This document shows, piece after piece, positions 1 to 64,000 of a stretch of 64,000 nt of DNA. Source of the stretch: Phyllobacterium myrsinacearum (lineage in GTDB: Bacteria > Pseudomonadota > Alphaproteobacteria > Rhizobiales > Rhizobiaceae); assembly GCF_014138285.1 (NCBI RefSeq), contig NZ_JACGXN010000003.1, forward strand, positions 310,001 through 374,000, given 5' to 3'. The translations under genes were made by a program, and so were the position numbers. The notes under the pieces are model-generated. The model did no database searches, was not told where the DNA came from, and was given only the letters and a program-made list of their open reading frames with translations. The stretch's first letter is position 1. Each line of letters begins with the position of its first letter.

Positions 1-439
1 AGCTGATACAACAACGATAACCGTCCATCAGCCCGGCATGATGGAGAGCAAATGCGCCGGTGCAAACCCCGATAAGCGGTACTTTGGCCGCTGCGGCACG
101 CTGAAGGTACCGAAGATACTCGGGATTAAGATTGGGGATCTCATCGATAAGTCCGCCCACAACCGCGATGTAGTTGAACTTGCTGGGATCTCCAAGCCGC
201 TCGTTGGGCTCGACCATCACACCGCTGCTGGAAGCCACGGGGTTCATCGTGTTGGATAACACACTCCATTCGCAGCGGATCGGTCGGCTGCGGTCGCCTT
301 CGTCCGCCGCCAGCCGCAGAACATCGACGAAATTGGCGAAAGCATTAAGCGTGAAATGCCGCGCCAAAATGAATCCGACGGATAGCCTCGGAGCTTCCTC
401 GCTTTTCCGGACGGCTTTTATTGGCCAGCGCTCACGCAT
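1..439 (-). CDS. GlxA/FtrA-type AraC-family regulator, N-terminal part
   Basis: The gene runs off the left edge, so only about 146 N-terminal residues are present. They form a DJ-1/PfpI-like domain with VGFILARHFTLNAFANFVDVL near the start and GVCTGAFALHHAGLMDGY near the cut end, the nucleophile-elbow-like motif of GlxA-family activators. The usual C-terminal AraC helix-turn-helix would lie outside the window. The ATG at 439 follows an AAGGAAAG ribosome binding site. Such proteins usually activate nearby catabolic genes, but the target is not visible here. It is transcribed divergently from the exporter at 572. Confidence 0.85.
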   Translation of the reverse strand, partial: MRERWPIKAVRKSEEAPRLSVGFILARHFTLNAFANFVDVLRLAADEGDRSRPIRCEWSVLSNTMNPVASSSGVMVEPNERLGDPSKFNYIAVVGGLIDEIPNLNPEYLRYLQRAAAAKVPLIGVCTGAFALHHAGLMDGYRCCIS

Positions 440-571
440 GAATACTTTCCTTCGGGGTGTCGCTTACATAACATCGAATTGACGCATCCATTCTGTTCGA
501 GCGCGAGGGATCCAGCAATACATTTCACAAGACAGTTCTTCAGGCCCCGCCAGGATCGCAGGATTTGCGTC

Positions 572-1480
572 ATGATACTTACCTATGGTGCATTTATATT
601 ACTCGGTCTCATCTGGGGATCGAACTTCATCTATATGAAGTGGGCTACAGCCCTCATCAGCCCTGAACAAATAGTCCTTTTGCGGGTATTTTTTGGTTTT
701 CTTCCACTGGCATTTGCGGCATGGCGCAAAGGCGCGATCGATCGTAGCCAATTGCGCCATCTGCCGCATTTCCTGGCCATGGCTTCTGTGGCAACGGCTC
801 TCTACTACTTTGCCATTGTAAAGGGCACGGCATTGCTTCCCTCAGGCATTGCGGGTGTGTTGGGCGGATCCATTGCTTTGTTCACTGCAATCTCCTCGCT
901 CGTATTTCTGCGGACGGAAAAACTCAACAGATTGATGGCACTTGGTGTCGCGCTGGGTTTTGCCGGCATTGTTATGATTGCACGACCCTGGGAGGGCGCA
1001 AGTAACCGTATCGATCCCATGGGTGTTTTCTGGATGTTGTCCGGCGCGGTCATCCTTGGACTGTCGTATGTTTATGTTCGCCGTTTCCTGTCACCGCTTA
1101 ACTTACCACCACTCGCACTCGTTACCTGGCAGATGGGACTCGCGCTGTTTATCCTTCTCCTTGTGACAAACCTCACAGGTATCGGGCGGATAACTCAAAA
1201 TACGCACGCGGCTATCGGCTTGGTAATTGGTCTTGGTGTCCTGGGAACCGGAACTGCCTTTTTGCTCTATTACCAATTGCTGGAGAAGCTTGGGGCTGTT
1301 GCCGCCTCAGGCGCGACTTATATCACGCCAGTCGTCGCGCTGCTGATTGGATGGATCAATGGCGAAGATGTCGGCATATTGGAATTGGCGGCAGTCATCC
1401 TGATCCTTGGCAGCATCGCGATGTTGCAGCTCGGACGCCAACGCTCCGTCCAGGAAACATGTTCCTCACCGAAAATCTGA
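572..1480 (+). CDS. EamA/DMT-family transporter
   Basis: A 302-residue polytopic membrane protein of the drug/metabolite transporter superfamily. It begins MILTYGAFILLGLIWGSNFI, a typical first helix of an EamA repeat, and shows about ten hydrophobic segments in two repeats. The second repeat carries the GTGTAFLLYY and ATYITPVVALLIGW stretches common in this family. The reading frame stays open upstream to 479, but the ATG at 572 fits the family length and has AGGA upstream. The substrate cannot be told from sequence; many relatives export metabolites or amino acids. It lies divergent to the GlxA-type regulator, which might control it. Confidence 0.85.
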   Translation: MILTYGAFILLGLIWGSNFIYMKWATALISPEQIVLLRVFFGFLPLAFAAWRKGAIDRSQLRHLPHFLAMASVATALYYFAIVKGTALLPSGIAGVLGGSIALFTAISSLVFLRTEKLNRLMALGVALGFAGIVMIARPWEGASNRIDPMGVFWMLSGAVILGLSYVYVRRFLSPLNLPPLALVTWQMGLALFILLLVTNLTGIGRITQNTHAAIGLVIGLGVLGTGTAFLLYYQLLEKLGAVAASGATYITPVVALLIGWINGEDVGILELAAVILILGSIAMLQLGRQRSVQETCSSPKI

Positions 1481-1602
1481 ATTCGTGTATTTCTGGATGA
1501 TCCACTGGAAAACTCCCTTTCCCGGCCTCTCCTCACGTGACGCACAGGTTGTGACATGCGATAGTTTGCAACTTGCCACATTGCCGGATATCCAAAGGGT
1601 TC

Positions 1603-2871
1603 ATGCCGTTCCGTTTCATCCACACCGCTGATATTCATCTGGATTCGCCACTGCGGTCGTTGTCACTGCGCGACCCTAATCTTGGCTCGTTGATCGGTGA
1701 CGCCACGCGCCAGGCGCTAATTGCGATTATTGACCTTTGCCTCGAAGAACAGGTCAATGCACTGGTGATCGCTGGCGATCTCTATGACGGCGACCAGACC
1801 TCCATGAAAACCGCCCGGTTTCTGGCAACGCAAATGCAAAGGCTGCACGAGGCCGGCATCAGCATCTACACGATCCGTGGCAATCACGATGCGCTATCGA
1901 AGATCACCCAGGAACTGGTGCTGCCACCATCCGTCAAGATATTTGGCGCCAGGGCCGAAGCGATTGAGCTGCGACAAGATGGTCTCCACATTGCCATGCA
2001 CGGTTTGAGCTTTAACAAACCATATGCACCGGAGAGTCTTCTGCCGAAATTCAAGCCACCTGTGACGGGTGCCGTGAACATAGGGATCATGCACACCAGT
2101 CTTGCCGGGTCTCCGGGGCACGACGCCTATGCGCCATGTAACGTGTCGGACCTCCATGCTTCCGGATTTGAATACTGGGCACTTGGCCATATCCATCTGC
2201 GCACGCACCATCTTGGCACAAAGACTGTAATCATGCCCGGCATGCCACAAGGCCGGGATATCAATGAAGCAGGCGAGAAATCGGTATCGCTCGTCACTGT
2301 TGGCGATGACCAATCGATCACAGTTGAAGAACGCCTGACGAGCATTGCCCAGTTCGAACGCGTGACCGTTGACGTGACCAACACACGGGAATGGCGGGAT
2401 GCTGTCACTGCCATTGAAACGGCACTGGTTGAGCAGCGCGGCAAAACAAGGTCGGAACATCTGGTTGGCAGGTTGAAGATTATCGGCAATACACCACTTG
2501 CATGGCAGCTTCGCCGTGATGCCGACTTGTTACAGGCAGAAGCGGAACAACGGGCACAAGGCATTGGTCACACCTGGGTAGAGAAGATCGAACTGGGCGT
2601 GAGTTCAGCCGACGAGACGGCGAGTGCAGCAACCGCTGATCCCCTCGTTGAGCTTGGGCAACTGATGCATTCCGACGTCATGACCTCATATGGGTTTCGC
2701 GAGGATGTGCGCCAGATGATCAAGGACCTGCTTGACGACCTGCCACCCGAAAGCCGCAAGTTTGCCGGCAACTCCGAAGCTGAATTCGAGACCTTCGTCG
2801 ATGAGCTGATGACACAGAGTGGCGAAGATATTATCGCACGGCTCAAATCCCCCGGCCGGGAGGCGCAATAA
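1603..2871 (+). CDS. SbcD/YhaO-like metallophosphoesterase (DNA repair nuclease family)
   Basis: A 422-residue calcineurin-like phosphoesterase. The metal-binding motifs appear in order: HTADIHLD (residues 7-14), AGDLYDGD, IRGNHD, MHTSLAG and GHIHLR, as in Mre11/SbcD and Bacillus YhaO. The remaining C-terminal half is a less conserved capping region. ATG 1603 has AAAGG upstream and places the first motif at the normal distance from the start. The stop overlaps the start of the ATPase gene by one base (TAATG), so the two are translationally coupled. By family, the pair should form a nuclease-ATPase complex acting on DNA ends, though no substrate is shown here. Confidence 0.9.
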   Translation: MPFRFIHTADIHLDSPLRSLSLRDPNLGSLIGDATRQALIAIIDLCLEEQVNALVIAGDLYDGDQTSMKTARFLATQMQRLHEAGISIYTIRGNHDALSKITQELVLPPSVKIFGARAEAIELRQDGLHIAMHGLSFNKPYAPESLLPKFKPPVTGAVNIGIMHTSLAGSPGHDAYAPCNVSDLHASGFEYWALGHIHLRTHHLGTKTVIMPGMPQGRDINEAGEKSVSLVTVGDDQSITVEERLTSIAQFERVTVDVTNTREWRDAVTAIETALVEQRGKTRSEHLVGRLKIIGNTPLAWQLRRDADLLQAEAEQRAQGIGHTWVEKIELGVSSADETASAATADPLVELGQLMHSDVMTSYGFREDVRQMIKDLLDDLPPESRKFAGNSEAEFETFVDELMTQSGEDIIARLKSPGREAQ

Positions 2872-5800
2872 TGCGGCTGCGCAAGCTTGATCTTACCCGT
2901 TATGGCAAGTTCACCGACTATACCATTGATTTTGGTGAGGCTGTCGCCGGGTTACCTGATCTGCACATTGTCTATGGTTTGAACGAGGCCGGGAAATCGA
3001 CCGCCTTTGCGGCTTATCTGGACTTCCTCTTCGGTATTGAAGAACGCAGCCGTTTCAACTTCCTGCATCCTTACACGGTGATGCAGATCGGGGGCTCGCT
3101 TCAGTTTGATGGACAGACCCGTCAGTTGATCCGTACAAAAGTGCGAACAGGCTCCCTGCAGGATGAACGCGGTCAGCCGGTCAACGAGGCATTGCTTGGG
3201 ACACCGCTTGCCGGCATCGGCCGCGAAGCTTACCGCACCATGTTCTCCCTCGACGAGCAATCACTGAAAGACGGCGGCAACGCCATCATTCAAAGCAAGG
3301 GTGATTTGGGAGAACTGTTGTTTTCTGCCAGTGCAGGACTTGCCGATCTGAGCCAGACATTGGCAGCAACAGCGGAGGAAGCCAACCTCATTCACAAGAA
3401 GCGAGGACGCAACACGCTTGTTGCTGAGCTTAAGCAAAGGCTGGCCGATCTTAAGGCACAGCGCGATGATATCGATACGTTTGCTTCAGCCTATGCAAAT
3501 CTTGTGACCACCGGCAATCAAGCGCAATCGGCCTATGACGGGACGATGGCGGAGCTCGGTAAAACCCGGACGAGCCTTGGTGACGTATCGCGCATTATAC
3601 GGGCTCTCCCCTTGGCCGGTGAGTATTCGCGCCTCACAACCCAACTTGCCGATTTTGCCGATCTGCCACGACCACCAGCTGAATGGACTATGGAACTTCC
3701 GCAGTTAACGAAGGATCAGACAAGGATACAAACGCAGATCGATGGAACAGGAAAGGAGCTCGCTCGCCTTCAATCCGAGATCGACGCAATCGAGATTGAT
3801 GATCGGCTCCAGTCAGTCGCCGCGCGCATTCTCGCACTTGAGGACGGACGTGCGCGCTATCGCAGTGCTGAAGGAGACCTGCCAAAACGCCGGGCCTCTT
3901 TGAACGATCAAAACAGTGCCGTAACAAATCTCCTCAGTTCACTGGAGCAAGATGGCAACGAGATACCGGAGGCACTTGTCCTTCCTGCTGTCCTTATTGG
4001 AGAATTGCGCGGTCTTATTGAGACACGTTCCGGCATTGACGCAACGCTGCAGTCGGCATCGCGTGAACTCGCCAAAGCCACGCAATTGCTTGAACGGACA
4101 GTCGAAGAGAACGATGCTCTCGCATCACGTGGCACACTGATCGGTGAAAAGGATATTCGAGCCGTGGAGCTCGCACTTGGCACATTGCAGCGAAGTGATC
4201 ATCAGGCACGCCTGCGCTTAGCCGAACGGGATCGAGGTCAGTTGTCCCGTAACTACGACAGCCTCTTGAACAGTCTGCCGCGATGGACAGGAGATGGAGC
4301 AGAACTGCTTGCCCTCGATCTGCCAGACCCTCGTCGGATCGAAGCCTGGCGCAGTGAAGCCCTGCTAATCGAAAAACGCATCCGGGAACACAAGGAGAGC
4401 ATTCGCAAGCTTGTAACGGAAGAGCGGGAGGCTCGGGCGCGTATCGACGCAATCCAAACAGCAGCAGGCCATATTGATGATGTTGAAGCACATCGATCCC
4501 GTGAAGCTCGCGCGCGAGCCTGGGATCAACATCTCAAGCAGCTCGACAGGGCAACAGCCAAGGCGTTCGAAGAGAAAATGCGAACGCATGATGATCTGAG
4601 TGAGACCCGGCTGGCACGATCACGCGATTTGGCCGAATTGCGTCAGGCAACGCAGGCAGCATCAATCAGTGCCGCGTCCATTGAAAGCGAACAGGAATTG
4701 CTGGCTGAAGCGTCAGACGAGCTGTCGCAGCTTCAGGCCCGCATTCACGCCACTGCGCCCCATGCTATCGCATTGCCAGACAACGCAACGATCGAAGATT
4801 GGCTGTCATGTCTTGGGCAATGGAGTGCCAACCGCAAGGAAACACTGGCCGCATGGAATGCGCTGCAGCAGGTTGAAGAGGATATCCGTCAGGCAAAGTC
4901 TGAACTGGGCGATGACGTTTCGGCTCTGGTTCGTGCGATGTGCATCACTGCTATCGACGGTATCGAAACCATGTCTCCAGCCGCATTGATGCAAGCTGCG
5001 AGCGTATTTTTGTCGGAAGCCGTCAGTGCACGCACCGAGGCAGAAAACGTCGTTGCAAATCTGGCCAAACAGAAACGAGAGCTCGCTGAGCGCCAACAGG
5101 ATTTCTCACGAGCCGATAACGCAGCAAAACAGTGGGACACTCATTGGAAAGCGGTGCTGGCAAAAACCTGGTTTGGTGCCAAGACGTCAGAAGTGCCGCC
5201 AGTACGTGAGATTCTCAACATGCTTGCTGATCTGCCTGCTCTCTTGCGCGAGCGGGATCAACTGGTGCAGCGCATCGTTACCATGGAAAATGACCAGACT
5301 ATCTTCAGCCAAGAAGTGTCTGGCATCCTGGAAGTCCTCGGCGAGACCTTTGATCCCGCACAAGGTTTGCAGGGAGCGGAAACCCTTATAAGGCGATATC
5401 AGGACAGCCAGAGTGCTCGAAGTATCCATGCGATGAAACTGGAAGAGCGTGAGCGGCTTTCCGAAAACCACCGGAAGCTGGAACAGGAACTTGCCATCCA
5501 TGAAGCACGCAAAAACGAACTGACCTCCTTCTTCGGTGTCGAGACGCTGACAGACGTTGGTGGCAAGCTCGAACAGACCGCTGATAAAGTTCGGCTTGAA
5601 CGCCGTGTTGCGGAAATCGCCGATCAGGTCGCAGAAGAGTTGCGCGTTGCGACCTTTGACGAGGCAGAAGCAATGCTTGCTGAAGTCGATATCTCGGAGA
5701 TTGAACGGCAAGCAGCAGAACTGACTGCCCGTTCCAATGATTTGGAAGAACAAACCCGTGTGCTCTTCGCCGACCTCACCTTGGCCAGAAAAAAAATCGA

Positions 5801-6359
5801 ACGGGTTGGCGGAGACGATGCTGTCGCCAGGATCGAAGCGCAGCGGCGAACAATCTTCCTTGAAATCGAGGAACTGGCACAAAAGTATCTGCGACTGAAG
5901 ACCGGCGCACTCGCTGCCGAAAATGCCTTGCATCTCTATCGCGACAAACATCGCTCCTCAATGATGAACAGAGCATCGGACGCGTTTCGTTTGATTACCC
6001 GCGGCGAATATTCAGGCCTTGCTGCCAAGCCGGAGAAAGACAAGGAAATCCTGATCGGTGTTTCCAAGAACGGCGCCTCGAAAATGTCAGACGCAATGTC
6101 AACGGGAACACAGTTCCAGCTTTACCTCGCACTGCGTCTTGCGGGCTATCAGGAGTTCGCACAAGTTCGCCCATCCGTACCCTTCATTGCCGATGATATC
6201 ATGGAGACGTTTGACGAGCCGCGCTCTGAGGAGGTGTTTCGACTATTGGCAGAAATGGCTGATATCGGACAGGTCATTTATCTTACGCACCACAGACATC
6301 TTTGCGAGATCGCACAGAAGGTTCTGCCAAGTGTCCGAATTCACGAACTCAACACATGA
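2871..6359 (+). CDS. SMC/Rad50-like AAA ATPase, YhaN type
   Basis: A 1162-residue protein with the split ATPase layout of SbcC/Rad50 relatives. The Walker A motif YGLNEAGKST sits at residues 35-44. Between about 170 and 1000 lie long Glu/Arg/Leu/Ala-rich coiled-coil stretches. Near the C-terminus are a signature-like SDAMSTGTQFQLYLALRL, a Walker B PFIADDIMETFDEPR and an H-loop YLTHHRH. I find no CxxC, so the zinc hook of true Rad50/SbcC is absent, which favours the YhaN subgroup. It is coupled to the upstream nuclease gene by a one-base overlap and no other gene appears to belong to the unit. The cellular role in alphaproteobacteria is not established. Confidence 0.88.
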   Translation: MRLRKLDLTRYGKFTDYTIDFGEAVAGLPDLHIVYGLNEAGKSTAFAAYLDFLFGIEERSRFNFLHPYTVMQIGGSLQFDGQTRQLIRTKVRTGSLQDERGQPVNEALLGTPLAGIGREAYRTMFSLDEQSLKDGGNAIIQSKGDLGELLFSASAGLADLSQTLAATAEEANLIHKKRGRNTLVAELKQRLADLKAQRDDIDTFASAYANLVTTGNQAQSAYDGTMAELGKTRTSLGDVSRIIRALPLAGEYSRLTTQLADFADLPRPPAEWTMELPQLTKDQTRIQTQIDGTGKELARLQSEIDAIEIDDRLQSVAARILALEDGRARYRSAEGDLPKRRASLNDQNSAVTNLLSSLEQDGNEIPEALVLPAVLIGELRGLIETRSGIDATLQSASRELAKATQLLERTVEENDALASRGTLIGEKDIRAVELALGTLQRSDHQARLRLAERDRGQLSRNYDSLLNSLPRWTGDGAELLALDLPDPRRIEAWRSEALLIEKRIREHKESIRKLVTEEREARARIDAIQTAAGHIDDVEAHRSREARARAWDQHLKQLDRATAKAFEEKMRTHDDLSETRLARSRDLAELRQATQAASISAASIESEQELLAEASDELSQLQARIHATAPHAIALPDNATIEDWLSCLGQWSANRKETLAAWNALQQVEEDIRQAKSELGDDVSALVRAMCITAIDGIETMSPAALMQAASVFLSEAVSARTEAENVVANLAKQKRELAERQQDFSRADNAAKQWDTHWKAVLAKTWFGAKTSEVPPVREILNMLADLPALLRERDQLVQRIVTMENDQTIFSQEVSGILEVLGETFDPAQGLQGAETLIRRYQDSQSARSIHAMKLEERERLSENHRKLEQELAIHEARKNELTSFFGVETLTDVGGKLEQTADKVRLERRVAEIADQVAEELRVATFDEAEAMLAEVDISEIERQAAELTARSNDLEEQTRVLFADLTLARKKIERVGGDDAVARIEAQRRTIFLEIEELAQKYLRLKTGALAAENALHLYRDKHRSSMMNRASDAFRLITRGEYSGLAAKPEKDKEILIGVSKNGASKMSDAMSTGTQFQLYLALRLAGYQEFAQVRPSVPFIADDIMETFDEPRSEEVFRLLAEMADIGQVIYLTHHRHLCEIAQKVLPSVRIHELNT

Positions 6360-6411
6360 GATTTTGAGATATAAAGCAATTCATCTAGCAGTGTAACGTC
6401 ATTGGCCGCGG

Positions 6412-7377
6412 TTAAGCCCCGCCTTTGACCTTGAAGACCGTCCGCCGGTTGCTGTCATCAAGCGGCCAAGCGTTTTCGACCTCGGAGAGAGGGACGACCT
6501 TGTGGGCAATTTTGAAGTTTCCGGGAACAGTTGCGTGCAGCAGTTCCGCTGTTGCGTTAACGAGCCGGTCGAGAGCGATACTTCCGATGCCGCTACCCAT
6601 AAGGGTGATAGCGGATGAACGTAACACAGCGCCTGGAAGGCTTATCTCGGGGCCGCTGATCGAGCCTATCTGGACATAACGTATCGGAACTGCGTCCTTG
6701 CCGGCCTTGGCGGCACAGATGAGAAGGCTTTCGGCACTGTCACCCCATAGATAGTCGATGACCACATCCACGCCCGAGGCGAACTGTTCCCTGAACGCGT
6801 CTTCAAGGGCCGATCTATCCCCGGTAAGCGGAATGATGACGTCCGCACCAAGTGCTTCAAGATCTTTGAGACTTTCGGTGTTCCGACCTGTAGCAATGAC
6901 TTTGGCGGCGCCAAGATATTGAGCGATCTGGACAGCCAGGCGGCCCGCAGTCCCGGTCGCGCCATTGATCAAGACGGTCTCACCTGGTTTCAGCTGCGCG
7001 CGCTCGCTATAGGCGGCCCATGATGACATACCCGGATTGGCGATCGCAGCCGCTGTTATGTCATCCAGGGCATCCGGAAGCACAATGCATTGGTGAGATC
7101 GCACGACAGCCATTTCCGCCATGCTGCCATAGGGCGCCGTCGGCAAAATGAAATAGACGCGTCGACCATCATCCAGTCGACCCACGCCATCGATCCCAAC
7201 CACGAACGGGAATTGACTGCCCGAACTGTAGTGCGCTCCAGAGGCCCGGCTCTTCACAACCTGACTGATTGCGGATGCAGTGACCACGATGAGATTTTCA
7301 TCGGTAGAGGCGGCGGGCGTGTTGAACTCGGCAAAAACAGGCGTTTGCCCTGCGCTCTGTACGACTGCGGCTTTCAT
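6412..7377 (-). CDS. Zinc-independent medium-chain dehydrogenase/reductase (quinone oxidoreductase-like)
   Basis: A 321-residue MDR protein. The nucleotide-binding part carries NGATGTAGRLAVQIAQYLGA, the AxGxxG-type Rossmann motif of NADPH-dependent quinone oxidoreductases. The N-terminal GroES-like part lacks the cysteine ligands of zinc alcohol dehydrogenases. ATG 7377 is preceded by AAAGGAAA. It is divergent from a MarR gene with a perfect inverted repeat in the 61-bp gap, so it is the likely repressed target. The substrate is unknown; relatives reduce quinones, enones or electrophiles. Confidence 0.87.
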   Translation of the reverse strand: MKAAVVQSAGQTPVFAEFNTPAASTDENLIVVTASAISQVVKSRASGAHYSSGSQFPFVVGIDGVGRLDDGRRVYFILPTAPYGSMAEMAVVRSHQCIVLPDALDDITAAAIANPGMSSWAAYSERAQLKPGETVLINGATGTAGRLAVQIAQYLGAAKVIATGRNTESLKDLEALGADVIIPLTGDRSALEDAFREQFASGVDVVIDYLWGDSAESLLICAAKAGKDAVPIRYVQIGSISGPEISLPGAVLRSSAITLMGSGIGSIALDRLVNATAELLHATVPGNFKIAHKVVPLSEVENAWPLDDSNRRTVFKVKGGA

Positions 7378-7402
7378 GCCCTATTTCCTTTTGAACAAGA
7401 CA

Positions 7403-7427
7403 ATTATATGTATAATGCACATATAAT
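7403..7427. promoter_or_regulatory. Inverted-repeat operator between MDR gene and marR-type gene
   Basis: ATTATATGT (7403-7411) and ACATATAAT (7419-7427) are perfect 9-bp inverted arms around a 7-nt spacer. The site is centred in the divergent promoter region. A weaker site with the same 7-nt spacing (ATGTG 7455-7459, CACAT 7467-7471) lies just inside the marR-type gene. The layout suggests autoregulation and control of the MDR gene by the MarR protein; this is inferred from position and symmetry. Confidence 0.7.
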
Positions 7428-7438
7428 GGAGCCAGTCG

Positions 7439-7933
7439 ATGACGTCAAGAAATAATGTGCAAAATACACATATAACACTGCAGTTCCGCAACCTGCATAT
7501 GGCGGTGCTGGACATCGTCAGTGTCATAAACCGGCCCCAACGCGACGAGATGATGATTAAGGAGGCCGGGATTCCGCTCGACAGGGCGCTTTTTCCGCTG
7601 CTGGTGCTGATCGAACGTTTCGGCCCGATCGGCGTTGTCGATCTGGCGGATCGTGTCGGGCGTGACTATACGACCGTCAGTCGGCAGGTAGCGAAACTGG
7701 AAAGCCTCGATCTTGTCACCCGTCAGGCCGGTGCCACGGATCGGCGCGTACGTGAGGCGGTAATTGCGCCAAAGGGAAAGCTGATGACGGATGCGGTTGA
7801 TAGCGCCCGCGACAGGATCGGTAAATCAATTCTCGAAGGCTGGGATACCGATGACATCGATGCGCTTGTCAGACTGATGCGAAAATTCGCTGACGCGTTG
7901 AATGGCTATGGTGTTGAGCATTCAGCACAATGA
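7439..7933 (+). CDS. MarR-family transcriptional regulator
   Basis: A 164-residue winged-helix protein. VVDLADRVGRDYTTVSRQVA is the recognition helix region and ATDRRVREAVIAPKGK the wing, both typical of MarR. ATG 7439 follows GGAG at 8 nt. A later ATG at 7499 has no ribosome binding site, so the longer form is preferred, with a less usual 20-residue leader. It is divergent from the MDR gene over a perfect operator-like repeat. Members normally repress neighbours and release DNA on binding phenolic or oxidising ligands; the ligand here is unknown. Confidence 0.88.
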   Translation: MTSRNNVQNTHITLQFRNLHMAVLDIVSVINRPQRDEMMIKEAGIPLDRALFPLLVLIERFGPIGVVDLADRVGRDYTTVSRQVAKLESLDLVTRQAGATDRRVREAVIAPKGKLMTDAVDSARDRIGKSILEGWDTDDIDALVRLMRKFADALNGYGVEHSAQ

Positions 7934-8156
7934 ACTCTGATCGGGGCGTTCCTTCAACGAACATATTGTGTCCGCATCTGCGGCGGATATTATCGTCGTT
8001 GTGGTAAATCCCGCACTTTGAAAACAAACCGCAACTCGTGCATGGGTCTTTGGACTTAGCCCTGAACTCGCAGACCAGGTGCGCGAAATACTTTTGCAAC
8101 GTTCACTGGACATCGCGAACGCAACACCGCCGCCATCATCTTGAAGGAGTAACTCA

Positions 8157-8543
8157 ATGAATAAAAAGGAGCTCACGGGGACCTATCGAGGCTATATTGA
8201 CTGCCTCAACCGTCAAGACTGGCAAAATCTTGGAAACTTCGTCGCAAATGACGCTACATACAATGGCAGGACAGTTGGCCTGGAAGGTTACCGCGCCATG
8301 CTGGAAAGGGATTTCCGGGAAATCCCCGATCTTGTATTCCACACCCAGCTTTTAACGTCTGATCCGCCTTATATTGCCAGCCGACTAAACTTCAACGTCA
8401 CCCCGCGGGGCGAGTTCTTTGGGCTTGCCATAAACGGAAGGAGGGTCTCTTTTTCCGAAAATGTGTTCTATGAGTTTATTGACGGAAAAATTGCACACGT
8501 TTGGTCTGTTATAGATAAGGCAGCCGTCGAAGCGCAGTTGTAG
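8157..8543 (+). CDS. SnoaL-like ester cyclase / NTF2-fold protein
   Basis: A 128-residue protein of the SnoaL/polyketide-cyclase-like group in the NTF2 fold. Typical parts are YIDCLNRQDWQNLGNFVAND near the N-terminus, GLEGYRAMLERDF in the middle, and VFYEFIDGKIAHVWSVIDKA at the C-terminus. GAAGGAG precedes the ATG. No catalytic role can be assigned; many such proteins are stand-alone small-molecule-binding or isomerase-like enzymes. It follows the marR-type gene on the same strand after 223 bp and is probably a separate unit. Confidence 0.75.
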   Translation: MNKKELTGTYRGYIDCLNRQDWQNLGNFVANDATYNGRTVGLEGYRAMLERDFREIPDLVFHTQLLTSDPPYIASRLNFNVTPRGEFFGLAINGRRVSFSENVFYEFIDGKIAHVWSVIDKAAVEAQL

Positions 8544-8719
8544 ACAAGCACTTATTGCCGGCCCAAGCCAGCGGTCTGCATCAGGTCTCGTTCAAACCGG
8601 AAAGAGTTGCCGCTTATAACAACCGGTTTCCTGTTACTCGGTGGAGCTATCCTAGCAATCGTCTGTATCTCCCGGATCGGCTCATACGGCGCCGAAATCC
8701 AGTCATCCTATCGGTGAGC

Positions 8720-8735
8720 CCGGGTTTCAACCCGG
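8720..8735. repeat. Short perfect inverted repeat
   Basis: CCGGGTT and AACCCGG form a 7-bp stem with a TC loop. It lies between two converging genes (SnoaL-like and DUF465), where a terminator is expected, but neither side has a T-run. It may be a factor-assisted terminator or an incidental hairpin. Confidence 0.35.
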
Positions 8736-8765
8736 ACATTTCCGATGCATTTATTATCTCAATGT

Positions 8766-8963
8766 CTAGCGAGACATAACCTCGTCTTGGTCGGCGACTT
8801 CCGCTTCGCAGGCCGTGATTTTCTCTTTCAGCTGTAGCTTCTCTTTTTTAAGCTGAGCAATGGGAAGGTTATCCGCCGCCGGAGCTGCCTCAAGCGCTTC
8901 CACTTCACGCTCAAGGTCTTCATGTTTGGTGCGAAGCGATGCAAGGTGGTTTTCGATAGTCAT
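8766..8963 (-). CDS. DUF465 (YdcH-like) small coiled-coil protein
   Basis: A 65-residue protein. It shows the DUF465 pattern: an N-terminal helix HLASLRTKHEDLEREVEALE, a short Ala/Pro break, then LKKEKLQLKEKITACE. AAGGAA precedes the start. The family is widespread in alphaproteobacteria and small, soluble and helical; its function is unknown. No partner gene is adjacent. Confidence 0.85.
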   Translation of the reverse strand: MTIENHLASLRTKHEDLEREVEALEAAPAADNLPIAQLKKEKLQLKEKITACEAEVADQDEVMSR

Positions 8964-9316
8964 AGAGCATGTTCCTTCTACTCGTTGTTGGACGACCTAA
9001 ACGGGGCCAAGGAAGGTACCAATAAACATGGTACTGCTGTTAACGTGGGGATGAACGAGGGCTGACGCAAGCAATCAACTTACGATGATCATGATCATGA
9101 GGAATCGCGATATTGAAAGGGTGATGGCAGACGCGTGAGAAACCAGTGCCCATGTCATCATTCAAGCCCCGAGTGTTCGCCGATGTAACCAGTACCGGCA
9201 AGGTCGGGCGGTATGGAAGAACGATTGCATCTGACCGCTATGGACGTGCATCCGTCCGCAAAATGCGACGTTCTGTCGGATGGTCCTCCGCCGAGTGGTG
9301 GAGAACCATATTTGCG
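8964..9316. other. Intergenic region, no gene recognised
   Basis: About 350 bp between DUF465 and the MFS gene. It contains the simple palindromic run GATCATGATCATGA near 9087. An open frame starting at 9146 continues antisense through the MFS gene and has no recognisable domain. I see no RNA gene. Confidence 0.5.
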
Positions 9317-10510
9317 CTACTGGAGTACGGCGAGGGTTGTCTGTGCGCGTCGAAGGAAGACCGCTATAAGAAACCCGGCTGCTGCTGCCGCACCACCGAT
9401 CAGGAATACGCTGCCATATCCAGCCCTGTCAGCCAAAAGACCTGCCAAAGGACCAGTCAAGCCATAGGCAAGATCCTGAAACGCCGAGAACCCGCCCAAG
9501 GCTGTACCGCGCAGATGCGGATCCACAAGACGGACAACTTCCCTGCCCATCGCCGGAAAAATCAATGAGCAGCCGAGGCCCGTCAGAAACGCACCCAGAA
9601 GAGCGAGGATCGGATCGGTGGCACCCCAAATCAAGAACTGACCAACTGTTTCGACAGCCAGTGACCCGACCGCCACTGCCAGGCCACCCACGCGGTCCGG
9701 CAGATGACCGAACAGCACGCGAACCAGAACGAAACCGCCGCCGAAAGCCGTCAAACCCAGTGTTGAATAGCTCCAGCTTTGGTCACGAAAGTAGAGCGTG
9801 AAGAATGCCCCGATGGCTGCGAAGCCAATTCCCTGCAGGCAGATAATCGATCCATGTTGCCAAATCCTGCCAATCACGCTCCAGAAGGGCGGACGCTCGG
9901 CATCGGGATGCGGAGCAACAGCGGCAATGCGCCAAATTGCCAGTAACCCAAGGCACGGCAGCATCGCGCTGATTCCCATCACGACGGCAAAACCGAAACG
10001 GTCCAGCAGTACCAAACCGATGGGCCCGCCAATGGCGAGAGCACCATAAATGGCTGCACCGACCAAGGCCAGTACCCTGCCCGAACGGGCCGGACCGACC
10101 AGGCCTATACCCCAGCCGATCACCCCGACTGCGACCAGACTCTCGCCGAGCCCAAGAAGGAGCCGACCTGCAAGGAGGATCAGAAAAGCGTTTAATGGCA
10201 TGTTTAACAGAAGGCCCGCCGTCAGTGTGGTGAGCGCCCCCGCCACATAAAATACAAGACCTCGCCCTACTGCGGCTTTGGGGCCACGCCGGTCAGAAAA
10301 GCTACCCGCATGTCCTCGAGTGACAATAGTGGCAAAAAACGCAATGCCGACGCCCAGGCCAGCCCAGACGTTACTGAGTCCAAGTTCCTTGGATACGTAG
10401 ATCGGTACGATTGGAAGAGACATGCCGACGCAAAGATAAGAAATGAAAAGAACCGCAGTCAGCAATAATAAGCGGCCCTGCTGCGGATCGCGTGTCAATT
10501 GGAAAGCCAT
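9317..10510 (-). CDS. MFS transporter (YhhS-like efflux family)
   Basis: A 397-residue major facilitator with about twelve hydrophobic segments. The first helix region reads LPIVPIYVSKELGLSNVWAG, and the loop 2-3 motif is HAGSFSDRRGPKAAV, both close to the YhhS group. The frame is open to 10558, but ATG 10510 has GGAGAAT upstream and the right length. The substrate is unknown; relatives are proton-coupled exporters. A large hairpin (10552-10587) lies just upstream of the start and may be an operator or leader structure. Confidence 0.85.
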   Translation of the reverse strand: MAFQLTRDPQQGRLLLLTAVLFISYLCVGMSLPIVPIYVSKELGLSNVWAGLGVGIAFFATIVTRGHAGSFSDRRGPKAAVGRGLVFYVAGALTTLTAGLLLNMPLNAFLILLAGRLLLGLGESLVAVGVIGWGIGLVGPARSGRVLALVGAAIYGALAIGGPIGLVLLDRFGFAVVMGISAMLPCLGLLAIWRIAAVAPHPDAERPPFWSVIGRIWQHGSIICLQGIGFAAIGAFFTLYFRDQSWSYSTLGLTAFGGGFVLVRVLFGHLPDRVGGLAVAVGSLAVETVGQFLIWGATDPILALLGAFLTGLGCSLIFPAMGREVVRLVDPHLRGTALGGFSAFQDLAYGLTGPLAGLLADRAGYGSVFLIGGAAAAAGFLIAVFLRRAQTTLAVLQ

Positions 10511-10551
10511 GATATTCTCCGGCACTTCCTCGATCGACAGAGCGCAACATA

Positions 10552-10587
10552 AACGCACTCCGATCGACGAGGATCGTTGAGTGCGTT
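10552..10587. promoter_or_regulatory. Nested inverted repeat upstream of MFS gene
   Basis: AACGCACTC (10552-10560) pairs perfectly with GAGTGCGTT (10579-10587). An inner pair, CGATC (10561-10565) and GATCG (10572-10576), lies inside it. The 14-bp combined stem sits 41 bp upstream of the MFS start. It could be an operator for an unlinked repressor or an mRNA leader hairpin. Confidence 0.5.
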
Positions 10588-11117
10588 GGTTAACGTTGAA
10601 CGCTTACGGCCAATACAATTGGCGTCTGCCTTCATTAAGTAGACTCGGAGCGAGTGTCAACAGAGTGAGCGGCACAACCAGGGCTGCAATACACCTGCAC
10701 TTTCACACTTCGAAATTTGCTGACTTTCTCTCATCGCGCCTTGGCACCAGCATCTTCGCCAAAACCCAAACGGCAGGCCTCCAATTTGCGGTCAACAGTT
10801 CCGCAGAGCGAGCCTGTTGCGACTGTTTTCTCAAGGAAATCCAAGATTTGGGCAATGGTTCATGGTAGTTCGAGAGGATGTGAGTATGAAATATGGCTAT
10901 TCGGTTGTACTTTTAAACGGGCACGAACCAAAGCTCACCTCAGACCGTAAGCCACGATGAACACTCTAACTACCGTTCCGCCATGCAATGTCCGAAGAAG
11001 ACGCAGTGAAGTTGGGAAGCAAACCGGGATTTTCCCAGCGATTGCATCGATTTTCAGCGACTCTGCTTCCCTATGCAAAATTGCGGACGTACACGCCGGA
11101 AAACAGGACCGAGGCAA
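10588..11117. other. Intergenic region between MFS and cyclase genes
   Basis: About 530 bp in a divergent arrangement, expected to hold both promoters. Several open frames cross it but none shows a recognisable domain or a good ribosome binding site. I see no RNA gene or insertion sequence. Confidence 0.4.
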
Positions 11118-12344
11118 ATGACGACGAGAGAAACTGACGACAACCATGCCCGTTTCCCGCATGAACACCTTAAGTCCAGTTGCCTGGCGTCATATTTTCT
11201 GCAGATCAGCCAGAATCTCGTCAAGGCGTCGTTGGATGGGATGACTGATATCGAGATTACAGCGGTTCTGGGTACAAAACTGTTGGAGGCCGGTGTGAAC
11301 ATCTCAACTATTGAGATTGCCTGTGACGTCGTCGATCCTGAAGTGGAACTGCACCGGGTGCGATGGCATCAAAATACAGTCAATACGGGAAACACCAATC
11401 TTTCTGTCGATGTGTTCCCGCATATGCTGGAGGAGGATATAACGGTGCTCCGCCTCAATGCTGAAACCGGTCGATTTGCATCTGCCCTACAGGGAAGAGA
11501 TACGGATGCAATTGCGTTCGCCAACCATCTTGAACCCGATGTCACGATCGGTTTTTTTGATGATGTGATGAGTTTATTCGCCACGGAACAGCCCGGTGGA
11601 TTCAAACCCTCAGACATTGACTTGCTTCATCTCGTGACGCCCGTTTTCGCGCTGGCGCTGGGCGCACGGTTAAACGCCGCTGCTGCGCGCACCCTGCTCC
11701 AGACCTATCTTGGGAGCAATGCTGCAACAGCAATGCTTGACGGACGCGTGGGGCTTGGTGAAGTCGAGGAAATTCGCGCCATTGTGCTTTTTTGTGATTT
11801 GGTCGATTTTACCCATATGACAGAGATGCTTGATGCCCAATCGCTCATCAGCGATCTCAATCTTTTCTTCGAGACGGTCACGAGACCTCTATCGCGCGCT
11901 GGCGGGCAGGTGTCTGGATATGTTGGTGATGGCGTTGTCATGTTCTTCCCGATTCCCGATCCTGCCAACGAGAGGGCCTTGTGTGCCACGGCGGTAAATG
12001 CTGCCTTGGAAGGCCTAAAAGCATTGGACGTGTTGAACGCCAGCTCGTCACGAGATAAGAATCCGCAATTGCGTGCCCGAGTTGGAATCGACATAGGGGA
12101 AGTCGTGCACGGCAACATCGGTTCAGCTGGCAGATTCTCGTTTACGATCATCGGCTCACCGGTCAACCGGGCCGCCCGTCTGCAAGTCCTCGCCAAGGAT
12201 CTCGGTGCAGAGCTGCTCATGACTTCTGACCTTGCCGGTAAGGCCGGCGTACGATGCAACACATTCGGCAATCATGCATTGAGAGGGTTTGACAACCCTG
12301 TAGATGTTGTCGGGTTTGGCAACTCTACCGGTTTCAGCAAATGA
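11118..12344 (+). CDS. Class III adenylate/guanylate cyclase
   Basis: A 408-residue protein with an uncharacterised N-terminal region (about 1-215) and a C-terminal class III cyclase catalytic domain. The metal-binding aspartates are D227 in LFCDLVDFTHM and D271 in GYVGDGVVMFF. The transition-state residues N350 and R354 lie in TIIGSPVNRAARLQ. The purine-contacting lysine normally found two residues before the (I/V)GD motif is a glycine here (SGYVGDG), and the partner position is T343. Nucleotide specificity is therefore open. No membrane segment is evident. ATG 11118 follows CGAGG; the frame is open back to 11073. Confidence 0.87.
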   Translation: MTTRETDDNHARFPHEHLKSSCLASYFLQISQNLVKASLDGMTDIEITAVLGTKLLEAGVNISTIEIACDVVDPEVELHRVRWHQNTVNTGNTNLSVDVFPHMLEEDITVLRLNAETGRFASALQGRDTDAIAFANHLEPDVTIGFFDDVMSLFATEQPGGFKPSDIDLLHLVTPVFALALGARLNAAAARTLLQTYLGSNAATAMLDGRVGLGEVEEIRAIVLFCDLVDFTHMTEMLDAQSLISDLNLFFETVTRPLSRAGGQVSGYVGDGVVMFFPIPDPANERALCATAVNAALEGLKALDVLNASSSRDKNPQLRARVGIDIGEVVHGNIGSAGRFSFTIIGSPVNRAARLQVLAKDLGAELLMTSDLAGKAGVRCNTFGNHALRGFDNPVDVVGFGNSTGFSK

Positions 12345-12483
12345 TGTTGAAACAGGGTCATTCTACATTCGGCCTATTCGGCAACAAATTGTGGCTGACA
12401 CGGGCATCGGAAGTGAACCACATACCCGTGTAAGAATGTCTCTGGTCAGTTCCGGGGGCCTTGATGAAATGTTCATTGCGCGG

Positions 12484-12816
12484 TCAACGCCTGTCACGAA
12501 CGCGTCGTAGCACCATACCGCCATGATGCAAGGTGTCTTCGTCAACGAAGTCGCCATCTGCAGTGAATCCTGTATCGTCCCAATATTCAATATGATTACC
12601 CTTTATTTCGTAACGCCCCTGATAGGCGCTTTCTCGAAGGCCGCGCGCTTCGTCGTAGCGGCCATTGGGCAGCAACTCGTGCCGCACATGATTGTCGTCG
12701 GTCACCCACATGCCAACATAAGGATGCGTCTTCTCTGTCATCGTCGTCTCCGCATGCAAAGAGGAAGAAGTGGCGGCCGCGAGGACCACCGCCATTGGCT
12801 TCAGGAGCGCGCGCAT
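12484..12816 (-). CDS. Atu4866-family secreted protein
   Basis: A 110-residue protein. It has an N-terminal signal peptide (basic start, hydrophobic run, LHAE cleavage-like site near residue 23) followed by the Atu4866 domain: YVGMWVTDDNHVRHELLPNG, then ARGLRESAYQGRYEIKG and HIEYWDDTGFTADGDFVD. The family folds as a small beta barrel of unknown function and is often found beside short-chain dehydrogenases. Its ATG overlaps the stop of the upstream SDR gene by one base (TGATG), so it is translationally coupled to it. Confidence 0.9.
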   Translation of the reverse strand: MRALLKPMAVVLAAATSSSLHAETTMTEKTHPYVGMWVTDDNHVRHELLPNGRYDEARGLRESAYQGRYEIKGNHIEYWDDTGFTADGDFVDEDTLHHGGMVLRRVRDRR

Positions 12817-13547
12817 CAATAAAGTGTCACGCTCGTGGGTCGCACCACCAGCTCGTTGACGTCGACGTCATCAGGCTGCTCGATTGCATAACGCACTGCC
12901 CGGCCGATGGCGTCGGGCTGAAGCCCAACCGCGCGCCAGATCTTCATTGCGGCGGCCGCATCCGGATCGGTGATGGTATTGGCCAATTCACTTTCAACCA
13001 CCCCGGGATGAATGCAGGTGACACGGATATTGGTATGTTCCTGACGCAAGCCGTCTGAAATCGCCCGCACTGCAAACTTCGTTCCACAATAGACAGCAGC
13101 GTTTGGCGATGCAGCCAGCGCACCGATCGAAGCGATATTGATGATATGACCGGAGCCGCGTGCAACCATTTCAGGCAGTACGGCCGCGATGCCATAGAGC
13201 ACACCCTTGATGTTAACATCGATCATCCGGTCCCACTCGTCGACCTTCAGTGCGGCCAGAGGCGACAGCGGCATGATACCGGCATTGTTGACGATAACGT
13301 CGACCTGACCGAAGAGTTCGCGGCCCGCCTCGGCAAAAGCTGCAACATCGGCGCGATCCGTCACATCCAGTCGACGCGTTTCGACGCGGGCGCCGCTGCT
13401 GCGCAGTTCCCCTGCCAGAGCTTCCAGCCGGTCAGTACGGCGGGCGCCGAGCATGAGTGTGGCACCAGCCGCAGCGAGTTCGCGCGCAATTCCGGCACCG
13501 ATGCCGCTGGATGCGCCAGTAATAAGAATAGTCTTCTCAAGGGCCAT
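12816..13547 (-). CDS. Short-chain dehydrogenase/reductase
   Basis: A 243-residue classical SDR. It carries the cofactor motif TGASSGIGAGIA (residues 10-21), NNAG for the active site core, catalytic Ser in INIASIGALAAS and the YCGTK pair (YxxxK). The ATG at 13547 has GGAG upstream; an earlier start at 13562 is possible. The gene is first in a two-gene unit with the Atu4866 protein and divergent from a LysR gene, its probable regulator. The substrate is unknown. NADP preference is suggested by the basic ARRTDR after beta-2. Confidence 0.9.
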   Translation of the reverse strand: MALEKTILITGASSGIGAGIARELAAAGATLMLGARRTDRLEALAGELRSSGARVETRRLDVTDRADVAAFAEAGRELFGQVDVIVNNAGIMPLSPLAALKVDEWDRMIDVNIKGVLYGIAAVLPEMVARGSGHIINIASIGALAASPNAAVYCGTKFAVRAISDGLRQEHTNIRVTCIHPGVVESELANTITDPDAAAAMKIWRAVGLQPDAIGRAVRYAIEQPDDVDVNELVVRPTSVTLY

Positions 13548-13684
13548 GATTGTTATCTCCATTTGCTTTTCCCGGCCAGCAACCCTTTTGGGAAGACTGG
13601 TTGGGCTGGACCTGGAAACTAATCCCGTTCTATTGTATCGAGAATACTGTCATTACTCGACGCAGTGGTTAGAGGGGATAAACA

Positions 13685-14590
13685 ATGAAGCCGGATCTTA
13701 ATGAGTTGACGGTATTCGCGGTGGTCGCCGAGCAGCGGAACTTCCGTGCCGCAGCAGACCATCTGGGGGTGACGCGCTCTGCGGTCAGTCAGTTGATCCG
13801 GCGGCTTGAAGACAGGATAGGCATCGGGCTTGTGCACCGCACGACACGCAGCGTCAGTCTGACAGAGGCGGGGGAACAGCTTCTTGCCGAAATTGCCCCG
13901 GCTATCGCCACGATTCAGGCTGCCGTGGGCGCGGCGCGCGATCTGGGACGCCAGCCACGCGGGCAATTGCGGCTGACGGTATCATCCATTGCCGAAAGTT
14001 TTCTCTCAGGCCCGCTTCTGGCGGGGTTTGCGGAGGCTTTTCCAGACGTGGAACTCGATGTGCTCGTCACTGACGATGAGATTGATATCATCAAAGAGGG
14101 CTACGACGCGGCTGTACGACTTGAGGAGGTCATTGAACAAAACATGATCGCCCTTCCCGTCTCCGGCGACCAACGTCAGCTTGCGGTTTGTGCGCCAAGC
14201 TATCTGAAGCGCCGGCAAACCCCAAATCATCCGCGCGATCTGGCGGCCCATCGTTGCATCAACTGGCGGCCGAGCCCTCGCGTCGCCCCTTTTCGTTGGG
14301 AGTTTACCGAAGCGGGACGAGAGTTCACCGTCGATGTTCGGGCTGAAATCACAACCAATGACATGGGACTTATGGTCCGCCTCGCCGTGGCCGGTGGGGG
14401 GATCACCTTCGGCATGGAGGAAACATTTCGCCAGCATATCGAGCGTGGTGAGCTTGTTCCGTTGTTAGAGGACTTCTGCACCAAATTTCCAGGATTTTAC
14501 ATTTGCTATCCGAGCCGAAGGAATCTTGCGCCAAAGCTGCGGGCGCTGCTGGACTATATCCAGAACCGTCGCCGTCAGTTTGCACTTTGA
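13685..14590 (+). CDS. LysR-family regulator
   Basis: A 301-residue LysR-type protein. The N-terminal helix-turn-helix reads FRAAADHLGVTRSAVSQLIR, followed by RTTRSVSLTEAG. The effector domain ends with LVPLLEDFCTKFPGFYICYP, usual for the group acting on SDR or quinone reductase genes. GAGGGGAT precedes the start. It is divergent from the SDR/Atu4866 pair. A short GTAT-N5-ATAC repeat at 13635-13647 is a possible but weak binding site. Confidence 0.9.
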   Translation: MKPDLNELTVFAVVAEQRNFRAAADHLGVTRSAVSQLIRRLEDRIGIGLVHRTTRSVSLTEAGEQLLAEIAPAIATIQAAVGAARDLGRQPRGQLRLTVSSIAESFLSGPLLAGFAEAFPDVELDVLVTDDEIDIIKEGYDAAVRLEEVIEQNMIALPVSGDQRQLAVCAPSYLKRRQTPNHPRDLAAHRCINWRPSPRVAPFRWEFTEAGREFTVDVRAEITTNDMGLMVRLAVAGGGITFGMEETFRQHIERGELVPLLEDFCTKFPGFYICYPSRRNLAPKLRALLDYIQNRRRQFAL

Positions 14591-14833
14591 TATGGCGAGC
14601 GAGCTCCGTTGAGCCCGGGGTTCCTTCATGGGTCTCTTCTTGAAAATGCCACATCTCAAGCCCACGTTTTGGTCGTTGTCGCTCTCCAGTGTCAACGCGA
14701 GGCTCGGCAATCCCATCCCCGTTATTGTCGGGCCTCTTCTATGACACGGTCTCGCCAGTCATTGGGGCCTTCTCCGTTTGTTGAAAGCTAAGGGGAAATC
14801 GTGGTTCAGTCTTAGAGGCACGCTGTCGCCATA

Positions 14834-14860
14834 CAAAAACGCCCGCATTGAAAGCGGGCG
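14834..14860 (-). terminator. Intrinsic terminator of the DUF1127 gene
   Basis: On the minus strand CGCCCGC and GCGGGCG form a 7-bp GC stem with a 7-nt loop. A TTTTT run follows directly. It lies 34 bp beyond the DUF1127 stop. Confidence 0.85.
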
Positions 14861-14893
14861 TCGAACAGTTGCTGGTCAGTTGGTCCAGTGTGA

Positions 14894-15040
14894 TTAGCGG
14901 GTAACCGATGCGCGGGCAACACTACGGATGTCGGCGCGGTCAATACCCAGATCCTGCAGTTCACGGCTGGACATGCGGCCAAGTTCGGTAACGGTCTGAC
15001 GGAACTTGAGCCAGTTGTTGAAGGAGCGTGCTACGTTCAT
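14894..15040 (-). CDS. DUF1127 small protein
   Basis: A 48-residue basic protein. It begins MNVARSFNNWLKFRQT and continues LGRMSSRELQDLGIDRADI, the DUF1127 signature, ending SVARASVTR. AAGGGGA precedes the ATG at a good distance, and a strong terminator follows. Small DUF1127 proteins of alphaproteobacteria are RNA-binding or phosphate/carbon-linked regulators in the few studied cases; no specific role is inferred. The leader contains a near-perfect 21-bp palindrome (15059-15079). Confidence 0.92.
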   Translation of the reverse strand: MNVARSFNNWLKFRQTVTELGRMSSRELQDLGIDRADIRSVARASVTR

Positions 15041-15058
15041 GATAATCCCCTTTCTGAG

Positions 15059-15079
15059 GGCTGTCTGACGTCAGCAGCC
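15059..15079. promoter_or_regulatory. Near-perfect palindrome in the DUF1127 leader
   Basis: The 21-bp site has a central CTGACGTCAG flanked by GGCTG and CAGCC-type ends with one mismatched pair. It lies about 20 bp upstream of the DUF1127 start codon, so it may be an operator or a leader hairpin. Confidence 0.5.
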
Positions 15080-15382
15080 TTGCTTGGCCCCGGCGTCGTT
15101 TCGATGAGTGGGATATAAGCCTTTCAATCGGTTTAAAACAGGCACAATCCCTCATTCCACCTATGCATCCGGCGCAATGGTCGTCAAAGTCATGATCGCA
15201 TCAGACTGCACCAATTCAATTTTTGAACTGGCTTGATAGTTGCCTCGGGCCGAATACGTGACCATGGCGGGCGAACCATTTTATCCCTGCGAACAAAAGC
15301 TATGGATAAACTCCATAGCGTAATATGACCGAGGCAAACGTCTTTATTGACGAGCGCGAGCAAGGCTCCGGCCAGCTCATTT

Positions 15383-15703
15383 TCAGGCGCTCGATGACAG
15401 TTTCATCATCACAAGTCCTGCAATGATCCGGCTTGCCGCGGCAATCCGCATGGGGCTGGCCAGCTCACCAAGTATCAGGATACCCACAAGGAAAGCCCCA
15501 ACTGCACCTATTCCAGTCCAGATTGTATAGGCTGTGCCCAAAGGTAGCGTACGCATGGCCAAAGAGAGCAAAGCAAAGCTGCCAAACATGAATATGATCG
15601 TCACAATCGTTGGGATTAAGACCGTAAAACCATCCGATTTTTTCATCGAATAGGCCCAAATGATTTCCAGTATTCCAGCCGTAACGAGATAGACCCAAGC
15701 CAT
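15383..15703 (-). CDS. sugE: SugE/Gdx-type SMR transporter (guanidinium exporter)
   Basis: A 106-residue small multidrug resistance protein with four transmembrane helices. The Gdx-type residues are present: G10, E13 and W16 in the first helix, followed by MKKSDGF, then LAMRTLPLGTAYTIWTGIGA in helix 3. The glutamate carries protons and cation. By family, SugE/Gdx proteins export guanidinium in exchange for protons. The leader holds two hairpins with ACGR loops (15723-15766), which supports guanidine as substrate and inducer. It lies 105 bp downstream of the atpB-like gene on the same strand and may be cotranscribed with it. Confidence 0.92.
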   Translation of the reverse strand: MAWVYLVTAGILEIIWAYSMKKSDGFTVLIPTIVTIIFMFGSFALLSLAMRTLPLGTAYTIWTGIGAVGAFLVGILILGELASPMRIAAASRIIAGLVMMKLSSSA

Positions 15704-15722
15704 AGTGTAAACCTTTCAAAAC

Positions 15723-15766
15723 TCGGGCCGTCCCGAACATTCAACCCGGTTGGGGAGGTCGTCCTC
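15723..15766 (-). promoter_or_regulatory. Guanidine-II (mini-ykkC) riboswitch, sugE leader
   Basis: On the minus strand two short hairpins follow each other. P1 is GAGG-ACGA-CCTC (15766-15755). P2 is TCGGG-ACGG-CCCGA (15736-15723). Both have the GG-ACGR-CC core that defines guanidine-II riboswitches, joined by an 18-nt linker and followed by AAAGG before the start. The genetic context (SugE/Gdx) matches the known use of this class. Confidence 0.88.
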
Positions 15767-15773
15767 TGATCGA

Positions 15774-15799
15774 AAGCGTAGATCCATGGATCTCCGCTT
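15774..15799. repeat. 26-bp inverted repeat between atpB-like gene and riboswitch
   Basis: The core AGATCCATGGATCT is a perfect 14-bp palindrome. It is extended by AAGCG and CGCTT with one mismatched pair on each side of the core. It could weaken read-through from atpB or terminate it, but only TTT follows on the minus strand. Confidence 0.5.
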
Positions 15800-15808
15800 A
15801 CACCCGGT

Positions 15809-16558
15809 TCAATGTCCCGGATGAAGCGCGTCATTTAGATACATGCAGGTAAGCATCGTAAAGACATAAGCCTGAATGACAGACATCATCATTTCGAGTG
15901 CAGTGAGCGCGACGGTCATGGCCAGGGGCAAGAGCGCACCAAGGATACCGATCGCACCAAATCCGCCAAGGGAGACGACAAATCCCGCGAACACTTTCAA
16001 AGTGATATGTCCTGCCAGCATCACCGAAAACAGACGCACGGAGTGGCTGATCGGCCGCGATATATAAGAGACCATCTCAATCGGAACGATAATGGGGGCA
16101 AGCACAAGCGGCACGCCGCCGGGCATAAAAAGCCTGAAGAAACCAAAGCCGTTCCGGACAATGCCGTAGAGCGTGACCGTGCAGAAAACGATCATCGCAA
16201 GTGCAAACGTTACGATGAGATGACTGGTAACGGTGAATGCATAAGGGAAAATACCGATGAGGTTGGCCACCAGTACGAACATGAACAGGGAAAAGACAAG
16301 AGGGAAAAAACGCATTCCCTGTTCCCCTGCATTATCGCGCAAGGTTTTTGCAACAAACTCATAGAGCATTTCAGAAGACGATTGCCATCTGTTTGGAACA
16401 AGCTTCCTGCCATTCGTAGAAAGGAAGAGAAATACGCTTGCGACTACGACCGTTACAACCATATAGGCTGACGAATTCGTAAAGGCGATTTCCCAACCGC
16501 CGATTTCGCCAAAACTGACAAGTGATTTGATTTCGAACTGCTCGATCGGACCTGCCAT
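15809..16558 (-). CDS. atpB: Orphan F0 ATP synthase subunit a paralogue
   Basis: A 249-residue full-length subunit a with about five to six helices. It reads [20 protein letters not shown], then [18 protein letters not shown], and ends [17 protein letters not shown]. The essential helix arginine is kept (R175), H184 follows, and E222 and Q229 are present. The RLFxN asparagine of ordinary subunits is V179. No atpE, atpF or atpI gene is near; alphaproteobacterial F0 genes normally cluster. The leader contains a guanidine-II-like riboswitch with a good promoter just upstream, and sugE follows. This suggests a specialised paralogue expressed with guanidinium export; the biochemical role is unknown. 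Confidence 0.9.
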
Positions 16559-16577
16559 AGGAACCCCCTTTTATGGA

Positions 16578-16620
16578 GGGGCCGTCCCCGATGGTGCGCA
16601 TCGACACAGGTCGTCCTGTG
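16578..16620 (-). promoter_or_regulatory. Guanidine-II (mini-ykkC)-like riboswitch, atpB-paralogue leader
   Basis: On the minus strand P1 is CACAGG-ACGA-CCTGTG (16620-16605) and P2 is GGGG-ACGG-CCCC (16589-16578). Both loops match ACGR and both stems close with GG/CC, as in the sugE leader. The linker is 15 nt. The 3' strand of P2 (CCCC) could instead pair with the GGGGG of the ribosome binding site that follows, giving a simple translational switch. The riboswitch class is well known; its link to an atpB gene is, to my knowledge, unusual. Confidence 0.82.
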
Positions 16621-16627
16621 CCCGGTT

Positions 16628-16656
16628 CTAATAGAATCGAATCTGACGGCTGACAA
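16628..16656 (-). promoter_or_regulatory. Sigma-70-type promoter for the atpB-paralogue/sugE unit
   Basis: On the minus strand TTGTCA (16656-16651) and TATTAG (16633-16628) are separated by 17 nt. The predicted start near 16621 would place riboswitch hairpin P1 at the very 5' end of the transcript. Confidence 0.6.
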
Positions 16657-16889
16657 GGCCATCGAAAACAATTGCCCAGAGAAAATGCCACCGAGGACGC
16701 AGCCCTCCTGGTCAATGGCTCGACTATCGTGATCAATAATTCCACACCACCCGATTGTTTGCTTGAACTTGCAATGAGAGTTGCTGTGGCGAAATTCCTG
16801 ACATTTGCTAAGATGCCCAGCCGAGATGCCATTCCCGCCAGCGTAGCTGAGTCCCTCGCCCTCCTTCCCGTTGTTACCCCGAGTGAGCC

Positions 16890-18743
16890 GTGTCGATTTC
16901 AGATGTAATCTACCGTCCGTTCGAAAGGCTGATCCGGCCGCTCGACATTCCTTACCAGCCGCTGCCTACCAAGGGACCGGTGGCGGTTCTCATTCACTTC
17001 ATCTCGATGTTCCGCGGTGTTTTGATCGCCTTGGCGCTTTGCTCCATGGCGGTCGAGGCTATTAATCTGGCGATTGTCTGGGGGCTTTCGATCATCGTCG
17101 ATGGTGTGACAGAAATGGGCGCCCCCGCGTTCCTGCATAGCGAATGGCCACTGCTTGCTTTCCTCGGCCTCCTGATCTTTCCGGCGATGCCGGTTGCCTC
17201 GTTCCTTACGAACACTCTCACCTCGCATACGCTCGGCGTCGGCATGCCCGCCGCCATCCAGTGGCAGGGGCACAAGGCGGTGGAGCGGCAGGATCTCGCT
17301 TTTTTTCATGATCTTTTCGCCGGACAGGTAACCTCGCGGCTATCGCAGGTGGCGTCTGCCGTCCAACAGCAGATCATTGCCGCGTTTCAGTCCATCCCGC
17401 GCTTCCTGCTGCAGATGGCCGGCTCACTGGCACTGCTCAGCGCGTTGTCCTGGCAGCTTGCTTTACCGGTCCTCGTCTGGATCGCGCTCAACATTGCGCT
17501 CGCCGTCAGGCTGGCGCCGACCTTTGCCGAACGGTCACGTCGCACCGCCAAGCAGCGCAGTCTCGTCGCCGGTACCATCACTGATCTTTACAGCAATATC
17601 CAGACGATCAAACAGTTTGCGGCCGAGGATAGCGAGGCGGGCGCAATCCGCCGCATTCTTCAGAAGGCTGTTCGGACACAGCACGAGGAACAACGCATCT
17701 ACCGGACATCCGAACTGATCGTTGTGGCGCTCAACATGGCGCTCTGGCTGGCGATGATTTCGATCGGTTTCTCGGGGCTCGTCAACGGCTTTCTCACGGT
17801 CGGAGAGTTCGTGGCAGCGGTCTACATTCTCCACCGGCTGTCAGGGCACACGTTCACCTTCCTGCAGATGGGCCAGCAGATCTTCCAGGCAATAGGCACC
17901 ATCAAGGATGCTATGCCGGTGATGACGACGCCGCCTACCATCACCGACATACCGGACGCAGCTGAACTGACGGTTAATGATGGGGAGATCCGTTTCGAAA
18001 ACGTCCGCTTCGCTTACAAGTTCGGCAAGTCTGTTATCAATGATCTGTCCCTGACAGTCCGGCCCGGCGAAAAGGTAGGTTTGGTTGGCCTCTCCGGCGC
18101 CGGCAAGACCACCTTGGTCAACCTGCTGCTGCGCTTCTACGACATACGAGACGGCACGGTCTTGATCGACGGGCAAGACATCCGCACGGTCACGCAGGCA
18201 AGCCTTCGCCGAAACATCGGCGTCATCGCGCAGGACGTCGCGCTGCTGCATCGATCGGTCGGCGACAATATCCGTTACGGCCGGCCTGGGTCGACGCAGG
18301 ATGAGATCGAACAGGCGGCAAAGACGGCAAGGGCCGACGTGTTCATTGCCGATCTCGCGGACGTCGAAGGCCGCAAAGGCTATGAGGCTTTCGTCGGGGA
18401 TCGCGGCATCAAGCTCTCCGGCGGTCAGCGCCAGCGTATCGCCATCGCGCGCGTGCTGCTGAAGGACGCGCCAATCCTGGTTCTGGACGAGGCAACCTCC
18501 GCCCTGGACAGTGAATCCGAGGCGGCCATTCAAGAAAAGCTCAATCTGGTGATGGACGGGAAGACGGTGATCGCCATCGCACATCGCCTTTCAACCATTG
18601 CCAGGATGGACCGGATCGTCGTGCTCGATCAGGGGCGCATCGTGGAAGAAGGCAGGCCTGACGAACTGGTCGAACAGGATGGCCTGTTTGCCCGTTTGTG
18701 GAAACACCAGACCGGCGGCTTTATTCCGGAGGAAATCAGTTAA
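16890..18743 (+). CDS. ABC exporter, fused membrane and ATPase domains
   Basis: A 617-residue half-transporter. The N-terminal membrane domain (about 1-340) has six predicted helices. The ATPase domain (about 365-605) shows Walker A GLSGAGKTT, signature LSGGQRQR, Walker B ILVLDEATSALD and H-loop AHRLS. Two copies should form a dimeric exporter, as in the MsbA/multidrug group; the substrate is unknown. The start is GTG at 16890, with GAGTGA upstream; I see no in-frame ATG at a sensible place. It stands alone, with a 940-bp non-coding region downstream. Confidence 0.9.
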   Translation: MSISDVIYRPFERLIRPLDIPYQPLPTKGPVAVLIHFISMFRGVLIALALCSMAVEAINLAIVWGLSIIVDGVTEMGAPAFLHSEWPLLAFLGLLIFPAMPVASFLTNTLTSHTLGVGMPAAIQWQGHKAVERQDLAFFHDLFAGQVTSRLSQVASAVQQQIIAAFQSIPRFLLQMAGSLALLSALSWQLALPVLVWIALNIALAVRLAPTFAERSRRTAKQRSLVAGTITDLYSNIQTIKQFAAEDSEAGAIRRILQKAVRTQHEEQRIYRTSELIVVALNMALWLAMISIGFSGLVNGFLTVGEFVAAVYILHRLSGHTFTFLQMGQQIFQAIGTIKDAMPVMTTPPTITDIPDAAELTVNDGEIRFENVRFAYKFGKSVINDLSLTVRPGEKVGLVGLSGAGKTTLVNLLLRFYDIRDGTVLIDGQDIRTVTQASLRRNIGVIAQDVALLHRSVGDNIRYGRPGSTQDEIEQAAKTARADVFIADLADVEGRKGYEAFVGDRGIKLSGGQRQRIAIARVLLKDAPILVLDEATSALDSESEAAIQEKLNLVMDGKTVIAIAHRLSTIARMDRIVVLDQGRIVEEGRPDELVEQDGLFARLWKHQTGGFIPEEIS

Positions 18744-19687
18744 CCTGAATCTCCGCATGGACGCCTCATCTGCAAAAGGAAGAAAGATACTTCGTGACAA
18801 TTCGTTCTGGGAATTGCCATTGTCACGAGTGTCGATTTATAGTTCAAACTAAGACTCACGCATTAAATGTTTTCAATAACTTACGTGAGACCGAAGTGCG
18901 CATCGTGTCACTTCATGTGAGACTGCAGAGGATATTTGTTACACTCAAAGTGGGATGGATGGTCCGGTCGATCGTCCTTCCAGCGATGGTACACGAGCAT
19001 GATAAACAACAATCAAAAATACGAAGAAGCAGCACTTGCCGCCTGACCGCCCCACAAATGCTTATGCTTGTCTTATGATTTCCCTGTCTCATTTGGTAAG
19101 GTGAGACCGCGGCCGCGGTGCTTACGACACAAGCGGCGGCGGGCGGAGCCGGATCGTCCTTATGGTGGCCTTAAGGGCCGTTGCGATGTGGTATTTCATG
19201 GAGATCCCCAATTATGATGGTCGGTCTGGATGCGTGTGTTCAATCATTGACCGTGCCAGACTTGCATGGCTCCAGCAAGCGATGCATCCCCTGTCAATCG
19301 GGTTTGTCTGTTAAGACGATTCTGCAGAGATGAATGACATTACCGCTAGACATGAAGCCTCGGGTGTCGGTTGATATACCGTGAACCTGAGAAACAGATT
19401 TGGCATTCTCAACTGGATTTGCCTCGTCGCTTACTTGGCTATGCCGGGGCTTCTTCACTACCTGCGGCTTTTGCAGGTCAGAAGAAAGCCACCAGTAAAA
19501 ACCCGTAAGTCGTGATAAAGTGATGGATTAAGCCATGAGGCTCGCAGTTTGCCGGCGTGAGAGATCGAGCAAGAGAAGATAATGATCATTAGATCAGAAG
19601 TAGAAGGGATAACCCTCACCACAAGAATATTGACTCGCTCTGGCGCTGGGCTACAAAATCATTCAGGTTAAAGTGGGAGAATGACTG
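18744..19687. other. Long intergenic region
   Basis: About 940 bp with no convincing gene. It contains a GC-rich palindrome (19096-19125). A 44-codon GTG frame at 19381-19515 encodes one hydrophobic segment with a basic tail, but lacks a good ribosome binding site. Near 19140-19180 the sequence is short-repeat-like and GC-rich (GGCGGCGGGCGG, GGCCTTAAGGGCC). I see no tRNA. Confidence 0.5.
19096..19125. repeat. GC-rich palindrome
   Basis: ACCGCGGCCGCGGT (19106-19119) is a perfect 14-bp palindrome. It is flanked by GTAAG (19096-19100) and CTTAC (19121-19125), which extend the symmetry with a small asymmetric gap. Confidence 0.6.
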
Positions 19688-20017
19688 ATGGCTGACGAAA
19701 ATGTACCAACGGCAAACGTAACGGCATCTACAGACCGTGGCGTTGCGGCGTCCAAGAAACAACGTGCACCAAGGCGTACAAAAGCTGCCATCGCAGCAGC
19801 CGCAGAAGCAGCATCTCCTGTAGTTAAGCGACGCAAGCCGCGAAGCAAGAATGTGGGGCAAACGGCAAGGAGGATCACAGCTAAGCCTGTTTCGGCGACA
19901 GATGAGTTGGCTGAGCTTCTTCAGCTGGAGGAAGACAACAAACGCCTTCGTAAGGAATTGGCTGCCAAACTCCGTGCAGAAAACGCTGACCTTCGTAAAC
20001 GGCTCGGTATCACCTAA
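19688..20017 (+). CDS. SyrB-like regulatory protein
   Basis: A 109-residue, very basic and Ala-rich protein. It begins MADENVPTANVTASTD, then SKKQRAPRRTKAAIAAAA, and ends with the helix ELLQLEEDNKRLRKELAAK and LRAENADLRKRLGIT. These elements match the SyrB family of rhizobia, in which SyrB represses the symbiosis regulator syrM. A GGGAG site precedes the ATG. The middle of the protein is low in complexity, so function is inferred only from the family; non-symbiotic relatives have unknown targets. Confidence 0.78.
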   Translation: MADENVPTANVTASTDRGVAASKKQRAPRRTKAAIAAAAEAASPVVKRRKPRSKNVGQTARRITAKPVSATDELAELLQLEEDNKRLRKELAAKLRAENADLRKRLGIT

Positions 20018-20141
20018 GCGAAGCTGGCATACCTAGTAACTGAACCCGCCATGCACAGCGATGCGACTATCTTGTCCGTCGTTGTCATCGCAATCTGAGT
20101 TGCCTCTAGCAACTTGTTCCGTAGCAATCTCGTCACCGCCC

Positions 20142-20874
20142 CTATTTAGAGCTGCGTTTGCTTCGTTCAGACAGAAGGTCCAACAGGGCTGGATTGATGT
20201 ACAGGTTTTCGCGCCCGGAGCGGACTTCCTGGAGCAAACCAACACCAACCAGCATTTTAGGTAGGTGGAAGCAGCTTGTCTTTTTGCAATACCCGCAGCG
20301 ACAAGATCGCCAATACGACAATAGGGGTTGACGAATATGACTTCAGCAAGTTCGCGGGAATAGATCTTTGGCAGTTCCTCGCGCAACTGGGTGGCAGTCG
20401 CGTCAAGAAGATCGCGAATGGTTCGTATCTTTGCTGTGGACCAAAATGCTGTTTCCTTTATCGCGTCGAGGATAAAGAGGATCCACTGTTCCCAGTCGCC
20501 ATCGGTCGTTACCGACATAAGGCGCTGACAGTAGATTGCTTTATGCTGTATGATGTAACGGCTGAGATAGAGGATGGGAATCTCGAGCAGCCCCTTGTCA
20601 ACGAGGTAGAGCAGATTCAGAACGCGGCCCGTTCTGCCATTGCCATCGACACGTTTGGTGGATGGCAAATCACGCAACGGGATTTATGGAACTGGCTCGC
20701 CCTTGCCAACAAGAAATCCAACTGTTCGGCGCACTCGAACACACTAGTCAAAAGTGTAGCACTGCTCTCAAAGTCATCCGCAGCGAAGCGGTTGTCAGTA
20801 TCAATAATGGCGTTGATACACTGCTCGGGAATTACCCTATTGAACGATGCGCCATAAAGCTCGGCTTCTTCCAA
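20142..20874 (-). pseudogene. Decayed Fic-family gene
   Basis: Three frames are needed to read one Fic-like protein. The first (to about 20650) has LYGASFNRVIPEQCINAI. The second has DGNGRTGRVLNLLYLVDKGL and the helical IYSRELAEVIFVNPYCRIGD. The third, after a one-base shift near 20262, continues LVGVGLLQEVRSGRENLYIN and stops at 20142. The Fic motif HPFxDGNGR reads TKRVDGNGR, so the catalytic histidine is lost as well. The central part of the usual protein is also missing. The gene therefore cannot make an active AMP-transferase. Confidence 0.82.
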
Positions 20875-20928
20875 AACGGGAAAGTGCAGAGGCTTACCCG
20901 CGACATTACGGTTTCGATCAAACTATAA

Positions 20929-21060
20929 ATATACTTCAAAAATAATAGTATAATTTCTATAGTATATGATAATATTCTTTTGTATCCAGCTTTCTAAAGT
21001 AACTAACTTGTGATATATTTTTGGTATCAATATATAATATCACCCTGTTACTGCGTATCA
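20929..21060. other. AT-rich island upstream of carbonic anhydrase
   Basis: About 130 bp rich in A and T with repeated TATA, ATAAT and ATATATT-like words. It is the expected promoter region of the carbonic anhydrase gene and may also mark foreign DNA beside the broken fic gene. Confidence 0.5.
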
Positions 21061-21070
21061 TTCCTACCTA

Positions 21071-21088
21071 CCTTCGCATGTGCGAAGG
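21071..21088. promoter_or_regulatory. Hairpin in the carbonic anhydrase leader
   Basis: CCTTCGCA and TGCGAAGG are perfect 8-bp arms separated by TG. The repeat lies 81 bp upstream of the preferred start of the carbonic anhydrase gene. Confidence 0.5.
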
Positions 21089-21169
21089 AATCCTCCCTTC
21101 GCCGCAATGAATTCGTCAAATGATACATTTGATGTTCACGCAACGCTTGGCAACGAGAGAGTACTCACC

Positions 21170-21880
21170 ATGGGTAATCTACTAAAAGGCATCTCGACAT
21201 TCCACGGCGCAGTCTTTCCGAATGACTCCGCTCTCTATCAAAAACTTGCAAAAGAGGGACAACGGCCACAGGCTCTGATGATATCGTGCGCAGACAGTCG
21301 GGTAATGCCGGAAACCATTACCCAATCGGGCCCGGGGGAACTGTTTGTCTGTCGCAACGCGGGTAACATCGTCCCCCCGTTTTCAACAGCCAATGGCGGC
21401 GTATCGTCTGCGATCGAGTATGCAGTTGTTGCGCTCGGTGTCCGTGACATAATCGTCTGTGGGCACTCCGATTGTGGAGCCATGAAAGGTCTCTGCCACC
21501 CTGAAATTCTGACCCCTATGCCCAACGTGGCTGCATGGCTCAAACATAGTCATGCGGCCTATTCCATTGTTTGTGAGGCATATCCTGCCGACCTTTCCGG
21601 ACCTGATCGTGTTCGTGCTGTCGCAATGGAAAATATCATAGTGCAGCTTGACCACTTGCGTACACACCCTTCGGTTGCCGCCAAACTCGCCACCAATGAA
21701 ATAGTCCTGCATGGCTGGTTCTTCGACATCGAGACCGGCGAGGTTCAGGTCTACGATGGCGCAGTTTCGGCATTCATAAAAGTAAAGGAAGATCAACCGT
21801 TGCCGGCAGCCGTAACAGGGCGTGGCAGGCCTCGCATCACACACCAGACAGCAAATCGCGCTGGGGGAGTAATGAGCTGA
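21170..21880 (+). CDS. Beta-class carbonic anhydrase
   Basis: A 236-residue beta carbonic anhydrase. The zinc ligands are C40, H99 and C102, within SCADSRV and CGHSDCGAMKG. The catalytic D42/R44 pair is present. The enzyme interconverts CO2 and bicarbonate in the cytoplasm. The start at ATG 21170 gives the usual MGNLLKGISTFHGAVFP beginning and has GAGAG upstream; the frame is open to 21080. The stop overlaps the SulP start by one base (TGATG), so the two proteins are made together, which fits bicarbonate supply. Confidence 0.93.
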   Translation: MGNLLKGISTFHGAVFPNDSALYQKLAKEGQRPQALMISCADSRVMPETITQSGPGELFVCRNAGNIVPPFSTANGGVSSAIEYAVVALGVRDIIVCGHSDCGAMKGLCHPEILTPMPNVAAWLKHSHAAYSIVCEAYPADLSGPDRVRAVAMENIIVQLDHLRTHPSVAAKLATNEIVLHGWFFDIETGEVQVYDGAVSAFIKVKEDQPLPAAVTGRGRPRITHQTANRAGGVMS

Positions 21881-23400
21881 TGACCAACACTTCACTATCC
21901 CGCGATCTGGCATCCTCGTTGGTTGTTTTTCTCGTGGCTATGCCTCTGTGTCTTGGCATAGCGGTCGCGTCAGGCGTCCCCGTTGCCATGGGAATCGTTT
22001 CCGGCATCGTCGGAGGTATCATTGTCGGATTGTTGGCAGGCTCGCCACTTCAGGTGTCTGGTCCGGCCGCCGGACTTGCAGTCATCGTTTTCAGTTTTGT
22101 GCAGCAGTATGGCGTGGCAATGCTTGGGCCAGTTTTGATTGCCGCCGGGCTTCTGCAGATATTGGCCGGGTTTTTGAAAATAGGCTCCTGGTTTCGTGCC
22201 ATCTCTCCGGCTGTCGTTCATGGTATGCTTGCGGGTATCGGAATACTGATCATTCTGGGACAGATTCACGTGGTGATGGGTGCAGAACCATCTGCCGGCG
22301 GCCTGGAGAATGTAGCCGCACTTGATAACAGCGTCGGCAATCTATGGCGTGGAGACGCCAACGCGCTGATAGCGCTTGGTATCGGCGTTGTCTCGCTCGC
22401 GGCCATGGTCGCTTGGGAAAAATTTCGCCCAAAGGCACTGTCACTCGTGCCAGGGGCACTGGTTGGTGTTGGCCTTGGCACTGTGTTGGCCGTTGCTCTT
22501 CATTTGCCAATTGCAAGAGTTGAAGTGCCGGACACCCTGCTGCAAGGATTGTCATTTCCGAACATCTCAGATTTCCTGCTACTCGCCCAACCGGGGATCA
22601 TGATCACGGTATTGGTCATTGCCGTTATTGCAAGTGCCGAAACGCTCCTGTCCGCGGCGGCGGTCGACCGCATGCATGATGGCAAGCGCACGCATTTTAA
22701 TAAAGAGCTGTTTGCTCAAGGTGTAGGAAACAGCATATGTGGCATACTGGGGGCCTTGCCCATTACCGGGGTTATCGTTCGATCGTCTGCCAACATTCAA
22801 GCGGGAGCCAGAACTCGTCTTTCAACGATTTTGCACGGTGTATGGATTCTTGCGCTCGTGGCGATGTTTCCGCAGTTGCTCGGCATGGTGCCTTTAACAG
22901 CTCTCGCTGCGGTTCTTCTCGTTACAGGCTGGCGACTTATTAGTCTTCATCATGTCCGCCACCTCTTTGATCATCACGGGTGGATACCGGTTGGTATATG
23001 GGTAGCAACCGTTGCTCTGGTGGTTATTCAGGACCTACTGATCGGCGTTGCAACAGGTTTGGCATTGTCAGTTATGGAAATCCTGCCATATCTGCGTCAA
23101 CGGCTGCATATCGGCGAGGACGATAAGGACAACGTGATCAGTGTCAGGTTGAAGGGGGCAGGAACGTACAAGGACGTGCCGAGACTACTCACCACATTGG
23201 AAGCCTTGCCGAAGGACAAAATGGTTGAAATCGTTTGTGTTGATCTTCAGTTTTTGGATCACACATGCACCGAAACAATCAGTGAATGGCTCCGTCGCGA
23301 AAGACGATCCGGCAGGCAGCTTGCAGTAACAAACACTCCTGATAGCCACCATCCGCGTCTAATCGCGCACTTCAAACGTTTTTCGGCCGAGGTAGCATGA
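21880..23400 (+). CDS. SulP-family anion (probably bicarbonate) transporter
   Basis: A 506-residue SulP protein with ten or more membrane helices. The first conserved block reads VAMPLCLGIAVASGVP, then SGPAAGLAVIVFSFV. A short C-terminal STAS-like domain starts near residue 415 (VISVRLKGAGTYKDV). Coupling to a carbonic anhydrase gene points to bicarbonate transport, as for BicA-like proteins; sulfate is the alternative. It overlaps the upstream gene by one base. The next gene is convergent, nearly 300 bp away. Confidence 0.9.
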   Translation: MTNTSLSRDLASSLVVFLVAMPLCLGIAVASGVPVAMGIVSGIVGGIIVGLLAGSPLQVSGPAAGLAVIVFSFVQQYGVAMLGPVLIAAGLLQILAGFLKIGSWFRAISPAVVHGMLAGIGILIILGQIHVVMGAEPSAGGLENVAALDNSVGNLWRGDANALIALGIGVVSLAAMVAWEKFRPKALSLVPGALVGVGLGTVLAVALHLPIARVEVPDTLLQGLSFPNISDFLLLAQPGIMITVLVIAVIASAETLLSAAAVDRMHDGKRTHFNKELFAQGVGNSICGILGALPITGVIVRSSANIQAGARTRLSTILHGVWILALVAMFPQLLGMVPLTALAAVLLVTGWRLISLHHVRHLFDHHGWIPVGIWVATVALVVIQDLLIGVATGLALSVMEILPYLRQRLHIGEDDKDNVISVRLKGAGTYKDVPRLLTTLEALPKDKMVEIVCVDLQFLDHTCTETISEWLRRERRSGRQLAVTNTPDSHHPRLIAHFKRFSAEVA

Positions 23401-23693
23401 CACGGCCACTATAAAACCCGCATAGTTATATTCCAGTGCGACCATATTCGGGCCTTTTGGTCGACCACTTAAAACATTGAGACCGGGAGCGACGACTTCC
23501 GGTTCAAACCAGTACCACCAAAGTAAGGAATGATGCGATAAGCGGCTGATCAGGATCAAATCTATACTCGGCTGTTCCAGATCGCTGTGTATCTGCCGAC
23601 AATCATCAGTTTTAGATAGTTTCAGTTGGAGCCATAAATTCCCTAATCCCCCATTTAGCCCTTCGAAGTACACGTAAGAGCTGGAAATGCAGC
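23401..23693. other. Intergenic region between converging genes
   Basis: About 290 bp between sulP and exoD ends. I see no gene and no strong terminator. Confidence 0.4.
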
Positions 23694-24334
23694 TCAGCTA
23701 AAGATCGATGCCCGTATTCCCGCGAGTAGTGAAGAGCCAGCATAAATCAATCCGAAAGTTGCGACGATGGCGAGGAAGGATAGCCCGAGCCCGATCAATG
23801 TAATCAAACCATCGCGCTCCATCAGGGCAACAGCTATAACGATTAAGGCTAGCACCGGGATAAGATTTCCGAAGGGGATCGGCAAAGCAATAATAACAGC
23901 AAGCAAGAAAATCGGTATGCCCAGTAGCATTTGCACTGAATGGCCGGTGAAAGCTGCAAGCCGATCGCGACGCATAAAACTTTCTGCTCGTTTGATGATG
24001 GGTGCTGCATAGCGAACGATATTGCTGATGATCGAGTGGGAGAGCCGTCTTCGACTTAATATTCCCGGCAGCCAAATGGTCTGGCGACCAGCCATGATTT
24101 GCAGCGAGATCAGCGCCAATACAGTGCCGAACACCATACCGAACGGGCCAGGGATAGGGGTAATGGCTGGCAACGCCAGAAATAGGATCAAAAAGGAAGT
24201 GCCTGTCTGTCCCATGGACGATAGCACTTCTCCAATTTCAAGACCGTCCCGCAATTGACTGAGCTTGCCAGTTCATGCAGTCGTGTTGAAGCTATTCCCT
24301 CGCTTTGGGATAAATGATCAGCCTGAATGTTCAT
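23694..24334 (-). pseudogene. exoD: exoD-like gene with a 5' frameshift
   Basis: The main frame (24254-23694, 186 residues) is ExoD-like: LRDGLEIGEVLSSMGQTG, then LPAITPIPGPFGMVFG and several membrane segments. It lacks the first 25-30 residues. These lie in a neighbouring frame that starts at ATG 24334 (MNIQADHLSQSEG, STRLHELASSVN) and runs into the main frame if one base is added near 24255. The main frame has only a weak TTG start after an upstream stop. ExoD affects exopolysaccharide production in rhizobia. This copy is either broken or carries a one-base sequencing error. Confidence 0.75.
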
Positions 24335-24427
24335 TTTCTTAACAGCGTCACAGCAAACACAGATGTAATTTCCCTGAGCGGTCGCTTTGCAAGCGCGAGA
24401 TAGAAACGCGCTCTTTTGGCGAGTTAC

Positions 24428-24757
24428 TCATTTTGATCGTTGCGCATTAAAGAATCCGGCAAAGCGTGAAACAAGCCATGGAATACTTACGAGGAGTGCA
24501 GCACCGATCATCCATACGATCGCAAACAATGGGCCTATAATACCCTGCAGGAGCGAAAGGCCCTTCTGAGTGAACTCATCGACATTCATATTCTCGAGAT
24601 ATCGACCAGCTTCATTGCCTGCGACCTGTCTACCGGTTTCTACGATTGAACCGGTATTGGCCACTCCCAAGCCAATAGCTCCGTCAGACACCCAATAAAT
24701 TGCGTAAACCAGCAAAGTCCAGACGCCAAGACCACCGGCCGTGAAAAAAAGTCTCAT
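24428..24757 (-). CDS. Small membrane protein of unknown function
   Basis: A 109-residue protein with two membrane segments, residues about 3-25 and 68-95 (GIIGPLFAIVWMIGAALLVS), and a short polar middle part. GAGGA precedes the ATG at 24757. I do not recognise a family; similar two-helix proteins are common in rhizobia. It is upstream of the exoD-like gene on the same strand with 93 bp between them, so it could share its envelope context. Confidence 0.6.
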   Translation of the reverse strand: MRLFFTAGGLGVWTLLVYAIYWVSDGAIGLGVANTGSIVETGRQVAGNEAGRYLENMNVDEFTQKGLSLLQGIIGPLFAIVWMIGAALLVSIPWLVSRFAGFFNAQRSK

Positions 24758-25142
24758 TAAGTCCTCGTTTCATCCTGGACGTAATCTAGGCTCAGCGCCC
24801 CGTACCGGAGTTTTAGGTAGGAACCGAGGCTACACTTTACAATCGATAATCCTGGCAAGCCGAACAATGAGCACCTGGAACCATTAAACCGTAAGCCTCG
24901 ATATGTTCTTGTCATGGCCCCATTATGCGCGTTCCCGACGAAGGTTTACGGTCCGTTCAACCTTAGCGTGTCTGGGAAGAACAGTTCTGGCTCTCCACCC
25001 CTAATAGCGATTGCCCTCTTCAAATGGAGCCCGAAGAGATACTCGTGCTATCGTCGGCAACATTCTATACCCCCTTATCTGCACCGCGATATCATCAGAT
25101 ATTTTGCACCTTATTCGTCCAATGGGTATTTCAGCCCTTGAT

Positions 25143-25159
25143 CCTCTAGTGACTAGAGG
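25143..25159. promoter_or_regulatory. Inverted repeat upstream of flavin monooxygenase gene
   Basis: CCTCTAG and CTAGAGG are perfect 7-bp arms around TGA. The repeat ends 40 bp before the preferred GTG start and could be an operator. Confidence 0.45.
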
Positions 25160-25199
25160 GTGTACGGCTTTGCCCAAATTGGTGAGGAGAACCGGCCAG

Positions 25200-26273
25200 G
25201 TGGCAGAAAAAGATAGAGAACTCGGTGATCTCGATGTGCTGGTGATCGGCGGAGGACAGGCTGGGCTCGCCGCAGGCTACCACCTCAAGAAGACCGGGGT
25301 TGATTTTCTGATCGTAGAAGGGGGCATGCAGTTGGGCGACAGTTGGCGCAACCGTTATGACGCACTGACCCTGTTCACGCCTCGCGCCTTCAGCCAGTTG
25401 CCAGGTCTCGAACTGAAAGGCGACCCGGATGGGTATGCCCACCGCGATGAATTTGCAGACTATCTGCAAAATTATGCTCGAAAGCTGGAACTGCCAATCA
25501 GGCTTGGGACACCTATCGTCCGGTTGGCGAAACTGGACAGGAGCGCTTTCGTTGCGCGGCTTGCAAATGGAAGCGCCATCACAGCCCGCAGGGTAATCAT
25601 TGCCGTGGGCGCCTTCCAGCGACCAAAGCTGCCTACCGAAGCTTACGGGTTTTCATCCCGAGTCACTCAACTTACCACATCCTCGTATCGCAATCCCATG
25701 CAGGTGACCGACGGACCAGTGCTCATCATAGGCGACGGCGCTAGCGGCCGCGATATTGCAGCCGATCTCGCGACGACCCACGAAGTCCTTCTTGCCACGG
25801 GTCGCCAGCGCCGACTGCTTCCAGAGACCATACTTGGCCGAAATATCTGGTGGTGGCTTGAAAAGTTTCGCTTCTTGCAAGCACGCCCGCATTCCGTCAT
25901 TGGACGATTCATGCGCAAGGCCGATCCATTCCCCGATCGTGAACGCAGCCTCGGTAATTTAACAAGGCTAGGGATCACCATCAAACCGCGCCTCTTCTCA
26001 GCAGCAGGCCAAACCGCCATATTCGCAGATGAGACCTCAACGGAAATTTCGTCTGTCATTTGGACGACTGGTTATGTGGACGAAAACAGCTGGATCGACA
26101 TTGCTGGAACGAAATCCGACGATGGCGCCGTCCTTCAATACGAAGGAGTATCGCCTTTGAAAGGCCTCTTCTATGTCGGGCGACCGTGGCAACGCAATCG
26201 CGCCTCCGCGCTTATCATGGGTGCGGGACCCGATGCTGAGTTCGTAGTTGCGCGAGCGTTGGTCCGCGACTAG
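25200..26273 (+). CDS. Flavin-containing monooxygenase-like FAD/NADP oxidoreductase
   Basis: A 357-residue flavoprotein with two Rossmann motifs: VLVIGGGQAGLAAGYHL for FAD near the N-terminus and VLIIGDGASGRDIAADL for NADPH in the middle. Late in the protein SVIWTTGYVDENSW matches the ATG-type motif of these enzymes. The GTG start at 25200 has GAGGAGA upstream; the open frame extends to 25011 without a better start. Relatives are CzcO-like or FMO-like; the substrate is unknown. It stands alone on its strand. Confidence 0.85.
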   Translation: MAEKDRELGDLDVLVIGGGQAGLAAGYHLKKTGVDFLIVEGGMQLGDSWRNRYDALTLFTPRAFSQLPGLELKGDPDGYAHRDEFADYLQNYARKLELPIRLGTPIVRLAKLDRSAFVARLANGSAITARRVIIAVGAFQRPKLPTEAYGFSSRVTQLTTSSYRNPMQVTDGPVLIIGDGASGRDIAADLATTHEVLLATGRQRRLLPETILGRNIWWWLEKFRFLQARPHSVIGRFMRKADPFPDRERSLGNLTRLGITIKPRLFSAAGQTAIFADETSTEISSVIWTTGYVDENSWIDIAGTKSDDGAVLQYEGVSPLKGLFYVGRPWQRNRASALIMGAGPDAEFVVARALVRD

Positions 26274-26464
26274 CCGGGCTCATCCGTTGAAAGAGCTTAT
26301 GACGCGGCAAAACACTATAATTTCGCGGAAATTGTTGTGATAGACGAGAATAATCGATGGGACAGAAGGGCTTTCGATCATGACGTCTAAGAAGCTAACG
26401 TGTGATCACAATCAGGCTGAAACGCCTCCTGCTGCGCAATTCAGGCATTACTACACTGTGTAGC

Positions 26465-26782
26465 CTATTCACTTTCGAGCACACCCCATTTGTCATCCCA
26501 GGATACCGGCTCGTCGAGAATAACGACTATTTCTTTAAATCCATAATTCTCTTGAACATCCAGCGCTCGCTCAAAGGCCAATGGCACGTGAGTGGCATAA
26601 AAATAGTCCCCTGCATTGGTCAGCTCATTGCTTGGCCACTCCACCTCTGCAACCGTCGTACCACGTTCCTGAAATATCCTTATGCGAACTGCATCAGGAG
26701 GTATAGGATGGCCGGGCAACAGCCTACGATACTTTGCGGTTTGAACCATTGATGTACTCTCAGAGGCTTGGTTAGAATCCAT
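26465..26782 (-). CDS. Hypothetical protein
   Basis: A 105-residue soluble protein, possibly starting at 26749 instead (93 residues). It has the stretch AVRIRIFQERGTTVAEVEWP and the C-terminal KEIVVILDEPVSWDDKWGVL. I do not recognise the family. Start 26782 follows GAGGAC at a long spacing. It is divergent from the Crp/Fnr-type regulator, a position that would suit a target of that regulator. Confidence 0.55.
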   Translation of the reverse strand: MDSNQASESTSMVQTAKYRRLLPGHPIPPDAVRIRIFQERGTTVAEVEWPSNELTNAGDYFYATHVPLAFERALDVQENYGFKEIVVILDEPVSWDDKWGVLESE

Positions 26783-26895
26783 CGCATGTTTTGTCCTCTG
26801 GCGGACAATACCTTGATACGGTTGTTCAATCGTCTACTCAATCTTCTTTTGAAGAAGCGTTGGATCGCCATCTTGTTCCTCGCCGGGAGGACCTG

Positions 26896-27606
26896 ATGAA
26901 TATCAACCAATTTACCGTCCAAAACAGGCTGCTCGCGCGGCTTGAGCCAGAGGACTACCAATTATTAGCGCCCGATCTTGAATTAGTCAGGTATAAATTG
27001 CGTGATGTGATCCAAACGCCTGGTGAGGAAATCAAATATGCTATTTTCCTGGAAACCGGTATCGCCTCTACCGTAGCAAAAACTCCCGGCGGCAAAGATA
27101 TCGAAGTTAGTATTGCCGGCAGGGAGGGGATGACTGGATCTTCCATAATCCTCGGGACCACGTTGAGCCCGCTACCCGTCTATATTCAATTGGAAGGTAT
27201 GGGATACAGAATTTCGACGGATAAGCTTAGTGCTGCGGTGGATTCGAGCGATACGCTTCGCCGCCGTCTGCTTCTGTATATTCAATCGGTTATAATCCAA
27301 TCAGCCACTACTTCTCTTATTAACGGAAGAGCAAACGCTGAAACACGTCTGGCACGATGGCTCCTGATGGTGCATGACCGCACAAACGGCAACGACTTGT
27401 TTCTTACGCACGAGTTTATGTCTGTGATGCTTGGTGTTCGCAGGCCGTGGGTGACGGAAACTCTGCATGTTCTCGAAGGGAAAGGCTATATCCGCTCGTC
27501 CAGAGGAAAGATAACTATTATAAATCGTGCTGGATTGGTTAAGGACGCTGGTGGTTACTATGGCGTAGCTGAACAGGAATATGAAAACCTGATGAACATA
27601 GCTTAA
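26896..27606 (+). CDS. Crp/Fnr-family regulator
   Basis: A 236-residue protein with an N-terminal cyclic-nucleotide-binding-like barrel (GEEIKYAIFLETGIASTVA) and a C-terminal winged helix (HEFMSVMLGVRRPWVTETLH). The N-terminus has no cysteine cluster, so an Fnr iron-sulfur centre is unlikely. The ATG at 26896 follows GGGAGGAC. Many rhizobial members of this group respond to oxidative or stationary-phase cues, but the ligand cannot be inferred. Its end overlaps the convergent small gene by four bases. Confidence 0.85.
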   Translation: MNINQFTVQNRLLARLEPEDYQLLAPDLELVRYKLRDVIQTPGEEIKYAIFLETGIASTVAKTPGGKDIEVSIAGREGMTGSSIILGTTLSPLPVYIQLEGMGYRISTDKLSAAVDSSDTLRRRLLLYIQSVIIQSATTSLINGRANAETRLARWLLMVHDRTNGNDLFLTHEFMSVMLGVRRPWVTETLHVLEGKGYIRSSRGKITIINRAGLVKDAGGYYGVAEQEYENLMNIA

Positions 27607-27884
27607 TTCATACGGGAGCGTATATCGTTTGAGACTATGTCGCTGGTGTTGGCGGCACGCTGGGTCGCCTCGTATCGAGCTACAGAAAGTTCCACCTTGA
27701 CCGCCATGTCGGCCAATCGACCAAAGTCACGCTCGCCAAGGTCTAGAAACTTTGTAATTGCGGATCGCACTCGATCATAATCTGCATGTCGTCCAAGCAC
27801 GCCCGAAGCGCGCTCCATTGCTTTGTCTAGAATAAACTGGTCATCGGTTTTGCGGCGCTGCCTTCCATGCTTCGTCATTCGCAT
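27603..27884 (-). CDS. Hypothetical small protein
   Basis: A 93-residue, charged, mostly helical protein with a basic start (MTKHGRQRRKTDDQFILDKA). The helical stretch FLDLGERDFGRLADMAVKVE follows. An AGGAG lies before two possible starts, 27884 and 27878; the second has better spacing. I do not recognise the family. It overlaps the Crp/Fnr gene by four bases at its 3' end. Confidence 0.55.
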   Translation of the reverse strand: MRMTKHGRQRRKTDDQFILDKAMERASGVLGRHADYDRVRSAITKFLDLGERDFGRLADMAVKVELSVARYEATQRAANTSDIVSNDIRSRMN

Positions 27885-28097
27885 TTACTCCTTTCGGCCG
27901 CGAACGCTCTGATATTGAGCCAAGTGAGCCCACACGTTTTGACGTTGGCGCCCATCTATTGACGGCGCGTAGGCTCAACGAGGCCAGAGACGGATTGAGT
28001 GAATGCCTGATAGCGATCATCGTCAAGGCTCTGTTCGCTAAGGGACAATCTTTGGATTGCGACAGTCTCCTTCAAAACTCGTGCTGGTGATCCCACG
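27885..28097. other. Intergenic region before the remnant cluster
   Basis: About 210 bp with no recognised gene between the small gene and the IS6-type fragment. Confidence 0.4.
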
Positions 28098-28325
28098 TTA
28101 TCCAAGAACGATTGCAGCAATTTTGGTAACCATAAATTTCAGGCGAGTGTATTGGTGTCGGTTTTCCACTCTGCCTTGGTGTTCATACGGTGACGATAAC
28201 TTGATGTACCGGACATGCGGTATCACCCGGCGCTTTGCCGTCCCATGAGATTGCAGCTTGTCAGTGATCATCCATTTCGCTGCCTTACGCTGCCATTGAA
28301 ACAGGCGCATCAGCAATTGCTTCTT
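28098..28325 (-). mobile_element. IS6-family transposase fragment
   Basis: A minus-strand frame carries WMITDKLQSHGTAKRRVIP followed by GRVENRHQYTRLKF. These match the middle and the R-x-E-N-x-H-Q-x-T-R block, with the last catalytic Glu, of IS6-type DDE transposases. The N-terminal half and the inverted-repeat ends are missing. It abuts a LysR C-terminal fragment, suggesting an old insertion or rearrangement. Confidence 0.6.
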
Positions 28326-28404
28326 GGTGTCGCGACGATTCTGGACGATTTCCTCGGACATATATCCATCCTCAATGCCGCCGCACAGGCAGAACATCTT
28401 GTCC

Positions 28405-28549
28405 GCGATGCTAAGAGACCCTCTCGTTGAACTGCCCGGAATACCTCGATCTTGGGGGCGTTTCGTCGGCTTTCTATATGCACCAGCCAGTAGCCGTCGC
28501 CATCGGAACCCTTGACCTCAAAGGGCTGGATCAACTGTCCATTCGCCAA
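28405..28549 (-). pseudogene. LysR-type regulator, C-terminal remnant
   Basis: About 48 codons read LANGQLIQPFEVKGSDGDGY, then WLVHIESRRNAPKIEVFR. This is the end of the effector domain in GcvA-type LysR proteins (usually G-x-L-V-x-P-F ... Y-x-L-V ... F-R-x-W-L). The frame is stopped by TAA just upstream and nothing upstream resembles the rest of the gene. It sits next to the IS6-type fragment. Confidence 0.6.
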
Positions 28550-28909
28550 AAATGCGCCTTAGAGATTTCGAGTGAGGATTTGTTCCGTGCACTATGTCAA
28601 ATGTTATACTTCGAGCCGGGTCAGGATTTTCAGTATTCGGCAGGCGTTACTGGACGAGCAGGACGGCAAGGGTAAACCCGAGAGCGGGGAGCATAACGAC
28701 AGCAACCAATTTGAGGAAGTTCCACGCTCCGATAGTCGGACCTTCACGGCGCAGTGCTGTCAGCCGAGGATGATGGCGGCTTATGGACCAACTCCCGCCG
28801 TTGGGAAACTGCTCTCGGCGCTTCTTCGGTCCAGAGCGTGTGGCCGACGCGCGGGACCGTGCTGACTTCAGCTCGCCACATTTGAACGCATCCACCTCTT
28901 TCTCGGTCA

Positions 28910-29578
28910 TTACCACGTAAGCAACGGCGATTTCCGCAACCACTCCCTGGAGGTCACTTGATCCAGCACGAACGTCGCAACGTCTTGACGCGCGATGGCG
29001 CCGCCATGGAAGTCACTCAAGTCTGTGAGCGTCCGGATCGCACCGCGTCCGACCTTATTGTTCAAGATCGATGGCCGAACGATGGTCCAATCGAGGCCAC
29101 TGTCTTTGATGATGGCTTCCTGGCGGTTCTTGTCGGCATAGACCTTGCGCAGGAGCAGAGGGAAGATCAGCTTGTCAAAAACAACGCCGCCGTGTCCTGC
29201 GCTGTCGCCGGCGCCCATACCGGTGATGACAACAAGACGTAAATCCCGCTCTGCCTTGATGGCACTGATAAGCGCTCGGGTCGCTGTGGAAAGAAGGGTG
29301 ACCTCACGAAACGGGCTCGCAGGTGTGCCGAGTGCGCTGATCACGGCATCCCGACCTTTGACGGCCTGGCGCAGCACTTTCTCATCCCTGGCGTCTCCCA
29401 CCACAAGCTTTGCTCCTTCTAGATCCGTGGCCTTTTCCGGCGAGCGCACCAGAACGGTGACATCGTAGCCGCGGCTGAGAGCTTGGCTGACAATATGGCG
29501 GCCTGTCGGCCCGGTGGCACCGAGGACCAGGATCTTCGGTCCGGCAGCGAAATGTGTTTCAGTGGCTGACGTGGTCAT
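28910..29578 (-). CDS. NAD(P)-binding NmrA/SDR-a5-like reductase
   Basis: A 222-residue atypical short-chain dehydrogenase. It has the cofactor motif LVLGATGPTGRHIVSQAL near residue 20 and DWTIVRPSILNNKVG late, as in flavin-reductase-like (BVR-B) and NmrA proteins. The ATG at 29578 follows AAAGGA; the frame extends to 29614. It lies downstream of another NmrA-like gene and a 28-codon remnant on the same strand. The pair probably shares a promoter and the divergent LysR regulator at 30750. Confidence 0.85.
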   Translation of the reverse strand: MTTSATETHFAAGPKILVLGATGPTGRHIVSQALSRGYDVTVLVRSPEKATDLEGAKLVVGDARDEKVLRQAVKGRDAVISALGTPASPFREVTLLSTATRALISAIKAERDLRLVVITGMGAGDSAGHGGVVFDKLIFPLLLRKVYADKNRQEAIIKDSGLDWTIVRPSILNNKVGRGAIRTLTDLSDFHGGAIARQDVATFVLDQVTSREWLRKSPLLTW

Positions 29579-29648
29579 GATTTCGGTCCTTTGAACAGAC
29601 GGGGCGCCTCTCAAAAGGCCGCCCTTCCGGCGTTGTGGTTGGTGGTGA

Positions 29649-29735
29649 TCAGAGCAGGCCCTTCCAGGCCTGCTCGCGGGTCAGCTTTGTTACGCCGTCC
29701 GGATTTATCGGCACTATTGCGATCCAATAGATCAT
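29649..29735 (-). pseudogene. AtaL-like (DUF1857) gene, N-terminal remnant
   Basis: A 28-codon frame encodes MIYWIAIVPINPDG then VTKLTREQAWKGLL and stops. This matches the N-terminus of AtaL-like/DUF1857 proteins (usually about 150 residues), where LTREQ-W-GL is conserved. AAGGA precedes the ATG. The rest is gone, so the gene is a deletion remnant lying between two reductase genes. It may still be translated. Confidence 0.6.
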
Positions 29736-29772
29736 GACGATGGTCCTTGTTTGGGAATGCGCGACGACTACA

Positions 29773-30642
29773 TCAGGCAGAAGCAGAAGTTTCGGAGGCG
29801 AAGTTGCGATAGGAGCGGAGCGGCCTGCCCAGTAGTGCCGTCAGGCCCTCGACGTCGCCACCTTCGGGAAGCATGCCGTCTGTCAGGAAACGTTCGCCCA
29901 TCAAACGCATGTCGTAGGCCATCCACGCGGGCATGAACTGTCCGAGGTTCTGCTCGAACGCTTGCGTATCGCCGCCGCCGTAGTTGATTTGGCGACCAAG
30001 AACGTTGCTCCAGATGGCGGCGATATCTGGTCCGGTGAGTGTCTCGGGGCCGACCAGGTTAAAGCGGCTGAGCGGTAGCGGCTGTTCAGCCTGTTCGCGG
30101 CGCAACAGCTCCAGGGCGGCGATCTCCGCGATATCGCGCACGTCGATCATGGCAAGGCCCTTGTCGCCGACGGGCATCGGGTAGACACCGTAGCCGGTGA
30201 TGACGTCCTTGATTGTCAGATCGTTCTGGATGAAGTAGGCCGGACGCAGAATCGTAGCGTGGAAATCCATCTGTTCGATCATTCGCTCGACGCCGAACTT
30301 GCCGGCGAAATGCGGCACGTTCACGTAGACGTCCGGGTGAATTACGGAGAGATAGACGATCCGTTCGATGCCGGCCGAGCGGGCGACATTGAGCGCAATT
30401 AATGCCTGGGTGAATTCATCCGGTACGACGGCATTCAGCAGGAACAACGTAGATACGCCGTTGAAAGCGCTACGCAGCGAGTCGACGTCGAGGAAGTCAC
30501 CTTTCACGATGGCGACCCCCGCCGGGAAGCTGGCCCTGGAAGGATCGCGAACGAGAGCGCGGACGTCTGCGCCACGGTCGACGAGGTGCTGGATAACTTG
30601 GCTGCCGATGTTGCCTGTGGCGCCGGTAACGAGAATGGTCAT
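29773..30642 (-). CDS. NmrA-family NAD(P)-binding protein
   Basis: A 289-residue atypical SDR. It starts MTILVTGATGNIGSQVIQHL, with the GxxGxxG cofactor motif at residues 7-13, and continues DVRALVRDPSRA, suggesting NADP. It lacks the usual YxxxK pair, as in NmrA-type sensors and quinone-oxidoreductase-like proteins. GGAGAAAA precedes the ATG. It is divergent from the LysR gene at 30750 with a 107-bp gap. It is probably the first gene of a unit with the remnant and the reductase at 28910. Confidence 0.88.
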   Translation of the reverse strand: MTILVTGATGNIGSQVIQHLVDRGADVRALVRDPSRASFPAGVAIVKGDFLDVDSLRSAFNGVSTLFLLNAVVPDEFTQALIALNVARSAGIERIVYLSVIHPDVYVNVPHFAGKFGVERMIEQMDFHATILRPAYFIQNDLTIKDVITGYGVYPMPVGDKGLAMIDVRDIAEIAALELLRREQAEQPLPLSRFNLVGPETLTGPDIAAIWSNVLGRQINYGGGDTQAFEQNLGQFMPAWMAYDMRLMGERFLTDGMLPEGGDVEGLTALLGRPLRSYRNFASETSASA

Positions 30643-30749
30643 TGGATTTTCTCCGGGTTGGTTATGCTTGACACCCCGAATATGGATGGCTCATTGTCAA
30701 TCCAATAGACCATCAATCTAGACACTGCGTCTCACTAGTGGAACGGACA

Positions 30750-31649
30750 ATGGATCTCGTTGCTCTTACTGACTTCAACCTTGTGGCCCGCCATGGGGGC
30801 TTCGGCAAAGCAGCGCGCGCCACCGGCCGGCCGAAGGCAACGCTGTCTCGACGCGTCACGGAACTGGAGGCCGCACTTCAGCTTCGGCTCTTTGAACGGG
30901 GCGCTCGCAACCTGAAGCTTACCGAGGAAGGACGCGCCCTATTTGAGCGAACAGCCGCGCTGTTGACGGAGCTCGCAGAGACGGCCGCCGCCATTGCATC
31001 TCGTGCTGAGAAGCCGCGTGGCCGATTGCGCATCAGCGCCCCACTCCACTTGTCGCATACCGCCATGGGCAAGATTGCGGCGGGTTTTGCGCTCAAATAT
31101 CCGGAAGTGAGGCTGGAGATCACCACGGAAGACCGGGCTGTAGACATGATTGAGGAAGGCTATGATCTCGTGATCCGGGTCAATCCGGATCCGGACGAAA
31201 GCCTCGTCGGCCGCGCCTTTCTCCACGACCGCCTGGTTGTGGTTGCAAGCCCCGATCTTCCCCGGACTGCCGGCGACTTGCCAGTGCCGGGCGTCGTGCG
31301 GGGAACCGCCGATCGACAGACTTGGAATATCATGTCCTTGCAAGGGGTTGCGAAGATCAAGATCGAGCCGGTCCTCGCCCTGTCATCACTCCTGATGGTT
31401 CGAGATGCAGTGCGAGCCGGCGTCGGCGCCGCACGTTTGCCGATCTCGTTGGTGAGCCATGATCTGGCCGATGGCACTTTGCTGCACTGGGGCGATATCG
31501 AAGGATCGGAGATCTCGCTATGGGTGCTCTATCCATCGCGAAGGCTGCTTAGTGCCCGCGTGTCGGCTTTCCTGGAGTTTCTCAAACAGGCATTCCCAAA
31601 TGGTACACCAGACGAGCTGGCTGCCTACACAATTCCCGAAGACGTTTAG
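30750..31649 (+). CDS. LysR-family regulator
   Basis: A 299-residue LysR-type protein. Its HTH region reads GFGKAARATGRPKATLSRRV and is followed by LFERGARNLKLTEEG. The effector domain includes RLEITTEDRAVDMIEEGYDL. The ATG at 30750 has GGAA upstream; a GTG at 30738 is possible. It faces the NmrA-type gene, its likely target. The gap holds a TAGA-N7-TCTA element that might be a weak site. Confidence 0.9.
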   Translation: MDLVALTDFNLVARHGGFGKAARATGRPKATLSRRVTELEAALQLRLFERGARNLKLTEEGRALFERTAALLTELAETAAAIASRAEKPRGRLRISAPLHLSHTAMGKIAAGFALKYPEVRLEITTEDRAVDMIEEGYDLVIRVNPDPDESLVGRAFLHDRLVVVASPDLPRTAGDLPVPGVVRGTADRQTWNIMSLQGVAKIKIEPVLALSSLLMVRDAVRAGVGAARLPISLVSHDLADGTLLHWGDIEGSEISLWVLYPSRRLLSARVSAFLEFLKQAFPNGTPDELAAYTIPEDV

Positions 31650-31849
31650 AAGACTTGACTGATACCTCCCATCTTTGCAGATAGCAAACAACATATTGAA
31701 TTTATTTTTGAATTATCTTAGCGCACCTAAGAGAACAGCTCTTTTTCTTGCCCCCTGAACGTCGATCTATCATTCGCTTACTTCCTTACACGATCGCGGG
31801 GACAGGCCGCGCTTGGCGAACTCTTCCGCAGCGATACGGATCGCCTGCT
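31650..31849. other. Intergenic region, start of IS remnant zone
   Basis: About 200 bp after the LysR gene, AT-rich in its first half. I see no gene. Confidence 0.4.
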
Positions 31850-32014
31850 GTGTTGCGGGATATCTACCCCGCTGGCTACGGGACCTTCTCGGATGTCGCC
31901 GAGCGGTTGCCGACGTTCATAGAACATGTCTACAATTCCAGGCGCCTTCACTCGGCGCTCGGCTATCGAGCACCAGAAGAATTTGAAACCCAACTTGCCC
32001 GTCGGGCGGTTTAG
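31850..32014 (+). mobile_element. IS3-family transposase (OrfB) C-terminal fragment
   Basis: The frame reads YPAGYGTFSDVAERLPTFIE, then HVYNSRRLHSALGYRAPEEF and ends ARRAV. This is the conserved end of IS3-type DDE transposases (usually VYN-x-x-R-x-H-S-A-L-G-Y). The upstream part of the transposase is absent and no terminal repeat is evident. It lies between a LysR gene and a DHA2 exporter. Confidence 0.8.
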
Positions 32015-32271
32015 TTTGATGCGCCTCGCTGGTCCAGCCCGAGGGGTTCACTCCAGAGTGCATCAGTTTGGCACTTTATTTAGGATACAGAGGTTGTGTT
32101 TGTTGCCCCAGATTGTGGCACACGGTTTCCGGTCTCTTTATTATCCAGCAATTGAAATCACCCGGCTTCACTAATCGTGGTGATTAATGTGGGCACGCTC
32201 ATTAAGAGATAGGTGTTGGCCTTAATGATGAGGACGGATCGTGCTTCTCGAACGAAACCATGCTCCTCCCA
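32015..32271. other. Intergenic region after the IS3 remnant
   Basis: About 260 bp that may contain the former IS end (CGAGGGGTTCACTCCAGAG near 32040). No gene is recognised. Confidence 0.35.
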
Positions 32272-33690
32272 TTAATTTCGACTTGGCCGGATGCAAAGCA
32301 GAGCAACAAACATTGCAAGCAGGGTTGCAACGGCCGCCACCAGCATGGCTTGACGCATTCCATCAATCGACGCTGCGCCGGCGCCGAGGACGCCGAATAC
32401 AGCTACCCCGATGGCGCCACCAGTCTGGCGCAAAGCATTAAGGACGCCGGAGGCGATACCAGCGTGTTTCTTTTCCACTGTTGCGAGTAGTGCACCGATC
32501 ATTGGGGGGACAGTGAGAGCTGTTCCCAAACCAATGAGTGGAAGCGCCCACCAGATACTTCTATAATCGGCTTCGATACTCAGTCTGGTGGCAAGACCAA
32601 CGAAACCCATGGTGGTCAAGCCCAGACCCAATGTGATCGGGAGCCGATTACCCCAACGCACGGCGATACGACCGGAAACGATGTTGGTTAGGGCGATTAG
32701 TCCCATCATAGGCAGGAAGGCGAGACCGGCGACCAGGGGAGACATTTTTAAACTATCCTGAAAATATAAACTGAGCAGGAAAAGTGTGCCATAAAAGCCG
32801 GAATTCAGTACAAAGCCTATGAAAGCCGCTCCTGAAAATATCGGGCTGCAGAATAGGCCAAGGGGCAGCATTGGAGTTTGCATCCGCATCTCGACTGCAA
32901 CAAAGCTGATACTCGCGATGCTGAACACACAAATAGCTGTTATCACCGCCGGGTGCCCCAAGCCAAGTGGCCCGCTCTCGATGATGGCTCCCGTTAGTGC
33001 TGCCAGAGCGACAACCGCTAGAATCTGTCCTGCCAGATCAATGCCCCTATTGTGTCTCTCTTGAGTTTCTACGGCGTAGCGCATTGTCAACCAAACAGCG
33101 ATGCCCCCTATCGGAAGGTTAATCAAAAATATACTCCGCCATCCGAAGAAGGATATCAGAATACCCCCCATCACTGGTCCCGCTACCATGGCGAGACCAC
33201 CGGCTGAACCCCAGATTCCAATCGCTTTGGCTCTTTCTCTTTCATCGGGATAGGCGTGCACGAGAAGCGCCAGCGAACAGGGCATCAGCATCGCCGCCCC
33301 CAAACCCTGCAATACACGCGACGCGATGACAAATGATCCCGTGCTGGCAATACCGCACGCCAGAGATGCCAGCGTAAACAACCCCATACCGAGGAGATAG
33401 ATCCTGCGGGCGCCAAACCGGTCGCCAAGAGCTCCGCCAGTGAGAAGCAAACTCGCAAAAGCGAGCGTGTAACCATTTACCACCCATTGAAGTCCAGTGA
33501 CACCATCGTGCATGAGGCCTCGCATCTGGTCGAGACCAACATTGACAATGCTCACATCCAGTTGAACCAATGCTACACCCAGACTAAGAGCAACGAGTGG
33601 CGCTGCGCGCCCTGAATATCCACCTTGTTCCGGACCACATTGGGGTGCGCTGGAGGCCCTTTCGCCTTCATCTATTGATAGCTGCACCAT
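32272..33690 (-). CDS. DHA2-type MFS drug exporter
   Basis: A 472-residue transporter with about fourteen membrane helices, as in DHA2 (EmrB/QacA-like) proteins. It shows LVQLDVSIVNVGLDQM in helix 1, GGALGDRFGARRIYL for motif A and ASRVLQGLGAAMLMPCSLAL for helix 4. ATG 33690 follows GGAGCAG; the frame extends to 33750. It is divergent from an ArsR-type gene over a long palindrome (33717-33747), suggesting repression lifted by an unknown compound. No membrane-fusion partner gene is adjacent. Confidence 0.88.
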   Translation of the reverse strand: MVQLSIDEGERASSAPQCGPEQGGYSGRAAPLVALSLGVALVQLDVSIVNVGLDQMRGLMHDGVTGLQWVVNGYTLAFASLLLTGGALGDRFGARRIYLLGMGLFTLASLACGIASTGSFVIASRVLQGLGAAMLMPCSLALLVHAYPDERERAKAIGIWGSAGGLAMVAGPVMGGILISFFGWRSIFLINLPIGGIAVWLTMRYAVETQERHNRGIDLAGQILAVVALAALTGAIIESGPLGLGHPAVITAICVFSIASISFVAVEMRMQTPMLPLGLFCSPIFSGAAFIGFVLNSGFYGTLFLLSLYFQDSLKMSPLVAGLAFLPMMGLIALTNIVSGRIAVRWGNRLPITLGLGLTTMGFVGLATRLSIEADYRSIWWALPLIGLGTALTVPPMIGALLATVEKKHAGIASGVLNALRQTGGAIGVAVFGVLGAGAASIDGMRQAMLVAAVATLLAMFVALLCIRPSRN

Positions 33691-33716
33691 TGAACTGCTC
33701 CGGCAGGTTTGATATA

Positions 33717-33747
33717 CATCATACCTAACCGAATTGTAGGTACGATG
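33717..33747. promoter_or_regulatory. Palindromic operator between DHA2 exporter and ArsR-type gene
   Basis: TACCTA (33722-33727) and TAGGTA (33737-33742) are perfect arms. They are extended outward by CATC (33717-33720) and GATG (33744-33747) with one mismatched pair between. The 31-bp site has 10 of 11 paired positions and a 9-nt centre. It lies 27 bp from the exporter start and is the expected ArsR binding site. Confidence 0.75.
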
Positions 33748-33772
33748 CAATTAATACCTTATGGAATTTCCA

Positions 33773-34084
33773 ATGGCTGACAGTGGCGGACACCCAGAAT
33801 CGGAGGAGTTGACACTGGGTCCCATCCTAATGGCGATTGCCGATCCACTTCGCCGTCACGTCGTGGCCGAGTTGGCACGCGAACCTGATGGTGCAGAACG
33901 CAACTGTTCTTCTTTTGCCCTGCCTGTTAGCAAAGCAACGCGTACTCATCATTTTCGCGTTCTTCGCGAGGCGGGGCTAATACGTCAGATTGATTATGGG
34001 AACTGCCGTAAGTCTCAATTGAGGCGGGCCGAGATTGAAACAAAGTTCCCCGGCTTGCTCGCCCTGATCCTCGCAAACGCATGA
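33773..34084 (+). CDS. ArsR-family regulator
   Basis: A 103-residue winged-helix protein. ILMAIADPLRRHVVAELAR and SKATRTHHFRVLREAGLIRQ are typical of ArsR/SmtB repressors. I see no cysteine metal site of the classical CxC type, so it may sense another signal. ATG 33773 has GGAA upstream; an in-frame ATG at 33761 lacks a site. It is divergent from the DHA2 exporter across a strong palindrome and is its probable repressor. Confidence 0.88.
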   Translation: MADSGGHPESEELTLGPILMAIADPLRRHVVAELAREPDGAERNCSSFALPVSKATRTHHFRVLREAGLIRQIDYGNCRKSQLRRAEIETKFPGLLALILANA

Positions 34085-34247
34085 CGAGGTCAAAAGGCCA
34101 TAAGGCTGTTAAAGTCAATGAAGAAGCTTTATGTTGATTTCCAATGATGGGTTGGATGCCCGCTTCCAGCCTAGATATAACTGGATAAAATGAGAGCATC
34201 GCGGCAATATCGTCGCAATACTGGAATTACTATCCAATATTGCAAGG

Positions 34248-34466
34248 ATGATTAAGCGCAGAATTACCGCCGAACTCCAAGAACTCCTCAACCACACCTG
34301 CCGTCCACTTCTGGGGCCTCGACAAGTTGGGAAGTCAACGCTGGCGCTTGAGATTGCCGAACAACGCCCCGCAATCTGCCTCGATCTTGAATCCGATACC
34401 GATCGTGCCAAACTTGCAGAACCGAACGTAAGAATGCTTGAGCATCTTCCGTCGAACCAAGGTTGA
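34248..34466 (+). pseudogene. AAA ATPase (DUF4143-type), N-terminal fragment
   Basis: The 72 codons MIKRRITAELQELLNH, then LLGPRQVGKSTLALEIAEQR and LDLESDTDRAKLAEP match the N-terminus of small AAA proteins with a DUF4143 C-terminus (normally about 370-400 residues). Walker A is intact but the Walker B and all later parts are missing. The frame stops at 34466, just upstream of the higBA promoter. It is a truncated remnant. Confidence 0.75.
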
Positions 34467-34519
34467 TGGCGTCCTTGAAATCCTGCAGCCATTTTGGCGA
34501 GGTGACCTCGCACTCGGAA

Positions 34520-34552
34520 TCTGCCCTATAACGCATTGCGTTATAGGGCAGA
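34520..34552. promoter_or_regulatory. 33-bp perfect palindrome, higBA operator/promoter
   Basis: Sixteen-base arms meet at a central T (34536). The inner part is CTATAACGCA / TGCGTTATAG and the ends are TCTGCC / GGCAGA. It lies 19 bp upstream of higB. The TATAAC and TTATAG words can serve as -10 elements on either strand, so HigA binding here should repress the operon. Confidence 0.85.
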
Positions 34553-34571
34553 ACAAGGTATCTTTCACGTT

Positions 34572-34853
34572 ATGATCCAAAGCTTTGCTGATCGGGAAAC
34601 CAAAACAATTTGGTCTGGTGTGCGAAGCCGAAAATTGCCGTCGGATATTCAAGCGATTGCGCTTCGTAAATTGCGTATGCTCAAGCAGGCTAAAGTTCTG
34701 GATGATCTTCGTATCCCTCCCGGTAACCGTATTGAAGCCTTGAAAGGCACCCGGTCAGGGCAATATTCGATCAGAATTAGTGGGCAATGGCGCATTTGTT
34801 TTATTTGGCAACAAGGAGGTCCGAATAATGTCAGCATCGTCGATTATCACTAA
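34572..34853 (+). CDS. higB: HigB-type toxin (RelE superfamily mRNA interferase)
   Basis: A 93-residue protein beginning MIQSFADRETKTIWSGV, with LRKLRMLKQAKVLDDLRIPP in the middle and YSIRISGQWRICFIWQQGG at the end. These are standard for HigB toxins, which cleave mRNA at the ribosome. The conserved GQWRICF block with its arginine is intact. An earlier start (34536) overlaps the palindrome and is rejected. It overlaps higA by 26 nt; the toxin-first order is normal for hig systems. Confidence 0.92.
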   Translation: MIQSFADRETKTIWSGVRSRKLPSDIQAIALRKLRMLKQAKVLDDLRIPPGNRIEALKGTRSGQYSIRISGQWRICFIWQQGGPNNVSIVDYH

Positions 34854-35148
34854 GGCGGAAGACCTGTTGCCCAACCCGCATCCAGGTGAGATTCTTTTGT
34901 ACGAATTTCTTGAACCATTACACATCAGCCAGAATGCTTTGGCCCGTGCTGTCCATGTGCCGCCTCGCCGTATCAATGAGATTGTACTTGGAAAGCGTGA
35001 TGTGACGGCAGATACGGATCTACGCCTGGCTCGGTATTTCGGGGTTTCCGAAGGTTTCTTTCTTGGCCTTCAAACCGATTTCGATCTGATGGAACGGCGT
35101 CGGGTGATCAGTCGTGATCTATCAGAAATACAACCAAGAGCCGCGTAA
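34828..35148 (+). CDS. higA: HigA-type antitoxin
   Basis: A 106-residue helix-turn-helix protein. It has NPHPGEILLYEFLEPLHISQ, then NALARAVHVPPRRINEIVLG, the XRE-like HTH of HigA. AAGGAGG precedes ATG 34828, well inside the 3' end of higB, so it is translated by coupling. It should neutralise HigB and repress the operon at the 33-bp palindrome. The system looks intact. Confidence 0.93.
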   Translation: MSASSIITKAEDLLPNPHPGEILLYEFLEPLHISQNALARAVHVPPRRINEIVLGKRDVTADTDLRLARYFGVSEGFFLGLQTDFDLMERRRVISRDLSEIQPRAA

Positions 35149-35596
35149 ACACGATACTGGCAGATGCGACGACAGGTGATTTATCAGCCGGATACATGCC
35201 GCCGGTCATCGCGCGTAGTTGTCGCCGGTAGTGCCATTCCGGAGAGCTTATTCAATCCCGTATTTACTCACCACAAAATTCACGCTGCGCACTTTGTACA
35301 AACTAAAAGGTTATCAGAAAAAGTTCGATTAAATAGTAAAAACAATGAGACAATAAGGCATTACCGCTTACTCACGTACACCGTATTCACCTTCTAAACC
35401 GGAAATCACAGAAGGATTTATGGAGTTCTGTGCTTCATCTCTTCATTGATCGACGAATTGAATTAAGCGATCTTCCCGATTAAATTTCACCATTGCGGCT
35501 ATTTGGTCAGGCATTCAAACGTGCGGCGTAAGATTGTCGGCGCCACAACATTAATCAGATGTTTGGCAGTGTTTTGCCCTGAGGTGGCATCGACGA
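35149..35596. other. Intergenic region, partly AT-rich
   Basis: About 450 bp between higA and an MDR gene on the other strand. The stretch 35270-35400 is AT-rich. I see no gene; one open frame (35164-35397) has no recognisable feature. Confidence 0.45.
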
Positions 35597-36598
35597 TCAT
35601 TTCATAGCAATGACAACCTTACCTTTCGCACGGCCCGTCTCGACATAAGCCAGCGCCTCATTTGTCTTGTCGAACGGGAAGATCCGATCCACTATCGGCC
35701 GTATGACTCCGGCTTCTATCAGCGACGTGATCTTGCCGAGTTGTCCGCCATCTGCCGTCATGAACAGGAACGAATAGCTGACATGATGGCGTTTCGATTT
35801 CCTTCGGATACGAAAGCTCAGCAGGCGCATGACCTGCTGGAGCAACCAGCCTGAACCGTTCTGCTTGGCGAAGGCCGGATCAGGCGGACCGGAGATCGAT
35901 ATAAGTTTCCCGCCGGCCTTCAGTACACGGAGTGATTTCTCCAGCGTGTCCGTGCCAAGACTATTCAGCACGACATCATAGTCCCGCAAGATTTCTTCAA
36001 AATTCTGTGTCTTGTAGTCAATCACGATGTCCGCTCCGAGACTTTTGACGAGATCGACATTTGAAGTGCTTGTGGTCGTTGCCACCACCGCCCCGAGATA
36101 TTTGGCAAGCTGGATGGCAATTGTGCCTACACCGCCGGAGCCCGCGTGGATCAGTACCTTCTGCCCCTGTTTCAGCTCCGCCTGCTCAACAAGCACCTGC
36201 CATGCGGTCAAAGCGACAAGCGGGATCGAGGCAGCCTCCTCCATTGTCAGGTTTTTCGGCTTTATGGCCACGTCGTCCTCATTTATTGCAATGAACTCCG
36301 CGAACGTGCCGATGCGGTCTTGCCCCGGACGAGCATAGACCTCATCACCCGGCTTGAAACGCCTAACCTTTGACCCTACCCGAACCACAATACCCGCCAC
36401 ATCGTTGCCGAGGATCAGGGGCAGCCGGTATGGCAGGATAAGCTTGAATTCACCGTCTTTGATCTTGGCATCCAGAACGTTGACGCTGGCAGCGTGGATC
36501 TGGACCATGACGTCGCTCTCCCGCAGCTCCGGCTCAGGACTTTCACCGAACCGCAAAGCCGCGCCTTTTGCATATCGATCGACCAGAAACGCTTTCAT
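35597..36598 (-). CDS. NADP-dependent MDR oxidoreductase (quinone reductase-like)
   Basis: A 333-residue medium-chain reductase. It has LILGNDVAGIVVRVGSKVRR in the GroES-like domain and VLIHAGSGGVGTIAIQLAKY in the Rossmann domain; there are no structural zinc cysteines. An unusual basic insert (LLSFRIRRKSKRHHVSYSFL) lies before the C-terminal part, as in RTN4IP1/zinc-binding-dehydrogenase-like reductases. AAGGG precedes the ATG. It lies 60 bp downstream of an SDR gene on the same strand and is probably cotranscribed under HxlR control. Confidence 0.88.
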   Translation of the reverse strand: MKAFLVDRYAKGAALRFGESPEPELRESDVMVQIHAASVNVLDAKIKDGEFKLILPYRLPLILGNDVAGIVVRVGSKVRRFKPGDEVYARPGQDRIGTFAEFIAINEDDVAIKPKNLTMEEAASIPLVALTAWQVLVEQAELKQGQKVLIHAGSGGVGTIAIQLAKYLGAVVATTTSTSNVDLVKSLGADIVIDYKTQNFEEILRDYDVVLNSLGTDTLEKSLRVLKAGGKLISISGPPDPAFAKQNGSGWLLQQVMRLLSFRIRRKSKRHHVSYSFLFMTADGGQLGKITSLIEAGVIRPIVDRIFPFDKTNEALAYVETGRAKGKVVIAMK

Positions 36599-36658
36599 GG
36601 GTTCGCCCTTATGTACGAGTTAGCGATCCGCCGGAAAACACAATCCAGCGGTAATTGT

Positions 36659-37471
36659 TCAGGCAGGAAGCTTATTGTATTTGCGAAGGTTTTTATCGAC
36701 GAATGACTCTGGCAGGAAGCGACGCAGGAAGTGAACTTGTCCCGCAATCTTCCCCACAGTGTAGCGTCTTTTGGGAGAAAATGCGTTTGCTGCCTTCACG
36801 ACCACATCGGCGACCATCTCGGGCGTGTCCCCTGCTTCCACAATTTCACGCATCAGCCTCTCTGCGTCGGCACGAACGGTATCATACAAAGGCATCGGCT
36901 GATCTGCTCTGGTGAGATTTTCCTCAAAAGAGGTACGGGTAGCGCCGGGCTCAACGAGAACGACGCGAATGCCTTGCGTGCGGATTTCGTGATCCAAGGA
37001 TTCGGAATAGCCCTCGATTGCATGCTTTGTGGATGCATAGAGCGCGTTGTAGGGTGCAGGGATCAACCCGAGAATGGAGCTCATGTTGATAACTCTGCCT
37101 TTTCGCTGACGTCTCATGACCGGCAGGACCGCATTCGTTACCCGCAGGACGCCGAACACATTTACATCAAACAGAGCCTTGGCTTGCATAGCCGAGGATT
37201 CTTCAGCGCCGCCAAGCAGCCCAATCCCGGCATTGTTGACGAGAAGATCTATCCGTCCAGCAAGGCGTAAGACCTCGTCGACCGCTTTTTGTATCGATTC
37301 TTCATCTGTGACATCGCAGACCAGCATTGTAATGCCCTGAAGATCGGCAACCTGCTTTCGACTGGTTCCGAACACCCGGTAACCATCGCGTTGCAGTGCT
37401 CGCGCCGTTGCCAGCCCTATGCCGGAGGACGCGCCTGTGATCAGGGCAACGCCGTGTTGTGTCTTGCTCAT
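36659..37471 (-). CDS. Short-chain dehydrogenase/reductase
   Basis: A 270-residue classical SDR: ALITGASSGIGLATARALQR for cofactor binding (residues 9-28), NNAG, INMSSILGLIPAP for the catalytic serine and YASTKHA for YxxxK. The C-terminal tail is long and basic (KRRYTVGKIAGQVHFLRRFL), as in retinol-dehydrogenase-like SDRs. AAGAAAG lies before the ATG, which is a weak site. It is divergent from the HxlR gene and is first in a unit with the MDR gene. Confidence 0.9.
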   Translation of the reverse strand: MSKTQHGVALITGASSGIGLATARALQRDGYRVFGTSRKQVADLQGITMLVCDVTDEESIQKAVDEVLRLAGRIDLLVNNAGIGLLGGAEESSAMQAKALFDVNVFGVLRVTNAVLPVMRRQRKGRVINMSSILGLIPAPYNALYASTKHAIEGYSESLDHEIRTQGIRVVLVEPGATRTSFEENLTRADQPMPLYDTVRADAERLMREIVEAGDTPEMVADVVVKAANAFSPKRRYTVGKIAGQVHFLRRFLPESFVDKNLRKYNKLPA

Positions 37472-37517
37472 TTCATTGTCTTTCTTTTGGTATGGATTAT
37501 TGTCTGAGGATCATATA

Positions 37518-37553
37518 CTATCATTTCGATACTAAGTCACTATCAAAAAGATA
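37518..37553. promoter_or_regulatory. Two spaced operator half-palindromes upstream of HxlR gene
   Basis: TATC-N5-GATA occurs twice, at 37519-37531 (extended to CTATC/GATAC) and 37541-37553. The centres are 22 bp apart, two helical turns. Both lie between the SDR and HxlR starts, the second five bases before the HxlR ATG. This is the expected HxlR operator. Confidence 0.7.
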
Positions 37554-37558
37554 TCGAC

Positions 37559-37993
37559 ATGAAGAATCTTTCAGACCAGCCATGCCTCATCGCCCGCAGC
37601 CTTGCCCTTGTGGGCGATGCGTGGAGCATACTCATCATGCGCGATGCCCATGCGGGGCTGACCCGCTTTGATGATTTTCGCAAGAGTCTGGGAATTGCGC
37701 CAACGATCCTGACCCGGCGTCTGGCAGCCCTGACAGAAGACGGCTTGCTGGAGAAACGCCGCTACTCGGAGCGGCCGCCACGGGACGAATATGTGCTGAC
37801 GGCAGCGGGCCACGACTTTCTGCCGGTGTTGTTTACAATCGGCGCATGGGGACGCAAACATCGGGCCGGTGGCGCTGAAGTGACCCGGTTTTTTGACGCA
37901 GAAACCGGGACCGAAATTGACCCGGTCACCATTGACCGGGCGACCGGCGCCGAAATCGGGACCCGTCCCATTCGCATCGCTGAACCCGAATGA
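37559..37993 (+). CDS. HxlR-family regulator
   Basis: A 144-residue winged-helix protein. It shows ARSLALVGDAWSILIMRDAH and FRKSLGIAPTILTRRLAAL, then LEKRRYSERPPRDEYVLTAA, the HxlR signature. An N-terminal Cys (C9, in DQPCLIA) is at the position of redox-active cysteines in YodB/HypR-like members, so quinone or electrophile sensing is plausible. It is divergent from an SDR/MDR unit that fits electrophile detoxification. Confidence 0.9.
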   Translation: MKNLSDQPCLIARSLALVGDAWSILIMRDAHAGLTRFDDFRKSLGIAPTILTRRLAALTEDGLLEKRRYSERPPRDEYVLTAAGHDFLPVLFTIGAWGRKHRAGGAEVTRFFDAETGTEIDPVTIDRATGAEIGTRPIRIAEPE

Positions 37994-38426
37994 ATTGAAC
38001 CGGAATGTATTGCCACCAAGATCGGCAGAAAGCTGTAAGCTTCGGAGGTGATCGACCTCCAATCAGGTCTGGCCCCCGAAAACCTGTCTTACTACCGTGA
38101 AGACAGTCGTGGTTGTCGGTGGCGGCACTCTTGTCATGTCGCGGCAGACTGCAGACCCGTTGGGTATCCCTTCTCGCTCCGAATAAATACTTGATTTGGC
38201 AAAACACGTATGAAAGTGCCCGCTCGACAGCACTGGCAATACCAGACTTGAGCCGTTGTCAAAACGGCGAAGAACCGTGCGACTTTCACCTCGTGGTCGC
38301 GCAGACGTTCCAAATTCACCATCTGCGCGGTATTGTTCGGAGGCGTATTGGGCCCGATGCTCAAACCCGCAAACGCCTAAGCGAGATGATGAACACCCGG
38401 GACTTTGCGATAACTAGCTCCAGCGC
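37994..38426. other. Intergenic region, no gene recognised
   Basis: About 430 bp between converging HxlR and MBL genes. Open frames on both strands (38113-38433 plus, 38134-38364 minus) have no recognised domains and poor starts. Confidence 0.45.
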
Positions 38427-39344
38427 TCAATAGTCCCAGAAGACTGGCACCCAGCGAAAGGCATCACCGGCAATCGCCACCCGGCCAATTGAGGGAAACG
38501 GCAGGTGAGTGGCTACCAGCAGTTCGCCGCTGGCCGCCAATTCCCGCAAAAGGCCAACCCGGACGCGAGATGCCTCTTCGGGGTAATGTTCAAAGCCGTT
38601 GTGCCAATCTGGCTGGTCAAAACTGACCGGAAATACCGCATCGCCAGCGAATGTCAGGCCTTCGCCTCCAGACGCGACGCGGATCACACAATGTCCCGGA
38701 GTATGTCCGCCAGTACGACGCGCGACTACCCCAGATGCCACCTCGTACTCATCATCGAACAGCTGTATCTGATCCTGATACTCTTTCAGGAACCGCTTCG
38801 AAGTCGCCCGAAGCGCGTCTGGAAATCCCTCAGGCATTTGTGTTTGGGAGAAATCAGGCGCTTCCCAGAACTTGGCCTCGGCTGCTGCCACGTGGATGCG
38901 CAGATCGGGACGCAGCCTGTCCTTTACTCCTTCGATGAGTAGGCCACCGATGTGGTCCATATGCAGATGCGTGAGGATCACGTCGGTCACGGATGCAAGT
39001 TCGATTTCGGCAGCCTCCAGCCGCTTGATCAACTGCCCGGCCCGCGGCAGATGCAAGTCCGGGTCCAGACCCAGTCCGGCATCAAGGAGGATCGTCTGCT
39101 CGCCACTGCGCACCACCACCGCATTCAGCGGCCAGTCGAAAGCATCCTGTGGCAGGAACATATCCTTCATCCAGGCTGCCCGAACCGCAGGATCAGCGTT
39201 GTGTCCCAACATCACCGTTGGAAGCGGCAGCACTCCGTCGCTGACCACCAATACTTCTATGTCGCCAATTTTCAGGGCATAGCGCGAGGGAACCAACTCG
39301 TCACGCAATGTGGTAATGGAATGTGAAAGGTGCTGTAGGCTCAT
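38427..39344 (-). CDS. MBL-fold metallo-hydrolase
   Basis: A 305-residue metallo-beta-lactamase-fold protein. The metal motif is THLHMDHIGGL, followed by RRTGGHTPGHCVIRV with the next His ligand, TFAGDAVFPV with the bridging Asp, and VATHLPFPSIG. GGAG precedes the ATG. The family includes lactonases and SdsA-like or glyoxalase-like hydrolases; the substrate is unknown. It appears to be monocistronic. Confidence 0.88.
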   Translation of the reverse strand: MSLQHLSHSITTLRDELVPSRYALKIGDIEVLVVSDGVLPLPTVMLGHNADPAVRAAWMKDMFLPQDAFDWPLNAVVVRSGEQTILLDAGLGLDPDLHLPRAGQLIKRLEAAEIELASVTDVILTHLHMDHIGGLLIEGVKDRLRPDLRIHVAAAEAKFWEAPDFSQTQMPEGFPDALRATSKRFLKEYQDQIQLFDDEYEVASGVVARRTGGHTPGHCVIRVASGGEGLTFAGDAVFPVSFDQPDWHNGFEHYPEEASRVRVGLLRELAASGELLVATHLPFPSIGRVAIAGDAFRWVPVFWDY

Positions 39345-39798
39345 TTTTGTCTCCTGCTGACCATGGAATTAGAACCGATGGGAAGGGCCATATTTTCAAT
39401 TACGGATATTTAATATCCTTAATCGAAGGATAGTAAAGTCCAACCGTCATAAACCCAGCGCATAAGGTCTATGCTGAAATGTATGAAGAGGTTTGTCGGA
39501 ACATAGACATTGAGGCAATCGATGCTGTTTGATGGTCCGGTATCAAAGGGAGCGCTGGCCTCAAATCCTGTTCTTTTGAAAAAGCCGATGAAAGCTGTTT
39601 TGTTTAATCTGATTGGTGCCGATGTCTGGCCTGTCATAAATTCGAATGTCCGCTTTGCGCCCGCATTCCGACCGTTTGGCAACCCGGCTTGTCATTCCGA
39701 CAGCCGCCCGTGACCACGCACAGTGACCGGTTCCCGCGACTTCGATTATCCCGCAGTAAATCGGGCGCTTCCTTTCCGATCACAATCGCTGCAAGGCT
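39345..39798. other. Intergenic region, no gene recognised
   Basis: About 450 bp upstream of the MBL gene. A minus-strand frame (39419-39682) is open but unrecognised. Confidence 0.4.
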
Positions 39799-40314
39799 TC
39801 AGGTGAGGTTAGCGAGGATAGCTTCGACGACACGTGCGACGGTATTTGACGTGTCGATGGTGAGGCCGGCAGGAAGATATTCCCGAGTACGATGGTAGTG
39901 GAGTACCAGTGCCCGCTCTGCCGGTTCGAAGCCAGGCTCATTCGGCCGTCCATCTAATCTTCGGTTCAACGTCTCAACGTCGATGTCGAGCACGAATACC
40001 TTGTCGAACAGGTGCAGAAATTTTTGGAAATTACGCGAGCCGCCACAGAAGAATGTGGCAGGGTGGGTGATGTCGGCAGCAATGGTCCGGACCTTGTCAA
40101 CGGGCCAGATCCAGTGCGCATATCCCCAAGCGATGCGGTCTGCGCCTTCGGGTGGTCCTGCGAGTGCCTGGCCCGTCTCGGGGTCACCGACATAAGCCAA
40201 GACCCGATCACCATGGATGACATGGTAGCCCCGCCGCTCCAGTTCTGTAGCGACAGATGTCTTTCCAGTGCCGGAACCGCCTTCGATCAGATAGTTCTTG
40301 ATGCCCATAGTCAT
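39799..40314 (-). CDS. P-loop nucleoside/nucleotide kinase-like protein
   Basis: A 171-residue P-loop protein. The Walker A motif is EGGSGTGKTS near residue 11-20, followed by RRGYHVIHGDRVLAYVGDPE. It ends with LTIDTSNTVARVVEAILANL, typical of small kinases such as the AAA_17/CMP-kinase-like group. The substrate is unknown. Starts at 40314 or 40308 are both possible; neither has a strong ribosome binding site. It lies downstream of the methyltransferase on the same strand but 240 bp away. Confidence 0.75.
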   Translation of the reverse strand: MTMGIKNYLIEGGSGTGKTSVATELERRGYHVIHGDRVLAYVGDPETGQALAGPPEGADRIAWGYAHWIWPVDKVRTIAADITHPATFFCGGSRNFQKFLHLFDKVFVLDIDVETLNRRLDGRPNEPGFEPAERALVLHYHRTREYLPAGLTIDTSNTVARVVEAILANLT

Positions 40315-40555
40315 TGTTTATCATGGCTTGCAATCGGGTGAGAAGACGATCCGCCTGGGAGAGCTCAGGCAATCTCTAACCGATCAGGTCAGTTGTCCGC
40401 CTGCCACGCTAGTGCCGCCACGTCCCTCGCGCCCCAAGCTTGACCTTTGCAGGCTCTCCAGCGAGTTACGAAAGCTGACGTTGCTGCGGACTGGCGCAGT
40501 TGAGCAGTATCCTGGCATCCTTGGGAGGTCGACCTGAGGTTGGCGCCGGCCTCTG

Positions 40556-41188
40556 TCAGGGCTTCACGAACCGATATGCGAAGCGATCGGTCTCGCCCTT
40601 GATCAAGGGATCGAAGACCTTGATCGCGTGTGGATCGTTCCTGTTCGCGAGCAGGGTACTTTCCGCATCCAGTACGAAGCCGGCAGCCTCCACCTCCTCG
40701 CGCACGGTGGCAGGGTCAATGCGATGCAATGACTGGGCATCACCTGTGCCGGCTCCGGCGGCCGCGGCGTGATCGACAATGACGTAGAACCCACCGGGCT
40801 TCAGCCGCTCGTAGACAGCTCGATTGAAATTAGCCGCCGTTGTGCCCCTGGCCTGCATCAGTGCAGTGTGGAGATCGTGGTAGAACAGGTGCAGCCACAG
40901 GACATCCGCTGGCTGCGTGATCTCCGGCATTGCCACGAGGTCCGCTGAGACGGCTTCGACGTTTTCCCGGCCTGGCTCCTGCGCGATAGTTCGCATGAGG
41001 CCGACCGGATCGTTCTTGAAGTGCGCGACTTCGGCCGGCACGAAGCTGGTGACTCGACCTTCGGGTCCAACGACGTCGGAGAACAGGCGCGTCCAGTCGC
41101 CGGCGCCTGGATAAACGTCGATGACGGTAGCACCTGCATCAATGCGTGCGAACCGGATCAACTCGGATAGTTTGGATTGGTCGTACAT
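40556..41188 (-). CDS. SAM-dependent methyltransferase-like protein
   Basis: A 210-residue class I methyltransferase-like protein. Motif I reads ATVIDVYPGAGDWTRLF and the late motif RLKPGGFYVIVDHAAA. AAAGGAGA precedes the ATG. It is the last of five genes in a probable operon (43957 to 40556) that also contains two SDRs, an NADP-binding oxidoreductase and an NTF2-fold protein. The methyl acceptor is unknown. Confidence 0.85.
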   Translation of the reverse strand: MYDQSKLSELIRFARIDAGATVIDVYPGAGDWTRLFSDVVGPEGRVTSFVPAEVAHFKNDPVGLMRTIAQEPGRENVEAVSADLVAMPEITQPADVLWLHLFYHDLHTALMQARGTTAANFNRAVYERLKPGGFYVIVDHAAAAGAGTGDAQSLHRIDPATVREEVEAAGFVLDAESTLLANRNDPHAIKVFDPLIKGETDRFAYRFVKP

Positions 41189-41291
41189 CGGAATCTCCTT
41201 TACGGTTGGGTATTCTACGAGCGCGCGGCACGCGAGACGGCGATCCGCTCATTCACCTTCGGCGAAAGCCGATGGTTGCAGAAGACCTGCG

Positions 41292-41705
41292 CTATACGGG
41301 CCCGGAGGCGTCCATCTGCGCTGCGCGTGCCAGCGCTTGCGTGTCGATGTATTCCTGGATGCTGGTCAGTCTGCCGTCCCGGACCGTGATGGCGAAGATC
41401 CAGTCGTCCTCGAACGGCTTGTTCGTGGCTTTGACCTTCCCGCTGGCGAAGCCGGCGACGAGAACCCGGTCTCCTTGTGCGACAAACTCCCGGGGTTCCG
41501 TGAAGGTTTCCATCGACCTCGATGCCGTATCCAGCAAATCTGCCAGTCCCGCGTACCCCCGGTAGGTGCCGGCCAGCGGCCAGTCCTCGCCCGGAATGAT
41601 CCACTTGATGTCTTCGGCAGCCAGCGCCAACAGAGCCAGTCTGTCGCCGCGGCCTATCGCCGCGAAGAAGTCCTTCACGGTTTGGATGTTCTTTTCAATA
41701 CTCAT
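41292..41705 (-). CDS. NTF2-fold (SnoaL-like) protein
   Basis: A 137-residue NTF2-like protein beginning MSIEKNIQTVKDFFAAIGRG, followed by LAAEDIKWIIPGEDWPLAGT and DGRLTSIQEYIDTQALARAA. GGAG precedes the ATG. It is the fourth gene of the five-gene set. Such proteins often act as isomerases, hydrolases or binding proteins beside dehydrogenases; no catalytic residues are assigned. Confidence 0.85.
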   Translation of the reverse strand: MSIEKNIQTVKDFFAAIGRGDRLALLALAAEDIKWIIPGEDWPLAGTYRGYAGLADLLDTASRSMETFTEPREFVAQGDRVLVAGFASGKVKATNKPFEDDWIFAITVRDGRLTSIQEYIDTQALARAAQMDASGPV

Positions 41706-41785
41706 GGGAATATCTCCATTTCGGTGTGATCGGATCGCACTCGATCCGATCCGTACATCTTGGCCTTGTCGATGGGGCCGTCGTT

Positions 41786-42388
41786 TTAACCGTCGAACTT
41801 CACCAGATCCTTGAAGATCAGATGACCCCAGCTCTTTCCGCGCGCCTGGATCAGCAGCCCGCCTTCCGACAACCCGCCAAGCTTGATCGGCGCGAAGCCC
41901 AGATTGTGCGCGAGCGCACCAATCTCCGCCGCATCGTCCTCATCGTCGCTCGCCAGGAACACGACTCTCCTGCCGCCCTGCACGGCCGGGTCTTGGCCAA
42001 GGGTGGCAGCGAGCAGATGGTTGAAGCCCTTGACCAGCCTTGCGCCGGAGAAAGCCTGCGCAACGGCCTGGGAAGACGGCTGTCCTCCCAGTTGCTCAGG
42101 GGGCACGCCGTAGGCATTGGTCACATCGATGACGGTCTTCCCCTGCCAGGTGGGGAGCGCCTTTGCGACATCTGGATGCGACTCGAAACGGACTGCCAAG
42201 AAGATGATATCCGCCTTGACGGCTTCCGCTAGTGTTCTAGCAATGACCTTGGGCCCGATCGCGGCCGCATCAGCTGCAAAGCTTTCCGGGTCCCGCGTGG
42301 TTGCAACAGATACTTCGATGCCCTTGCGTGAAAAGGCCTTGGCCAGAGCTCGGCCGATATTGCCGAAGCCGATGATTGAGTAGCTCAT
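41786..42388 (-). CDS. NADPH-dependent F420-reductase-like oxidoreductase
   Basis: A 200-residue Rossmann protein beginning MSYSIIGFGNIGRALAKAFS. The cofactor motif GxGxxG is at residues 7-12, and VSVATTRDPESF follows. It resembles the NADP-binding domain of F420:NADP oxidoreductase and 6-phosphogluconate dehydrogenase-like proteins (IFLAVRFESHPDVAKALPT). ATG 42388 has GGAGAAG. It is the third gene of the five-gene set, 31 bp after the SDR gene. Confidence 0.85.
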   Translation of the reverse strand: MSYSIIGFGNIGRALAKAFSRKGIEVSVATTRDPESFAADAAAIGPKVIARTLAEAVKADIIFLAVRFESHPDVAKALPTWQGKTVIDVTNAYGVPPEQLGGQPSSQAVAQAFSGARLVKGFNHLLAATLGQDPAVQGGRRVVFLASDDEDDAAEIGALAHNLGFAPIKLGGLSEGGLLIQARGKSWGHLIFKDLVKFDG

Positions 42389-42419
42389 AATGCTTCTCCG
42401 ATCCTGTGTTAAGGTTGGG

Positions 42420-43172
42420 TCAGACCTGCGCCCAACCGCCATCGACGGCGAGATCTATACCGGTGATGTACGAGCTTTCATCGGAGGCAAGAAACGTGAG
42501 CGCAGCCGCGATTTCCTCTGGCTTGCCCCTGCGACCCATTGGGATCTGTGCAGCAAACTGGGCGACCGCCTCCTCGGCTTGCTCGGCGGTGAGGCCGGTC
42601 GTTGTCGCCAAGGCGGGAGTCTCGATCGCGCCGGGGCTCATCGTATTGACGCGGATATTGCGGTCCTTCAGCTCTTGGGTCCAAGACCGCGAGAAGCTGC
42701 GAACAGCCGCCTTGCTTGCTGCGTAGGCGCTGAACGCTGGCAGCCCCATCACATTCGAGACCGAAGAGTTCAGAATGATCGATCCGCCGTCTTTGAAAAT
42801 GGGAAGGGCCTTCTGCACCGTAAAGAACAAGCCCTTCACGTTCACATCGAAGGTCTGGTCAAAATGGACCTCAGTAGCTGCCGCGAGCGGCGCGACTGTA
42901 CCTGCGCCCGCGTTTGCGAAGAGAATGTCGATGTGACCATGTTTCTCCTTCACGGTGGCGTAGAGCCGATCCAGGTCTTCCAAGCGCGAGACGTCGCCCA
43001 CGACTGTTGTCACGTTTTTCCCGATAAGCGCCGCGGCCTCTTGTAAGGCTTTCTCGCGTCGCCCAATGATCACGACTTTCGCACCTTCTTCCACGAAACG
43101 CTTGGCTGTGGCCAAGCCGATCCCGCTGCTTCCGCCCGTGATAACTGCGATTTTACCTTCGAGTGCTTTCAT
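42420..43172 (-). CDS. Short-chain dehydrogenase/reductase
   Basis: A 250-residue classical SDR: AVITGGSSGIGLATAKRF for the cofactor, NAG, ILNSSVSNVMGLPAFSAYAA with catalytic Ser and Tyr, and ASKAA for the lysine. The end GIDLAVDGGWAQV is standard. It is second in the five-gene set and closely resembles the preceding SDR (43223-43957), suggesting a tandem duplication. No strong Shine-Dalgarno is evident, only weak AAAAGATT. Confidence 0.92.
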   Translation of the reverse strand: MKALEGKIAVITGGSSGIGLATAKRFVEEGAKVVIIGRREKALQEAAALIGKNVTTVVGDVSRLEDLDRLYATVKEKHGHIDILFANAGAGTVAPLAAATEVHFDQTFDVNVKGLFFTVQKALPIFKDGGSIILNSSVSNVMGLPAFSAYAASKAAVRSFSRSWTQELKDRNIRVNTMSPGAIETPALATTTGLTAEQAEEAVAQFAAQIPMGRRGKPEEIAAALTFLASDESSYITGIDLAVDGGWAQV

Positions 43173-43222
43173 AATCTTTTATCCTACGTTGTGTGTGAGT
43201 TAGGCACGGAACCGCGCCGGGG

Positions 43223-43957
43223 TCAGAGTTGAGCAAGGCCGCCGTCAACGGCGACTTCGCTGGCGGTCATGAAGCTGCTGTCGTCCGACCCCAGGAAGGC
43301 GGCCGCGGCCGCGATCTCCGCCGGAGCGGCCATGCGCTGGAGCGGGGTCATCGCGCCGTAGGCCTTTTGGCCCTCCTCTCCCAGCGCTTCCTTCGCGAGT
43401 TCGGTCGCCGTCGCGCCGGGCGACAGCACGTTGACCCGAATACCGGTGCCCTTCAGATCCTCCGCCCAGGTCCGTGCGAGATTGCGCACCGCTGCCTTGC
43501 TGGCGCTGTAGGCAGTGAATGACGGGGCGCCGGTGGTCCCGGCGCTCGATCCCGTCAGGATGATCGAGCCGCCCGGGCCCATCAGTGGCAGCGCCTTCTG
43601 GACCGTGAAGATCGTGCCCTTCACGTTGGTGTCGAAAGTGTTGTCGATGTGCTTGGCGGTGATCTGGCCGAGAGGAAGCGGACTTCCGGCCCCGGCATTG
43701 GCGAAGACGATGTCGAGGCTTCCGCGCTCGGCTTTCACCGCCGCGTAGAGCCGATCCAGATCGCCCTCATCCGAGACCGAGCCCTTCACCGCGCGAGCGT
43801 CGGGTCCAAGCTCGGCCACAGCCGCATCGAGTGCTTGCTGTCGACGGCCGTAGATGAAGACGAAGGCACCCTCCTCGATGAAACGCCTGGCGGCGGCGAG
43901 GCCGATACCGGTAGCGCCACCCGTGATCACGGCGGTCTTTCCATTCAATCTGGTCAT
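43223..43957 (-). CDS. Short-chain dehydrogenase/reductase
   Basis: A 244-residue classical SDR starting MTRLNGKTAVITGGATGIGL. It has NAGAGSPLPLGQ, catalytic Ser in LTGSSAGTTG and YSASKAA, and ends SEVAVDGGLAQL. It is the first gene of the five-gene set and divergent from the LysR gene. ATG 43957 follows AAAGGAT; an earlier start at 43999 is unlikely. Its similarity to the next SDR suggests that they arose by duplication. Confidence 0.92.
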   Translation of the reverse strand: MTRLNGKTAVITGGATGIGLAAARRFIEEGAFVFIYGRRQQALDAAVAELGPDARAVKGSVSDEGDLDRLYAAVKAERGSLDIVFANAGAGSPLPLGQITAKHIDNTFDTNVKGTIFTVQKALPLMGPGGSIILTGSSAGTTGAPSFTAYSASKAAVRNLARTWAEDLKGTGIRVNVLSPGATATELAKEALGEEGQKAYGAMTPLQRMAAPAEIAAAAAFLGSDDSSFMTASEVAVDGGLAQL

Positions 43958-44095
43958 GTTGTGCATCCTTTGTTGAAGTTGCACGGAAACCCTGTGCATC
44001 GTTGAAGTAGGTGCAAAGTTCGGCGCGTATCAGTGCGCAAGTACGCACATCGGTGGTGCAAAAACGATCCAGCCCGACATCGGCTGCGACGATCG

Positions 44096-44147
44096 GTACT
44101 CGCCGTTCGGAATTGAGCTGCGCTTGTTGACATAGCTGTACTCGCCG
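44096..44147. promoter_or_regulatory. Direct repeats in the LysR/SDR intergenic region
   Basis: GTACTCGCCG occurs at 44096-44105 and again at 44138-44147, 42 bp apart (about four helical turns). More GTAC words follow at 44151 and 44159. The gap between the divergent starts is 258 bp. This may be the LysR binding array. Confidence 0.5.
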
Positions 44148-44215
44148 CCCGTACTGCTGTACCATGTAGGTGACACGGGGCTTTCAAGGCGCACCACGCG
44201 GTGCCGAATTACACC

Positions 44216-45112
44216 ATGATTGACTGGGATGACGTTCGCTACTTTCTTGCCGCCGCGCGTGGCGGCTCAGTGCGGGCTGCCGCCAAGAGCCTGGGAGTCA
44301 ATCACTCGACCGTGCTGCGACGCATTGCTCAGCTTGAGGAACACCTCGGGGCGCAAATGTTCGAAAAGCTGCCTTCGGGCTACCGCCTGACAGGCGCGGG
44401 CGAGGAGGTTCTCGAGTTCGCGAACCAGATGGAAGCCTCGTCGCACCAATTGGAGACGCGCGTCTTCGGGCGAGATCAGAGCGTACGCGGGCTTCTGCGG
44501 GTGACGCTGCCCCCGTTCCTTGCGACACACCTGCTCATGCCGGATATCGCAGATTTTACGCGTCTGCATCCGGACATCGAGATGGAGATCGTATCGACCG
44601 GCGAGGTCGTGAACCTGACCAACCGGGAGGCGGATGTGGCGATCCGGATGGTCTCCGATCGCAAGACCCTGCCGCTCAATCTTCATGGCCTGAAAGGTCC
44701 GGATCTGCTCGCGGGTGTTTATATGTCCCGCGATAGAATGGCCGCGTGGCGTGCGGGTGCGTCGGCTCCAATCCGGCCCATCGTCATCGGCGGTCAGGCT
44801 GTTCCGGACTGGGTCGACAAAGGGGAGTTTCGCGCCACAGGGATTCCGTTCAGGACGCCGGACGCCGACGCGCAGATCGCTGCGGCAAGGCAAGGGATCG
44901 GCATGACCAAACTGCCGTGTTTCGTCGGAGATGCCGATCACCTGCTGGCGAGAGTTCCGGGCATCGATCTGAAATCACCTGCGACGATCTGGCTTCTCAC
45001 GCAGGGGGAGACACGCAAGACAAAGCGCGTGCGGCTTTTCACAGAGTTCATATCCCACCGACTCGCCGCGTACGCTCCGCTCCTCGCCGGGCGGTCCATA
45101 TCGCGCGGCTGA
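44216..45112 (+). CDS. LysR-family regulator
   Basis: A 298-residue LysR-type protein beginning MIDWDDVRYFLAAARGGSVR. The HTH continues AAAKSLGVNHSTVLRRIAQL. ATG 44216 gives the usual start; a GTG at 44201 is possible, and neither has a strong site. It is divergent from the five-gene set at 40556-43957 and is the likely regulator of that set. Confidence 0.9.
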   Translation: MIDWDDVRYFLAAARGGSVRAAAKSLGVNHSTVLRRIAQLEEHLGAQMFEKLPSGYRLTGAGEEVLEFANQMEASSHQLETRVFGRDQSVRGLLRVTLPPFLATHLLMPDIADFTRLHPDIEMEIVSTGEVVNLTNREADVAIRMVSDRKTLPLNLHGLKGPDLLAGVYMSRDRMAAWRAGASAPIRPIVIGGQAVPDWVDKGEFRATGIPFRTPDADAQIAAARQGIGMTKLPCFVGDADHLLARVPGIDLKSPATIWLLTQGETRKTKRVRLFTEFISHRLAAYAPLLAGRSISRG

Positions 45113-46161
45113 CGTCCAGTGCCAAATGCCAAAAATGGGCTAGGGAAACTGTTGATGGAAATTGGCATTGCCAAGTGGGACAGGCCGCGGAGTGGCCGCT
45201 CTCCACGAATCGAAACGCATAGTGGACGGTCCGCTCCCGGCCCCATTTCGGTCATTCAAGTGCTCGAGCTCAATTGTTGCTTTAGAAGAGCCCATTTTGA
45301 GTCCCTCGCCATGAAGGGATACGAACCGAAAAGCTTTTGAAAATCCCGCCAGCTATACGATCAGTTTCAATATGTTAGTGGATAGTGACCAATACTGCAT
45401 CGAGTTGCTCGCTAGGGAGGAAATTTGGCCGCTCACTCCTAGTTACAACTTCGCAAAAGATCTGAAAATCCAACAATGCGCTGCTGGTTCGGTGAATGGT
45501 ACCAGAACAGGTATCATTGGGCGATGGCGGCGTCAGTGTTCCACACACATTGGATCTGGTAGGAAAAACCCGCTTGGATCTCACTTTTGATATCGGCGAT
45601 CACCTTATTTGCTGGTTCGACCGGCCCACATGTCGCACGATCAAAGCATATCCCGGCTTTAAGTCCGCGTTGTTTCAAAGCTGGCAAAAAGGGGTTGAAC
45701 AGCGCGGCAGCGCCTTGGGCAGATGGGCCCATCCACAACTCTGCGAAGATAGCAGCTGGCCATAGGGGGCAACACATCGATGTTCCGGCAACATTATTCA
45801 CAACGATAGAGTTAGCACCGACATTTATTGTATATACGGTATATGTTTCTACCGACTTTTTGATGAAGTGTTTATAGCGCTGCGCATGGGAGAGTTTGAA
45901 AACTCTCGGATATGGTGTCAAGTCTTCCCAACCCAGTTCGCTTTTGGGCGCAAGCGGCTGATCTTTGTGCGCCGCAAGCGTTCCCAATGGCAATCAACAG
46001 TTCAGCCAATATCTGCAGCATGGGCAGATGGCAGTGTTCTCAAAGAGGCCAATGCGTTGGACCTGTGCGGCCTATCTAATCCATGATCAAGTTCGCGCGC
46101 ATTGTCTACGAGAGGCACGACGCGTTCACGGAATAGAGCTAGCCGCAATATGGACCCGTTG
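45113..46161. other. Long region without a convincing gene
   Basis: About 1050 bp. A minus-strand frame (45993-45514, up to 159 codons, TTG start) contains LKQRGLKAGICFDRATCGPV and IADIKSEIQAGFSYQIQCVW, which look protein-like. It matches no family I know and has no clear ribosome binding site. Frames on the other strand overlap it. It might be an uncharacterised gene or decayed DNA. Confidence 0.4.
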
Positions 46162-47322
46162 TTATCGCTTGGTGATCGTACGTTGCCAGCCGTCAACCAA
46201 ATGCGCGTTCTCCGCAATGATATTACATATTTTGCCACTTTTATTTTCGCAACGGGCTAGCGCCTGTTGACGGACGTCTTCGATTGATCGAAGTCCATAG
46301 GACCAATAAAACCCTCTTCCATCAACTGCTATGGCCGCAGCTTTCTCGGTCACTTGTTTCAAATAAAGCTGTGCGCTTGAGCGATCAACAGGCGTTAACG
46401 CGGAAAGCAAAGGCGTCAATTCATCTTCATTCGCCGATGGCAGATGATTGCGCCGCAGAAAATCGTCAACCCCGGGTTCGAGCAGTAAATTCGCCGTTTG
46501 CTTGTACAATGTATGCCCATCCTGTCCAAAGGGTGGAAGCCCGACATAGTCCACGGCTCCACCCCCTGAACGATATCCAGCTAACAGCCTTTGTGCGAGA
46601 TCCGGTCCGAAATAAGGGTCGTTAGCGGCGTAAAACCAAAGAGTTGGTGTCGGATTGCCACGACCGAACTCGGTGAAGTTTCGTACAAGATCGTCCTGGA
46701 AGTGCGAGCAATTGGAATCGGCCAACCCTACAGTCGTATAGTGATACACGCCGCCGGAAATATTGATGACAGCCGTCAACGGTCTGTCCGTGCGTCCTGC
46801 AAGATCGAGCATTGAAGCCCCGCCGATCGATATGCCCAGGCCCAAAGTTACAGATGGATTGACGTCCGGGCGTGTTCGAAGCGTCTTCAAAGCAGCGGCA
46901 AGCTCATCGCCATGCGCGTTGAGAAACAAAGAAACATTGGGCCTTGAGCAGTCTCCCGCATCGTTCATAAAGCTCCCCGTGGAGCGACCGTATCCAGGCC
47001 AGACGATTGATGCCGCAATCCAGCCCCGATGCGCAAAATCATGCGCGATGTGTGCCAGCCACTCAGGATGCATTTCGGATTGATTGGCTCCGGCGGATCC
47101 GTTGACGATCAACACAAGCGGAAAGTGGTCACCATCAACAGGCCGAACTACTAGCGTTTCAAGCTTCTCTGTCTTGGACCCGAGCTGAATCGGAAGTAAA
47201 AGATTTTCTTCCTTAACTAAATCATTGGCAGTTGCGTTCTGAATAGACAGGAGCAATCCAACCGAAGCCAACACCATTCGCCGCCAAAAACTCATATTCC
47301 AACACTTCACCCTGAAATACAT
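46162..47322 (-). CDS. Exported alpha/beta-hydrolase
   Basis: A 386-residue protein. The N-terminus has a signal peptide (basic, MVLASVGLLLSIQNATAND). The hydrolase core follows: PLVLIVNGSAGANQSEM with the oxyanion region, LGLGISIGGASMLDLAG with the nucleophile serine, FYAANDPYFGPD with the acid and QDGHTLYKQ with the histidine. A C-terminal segment with two cysteines (ARCENKSGKICNIIAENAHL) is extra. It is an esterase or peptidase-like hydrolase of unknown substrate, probably periplasmic. A start at 47295 is also possible. Confidence 0.85.
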   Translation of the reverse strand: MYFRVKCWNMSFWRRMVLASVGLLLSIQNATANDLVKEENLLLPIQLGSKTEKLETLVVRPVDGDHFPLVLIVNGSAGANQSEMHPEWLAHIAHDFAHRGWIAASIVWPGYGRSTGSFMNDAGDCSRPNVSLFLNAHGDELAAALKTLRTRPDVNPSVTLGLGISIGGASMLDLAGRTDRPLTAVINISGGVYHYTTVGLADSNCSHFQDDLVRNFTEFGRGNPTPTLWFYAANDPYFGPDLAQRLLAGYRSGGGAVDYVGLPPFGQDGHTLYKQTANLLLEPGVDDFLRRNHLPSANEDELTPLLSALTPVDRSSAQLYLKQVTEKAAAIAVDGRGFYWSYGLRSIEDVRQQALARCENKSGKICNIIAENAHLVDGWQRTITKR

Positions 47323-47452
47323 TTCATTCTCTTAACGATAGGTCCAACGGATTTTGCGCCAAAGTTATCAGCCCATAAGTGCAATGTCTGAAGCTATCAA
47401 ATCCAAATCTGAACGGTGCCGGTGTCTAGACTTACTCATACCGGAAATTGCC

Positions 47453-47884
47453 TTAGAATTCCCGGCCGATTACACGATCGATGGACATCCTATCCCCGCC
47501 ACGCACTGCAATTGTCAGGCAAACAATTGTCCAAAGGACGCTGTATTCCATGGCCGCCCACCCCCTTGCCGACGTAACCCAGATCGTCACAGCAAGGAGA
47601 CAGGTGCAGATCGCGGCCGCGGGTCGCGTGAGGAGACCAACGGCGACAAGCAAGCCGCCGAAAAATTCCACGACACCAGTTATCATTGCAAACAATGCTG
47701 CCGGCTCAAAACCAATGGCGTGGAATGAGTCAACGACCCGAGCGGGATCTCCGCCGAACCACCCGAAGAGCTTCTGGGCACCATGGGGAACGAGCAGAAG
47801 CCCAGCTGTTATCCGTACCAGAAGGTAGGCGTAAGGCTCCAGCGCATCATAGAGCGGGCGCTGGAATGGAAGAACCAGTTTCAT
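47453..47884 (-). CDS. DoxX-family membrane protein
   Basis: A 143-residue protein with four membrane helices. It has VRITAGLLLVPHGAQKLFGW and FGGDPARVVDSF, then VEFFGGLLVAVGLLTRPAA, all typical of DoxX. GAAGGAG precedes the ATG. DoxX-type proteins are linked to redox and thiosulfate metabolism or stress; the role here is unknown. It is 98 bp downstream of the amidohydrolase gene on the same strand. Confidence 0.9.
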   Translation of the reverse strand: MKLVLPFQRPLYDALEPYAYLLVRITAGLLLVPHGAQKLFGWFGGDPARVVDSFHAIGFEPAALFAMITGVVEFFGGLLVAVGLLTRPAAAICTCLLAVTIWVTSARGWAAMEYSVLWTIVCLTIAVRGGDRMSIDRVIGREF

Positions 47885-47982
47885 GATGCTCCTTCGTCCT
47901 AGTTGAATTTTGGAAGTGGTTACGGGCTGATGGCCAATTTGGCTTTGTCATCTATCAAGGGAGGTATAGGTAATGCCATACT

Positions 47983-48990
47983 TCATAAAGGATCACTTTT
48001 AAGGGGGAAGACCAACTTGCCGTTTGCGGTCAAGCGCTCCCAGTTCTGGTGTGCAAACTTTGCCTTATCGGAAGTGCTGAGCTGAAGTTCCTCAACAAAT
48101 CGCCGTGCGTCTCCTCCAGGGCGATACTGATACGGATAGTCCGTCGAGAACAAAATGCGATCGACGCCAACCGCGTCTATCGCCTGTTGCAAATAGGCGG
48201 GACTGAACATGCCGCTGGCCGTCAGATAGAGATTATTACGGACATAATCGATGAATGGCCGCCGGAGCTTGGATACCCGATCCAGCATAACGAGCCGCTC
48301 AAGATAAAAGAGCACCAGTTCGCCCCAGTGACCCAGGATCACCTGAAGGTTCGGGTAGCGGTCAAAGACGCCCCCCAGGATCAGGCGTACAAACTGCATC
48401 CCCGCCTCGAAGTGCCATCCAAGGGCGAATGTGGACAAGGCAAGATCGACGGGCGCACTGAAGCCCGCATAATAGCTATCGCGAACGTTCGTCTGCGGGA
48501 TCTGTGGATGGATGAGCAACGGAACATCAAGCTCGGCCGCGCAGGCGAATGTCTGTTCGAATATATCATGATCCAGATTCTTGTCACCGACCCGCCCAAA
48601 AAGAACGGCACCCTTGCAGCCGAGTTCTTTGACCGCTCGCCGCAATTCGCGCGCGGCATCGTCCGCCTGCGCAAAGGAGAGAGCCGCCATGGCCTGAAAT
48701 CGGGATGGGTTAGCCGAAACAATCCCGGCCAGAAGATCGTTGGCGCGACGAGCAAGATCGATGCCATGAAGCCCGAGATTGTTGAGGCCCGGTGTCGTCA
48801 AGGAGAGAACTTGAACATCGACACCGGTCTCGTCCATTAGAGCCAGCCGTTGTTCTCCAAGATCAGCGAGCCGTTCGCCGATGACGCCCGGATTGAGCCC
48901 GAGGGTTCCATCATCCGCGCCTGGAATCGTGTTCCACGCATGCTTGATGTCATTCGGAAGGACGTGTTCTTCGATTGCGATGATCTTCAT
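47983..48990 (-). CDS. Amidohydrolase-2 family protein
   Basis: A 335-residue TIM-barrel metal enzyme of the ACMSD/decarboxylase-like amidohydrolase group. The metal motif ExH occurs in IAIEEHVLP near the N-terminus. VPLLIHPQIPQTNVRD and NLQVILGHWGELVLF carry the His ligands and ILFSTDYPYQYRPG the Asp. ATG 48990 follows AAGGATT. Substrates in the family are aromatic acids such as 2,3-dihydroxybenzoate or gamma-resorcylate. The catabolic context is not certain. Confidence 0.88.
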   Translation of the reverse strand: MKIIAIEEHVLPNDIKHAWNTIPGADDGTLGLNPGVIGERLADLGEQRLALMDETGVDVQVLSLTTPGLNNLGLHGIDLARRANDLLAGIVSANPSRFQAMAALSFAQADDAARELRRAVKELGCKGAVLFGRVGDKNLDHDIFEQTFACAAELDVPLLIHPQIPQTNVRDSYYAGFSAPVDLALSTFALGWHFEAGMQFVRLILGGVFDRYPNLQVILGHWGELVLFYLERLVMLDRVSKLRRPFIDYVRNNLYLTASGMFSPAYLQQAIDAVGVDRILFSTDYPYQYRPGGDARRFVEELQLSTSDKAKFAHQNWERLTANGKLVFPLKSDPL

Positions 48991-49287
48991 CTTTGAAATC
49001 CTTGAATATACGCCGTCTGGCCTTGCCCCTGGAGTGCCCCCCGTACGCGTATTGTCATCCACGACGCAAGATAATGCGAGCTACCATAATGCTATACCTC
49101 GCGTGTTGAATGCTTACATGGCTCCGGCACTCCCCGAAGGAGCCAATCTTTACTTTAAAGTGGGGCCAGACCCGGCCTGAGCAGCGCCCAACGGTATTTC
49201 TTCAGCGATACTCCAGCCGATCTGATCGACCTTTCCTCGAAGAAGTTCTTCACCTCATATAGGCCGAATGAACCCGATTATTGTTGG
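48991..49287. other. Intergenic region
   Basis: About 300 bp between the amidohydrolase start and the end of the DJ-1-like gene, both minus strand. It is expected to contain the amidohydrolase promoter. I see no gene. Confidence 0.4.
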
Positions 49288-49977
49288 TCATGACTTTGCC
49301 GCGAGCAGATCCAACACGGCTTGGCCGACACCATGTGCAGATGCCGGATTTTGCCCTGTGATCAGGCGACCGTCGACCACCACTTTCTCCGTCCAGTTCG
49401 CCGCTGGCTGGTGCAGCGCGCCCCTCTCCTTGAGGGTCGTCGCCAGCAGATAGGGTACGACCTTGGTATACTTGACTTCAGCCTCTTCCTCGTCCGTGAA
49501 CGAGGCGACCTTCTTGCCCGCAACGAGATAGCTGCCATCCGAGAGCGTTGCATTCACCAGTGCGGCGGGGCCATGGCAGACTGCCGAAACGATGCCGCCC
49601 GCTTCCCAGATCTCGCGGATTACGTGCTGCACGGCTTTGGTATCAGCGAAATCCCACATGGTACCGTGACCGCCTGCGAAGAAAACCGCCGAATAGCGGG
49701 ACGGGTCGAGATCTGCGAGGATCTTGGTATCGGCGAGTTCGGCACGGAATTTCTTGTCCTTCCAGAATTTGTCGTTGACCGGATCGGACAGATCGAAGAA
49801 GTCGATCGGCGGATGTCCGCCGCGGATCGAGGCGATTTCCGTCGGAATGCCTGCGTTGCGGAAAACGTCGAGTGGATGGGTGAGCTCGACCATCGCAAAG
49901 CCAGTGGGCTCGCCGGTATCGCCGCGGATCGGATGGCTGGTGACCACGCAAAGGACGGGCTTGATCTTATCTGCCAT
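49288..49977 (-). CDS. DJ-1/PfpI family protein (Hsp31-like)
   Basis: A 229-residue DJ-1 superfamily protein. The nucleophile is C134 in SAVCHGPAAL, with H135 next to it and E31 in MVELTHPLDV, as in Hsp31-like glyoxalases/chaperones. It starts 12 bp after the alcohol dehydrogenase gene on the same strand, so both are probably in one unit. The likely role is defence against reactive aldehydes or related stress; direct substrates are not known. Confidence 0.9.
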   Translation of the reverse strand: MADKIKPVLCVVTSHPIRGDTGEPTGFAMVELTHPLDVFRNAGIPTEIASIRGGHPPIDFFDLSDPVNDKFWKDKKFRAELADTKILADLDPSRYSAVFFAGGHGTMWDFADTKAVQHVIREIWEAGGIVSAVCHGPAALVNATLSDGSYLVAGKKVASFTDEEEAEVKYTKVVPYLLATTLKERGALHQPAANWTEKVVVDGRLITGQNPASAHGVGQAVLDLLAAKS

Positions 49978-49989
49978 TGTCTTGGCTCC

Positions 49990-51039
49990 TCATGATTTGA
50001 GCGAGGCGATGTCGATGACGAAGCGATACTTGACGTCGCTCCGCAACATGCGCTCGTAGGCTTCATTGATCTGCTGGATGGGGATGATTTCAACGTCCGA
50101 TACGATGCCGTGCTTCCCGCAAAAGTCCAGCATTCGCTGGGTTTCCGGTACGCCGCCGATGAACGATCCCGTGATTGCCCGCCGGCCGCGCACGACACCG
50201 CCGGCATTCACCGGCGTACCAAGTGGCCCCATATAGCCGACGAGGACGAGCACGCCTTCCAGCGTCAGTGTCGGCATGTACGGATTGACATCGTGGTCAT
50301 ACGGTACAGTGTCAATGATCACATCGAAGCGGCCGGCCACGACCGCCATCTGCGCCGGATCACTCGAGAGCACGACATGATTGACTCCGATACGGAATGC
50401 ATCTTCCTCCTTGCCGGAAGAGCGCGTGAAGAGGGTGACGTCTGCACCGAGTGCCCTGGCGAGTTTCAACGCCATATGGCCAAGGCCGCCGAGACCGATC
50501 ACCGCGACCTTGCTGCCCTCGCCGACGTTCCAGCGATGAAGCGGCGACCAGGTGGTGATGCCGGCGCATAGAAGTGGTGCAGCCCCAGCCGGATCCAGCC
50601 CGTCAGGAAGCGCGAGCACGAAGTTCTCCGTCACCACGACGGTGTCGGAGTAGCCGCCACAGGTCGGCGTCCCGTCATGCCTGTCGATGCTGGCATAGGT
50701 GAAGGTCGGACCTTCGGCGCAGTCCTGCTCCCATCCCTTAAGACAGGGTTTGCACTGCTGGCATGAGTCGACCATGCAGCCAACTCCGACCATATCGCCG
50801 ACCTTGAAGCGACTCACCGCATCGCCTACTTCGCGAACCCGGCCGACGATCTCGTGGCCCGGGACAAGGGGATAAGTCGTGAAGCCGCCGTGGTTGCGAG
50901 CCAGGTGCAGGTCCGTGTGGCAGACTCCGCAATACAAGATGTCGACGACTACGTCGTCATGCCGCGGGTCTCGCCGTTCGAAGGAAAAAGGTGCAAGAGC
51001 ATCTGTAGCCGATTGAGCGGCATAGCCCATAACGTCCAT
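49990..51039 (-). CDS. Zinc-dependent NAD(P) alcohol dehydrogenase (CAD/YahK-like)
   Basis: A 349-residue zinc alcohol dehydrogenase of the cinnamyl-alcohol-dehydrogenase type. Catalytic zinc ligands are in YCGVCHTDLH and PGHEIVGRV. The structural zinc cysteines are C93, C96, C99 and C107. The Rossmann motif is VIGLGGLGHMALKLARA. ATG 51039 follows AAAGGA. It is part of a run of four minus-strand genes (51987 to 49288) divergent from a LysR gene and probably reduces aldehydes. Confidence 0.93.
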   Translation of the reverse strand: MDVMGYAAQSATDALAPFSFERRDPRHDDVVVDILYCGVCHTDLHLARNHGGFTTYPLVPGHEIVGRVREVGDAVSRFKVGDMVGVGCMVDSCQQCKPCLKGWEQDCAEGPTFTYASIDRHDGTPTCGGYSDTVVVTENFVLALPDGLDPAGAAPLLCAGITTWSPLHRWNVGEGSKVAVIGLGGLGHMALKLARALGADVTLFTRSSGKEEDAFRIGVNHVVLSSDPAQMAVVAGRFDVIIDTVPYDHDVNPYMPTLTLEGVLVLVGYMGPLGTPVNAGGVVRGRRAITGSFIGGVPETQRMLDFCGKHGIVSDVEIIPIQQINEAYERMLRSDVKYRFVIDIASLKS

Positions 51040-51091
51040 GGTCGGTATTCCTTTGTTTCGCACCCGATATCTCAGTGACAGGCTGGCAATA

Positions 51092-51391
51092 TTAGCCGTT
51101 ACCTGGCGCGAAGAGCGATTCCCAGTTCAGGAAGGGGCCAAGCGGGATAACCTCCCAGTCGAGGAGCCCAGCCTTAGCGAGAGGGAACTCGCGGAGGGCC
51201 TCCTTGGCGGCTTCGACCGACTCGCATTCGGCGATGATGGCCACACCGGGTCGGTCCTGGCGGAAATAGATGTCGCGGACGATACCGCCCTTATACATCT
51301 GCCAAGCGTGCCGGGCTTCATCTGCCATATGCGGCTGATACTTTTCCAGGCTGGCGCCGGGCTGGGGGATGTCGAGGCAAAGCAGTTTCAT
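51092..51391 (-). CDS. Dimeric alpha-beta-barrel protein (YciI/muconolactone-isomerase-like)
   Basis: A 99-residue protein starting MKLLCLDIPQPGASLEKYQP and containing VAIIAECESVEAAKEALREF, a ferredoxin-like fold pattern of YciI/muconolactone-isomerase relatives. AAGGAGA precedes the ATG. It lies 26 bp after the flavodoxin-like gene and 52 bp before the alcohol dehydrogenase. Function is unknown; it may bind or isomerise a small molecule. Confidence 0.78.
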   Translation of the reverse strand: MKLLCLDIPQPGASLEKYQPHMADEARHAWQMYKGGIVRDIYFRQDRPGVAIIAECESVEAAKEALREFPLAKAGLLDWEVIPLGPFLNWESLFAPGNG

Positions 51392-51417
51392 AGTAAGTCT
51401 CCTTGGTTGAAAACAGC

Positions 51418-51987
51418 TCAAGCGGGCTGAAGTCGGCGCGCAGTCTCGGTAACACGCCGCCCCAGATAGGCAGCGGTCACCAGATCGCTCTTGATGGGAG
51501 TGATATCCGCCCCCTGGTCCGTGTTCGACTGGGTCATGACGCCAAGCCAACTTCCGAGCCGGTTAAGGTCATCGGCACTGCCGGTGCTGCTGCTGTTTCC
51601 AGGCATCATATCGAGGCCGACCCAGATCATGCCATGCTGGGCTGCGAACAACGCCATCGACACGAGCGAGTTCAGTTTGTCGCCGTGCTGGGCTCCGGAA
51701 TTGGTAAATCCGGCAGCAAGTTTGTTGCGCCACTTCTGCTCCGTCCAGGCTGCCTTGGTGGAATCCTCGAAGAACTGCTTGAACCTGGCGCTGATGAGGC
51801 CGTTGTAAGTTGGCGACCCGAAGATGATGGCATCGCTTCGCTCAAGCGATTCCCAATCTATCAAACCGTCCGCTACGGCGATAAGTTTCGCCTCTGCCCC
51901 TTGGACCTCTTGGATGCCGGCGGCAACCGCTTTAGCGACGCGCGCAGTATGGCCGAAGCCGCTGTCATAGACAATTGAAATCAACAA
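51418..51987 (-). CDS. Flavodoxin-fold NAD(P)H-dependent oxidoreductase (WrbA-like)
   Basis: A protein of about 189 residues. It starts with the FMN-loop SIVYDSGFGHTARVAKAVAA and has IIFGSPTYNGLISARFKQF and AAGFTNSGAQHGDKLNSLVS, as in NAD(P)H:quinone oxidoreductases. The most likely start is TTG at 51987 or 51984, with AAAGGA at good spacing; the longer frame to 52056 lacks a site. It is first in a four-gene unit divergent from a LysR gene. Confidence 0.87.
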   Translation of the reverse strand: MLISIVYDSGFGHTARVAKAVAAGIQEVQGAEAKLIAVADGLIDWESLERSDAIIFGSPTYNGLISARFKQFFEDSTKAAWTEQKWRNKLAAGFTNSGAQHGDKLNSLVSMALFAAQHGMIWVGLDMMPGNSSSTGSADDLNRLGSWLGVMTQSNTDQGADITPIKSDLVTAAYLGRRVTETARRLQPA

Positions 51988-52207
51988 TATGCTGTCCTTT
52001 CCATCGAGGAAATGGTGCGCGATGATGAGACGATGTGCTTGCACAATGTCGCTCATGGCTGCTTCGACTAGGATCGCCTCGAGAATATCGTTTGCTTGAT
52101 TTGATCCATATCGTAGAATGGCATTCAGCAGTGGCGATTGTTTTTCACTTGTTTACTTCCCTGCATTCCGCAATCGCCTCATCAAACCTTCTGAAAGGGG
52201 TTTCTCT

Positions 52208-53110
52208 GTGCGCGACAGGTTTGACGGGGTGCAAGTATTTGTCGAGGCGGTAGAAGCTGGAGGCTTTACGAAAGCAGCGGATCGGCTCTCCCTCTCTCCT
52301 TCGGCGGTTGGCAAGGCCATTGCGCGTCTGGAGGAGCGGCTTGGCGTTCGCCTATTTCAGCGAACGACGCGTACGCAGAGTCTCACTGAAGACGGTCAGC
52401 AGTATTACGAGCGATGTGTGCGTGCCATCGAGGAACTGCGCGCCGGTGAATCCCTGCTGGAATCCGGACGGCGTGAGGTCGCCGGCAAACTACGCGTATC
52501 GCTACCCGTATTGTTCGGCCGCTACTGCGTCGCACCCATCCTGCGTGCCTATGCCCGCCAACATCCGAAACTTGAACTTGAACTCAGCTTTAATGACCGC
52601 CAGGTTGATATGATCGCCGATGGTTTCGACCTCGCCGTTCGTAACGGCACGCTCGGCAATGGAACCTCGCTGCGTGCGCGGAGGCTTGTCAGCCAACGAA
52701 AGGTACTGTGTACCGCTCCCGCCTACCTCGCTGCACACGGACAGCCGCACTCCCTTGCCGACCTAAGAGATCGGGATACGCTCGTTTATTGGCGCAACGA
52801 TTATGCACTGCCTTGGCGGTTGCCCGATATGTCCGGCAACATCGTTGAGGTGCCTGTCATCTCCCGATTGCGTTTTGATGACCTCGAAGCAATTGCCGAC
52901 GCCGCCATCGAAGGCATGGGGCTTGCTTGGCTACCCTATTGGCTAATCAGCAACCACATACGCGCAGGCAATCTGGTGGAGCTTTGGCCGGATAGGCCAA
53001 GCGCTACGATAGAGTCCTACGCGGTCTGGCCGGCTGCACAGCATCTGCCGCTGCGGTCCCGGCTGGCGATCGATGCACTTGCGAGCGAATTGCCGAAACG
53101 GTTCGAGTAG
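52208..53110 (+). CDS. LysR-family regulator
   Basis: A 300-residue LysR-type protein. The HTH region reads GFTKAADRLSLSPSAVGKAI, followed by RLFQRTTRTQSLTEDGQQYY. The start is GTG at 52208 with AAAGGGG upstream; the frame continues to 52118. It is divergent from the flavodoxin-like/ADH/DJ-1 unit, its likely target. Confidence 0.9.
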   Translation: MRDRFDGVQVFVEAVEAGGFTKAADRLSLSPSAVGKAIARLEERLGVRLFQRTTRTQSLTEDGQQYYERCVRAIEELRAGESLLESGRREVAGKLRVSLPVLFGRYCVAPILRAYARQHPKLELELSFNDRQVDMIADGFDLAVRNGTLGNGTSLRARRLVSQRKVLCTAPAYLAAHGQPHSLADLRDRDTLVYWRNDYALPWRLPDMSGNIVEVPVISRLRFDDLEAIADAAIEGMGLAWLPYWLISNHIRAGNLVELWPDRPSATIESYAVWPAAQHLPLRSRLAIDALASELPKRFE

Positions 53111-53118
53111 GAGGTCCG

Positions 53119-53514
53119 TCAGTTCGGCAGACCTTCGACGATATAAGCGTTCGTATGGCCGGAATGCTGCCTGATCGGGCGAATGCTTGCGTACTGCGGA
53201 GAACTGTACCAAGCCCGCGCCTGCTCCAGACTGTCGAACACAATGATCACGAGGCGAGATTTGGGTGTGTCCCCCTCGAGCGCGTCCATCGAACCGCCAC
53301 GAACGATGTAACGGCCGCTGAAGGGGGCGAAGGTCGACTCCACCTGCTGTGTGTAGGGTTTAAGAGCCTCACGATCAGTAACCTCAAATTCGGCGATATA
53401 ATACGCAGGTGCGATTCCGCTCGATACATGGCTTTGTGCCCATAAGGTGCTAGCGCCTGCAAACGCGAATAAAGCCGCAAATATTACTGACAGAAATGTA
53501 AGTTTGATTGTCAT
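53119..53514 (-). CDS. Exported DUF1330 protein
   Basis: A 131-residue protein with a signal peptide (hydrophobic run to ASTLWAQS). A DUF1330 domain follows: AYYIAEFEVTDREALKPYTQ and LVIIVFDSLEQARAWYSSPQ. DUF1330 proteins have a ferredoxin-like fold and unknown function. Its ATG overlaps the stop of a small upstream frame by four bases (ATGA), suggesting translational coupling. It converges with the LysR gene at 53110. Confidence 0.88.
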   Translation of the reverse strand: MTIKLTFLSVIFAALFAFAGASTLWAQSHVSSGIAPAYYIAEFEVTDREALKPYTQQVESTFAPFSGRYIVRGGSMDALEGDTPKSRLVIIVFDSLEQARAWYSSPQYASIRPIRQHSGHTNAYIVEGLPN

Positions 53515-53675
53515 TTCACGTTCTTTCTCGTGACGAGACCAGCATTGTACAACTCCACAGCGGCTCCGAGGTAGACAGATTTTACCGGAGCTTCGCGCTG
53601 AGGCACGGGTACCCTACGATCACGAGACAGCGATACAAATTGCAGTGCCTGCTTTTGTACGTCGACGGTACTCAC
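53511..53675 (-). CDS. Small 54-residue protein coupled to DUF1330 gene
   Basis: A GTG-started frame of 54 residues (STVDVQKQALQFVSLSRDRR ... SVYLGAAVELYNAGLVTRKN). It is preceded by an excellent GGAGGAG site and overlaps the DUF1330 start by four bases (ATGA). I do not recognise the family. The overlap and ribosome binding site argue that it is translated, perhaps to drive DUF1330 translation. Confidence 0.5.
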   Translation of the reverse strand: MSTVDVQKQALQFVSLSRDRRVPVPQREAPVKSVYLGAAVELYNAGLVTRKNVK

Positions 53676-53880
53676 CCAAACTCCTCCTCCGCTTTCGGGA
53701 ACGTGAGCATACCATCTCAACCAGCTTGACATTAGCGGCCGGCAATTTGACGAGGTTGTGAAGGACACTCATGAATAAAGTGGGATTAATAATAACTATC
53801 ATTCGCAACGCCTGTTTTTGAAGGCATTTTCACGATGATCAATTGCGGGGACTTTGAAAAATATCGCGGATTTTTACCTA
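53676..53880. other. Intergenic region
   Basis: About 200 bp between the small gene and the end of the LysR gene, both minus strand. It should contain the promoter of the small gene/DUF1330 unit. Confidence 0.35.
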
Positions 53881-54774
53881 TCAGGTCGGGTGGCGCAAAG
53901 CGTTAACCAAAAGAGAAAAAGCCGGAGAGGCTTGGCGGCGGCTGGGATAATAAAGGTGAAATCCTTCCCAATAAGGTGAATAGTTTTCAAGAAATCGATG
54001 CAAGCGCCCGCTTTCAAGGTGGGGTTTGGCTATGTCTTCAGGAACATATGCGAATCCAAAACCGTCCACAGCAGCTTCGAGAACATTGTAGATAGTATTG
54101 AAAACGAGCTGGCCATCCACCCGAACCTTGATCTCACGTCCATTTTCTTCGAATTCCCAAGCGTAGAGACCGCCATAGGTTGGAAGCCGAAGATTGATGC
54201 AGCGATGCTGGAGCAACTCCTTCGGGTGGGTGGGAATATCCTGACGTGCGAAATAGGATTTTGCGGCCACTGCCGCAAAGCGCACGTCCGGGCCGATCCT
54301 GACTGAAATCATGTCCTTGGCGATTTGTTCCCCAAACCGCACGCCGGCATCGTAACCGTCGCTGACAATGTCCTGCAGACCGTAGTTTACGTCGAGCTCA
54401 AGCTTGATGTCTGGATATTGATGAAGGAAGCTGCGCAGTTTTGGCCATATGTATTGCTGGATCTGGTAATCTCCAGCAGTCAGCCGGATTGTTCCGGCGG
54501 GGGTGTCTCGGAGTATATTCAGTGCATCGATCGCCGAACCAATTTCCTCAAAAAGCGGACTGATGTCTTGCAACAATTGGCCTCCTGCTTCAGTCGGGGA
54601 CACGCTACGTGTTGTTCTGGTCAAAAGACGCACGCCCAACCGAGCTTCGAGCTGGCGGATCGTGTGGCTGAGTGCTGATGGCGACAGACCAAACTTGGCG
54701 GCAGCCTTCGTAAAGCTGCGTTCGCGCGCAACCGCCAGAAACACCATCAGATCGTTGACATCCTGCCGCTCCAA
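53881..54774 (-). CDS. LysR-family regulator
   Basis: A 297-residue LysR-type protein. The HTH region reads SFTKAAAKFGLSPSALSHTI, followed by RLLTRTTRSVSPTEAGGQLL. A TTG at 54774 is the best start, with AAAGGGAG upstream. The longer frame to 54858 adds a leader atypical for LysR. It follows the carboxymuconolactone-decarboxylase-like gene on the same strand with 127 bp between them. Confidence 0.88.
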   Translation of the reverse strand: MERQDVNDLMVFLAVARERSFTKAAAKFGLSPSALSHTIRQLEARLGVRLLTRTTRSVSPTEAGGQLLQDISPLFEEIGSAIDALNILRDTPAGTIRLTAGDYQIQQYIWPKLRSFLHQYPDIKLELDVNYGLQDIVSDGYDAGVRFGEQIAKDMISVRIGPDVRFAAVAAKSYFARQDIPTHPKELLQHRCINLRLPTYGGLYAWEFEENGREIKVRVDGQLVFNTIYNVLEAAVDGFGFAYVPEDIAKPHLESGRLHRFLENYSPYWEGFHLYYPSRRQASPAFSLLVNALRHPT

Positions 54775-54901
54775 AAATGACTCCCTTTCATGGCCACAAC
54801 ATCTGATTATAGACTCGGGGCCATGAAATGGTAGCGAGCAAGCGACGGCACCGATCACCTTTGCGTTGAACGATCAAGTGCTCGCCAATTCTGTACATAC
54901 T

Positions 54902-55696
54902 TCACTTCGCCCGATTGCGCAGCACCTCTCCAACCACGGTGGCCGCGGAAAACGCATTCGGCCAGCCGGCATAGAAGGCAGCCTGCGCAACTACCTCTCC
55001 CGCCTCCTCTGCAGTCAGGCCGTTATCCATCGCCCTGTTGAGGTGATAGCCAATTTGCGCACTTTGCCCTGACGCGATGAGCGAACTAACGGTCACAAGG
55101 CTTCGGTCTCGCGGAGAAAGCCCGGGACGCTGCCAAAGATCCAGAAACAGCGGGGTTGCGGTAAATTCCACCAGTCCAGGCGATATCTCTCCAACATTTT
55201 TCTCCACGGTGACAGCCCGCTGCTGCTCTGCTTCTTCGTTAAGAGGTAACAATTGTGGAGATGCCATTGGCAGCTGCTCGGCCCCTATGTCCCGATCCAT
55301 GAACACAATCCTCGTTGCAGCAATTGCTGACATCGCGTTGGACCATCCGGCGTAAAACGCAAGGTGTGTGATGATTTCGGAGACTTCAGTTGGTGTCACG
55401 CTGTTGTCGAGGGCAACGTTTACATAGTGCGTCATGTCGATTGATTGATTTCGGGCAATCAGGATGGACAAGGTTACGATACTACGATCGCGTTGCGAAA
55501 GCTGCGGACGCCGCCACAGTTTTGCGTTCAGATTTTCTTCAGCATATCGGGCAAGAGCGGGTGAGACAGATTGGATATCACTAACCGGCAATGATGAAGC
55601 GCTCTTGGGGATAGCTCCACCTCCGGTTCCTTCCTGAGAAAAAACAGGTTCACCCATCGCGAGCGAAATCGCAGTGGCGGCGAGAATATTCTTCAT
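54902..55696 (-). CDS. Exported carboxymuconolactone-decarboxylase-like protein, two domains
   Basis: A 264-residue protein with a signal peptide (residues about 1-20, ending EPVFSQE). Two CMD-type repeats follow: KLWRRPQLSQRDRSIVTLSI ... AFYAGWSNAMSA, and LWQRPGLSPRDRSLVTVSSL ... AFYAGWPNAFSA. Neither repeat carries the CxxC of AhpD-type members. Exported two-domain CMD proteins are common near LysR, AKR and SDR genes; the reaction is unknown. AAGGAG precedes the ATG at 55696. Confidence 0.88.
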   Translation of the reverse strand: MKNILAATAISLAMGEPVFSQEGTGGGAIPKSASSLPVSDIQSVSPALARYAEENLNAKLWRRPQLSQRDRSIVTLSILIARNQSIDMTHYVNVALDNSVTPTEVSEIITHLAFYAGWSNAMSAIAATRIVFMDRDIGAEQLPMASPQLLPLNEEAEQQRAVTVEKNVGEISPGLVEFTATPLFLDLWQRPGLSPRDRSLVTVSSLIASGQSAQIGYHLNRAMDNGLTAEEAGEVVAQAAFYAGWPNAFSAATVVGEVLRNRAK

Positions 55697-55886
55697 TGTT
55701 ATCTCCTTGAGCATTGGTTACCCGACATGATCCGCAGATTCTCAGGATCGTTTCTGAACCTTCGGATGACCAATATCGCCGGGTTCATAGAGTATGGTTG
55801 TAAACATGGGCAAGTTCGGTGTATTCGGCCCCGCTCCCCAATCCACGCTTGTCTTTGTGGGACGCTTGGTGGCCCAGATCGGCGAA

Positions 55887-56957
<1,071 letters not shown>

Positions 56958-57329
56958 TTATGTCGTAGGGGAGATCCGAACGCTCGCCGCCCGTGCCCTG
57001 TCGCTGATCATCGGCACCAAATATGGGCTTTCGCCATATTTTTCTCGATAGGCCCCGTCGATTTGGTCATTGATCAAGCCGTCGACTGGCTCGAAGGCAA
57101 CCTTCCGCGTCATGCCTGCGGCAATAATCCGTCCAGCACGCTGGCGAACAGCCGCCTGATACCAGCTGGATTTACGACCATGGTAGCCGCGCACATAAAG
57201 CGCCCCGTCCACCACCACCGCCCAGATCCATGTCGGAGTGCCATAAGTCGCGTTGTCCTCACGAAACGGCGCTATCTTGAGGTCGTCAGCGTCGTTGATG
57301 TTCTTAAGCTCGTCGTGTGACCAGTTCAT
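56958..57329 (-). CDS. DUF2255 protein
   Basis: A 123-residue protein with the DUF2255 pattern: WIWAVVVDGALYVRGYHGRK, then SSWYQAAVRQRAGRIIAAGM. The start at ATG 57329 (MNWSHDELKNINDADDLKIA) follows GGTACCGG, a modest site. Longer upstream frame is rejected. The family has a PNPOx-like beta-barrel fold of unknown function and is often found beside reductases. It is 87 bp upstream of the AKR gene on the same strand. Confidence 0.85.
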   Translation of the reverse strand: MNWSHDELKNINDADDLKIAPFREDNATYGTPTWIWAVVVDGALYVRGYHGRKSSWYQAAVRQRAGRIIAAGMTRKVAFEPVDGLINDQIDGAYREKYGESPYLVPMISDRARAASVRISPTT

Positions 57330-57871
57330 TACCGGTACCCATAGGTTGTTGCCAGTGCAGTTGTCGAAAAAATGGCCGTTGATTCGGCAAGTTATGCAAA
57401 CCGCGGTCCGCCAGCGACAACAGCGCCAAGTCTGGTTAAGTAGCACTGAATGTAGTGCGCTTGCCCAACCTCGATTAGATGTGGAAATCTGCATGAACTT
57501 GTGAATGAGGCTAATCAATCAGATTGGGGACGATTGGCACGTATTCACGCGCAACCAACTATCCTATGCGTGTCTCTTTCCTTTACCGGTTTCTGGGAGA
57601 ATGTTGGGGCAAATCCGGTTATCAATAACCGGTACGGCGTAAATGGAAAACAATGTAGCCGATTGCAGTTTGACCGGAAATTTGGTAACAAACGCCGGTC
57701 GAAAGAGTGCTGGCCGGATGGTAGCCCGGTCGCTGTCAGTATGATGGCAACTCCTCCCTTAGGGGTATCCGCGACACCCGAGACCGGCTTGCCGGTCGCA
57801 AAGGTGTGTCCGTTGATATCCCTATGTCATCCTCGGTGCACCTTCCAATTCCATCAGAAGGAAGTACGACC
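57330..57871. other. Intergenic region with CCGGT-type repeats
   Basis: About 540 bp between divergent DUF2255 and SDR genes. CCGGTTAT and ATAACCGG (57615-57622 and 57625-57632) are perfect arms around CA. Other CCGGT words are nearby at 57574-57590. No gene is recognised. Confidence 0.5.
57615..57632. promoter_or_regulatory. Perfect 18-bp inverted repeat upstream of SDR gene
   Basis: The 8-bp arms CCGGTTAT / ATAACCGG flank CA. The repeat lies 240 bp upstream of the SDR start and is a candidate operator. Confidence 0.45.
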
Positions 57872-58609
57872 TTGAGGCTCACACAAAACACGATTCTCAT
57901 CACTGGCGGCGCAACCGGCATCGGATTGGCTCTCGCACGGCGCCTTTTTGAAAAAGGCAATCAGGTGATCGTGTGCGGGAGAAGCGAAGCCGCTCTTTTG
58001 AGCGCACAAAACGAACTACCAGGACTGATCACACGCATCTGCGATGTCGCGGACACCGATAGTCGGCGATCGATGGTTGAGTGGCTGAAGACGAATTATC
58101 CGAGCCTCAATGTCGTCGTCAACAACGCCGGCGTTCAACATCGGCGCGACTTCAACAATGACCCAGCCATCGAAACACTCGATCAGGAGGTGGCAATCAA
58201 CCTCACAGCACCAATCCACCTGATCGCCGAGCTCCTGCCCATGTTGAGGCAACAGGAGCAAGCCGTTCTCATCAACATCAGTTCGGGGTTGGCGTTTTCT
58301 CCGATGGCGGATGTTCCAGTCTATTGTGCCACCAAGGCGGCCATCCATTCATTCACCCTCAGTCTGCGTCACCAGTTAAAATCAACAGGCATCAGAGTGG
58401 TGGAGATTGCCCCTCCGATTGTTGATACGGACCTTGGCGGCGGCACGCGCAGCGGAGGGACAACCAGCCGAATAATGGTATCTCCTGAAGAGTTCGCCAC
58501 GGAAGCGCTTGCTCAGCTTAAAGCCGGCAAGGACGAGGTTCTTGTCGGTGTCTCGGCCGATACGCGGCGGATGGGCGAGACCTTGTTCGAGCGCATGAAC
58601 AGCCGCTGA
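57872..58609 (+). CDS. Short-chain dehydrogenase/reductase (DltE-like)
   Basis: A 245-residue SDR. The motifs are ILITGGATGIGLALARRLFE, NNAGVQHRRDFNND and ISSGLAFSPMADVPVYCATK with catalytic Ser, Tyr and Lys. This matches the DltE-like group. The start is TTG 57872, with GAAGGAAG at good spacing; an earlier ATG at 57806 lacks a site. Substrate is unknown. A histidine-kinase fragment follows directly. Confidence 0.88.
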   Translation: MRLTQNTILITGGATGIGLALARRLFEKGNQVIVCGRSEAALLSAQNELPGLITRICDVADTDSRRSMVEWLKTNYPSLNVVVNNAGVQHRRDFNNDPAIETLDQEVAINLTAPIHLIAELLPMLRQQEQAVLINISSGLAFSPMADVPVYCATKAAIHSFTLSLRHQLKSTGIRVVEIAPPIVDTDLGGGTRSGGTTSRIMVSPEEFATEALAQLKAGKDEVLVGVSADTRRMGETLFERMNSR

Positions 58610-58610
58610 G

Positions 58611-58970
58611 GCATCCTCTCGGATTTCGGCGGACTCATTGCGTATCCGTCAAGCTGTTCTGGCCCTTTTGGAAAACGCGTGTCGCTATGCATCTACCGGT
58701 GGTTCGCTGCGCTGTGAGACAGAGAAATTGCCGGATGGAAGTGTGATTATACGCTTGCTCGACCGTGGACCGGGCTTTCCAGAAGACATGCAAGCAGTTG
58801 CGATCAATCCCTTTTGGCGAGGCGATCCGTCCCGCTCTCGTGCTACAGGCGGAACAGGTTTGGGGCTTTCAGTAGCAAGGGCCATAGCAATCGCCCATGG
58901 AGGGCATTTGCAGCTGGCGAACAGAACGGGTGGTGGCGCAGTTGTACAGATCTATCTGCAGCGAGAGTAG
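58611..58970 (+). pseudogene. Sensor histidine kinase, C-terminal ATPase-domain fragment
   Basis: The frame reads ISADSLRIRQAVLALLENAC with the N-box, then DRGPGFP (G1), NPFWRGDPS (F-box) and GGTGLGLSVARAIAIAHGGH (G2), all in order. It ends normally at 58970. The membrane, sensor and DHp parts are missing. The open frame extends back into the SDR gene without a good start, so this is a broken kinase joined behind the SDR gene. Confidence 0.85.
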
Positions 58971-59385
58971 CATTCAACGCGCCGACATCTCGCCCTCAAT
59001 CCCCAGAAGGGGTTTTCATCAGGAGCTATTGATGCCAAGGGTGCGCTCAATATTTTCTGTTTGATGTTTGGAATCGAGACATGGCGGCATTCGTTCGCGC
59101 CACCTCCATGATCTCGTGCGCACTCGCCTCTATCCGGGCTCGATTATCACCCTCCTCCTGCACGCTGATCGGGATATCGTAGTCTCAATACAACTGCTCG
59201 GATTGCAATCCAACAGTATTCCGTCGGGAGCAAAAGTCCCAATGCTCGACGATCAGATTATCATCTGAAGTCGCAATGGGCATGTGCTCCGGTCATGGAA
59301 GCACCAATGTTTGCAATCGGCGCCCCTGAGAAGGGTGGAAGAAGCAATCATTTCTCTGCTTCGGCCCGCATGTATGATACCGGTA
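58971..59385. other. Intergenic region, no gene recognised
   Basis: About 415 bp between the kinase fragment and the end of the LysR gene. I see no gene or clear terminator. Confidence 0.4.
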
Positions 59386-60270
59386 CTAATCACAAAACCA
59401 CTCAATAAATGCCCGAAGTTTTGGCGGCCGATTACGGGTAGGGTAATACAGCTGAAACTGGACCGGACGCGGCTCGAATTGTGTCAGAAGTTCAACCAAT
59501 TCTCCTGCATCGATTGCGTTTACTTCAGTTTCTCTAAAAAGCTGGGCGACGCCCAAGCCCGAGCGAAGGGCAAAGTCGAAGTGGTGATTGTCATCGAACA
59601 CCAGCCTTGGTGGTGGATCAATTCGGAGTTCCTGACCGGCGACATTGAAAGTCAGCGGTACCAATCGCTGGCTCTCCGGGAGCCTGTAACGGATAACGTG
59701 ATGGTTTTCGAGATCATCGGGATGCTGAGGGACGCCGGCGGCTTCCAGGTAGATGCGGGAGGTCACCACCGAACGACGGAGAACTGGCCCGATAGCGCGA
59801 GCGATCATATCCATTTCCAAAGTGTCTGCGAAACGGATGCCTGCATCGAAACCACCAGCAACAATATCTACTGGTCGATCATCGGTTGTGAGTTCCACCA
59901 CGATATCCGGATAGTGCCGGACGAAGGCAGCCAGTCGCGGCAAGATGCAGACCTGAGCTGCCAGCCGCGACAGGTTAATTCGCAAATTGCCGGCGGGGCG
60001 CTTCTCGACAGTCCGAACCAGGTCAAGCGCATCAGCGATATCGATGAAGGCTCGGTCGGTATTTTGCAGAAGGAGGCGGCCAGCCTCAGTCAACCGGACA
60101 CTGCGACTGGTGCGCTCGAAGAGCCGTGCTCCGAGAAGGTGTTCAATCTGTCGGATTTTTTGCGACACCGCGGATGGCGTTACACCAAGACGGCCGGACG
60201 CAGCAGTGAAACCGCCAGTCGTTGCGACCATACGAAACGTCGGCAGAAGCGAAAAAAGGTCGGTCCCCAT
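59386..60270 (-). CDS. LysR-family regulator
   Basis: A 294-residue LysR-type protein. The HTH region reads GFTAASGRLGVTPSAVSQKI, followed by ERTSRSVRLTEAGRLLL. ATG 60270 follows GGAGATTAACG; an ATG at 60288 is possible. It is divergent from the serine hydrolase gene over a 102-bp gap and is its likely regulator. Confidence 0.9.
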   Translation of the reverse strand: MGTDLFSLLPTFRMVATTGGFTAASGRLGVTPSAVSQKIRQIEHLLGARLFERTSRSVRLTEAGRLLLQNTDRAFIDIADALDLVRTVEKRPAGNLRINLSRLAAQVCILPRLAAFVRHYPDIVVELTTDDRPVDIVAGGFDAGIRFADTLEMDMIARAIGPVLRRSVVTSRIYLEAAGVPQHPDDLENHHVIRYRLPESQRLVPLTFNVAGQELRIDPPPRLVFDDNHHFDFALRSGLGVAQLFRETEVNAIDAGELVELLTQFEPRPVQFQLYYPTRNRPPKLRAFIEWFCD

Positions 60271-60372
60271 CGTTAATCTCCACTTCAAGACCCTTTAAGC
60301 ATATCCCAACTCAACTTCACGATCAAGGCGGAGTATCTAAAGGTCCATCGTACTTTTGACCTGGAGTTACCA

Positions 60373-61542
60373 ATGATCGAAGATCCTGACTTACAGACAC
60401 CGAGCCTGCCAAACGGCCTAGCGAACACGATTGATATTGCGATTGAGGACGCACTTGCTGAAGGCCGCATCGCTGGTTGCGTTGTGCTGGTCGCCGAAGA
60501 CGGGAAAGTCGTTTACGAGCGGGCAGCGGGCCAGGCTGACCGCGAGACGGGCAGGAAGATGCAGATCGAGACGCCGTTTCGGTTCGCCTCCGTGACGAAA
60601 GCGTTCACAACCATGGCCATTTTGAAATTGATAGAAGCCGGACGTTTGTCGCCGGAAGACAGGGTGACGAAGTTCCTTCCAAATTTTGTTCCTCGTCTCC
60701 CCAATAGTTCGATCGCGGACATCAGGATCAGTCATCTGATGGCGCATACGGCGGGCTTGGACTACCGATCCCAGCAACCTGCAGACGGACCTTATGCCCG
60801 TGCTCAGGTGTCGGATGGACTTGATGAGAGCCAAGGCACGCTTGATGCCAATCTCGCCCGTATAGCAAGCGTGCCGCTGAACCGCATTCCCGGAGAGGGT
60901 TGGCGCTATTCGGTTGCGACAGATGTTCTTGGTGGCGTCATCGAGGCTATTACTGGCACAGCGCTTAGCGAGGCAATCAGTACCCTGGTAACCAAACCAC
61001 TGAAATTGAGTTCCGCGTTTCATTGGTTGGACGAAGATCTTGCTGTTCCCTATTACGACGGCAAACCGGCACCGGTGCGAATGACGGCCGGTATTGAGTT
61101 GCCGCAGCAATACAATGAGGGTGCGGGTGTTCGCTTCGATCCGAGGCGCATTCGAGACGCGGCCGCTTGGCCCTCGGGAGGCGCTGGCATGGCTGGCCGC
61201 TCCCGCGACGTACTGGCCCTGCTTGAAGCCCATCGCACCGGCTCGTTTTTGAGCGAGGATTTGCGTGAAGCTGCAAGGACGCCGAGAGTCGGCGCAGAGG
61301 CACAAGCGATGGGTCCCGGCTGGGGGTTTTCCTGGCTGGGCGCCGTGCTGATCGACCCGACGTCTACCGGCAGCCAATGGAGCAATGGATCGGTTTCCTG
61401 GGGTGGAACATATGGCAATTGGTGGGCAATCGACTTCACCAGGAAGAGAAGCGTCGTCTCTTTGACAAACACTGCCTACGAGGGAATGTCGGGCAGATTC
61501 GCCCAAAGCATTGCAGCGGCGACCTCGATGCCACTTTCGTAA
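60373..61542 (+). CDS. Serine hydrolase of the beta-lactamase/esterase EstB class
   Basis: A 389-residue class C beta-lactamase-like protein. The SxxK motif is S73-V-T-K76 in RFASVTKAFTTMA. The YxN-like motif is Y179-S-V in GEGWRYSVATDVLGG. Late in the protein is WGGTYGNWWAIDF, in place of the KTG motif. GGAG precedes the ATG. No signal peptide is evident, so it is probably a cytoplasmic esterase rather than an antibiotic-degrading enzyme. Confidence 0.88.
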   Translation: MIEDPDLQTPSLPNGLANTIDIAIEDALAEGRIAGCVVLVAEDGKVVYERAAGQADRETGRKMQIETPFRFASVTKAFTTMAILKLIEAGRLSPEDRVTKFLPNFVPRLPNSSIADIRISHLMAHTAGLDYRSQQPADGPYARAQVSDGLDESQGTLDANLARIASVPLNRIPGEGWRYSVATDVLGGVIEAITGTALSEAISTLVTKPLKLSSAFHWLDEDLAVPYYDGKPAPVRMTAGIELPQQYNEGAGVRFDPRRIRDAAAWPSGGAGMAGRSRDVLALLEAHRTGSFLSEDLREAARTPRVGAEAQAMGPGWGFSWLGAVLIDPTSTGSQWSNGSVSWGGTYGNWWAIDFTRKRSVVSLTNTAYEGMSGRFAQSIAAATSMPLS

Positions 61543-61759
61543 AGCTACGATATCGGCGGTCGGCATTCACGATCGGCCGCCGGTATTGGGCCAACCATCG
61601 CAGATGTTTTGCAAAGCCCCATCCAGTCCTCAAACAGACGGTTCACAGGGCTGCATCGCTCATAAAAATGCGTGAACCGATGGCGAAGCAACCCCTGCTC
61701 TTTGACGAGATCACCACGCACTTCTTCCCTTAAAAATGAACGAAAAAGAAAGATCGACT

Positions 61760-62692
61760 ATGAAACGTATACAATATTACCAGTACGGCGGTCCACATCT
61801 GATGCGGCTCGAAGAATTTGAACTGGCCTCGCCTAACAAAGGAGAAGTGGCCGTTAAGGTCAAGTTTGCAGCCATCAATCCCATTGACTGGAAGCTGCGT
61901 GCCGGCCAGATGAAGATTGTTACCGGCAAGACTTTCCCCCGCGCAATGGGAATGGATATTTCCGGGACAATTACTGCCATCGGTGCCGGAGTAACGCGCT
62001 TTAAGATTGGCGACGCTGTGTTCGGGCTCGCGCGCTTCAAGCAAAGCGGAGCACTCGGGCAGGCTGTGATCACCAAAGAAACTTTCTTGGCCAAGAAACC
62101 TGATGCGGTTTCGTTTGAAGATGCTGCCTGCCTCGGAACTCCTGGAGCCACCGCTTGGAATGGCTTGGTCGACAAAGCGAAAGTGACCGCCGGCGAGCGT
62201 GTCTTCATCAATGGCTGCACCGGTGCAGTAGGCGAAGCGGCGGTGCAGGTAGCGCGGATGTTAGGCGCGACGGTTTCGGGTAGTTGTAGTGCAGGCGCTA
62301 TGGAACGCGCACGCGCCTTGGGCGCTCAAACTGTCTTTGACTACCGCACAACTGATCTTTCCACAGTTCAGGAGCGCTTTGATGTGGTCTATGACACCGC
62401 TGCCGCGATGCCAAGGGCGTTGGGGTACAGACTTTTGCGTGAGAAGGGACGATTCTTAGACCTTGAGCCGACATTTGGGAAATTCATCCGCGCGATCTTC
62501 AGTCAACGTCTAAAGGTTGTGGTATGCACGCCGACAGCTGAAATTCTTGATCGCATCGCGCAAGCAGCCACGAAGGAAAACTTTCGTCTTCCGATCGCCG
62601 AGACCGTGCCTCTCGCTGAAGCGATCGCCCTCATCACTGCTCTCGAGAATGGTCGAAAACTTGCAGGAAAGGCCCTCGTTTCCATGGAATGA
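61760..62692 (+). CDS. NADP-dependent MDR oxidoreductase
   Basis: A 310-residue medium-chain reductase beginning MKRIQYYQYGGPHLMRLEEF. It has MGMDISGTITAIGAGVTRFK and the Rossmann VFINGCTGAVGEAAVQVARM. It lacks the zinc cysteines. ATG 61760 has AAGAAAG upstream; an ATG at 61736 is possible. It follows the serine hydrolase by 217 bp on the same strand and may be under the same LysR regulator. Confidence 0.88.
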   Translation: MKRIQYYQYGGPHLMRLEEFELASPNKGEVAVKVKFAAINPIDWKLRAGQMKIVTGKTFPRAMGMDISGTITAIGAGVTRFKIGDAVFGLARFKQSGALGQAVITKETFLAKKPDAVSFEDAACLGTPGATAWNGLVDKAKVTAGERVFINGCTGAVGEAAVQVARMLGATVSGSCSAGAMERARALGAQTVFDYRTTDLSTVQERFDVVYDTAAAMPRALGYRLLREKGRFLDLEPTFGKFIRAIFSQRLKVVVCTPTAEILDRIAQAATKENFRLPIAETVPLAEAIALITALENGRKLAGKALVSME

Positions 62693-62849
62693 GCGTGTCG
62701 CATTTTGACAAGAACTGTTCTAAAATGCACCTTCGAGACGACAAACCGTGTCCTGCAGTCGCTGGAACAAATCGCAAAAGAGAACCCCATGCGCGACCGT
62801 CAACCGGCCACTACCAATGGCATCGGCGGGAGCACTACCGGAGCCAAGC

Positions 62850-63060
62850 CCATTGACATTGCGCGAACGTCGAATTCTGGAGTTTATTGCGGAGGACGTG
62901 CAAAACAATACTATTAGCTGACCGGCTGATTCTCTCGGACCATACGGTGAAGGTCCATGTTCACAATCTGATCCGCAAGCTCAAGGTGCACAATCGGACT
63001 CAGGCGGCGGCTATCTACCGGAACTATCTTGAAGGTGTTGTCACGTTTTATTCAGCCTAA
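62850..63060 (+). pseudogene. LuxR-type HTH regulator fragment with frameshift
   Basis: Frame 1 reads PLTLRERRILEFIAEDVQNN then stops at a TGA near 62920. Frame 2 continues ADRLILSDHTVKVHVHNLIR and KLKVHNRTQAAAIYRNYLEG, ending at TAA 63060. Together they are the C-terminal DNA-binding domain of a NarL/LuxR response regulator. The receiver domain is missing upstream. The one-base shift makes it inactive. It may be the former partner of the histidine-kinase fragment at 58611. Confidence 0.82.
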
Positions 63061-63372
63061 TCGGATCCATAGATTCTTCGTTAACTTCGCGAGGGCCGGT
63101 TGTCATGGCGAGCAGAAAGTATTTAGACCCAGAAATATCGCTGAGAAATCGACTACGATGGTGAACATCCAATACCACAGGCATATCATCTTGAGATGAT
63201 ATATTTATACTTTTAAAGAGTATTGCTTAGCAAATAGAAATTGCCAGCTACCGTAGCAATGAAAAATAGCCCACAATTTCTATGTATGTTTAAAGTAAAT
63301 TGTTCTTGCATTTTATACGCTGAAAGAGCGATGATATACATTCGATATATTAAGATATCCGAGGGGTGGGGT
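63061..63372. other. AT-rich intergenic region
   Basis: About 310 bp, AT-rich between 63170 and 63360. It has ATCTTGAGATGATATAT-like repeats and is expected to contain the promoter for the tail-collar genes. Confidence 0.45.
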
Positions 63373-63903
63373 ATGTCTGAAGTTTTTCTTGGCCAGATTA
63401 TGCTTGCGGGATTTCAATTTGCGCCGAAGGGCTTTGCTTTAAGTAATGGGCAACTGTTGGCCATCGCTCAGAACCAGGCGTTATTCTCTCTTTTGGGCAC
63501 TTTTTATGGGGGCAACGGGACGACGACGTTCGCCTTGCCCAATATGCAAAGCCGCACAGCGGTCGGATTCGGATCATCGGTCGATTCTTCCTGGCAACCG
63601 TCACCTTACTCGATTGGCGAAGCCAGCGGCACCGAGAATGTGACGCTGCTCCAACAACAATTGCCCGCACACACTCACGTGGCAACCGGGACGACCAGCA
63701 ACGGCACATTGCGCAATCCGAGCAATGCGCTCTACGGCACCAACAGTGCCAATATTTATGGCCCTTCCAACGGAGGCCAGGTTGTGCTGGCGAGTCAGAC
63801 TGTTACCCCTGCTGGTAATGGTCAGCCACACGCCAACATACAGCCCTACGACGTTATCAATTATTGCATTGCACTGTCGGGAATTTTTCCGTCTCGCAAT
63901 TAA
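63373..63903 (+). CDS. Tail-collar domain protein (microcystin-dependent-protein-like)
   Basis: A 176-residue protein. The tail-collar fold reads FLGQIMLAGFQFAPKGFALS, then NGQLLAIAQNQALFSLLGTF and YGGNGTTTFALPNMQSRTAV. The C-terminal part is NIQPYDVINYCIALSGIFPS. The ATG at 63373 follows GAGGGG; the frame extends to 63241 but has no better start. Such proteins resemble phage tail-fibre collars, yet occur in tandem outside prophages in many bacteria. A second similar gene follows. Confidence 0.9.
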   Translation: MSEVFLGQIMLAGFQFAPKGFALSNGQLLAIAQNQALFSLLGTFYGGNGTTTFALPNMQSRTAVGFGSSVDSSWQPSPYSIGEASGTENVTLLQQQLPAHTHVATGTTSNGTLRNPSNALYGTNSANIYGPSNGGQVVLASQTVTPAGNGQPHANIQPYDVINYCIALSGIFPSRN

Positions 63904-63939
63904 TGACCTCTAATCAACCCATCGTACGGAGGACCAACG

Positions 63940-64000
63940 ATGAGCGCTCCTTATGTCGGAGAAATCCGGCTGTTCGGCTTTTCCCGAGTGCCCAACGGGT
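63940..64000 (+). CDS. Second tail-collar protein, N-terminal part
   Basis: The 20 residues MSAPYVGEIRLFGFSRVPNG up to the window edge match the start of another tail-collar/MDP protein, as in the gene before it. A GGAGGA site precedes the ATG. Tandem copies of two or three are typical of mdp loci. Confidence 0.8.
   Translation, partial: MSAPYVGEIRLFGFSRVPNG

What the first reader, a model, noticed from the sequence alone, without database searches (positions are those of the whole stretch)
16578..16620. Guanidine-II riboswitch in front of an atpB paralogue
The leader shows two hairpins with ACGA and ACGG loops and GG/CC closing pairs (CACAGG-ACGA-CCTGTG, GGGG-ACGG-CCCC), as in the confirmed mini-ykkC class. 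It starts at the predicted transcription start of a promoter with a 17-nt spacer (16628-16656). The class is known to control guanidine export and degradation genes; an ATP synthase subunit a gene behind it is unexpected. CCCC in P2 can pair with the GGGGG ribosome binding site, giving a plausible translation switch.
Basis: partly seen in the sequence, partly recalled or inferred. Interest (0 to 1): 0.88.

Follow-up and report, generated by a model that had tools for sequence, protein, structure and literature searches.

The report
Guanidine switch on ATP-synthase subunit copy
A known RNA sensor for the toxic molecule guanidine sits in front of a spare copy of the proton-channel subunit of ATP synthase, an arrangement repeated in dozens of related bacteria, which suggests that this energy machine may be a natural target of guanidine and that cells make a special part for it when guanidine is present.

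Summary
Rfam's guanidine-II model matches 16622..16578 (minus strand, 39.2 bits; gathering score 32). The gene behind it is a full-length second atpB (ATP synthase subunit a, 64% identical to the genome's other copy). It is not a one-off: these atpB copies form one clade in Hyphomicrobiales. Of 43 found by protein similarity alone, 42 have the motif within 420 nt upstream, against 0 of 67 other atpB genes; in a second search 18 of 18 (9 new). The copies are under purifying selection and keep the essential arginine, but a half-channel Asn (E. coli N214) is Val and a neighbouring Leu is His in 48 of 48. The genome has one c-subunit gene. Best reading: a guanidine-induced, guanidinium-tolerant replacement for subunit a. 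The link to guanidine sensing rests on comparison; the tolerance mechanism is inference; no binding or expression was measured. My searches found nothing in print on it; key papers could not be read.

The parts
16628..16656 (-). Candidate promoter: TTGTCA, 17 nt, TATTAG; the start point would fall near the foot of P1
   Evidence: Read from the sequence; not listed by the strict scan; -35-like hexamer at similar spacing in 30 of 48 related leaders
16578..16622 (-). Guanidine-II (mini-ykkC) riboswitch aptamer 1, P1 16603-16622, P2 16578-16590
   Evidence: RF01068, 39.2 bits over gathering 32; covariation over 34 related leaders, this one included
16564..16568 (-). GGGGG, likely ribosome binding site of atpB; pairs with the P2 3' strand in the predicted ligand-free fold
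15809..16558 (-). atpB paralogue, ATP synthase subunit a, 249 aa
   Evidence: PF00119 216.2 bits; NF004482 366.6 bits over cut-off 225; 64% to the genome's other atpB; tree
15723..15770 (-). Guanidine-II aptamer 2 between atpB and sugE; below Rfam's gathering score
   Evidence: 27.9 bits, gathering 32, E = 0.0036 in the 1.7 kb searched; a guanidine-II motif lies in this gap in 18 of 26 loci with sugE behind atpB, window included, some near-duplicates
15383..15703 (-). SMR transporter gene of the SugE/Gdx type, 106 aa
   Evidence: PF00893 95.9 bits; NCBIfam SugE model 113.1 bits, under its cut-off of 126; best PDB sequence matches 8vxu and 6wk5
15299..15319 (-). Terminator-like hairpin after sugE, possible end of the unit
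   Evidence: Consensus scan: 6 such sites in 1.75 kb against 2.2 in shuffles

Best explanation
The unit is a guanidine-stress operon with two translation switches. When guanidinium rises, riboswitch 1 releases the ribosome binding site of a dedicated AtpB paralogue and riboswitch 2 that of a Gdx-type exporter. The exporter removes guanidinium in exchange for protons. The AtpB paralogue replaces the housekeeping subunit a in newly assembled ATP synthase; its altered surface beside the essential arginine (Leu to His three residues before it, Asn to Val four residues after it) makes the rotor-stator contact less open to guanidinium, the free form of that arginine's head group, so ATP synthesis continues. 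Shown here by comparison: the aptamers, their link to this one AtpB clade, purifying selection, kept catalytic residues, a single c-subunit gene in this genome. Inferred: guanidine binding, ON-switching, assembly into Fo, guanidinium tolerance.
For: Aptamer 1 over Rfam's threshold; aptamer 2 weaker. The AtpB paralogues are one clade of 49 rows, SH-aLRT 100, apart from 32 other AtpB (quick tree). Motif within 420 nt upstream in 42 of 43 paralogues found by protein search alone (48 of 49 with the window's and five that came from riboswitch searches), 0 of 67 other atpB; 18 of 18 in a second protein search of 199 family genomes, 9 of which share their first 300 coding bases with earlier loci. Covarying stems: 39 cells with double changes, reached by 0 of 500 shuffles. 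Kept: R175 (E. coli R210), H184 (E219), E222 (H245), Q229 (Q252). Changed in 48 of 48 against 35 of 35 canonical: L to H172, N to V179, V to M225; H172 and V179 in 120 of 120 best database clusters, M225 in 119. dN/dS 0.018-0.155 in 13 pairs, canonical 0.043-0.139 in 6. One c-subunit gene. Passages: N214 and Q252 sit by the c-ring carboxylate and R210 (PMC8754430); [quoted passage not shown] biguanides inhibit mitochondrial ATP synthase, and guanidinium can mimic and displace arginine (PMC4148174).
Against: No guanidine binding, expression or protein data. In PMC4148174 metformin and buformin did not inhibit ATP synthesis, and the guanidinium effects in the passages I saw were on complex I. 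H at position 172 also occurs in the Paracoccus subunit of 5dn6, and hydrophobic residues occur naturally at N214 elsewhere (PMC9447477); PMC6377231 ranks that Asn below other residues in importance. So these changes need not concern guanidinium. The access model of the switch over 17 leaders was no better than shuffles. Aptamer 2 is below threshold, and its leader folds no better than shuffles. Only 19 of 199 family genomes carry the paralogue, and most riboswitch loci sampled in the order have other genes next.
Confidence: 0.45

Rival explanations
1. Guanidine-controlled atpB paralogue whose job is to retune bioenergetics rather than to resist guanidinium: an Fo with an altered proton input channel that slows or biases the motor while Gdx spends the proton gradient.
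For: The N214 position shapes proton entry to the c-ring: among the mutants in PMC8754430, aN214L had the greatest effect on pH dependence (passage). Two related loci (L063, L049) have guanidine-II also in front of a cation-exchanger-type gene beside the atpB unit, and L063 one towards an MrpF gene (Pfam was run on L063 only), so cation and proton balance may be the theme.
Against: Does not explain why guanidinium in particular should call for it; the other half-channel residues compared are kept.
Confidence: 0.3
2. The riboswitch serves the exporter; atpB is a passenger caught between switch and sugE.
For: SMR genes are the main partner of guanidine-II: within 400 nt in 54 of 110 sampled loci of the order.
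Against: 41 of 67 paralogue loci have no sugE within 450 nt downstream, and 40 of those 41 still have the switch (L054 is the exception). In 18 of the 26 with sugE, the exporter has its own motif in front. Purifying selection on atpB. Some loci are near-duplicates.
Confidence: 0.05
3. The paralogue does not join ATP synthase but acts alone as a membrane pore or carrier for guanidinium.
For: It is encoded with an exporter; the eight window ORFs given to Pfam include no other atp gene.
Against: Subunit a is not known to work without the c-ring (recalled); the residues kept include those around the arginine that meets the c-ring.
Confidence: 0.08
4. Chance hairpins or a dead aptamer.
For: The aptamer is only 45 nt.
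Against: Score, conservation and covariation.
Confidence: 0.02

Closest known systems
Guanidine-II (mini-ykkC) riboswitch, RF01068
   Same: Two hairpins with ACGR loops and G-C closing pairs, score over Rfam's threshold, close to the ribosome binding site, Gdx-type gene in the unit
   Different: First gene behind it encodes a subunit of ATP synthase; two elements in one unit, one per gene, the second below threshold
Na+-I riboswitches in front of Na+-driven ATP synthase genes (PMC9971707, passages)
   Same: Riboswitch control of ATP synthase components is therefore not new in itself
   Different: Other ligand; genes for ATP synthase complexes driven by a sodium gradient, where ligand and driving ion are the same; here a lone second copy of subunit a and a ligand that is not the driving ion
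F1Fo ATP synthase subunit a (AtpB), PF00119
   Same: Full length; R210, E219, H245 and Q252 counterparts kept; AlphaFold model (pLDDT 71.9) matches subunit a chains in the PDB
   Different: Separate clade away from the other atp genes; V179 for N214, H172, M225; behind a guanidine riboswitch
Gdx/SugE guanidinium exporters (SMR family, PF00893)
   Same: Sequence; E13 and W16 in place (recalled as Gdx active-site residues); riboswitch match in front
   Different: Under NCBIfam's SugE cut-off (113.1 of 126 bits); encoded behind atpB

Membership tests
Guanidine-II riboswitch | Covariance-model score over Rfam's gathering threshold (aptamer 1) | tested here: met
   39.2 over 32
Guanidine-II riboswitch | Covariance-model score over Rfam's gathering threshold (aptamer 2) | tested here: not met
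   27.9 under 32, E = 0.0036 in 1.7 kb
Guanidine-II riboswitch | Two hairpins with ACGR loops | tested here: met
   ACGA and ACGG in both elements of the window; both loops ACGR in 34 of 34 aligned atpB leaders, which had been chosen from model hits
Guanidine-II riboswitch | Covarying stems | tested here: met
   7 of 13 pairs with change on both sides (9 of 500 shuffles reach that), 92.1% of cells paired (0 of 500)
Guanidine-II riboswitch | Specific guanidinium binding | not testable with these tools
   Needs in-line probing or calorimetry
Guanidine-II riboswitch | Ligand releases the Shine-Dalgarno sequence | tested here: inconclusive
   Predicted for the window leader (unpaired share 0.26 to 0.67); over 17 leaders mean gain 0.047 against 0.036 in shuffles; P2:RBS stem mean 5.7 against 4.3, but p under 0.05 in only 5 of 17 and 0.335 for the window
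ATP synthase subunit a | Essential arginine (E. coli R210) with counterparts of E219, H245, Q252 | tested here: met
   R175, H184, E222, Q229; numbering by motif and offset
ATP synthase subunit a | Asn at the E. coli 214 position (usual, not universal) | tested here: not met
   Val in 48 of 48 paralogues; Asn in 35 of 35 canonical and 29 of 29 class sequences; other residues occur naturally (PMC9447477), so this does not exclude membership
ATP synthase subunit a | Assembly with c-ring and stator | not testable with these tools
   Needs purification and mass spectrometry
Gdx exporter | SugE-type SMR sequence | tested here: inconclusive
   PF00893 over cut-off; SugE equivalog 113.1 under 126; nearest PDB chains 8vxu, 6wk5 (6wk5 recalled as Gdx-Clo)
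Gdx exporter | Guanidinium/proton antiport | not testable with these tools
   Needs a transport assay

The most novel reading that the evidence does not exclude
Bacteria sense guanidinium by RNA and respond by exchanging the ion-channel subunit of ATP synthase for a guanidinium-proof version, because free guanidinium competes with the arginine that couples proton flow to rotation: a small-molecule-controlled remodelling of the Fo motor, and a physiological answer to what guanidine poisons.
Probability: 0.35. Interest if true: 0.93.

Novelty: new variant of a known kind. Interest (0 to 1): 0.8.

Why it matters
Guanidine riboswitches are widespread, but what guanidine harms in cells is open; [quoted passage not shown] A conserved link between the sensor and the Fo channel subunit names a candidate target and makes it directly testable, at a residue position (N214) already studied in motor work. 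Riboswitch control of ATP synthase genes has a precedent in Na+-I riboswitches (PMC9971707, passages), but there the ligand is the driving ion; a toxic ligand that calls up a second copy of one subunit would be a different logic.

Tried and rejected
Considered and disfavoured: chance hairpin; pseudogene (dN/dS); passenger gene; a whole second Fo (only one c-subunit gene found).

Led nowhere or went against the reading: binding-site access modelling of 17 short leaders gave a mean gain of 0.047 against 0.036 for shuffled linkers, sd 0.11. In the stem-length test 5 of 17 leaders reach p under 0.05, the window does not (0.335), two leaders have p = 1. The leader of aptamer 2 folds no better than shuffles, 118 of 200; that of aptamer 1, 7 of 200. 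The consensus scan listed no promoter. The AlphaFold model is of middling confidence (pLDDT 71.9, pTM 0.61) and was used only to check the fold. The plasmid collection held one relative at E <= 1e-80, in Phyllobacterium. In a class-wide sample of 289 genomes, own included, the best match in another genome was 59%, so the clade looks limited to the order. H172 is not unique: the Paracoccus chain 5dn6 has it.

Selection and dropped rows. One search kept the best 80 of 562 relatives, so the 43 paralogues are not a full list. Which loci are paralogues was set from protein identity and coverage before the tree; the tree agreed. The 49 include the window's and five found through riboswitch searches; the 43 are the fair count. 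The motif counts are by a text pattern; Rfam at its threshold gives 37 of 43, missing L042, L054, L060, L068, L069, L100 upstream of atpB, and 0 of 17 other atpB loci scanned. The 34 leaders are the window and 33 of those 37 (four near-identical Ensifer leaders left out), so the covariation leans towards the Rfam structure. In the order census I fetched 110 of the places listed, leaving out the window's own and ten weaker ones; one (L151) did not match my pattern. In one search one of 14 dN/dS pairs gave no value (saturated); the promoter row of L063 used a neighbouring riboswitch. The limit of 1e-104 was chosen by me from the 4.9e-98 of the own canonical copy. My notebook says 8 of the 18 loci repeat earlier ones and 6 of 17 stems; the outputs show 9 and 5.

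Literature: searches listed no paper that by title or abstract links a guanidine riboswitch with ATP synthase subunit a. Of their hits I looked into PMC3766115, PMC2864571, PMC12186494, PMC5596092, PMC7266159, PMC4148174, PMC8754430, PMC9447477, PMC7544219, PMC9971707 and PMC12342949 by term; the others I saw as listings only, and searches listed 40 of 42 and 15 of 19. Additional file 8 of PMC2864571, which lists genes behind mini-ykkC, could not be read, and PMC5558903 and PMC5340285 are not held, so an earlier mention cannot be excluded. For each paper cited I saw passages, not the whole text.

Full report
What is there. On the minus strand the window carries a 45-nt guanidine-II aptamer (16622..16578), an atpB paralogue that starts after a further 19 nt (16558..15809), a second guanidine-II match (15770..15723) and a SugE/Gdx-type SMR gene (15703..15383), followed by a terminator-like hairpin (15319..15299). 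Aptamer 1 scores 39.2 bits against a gathering score of 32 and is the only match in the genome at E <= 0.001. Aptamer 2 scores 27.9, below that threshold, E = 0.0036 for the 1.7 kb searched. That a motif lies in the same gap in 18 of 26 loci with sugE behind atpB, window included, makes it credible. The divergent neighbour at 16890 is an ABC exporter by Pfam.

The second atpB. The genome has two atpB genes, 64% identical. The other lies next to the only c-subunit gene found in the genome; its further neighbours look like atpI and atpF by eye. So the paralogue, if it works as subunit a, must share the single c-ring.

Not a one-off. A protein search of named genomes gave 80 loci, a capped list. 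Forty-three of them, with the window's copy and five loci brought in by riboswitch searches, form one clade of 49 rows with SH-aLRT 100 (quick tree). Of the 43, 42 have a guanidine-II motif within 420 nt upstream (48 of all 49); a Shinella daejeonensis locus lacks it. None of 67 other atpB genes has it. Rfam's own threshold is passed upstream of 37 of the 43, and by none of 17 other atpB loci scanned (recount). A second search, in 199 genomes of the family, found the paralogue in 19 including the window's; the 18 others all have the motif, 9 of them not seen before. An order-wide search found RF01068 in 111 of 397 genomes; of 110 places fetched, 54 have an SMR gene within 400 nt and 5 have atpB next. 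So atpB is a minor partner of the switch, but the switch is a near-constant partner of this atpB clade. In a class-wide sample of 289 genomes the best match in another genome was 59%. Named carriers include Rhizobium, Ensifer, Shinella, Agrobacterium, Brucella (former Ochrobactrum, recalled), Aminobacter, Nitratireductor, Phyllobacterium, Kaistia, Afipia, Bosea and Reyranella, all Hyphomicrobiales as far as I know; only Reyranella was looked up.

RNA evidence. On 34 aligned atpB leaders, chosen from those that pass the Rfam model, 92.1% of cells pair, 7 of 13 pairs change on both sides (9 of 500 shuffles reach that) and 39 cells show double changes (0 of 500); sliding the partners drops pairing to 30-58%. 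Both loops are ACGR in 34 of 34. The predicted ligand-free fold of the window leader keeps P1 but breaks P2: CCCCU pairs with the binding site, GGGGAC with GUUCCU, and CCAU with AUGG at the start codon. That agrees with the anti-Shine-Dalgarno model proposed for the class (figure legend in PMC7544219). As a rule over 17 short leaders it was not supported by the access model and weakly by stem length: mean 5.7 against 4.3, p under 0.05 in 5 of 17, 0.335 for the window. A second leader type puts 97-269 nt between switch and atpB; in 24 of 27 such leaders an open frame of 21-87 codons starts within 70 nt of the switch, and in 17 of 27 one ends within 20 nt of the atpB start. That would fit translational coupling, but I ran no control for it.

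Protein evidence. Across 48 distinct paralogues and 35 distinct canonical Rhizobiales sequences, E161, S164, S167, S171, R175, H184, E222 and Q229 are shared, while 172 is H against L, 179 is V against N and 225 is M against V without exception. By motif and offset these are E. coli E196, S199, S202, S206, R210, E219, H245, Q252, and L207, N214 and residue 248. H172 and V179 stand in 120 of 120 listed clusters of a 5.8-billion-protein search, M225 in 119. Residues 172, 175 and 179 lie in one long predicted helix. H172 is not special to the clade, since the Paracoccus chain has it. Passages of PMC8754430 and PMC9447477 place N214 and Q252 beside the c-ring carboxylate and the R210 guanidinium, and report that aN214L shifts the proton-transfer pKa values; [quoted passage not shown] dN/dS is 0.018-0.155 in 13 paralogue pairs and 0.043-0.139 in 6 canonical pairs. 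These genes are under constraint.

Mechanism. The comparison shows that this AtpB clade is tied to guanidine sensing. That it replaces subunit a is the simplest use of a full-length, constrained subunit a. That the change at N214 keeps guanidinium away from the arginine site is inference. Guanidinium is the arginine head group; passages of PMC4148174 state that it can mimic and displace arginine and that biguanides inhibit mitochondrial ATP synthase, but the same paper found no inhibition of ATP synthesis by metformin or buformin, and the guanidinium effects in the passages I saw concern complex I, which could itself be the main target. The rival that the paralogue retunes the motor under stress is close behind. 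Two loci in which guanidine-II also precedes a cation-exchanger-type gene next to the atpB unit fit either.

Novelty. The riboswitch class, the Gdx link and subunit a are known, and Na+-I riboswitches are reported to control ATP synthase genes (PMC9971707). I found no report of a guanidine riboswitch with atpB in the searches named under Tried and rejected; a key supplementary table and the 2017 validation paper could not be read.

Noticed in passing
L063 656-2346 and L049 1033-2349: Agrobacterium locus L063 has four guanidine-II matches in 1.7 kb: before an Na/Ca-exchanger-family gene (PF01699), before atpB, one in between, and one on the other strand towards an MrpF gene (PF04066). L049 has a similar exchanger-type gene (by eye) and atpB, each behind a match.
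   Followed up: partly
Census loci such as L139, L034, L120 and L014, L026: Behind guanidine-II in the order, one protein cluster found in 22 of 109 loci is a PACE/chlorhexidine-type transporter (PF05232, one representative tested) and one found in 24 of 109 is DUF1989 (PF09347, one representative tested).
   Followed up: partly
L038, L045, L047, L060, L062, L063 and others, between switch and atpB: Long leaders hold a short open frame that in 17 of 27 ends within 20 nt of the atpB start; no control was run.
   Followed up: partly
L054 upstream of 2501: Shinella daejeonensis keeps the AtpB paralogue but shows no guanidine-II motif within 420 nt, unlike the Shinella loci L045 and L052: a possible natural loss.
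   Followed up: no
window 21080-23400 (+): Carbonic anhydrase gene (PF00484) that overlaps a SulP transporter gene (PF00916) by one base: perhaps a bicarbonate uptake pair.
   Followed up: no
window 15774-15799 (-), just after atpB: An imperfect hairpin, seen by eye, lies between the atpB stop and aptamer 2; the terminator scan did not list it.
   Followed up: no
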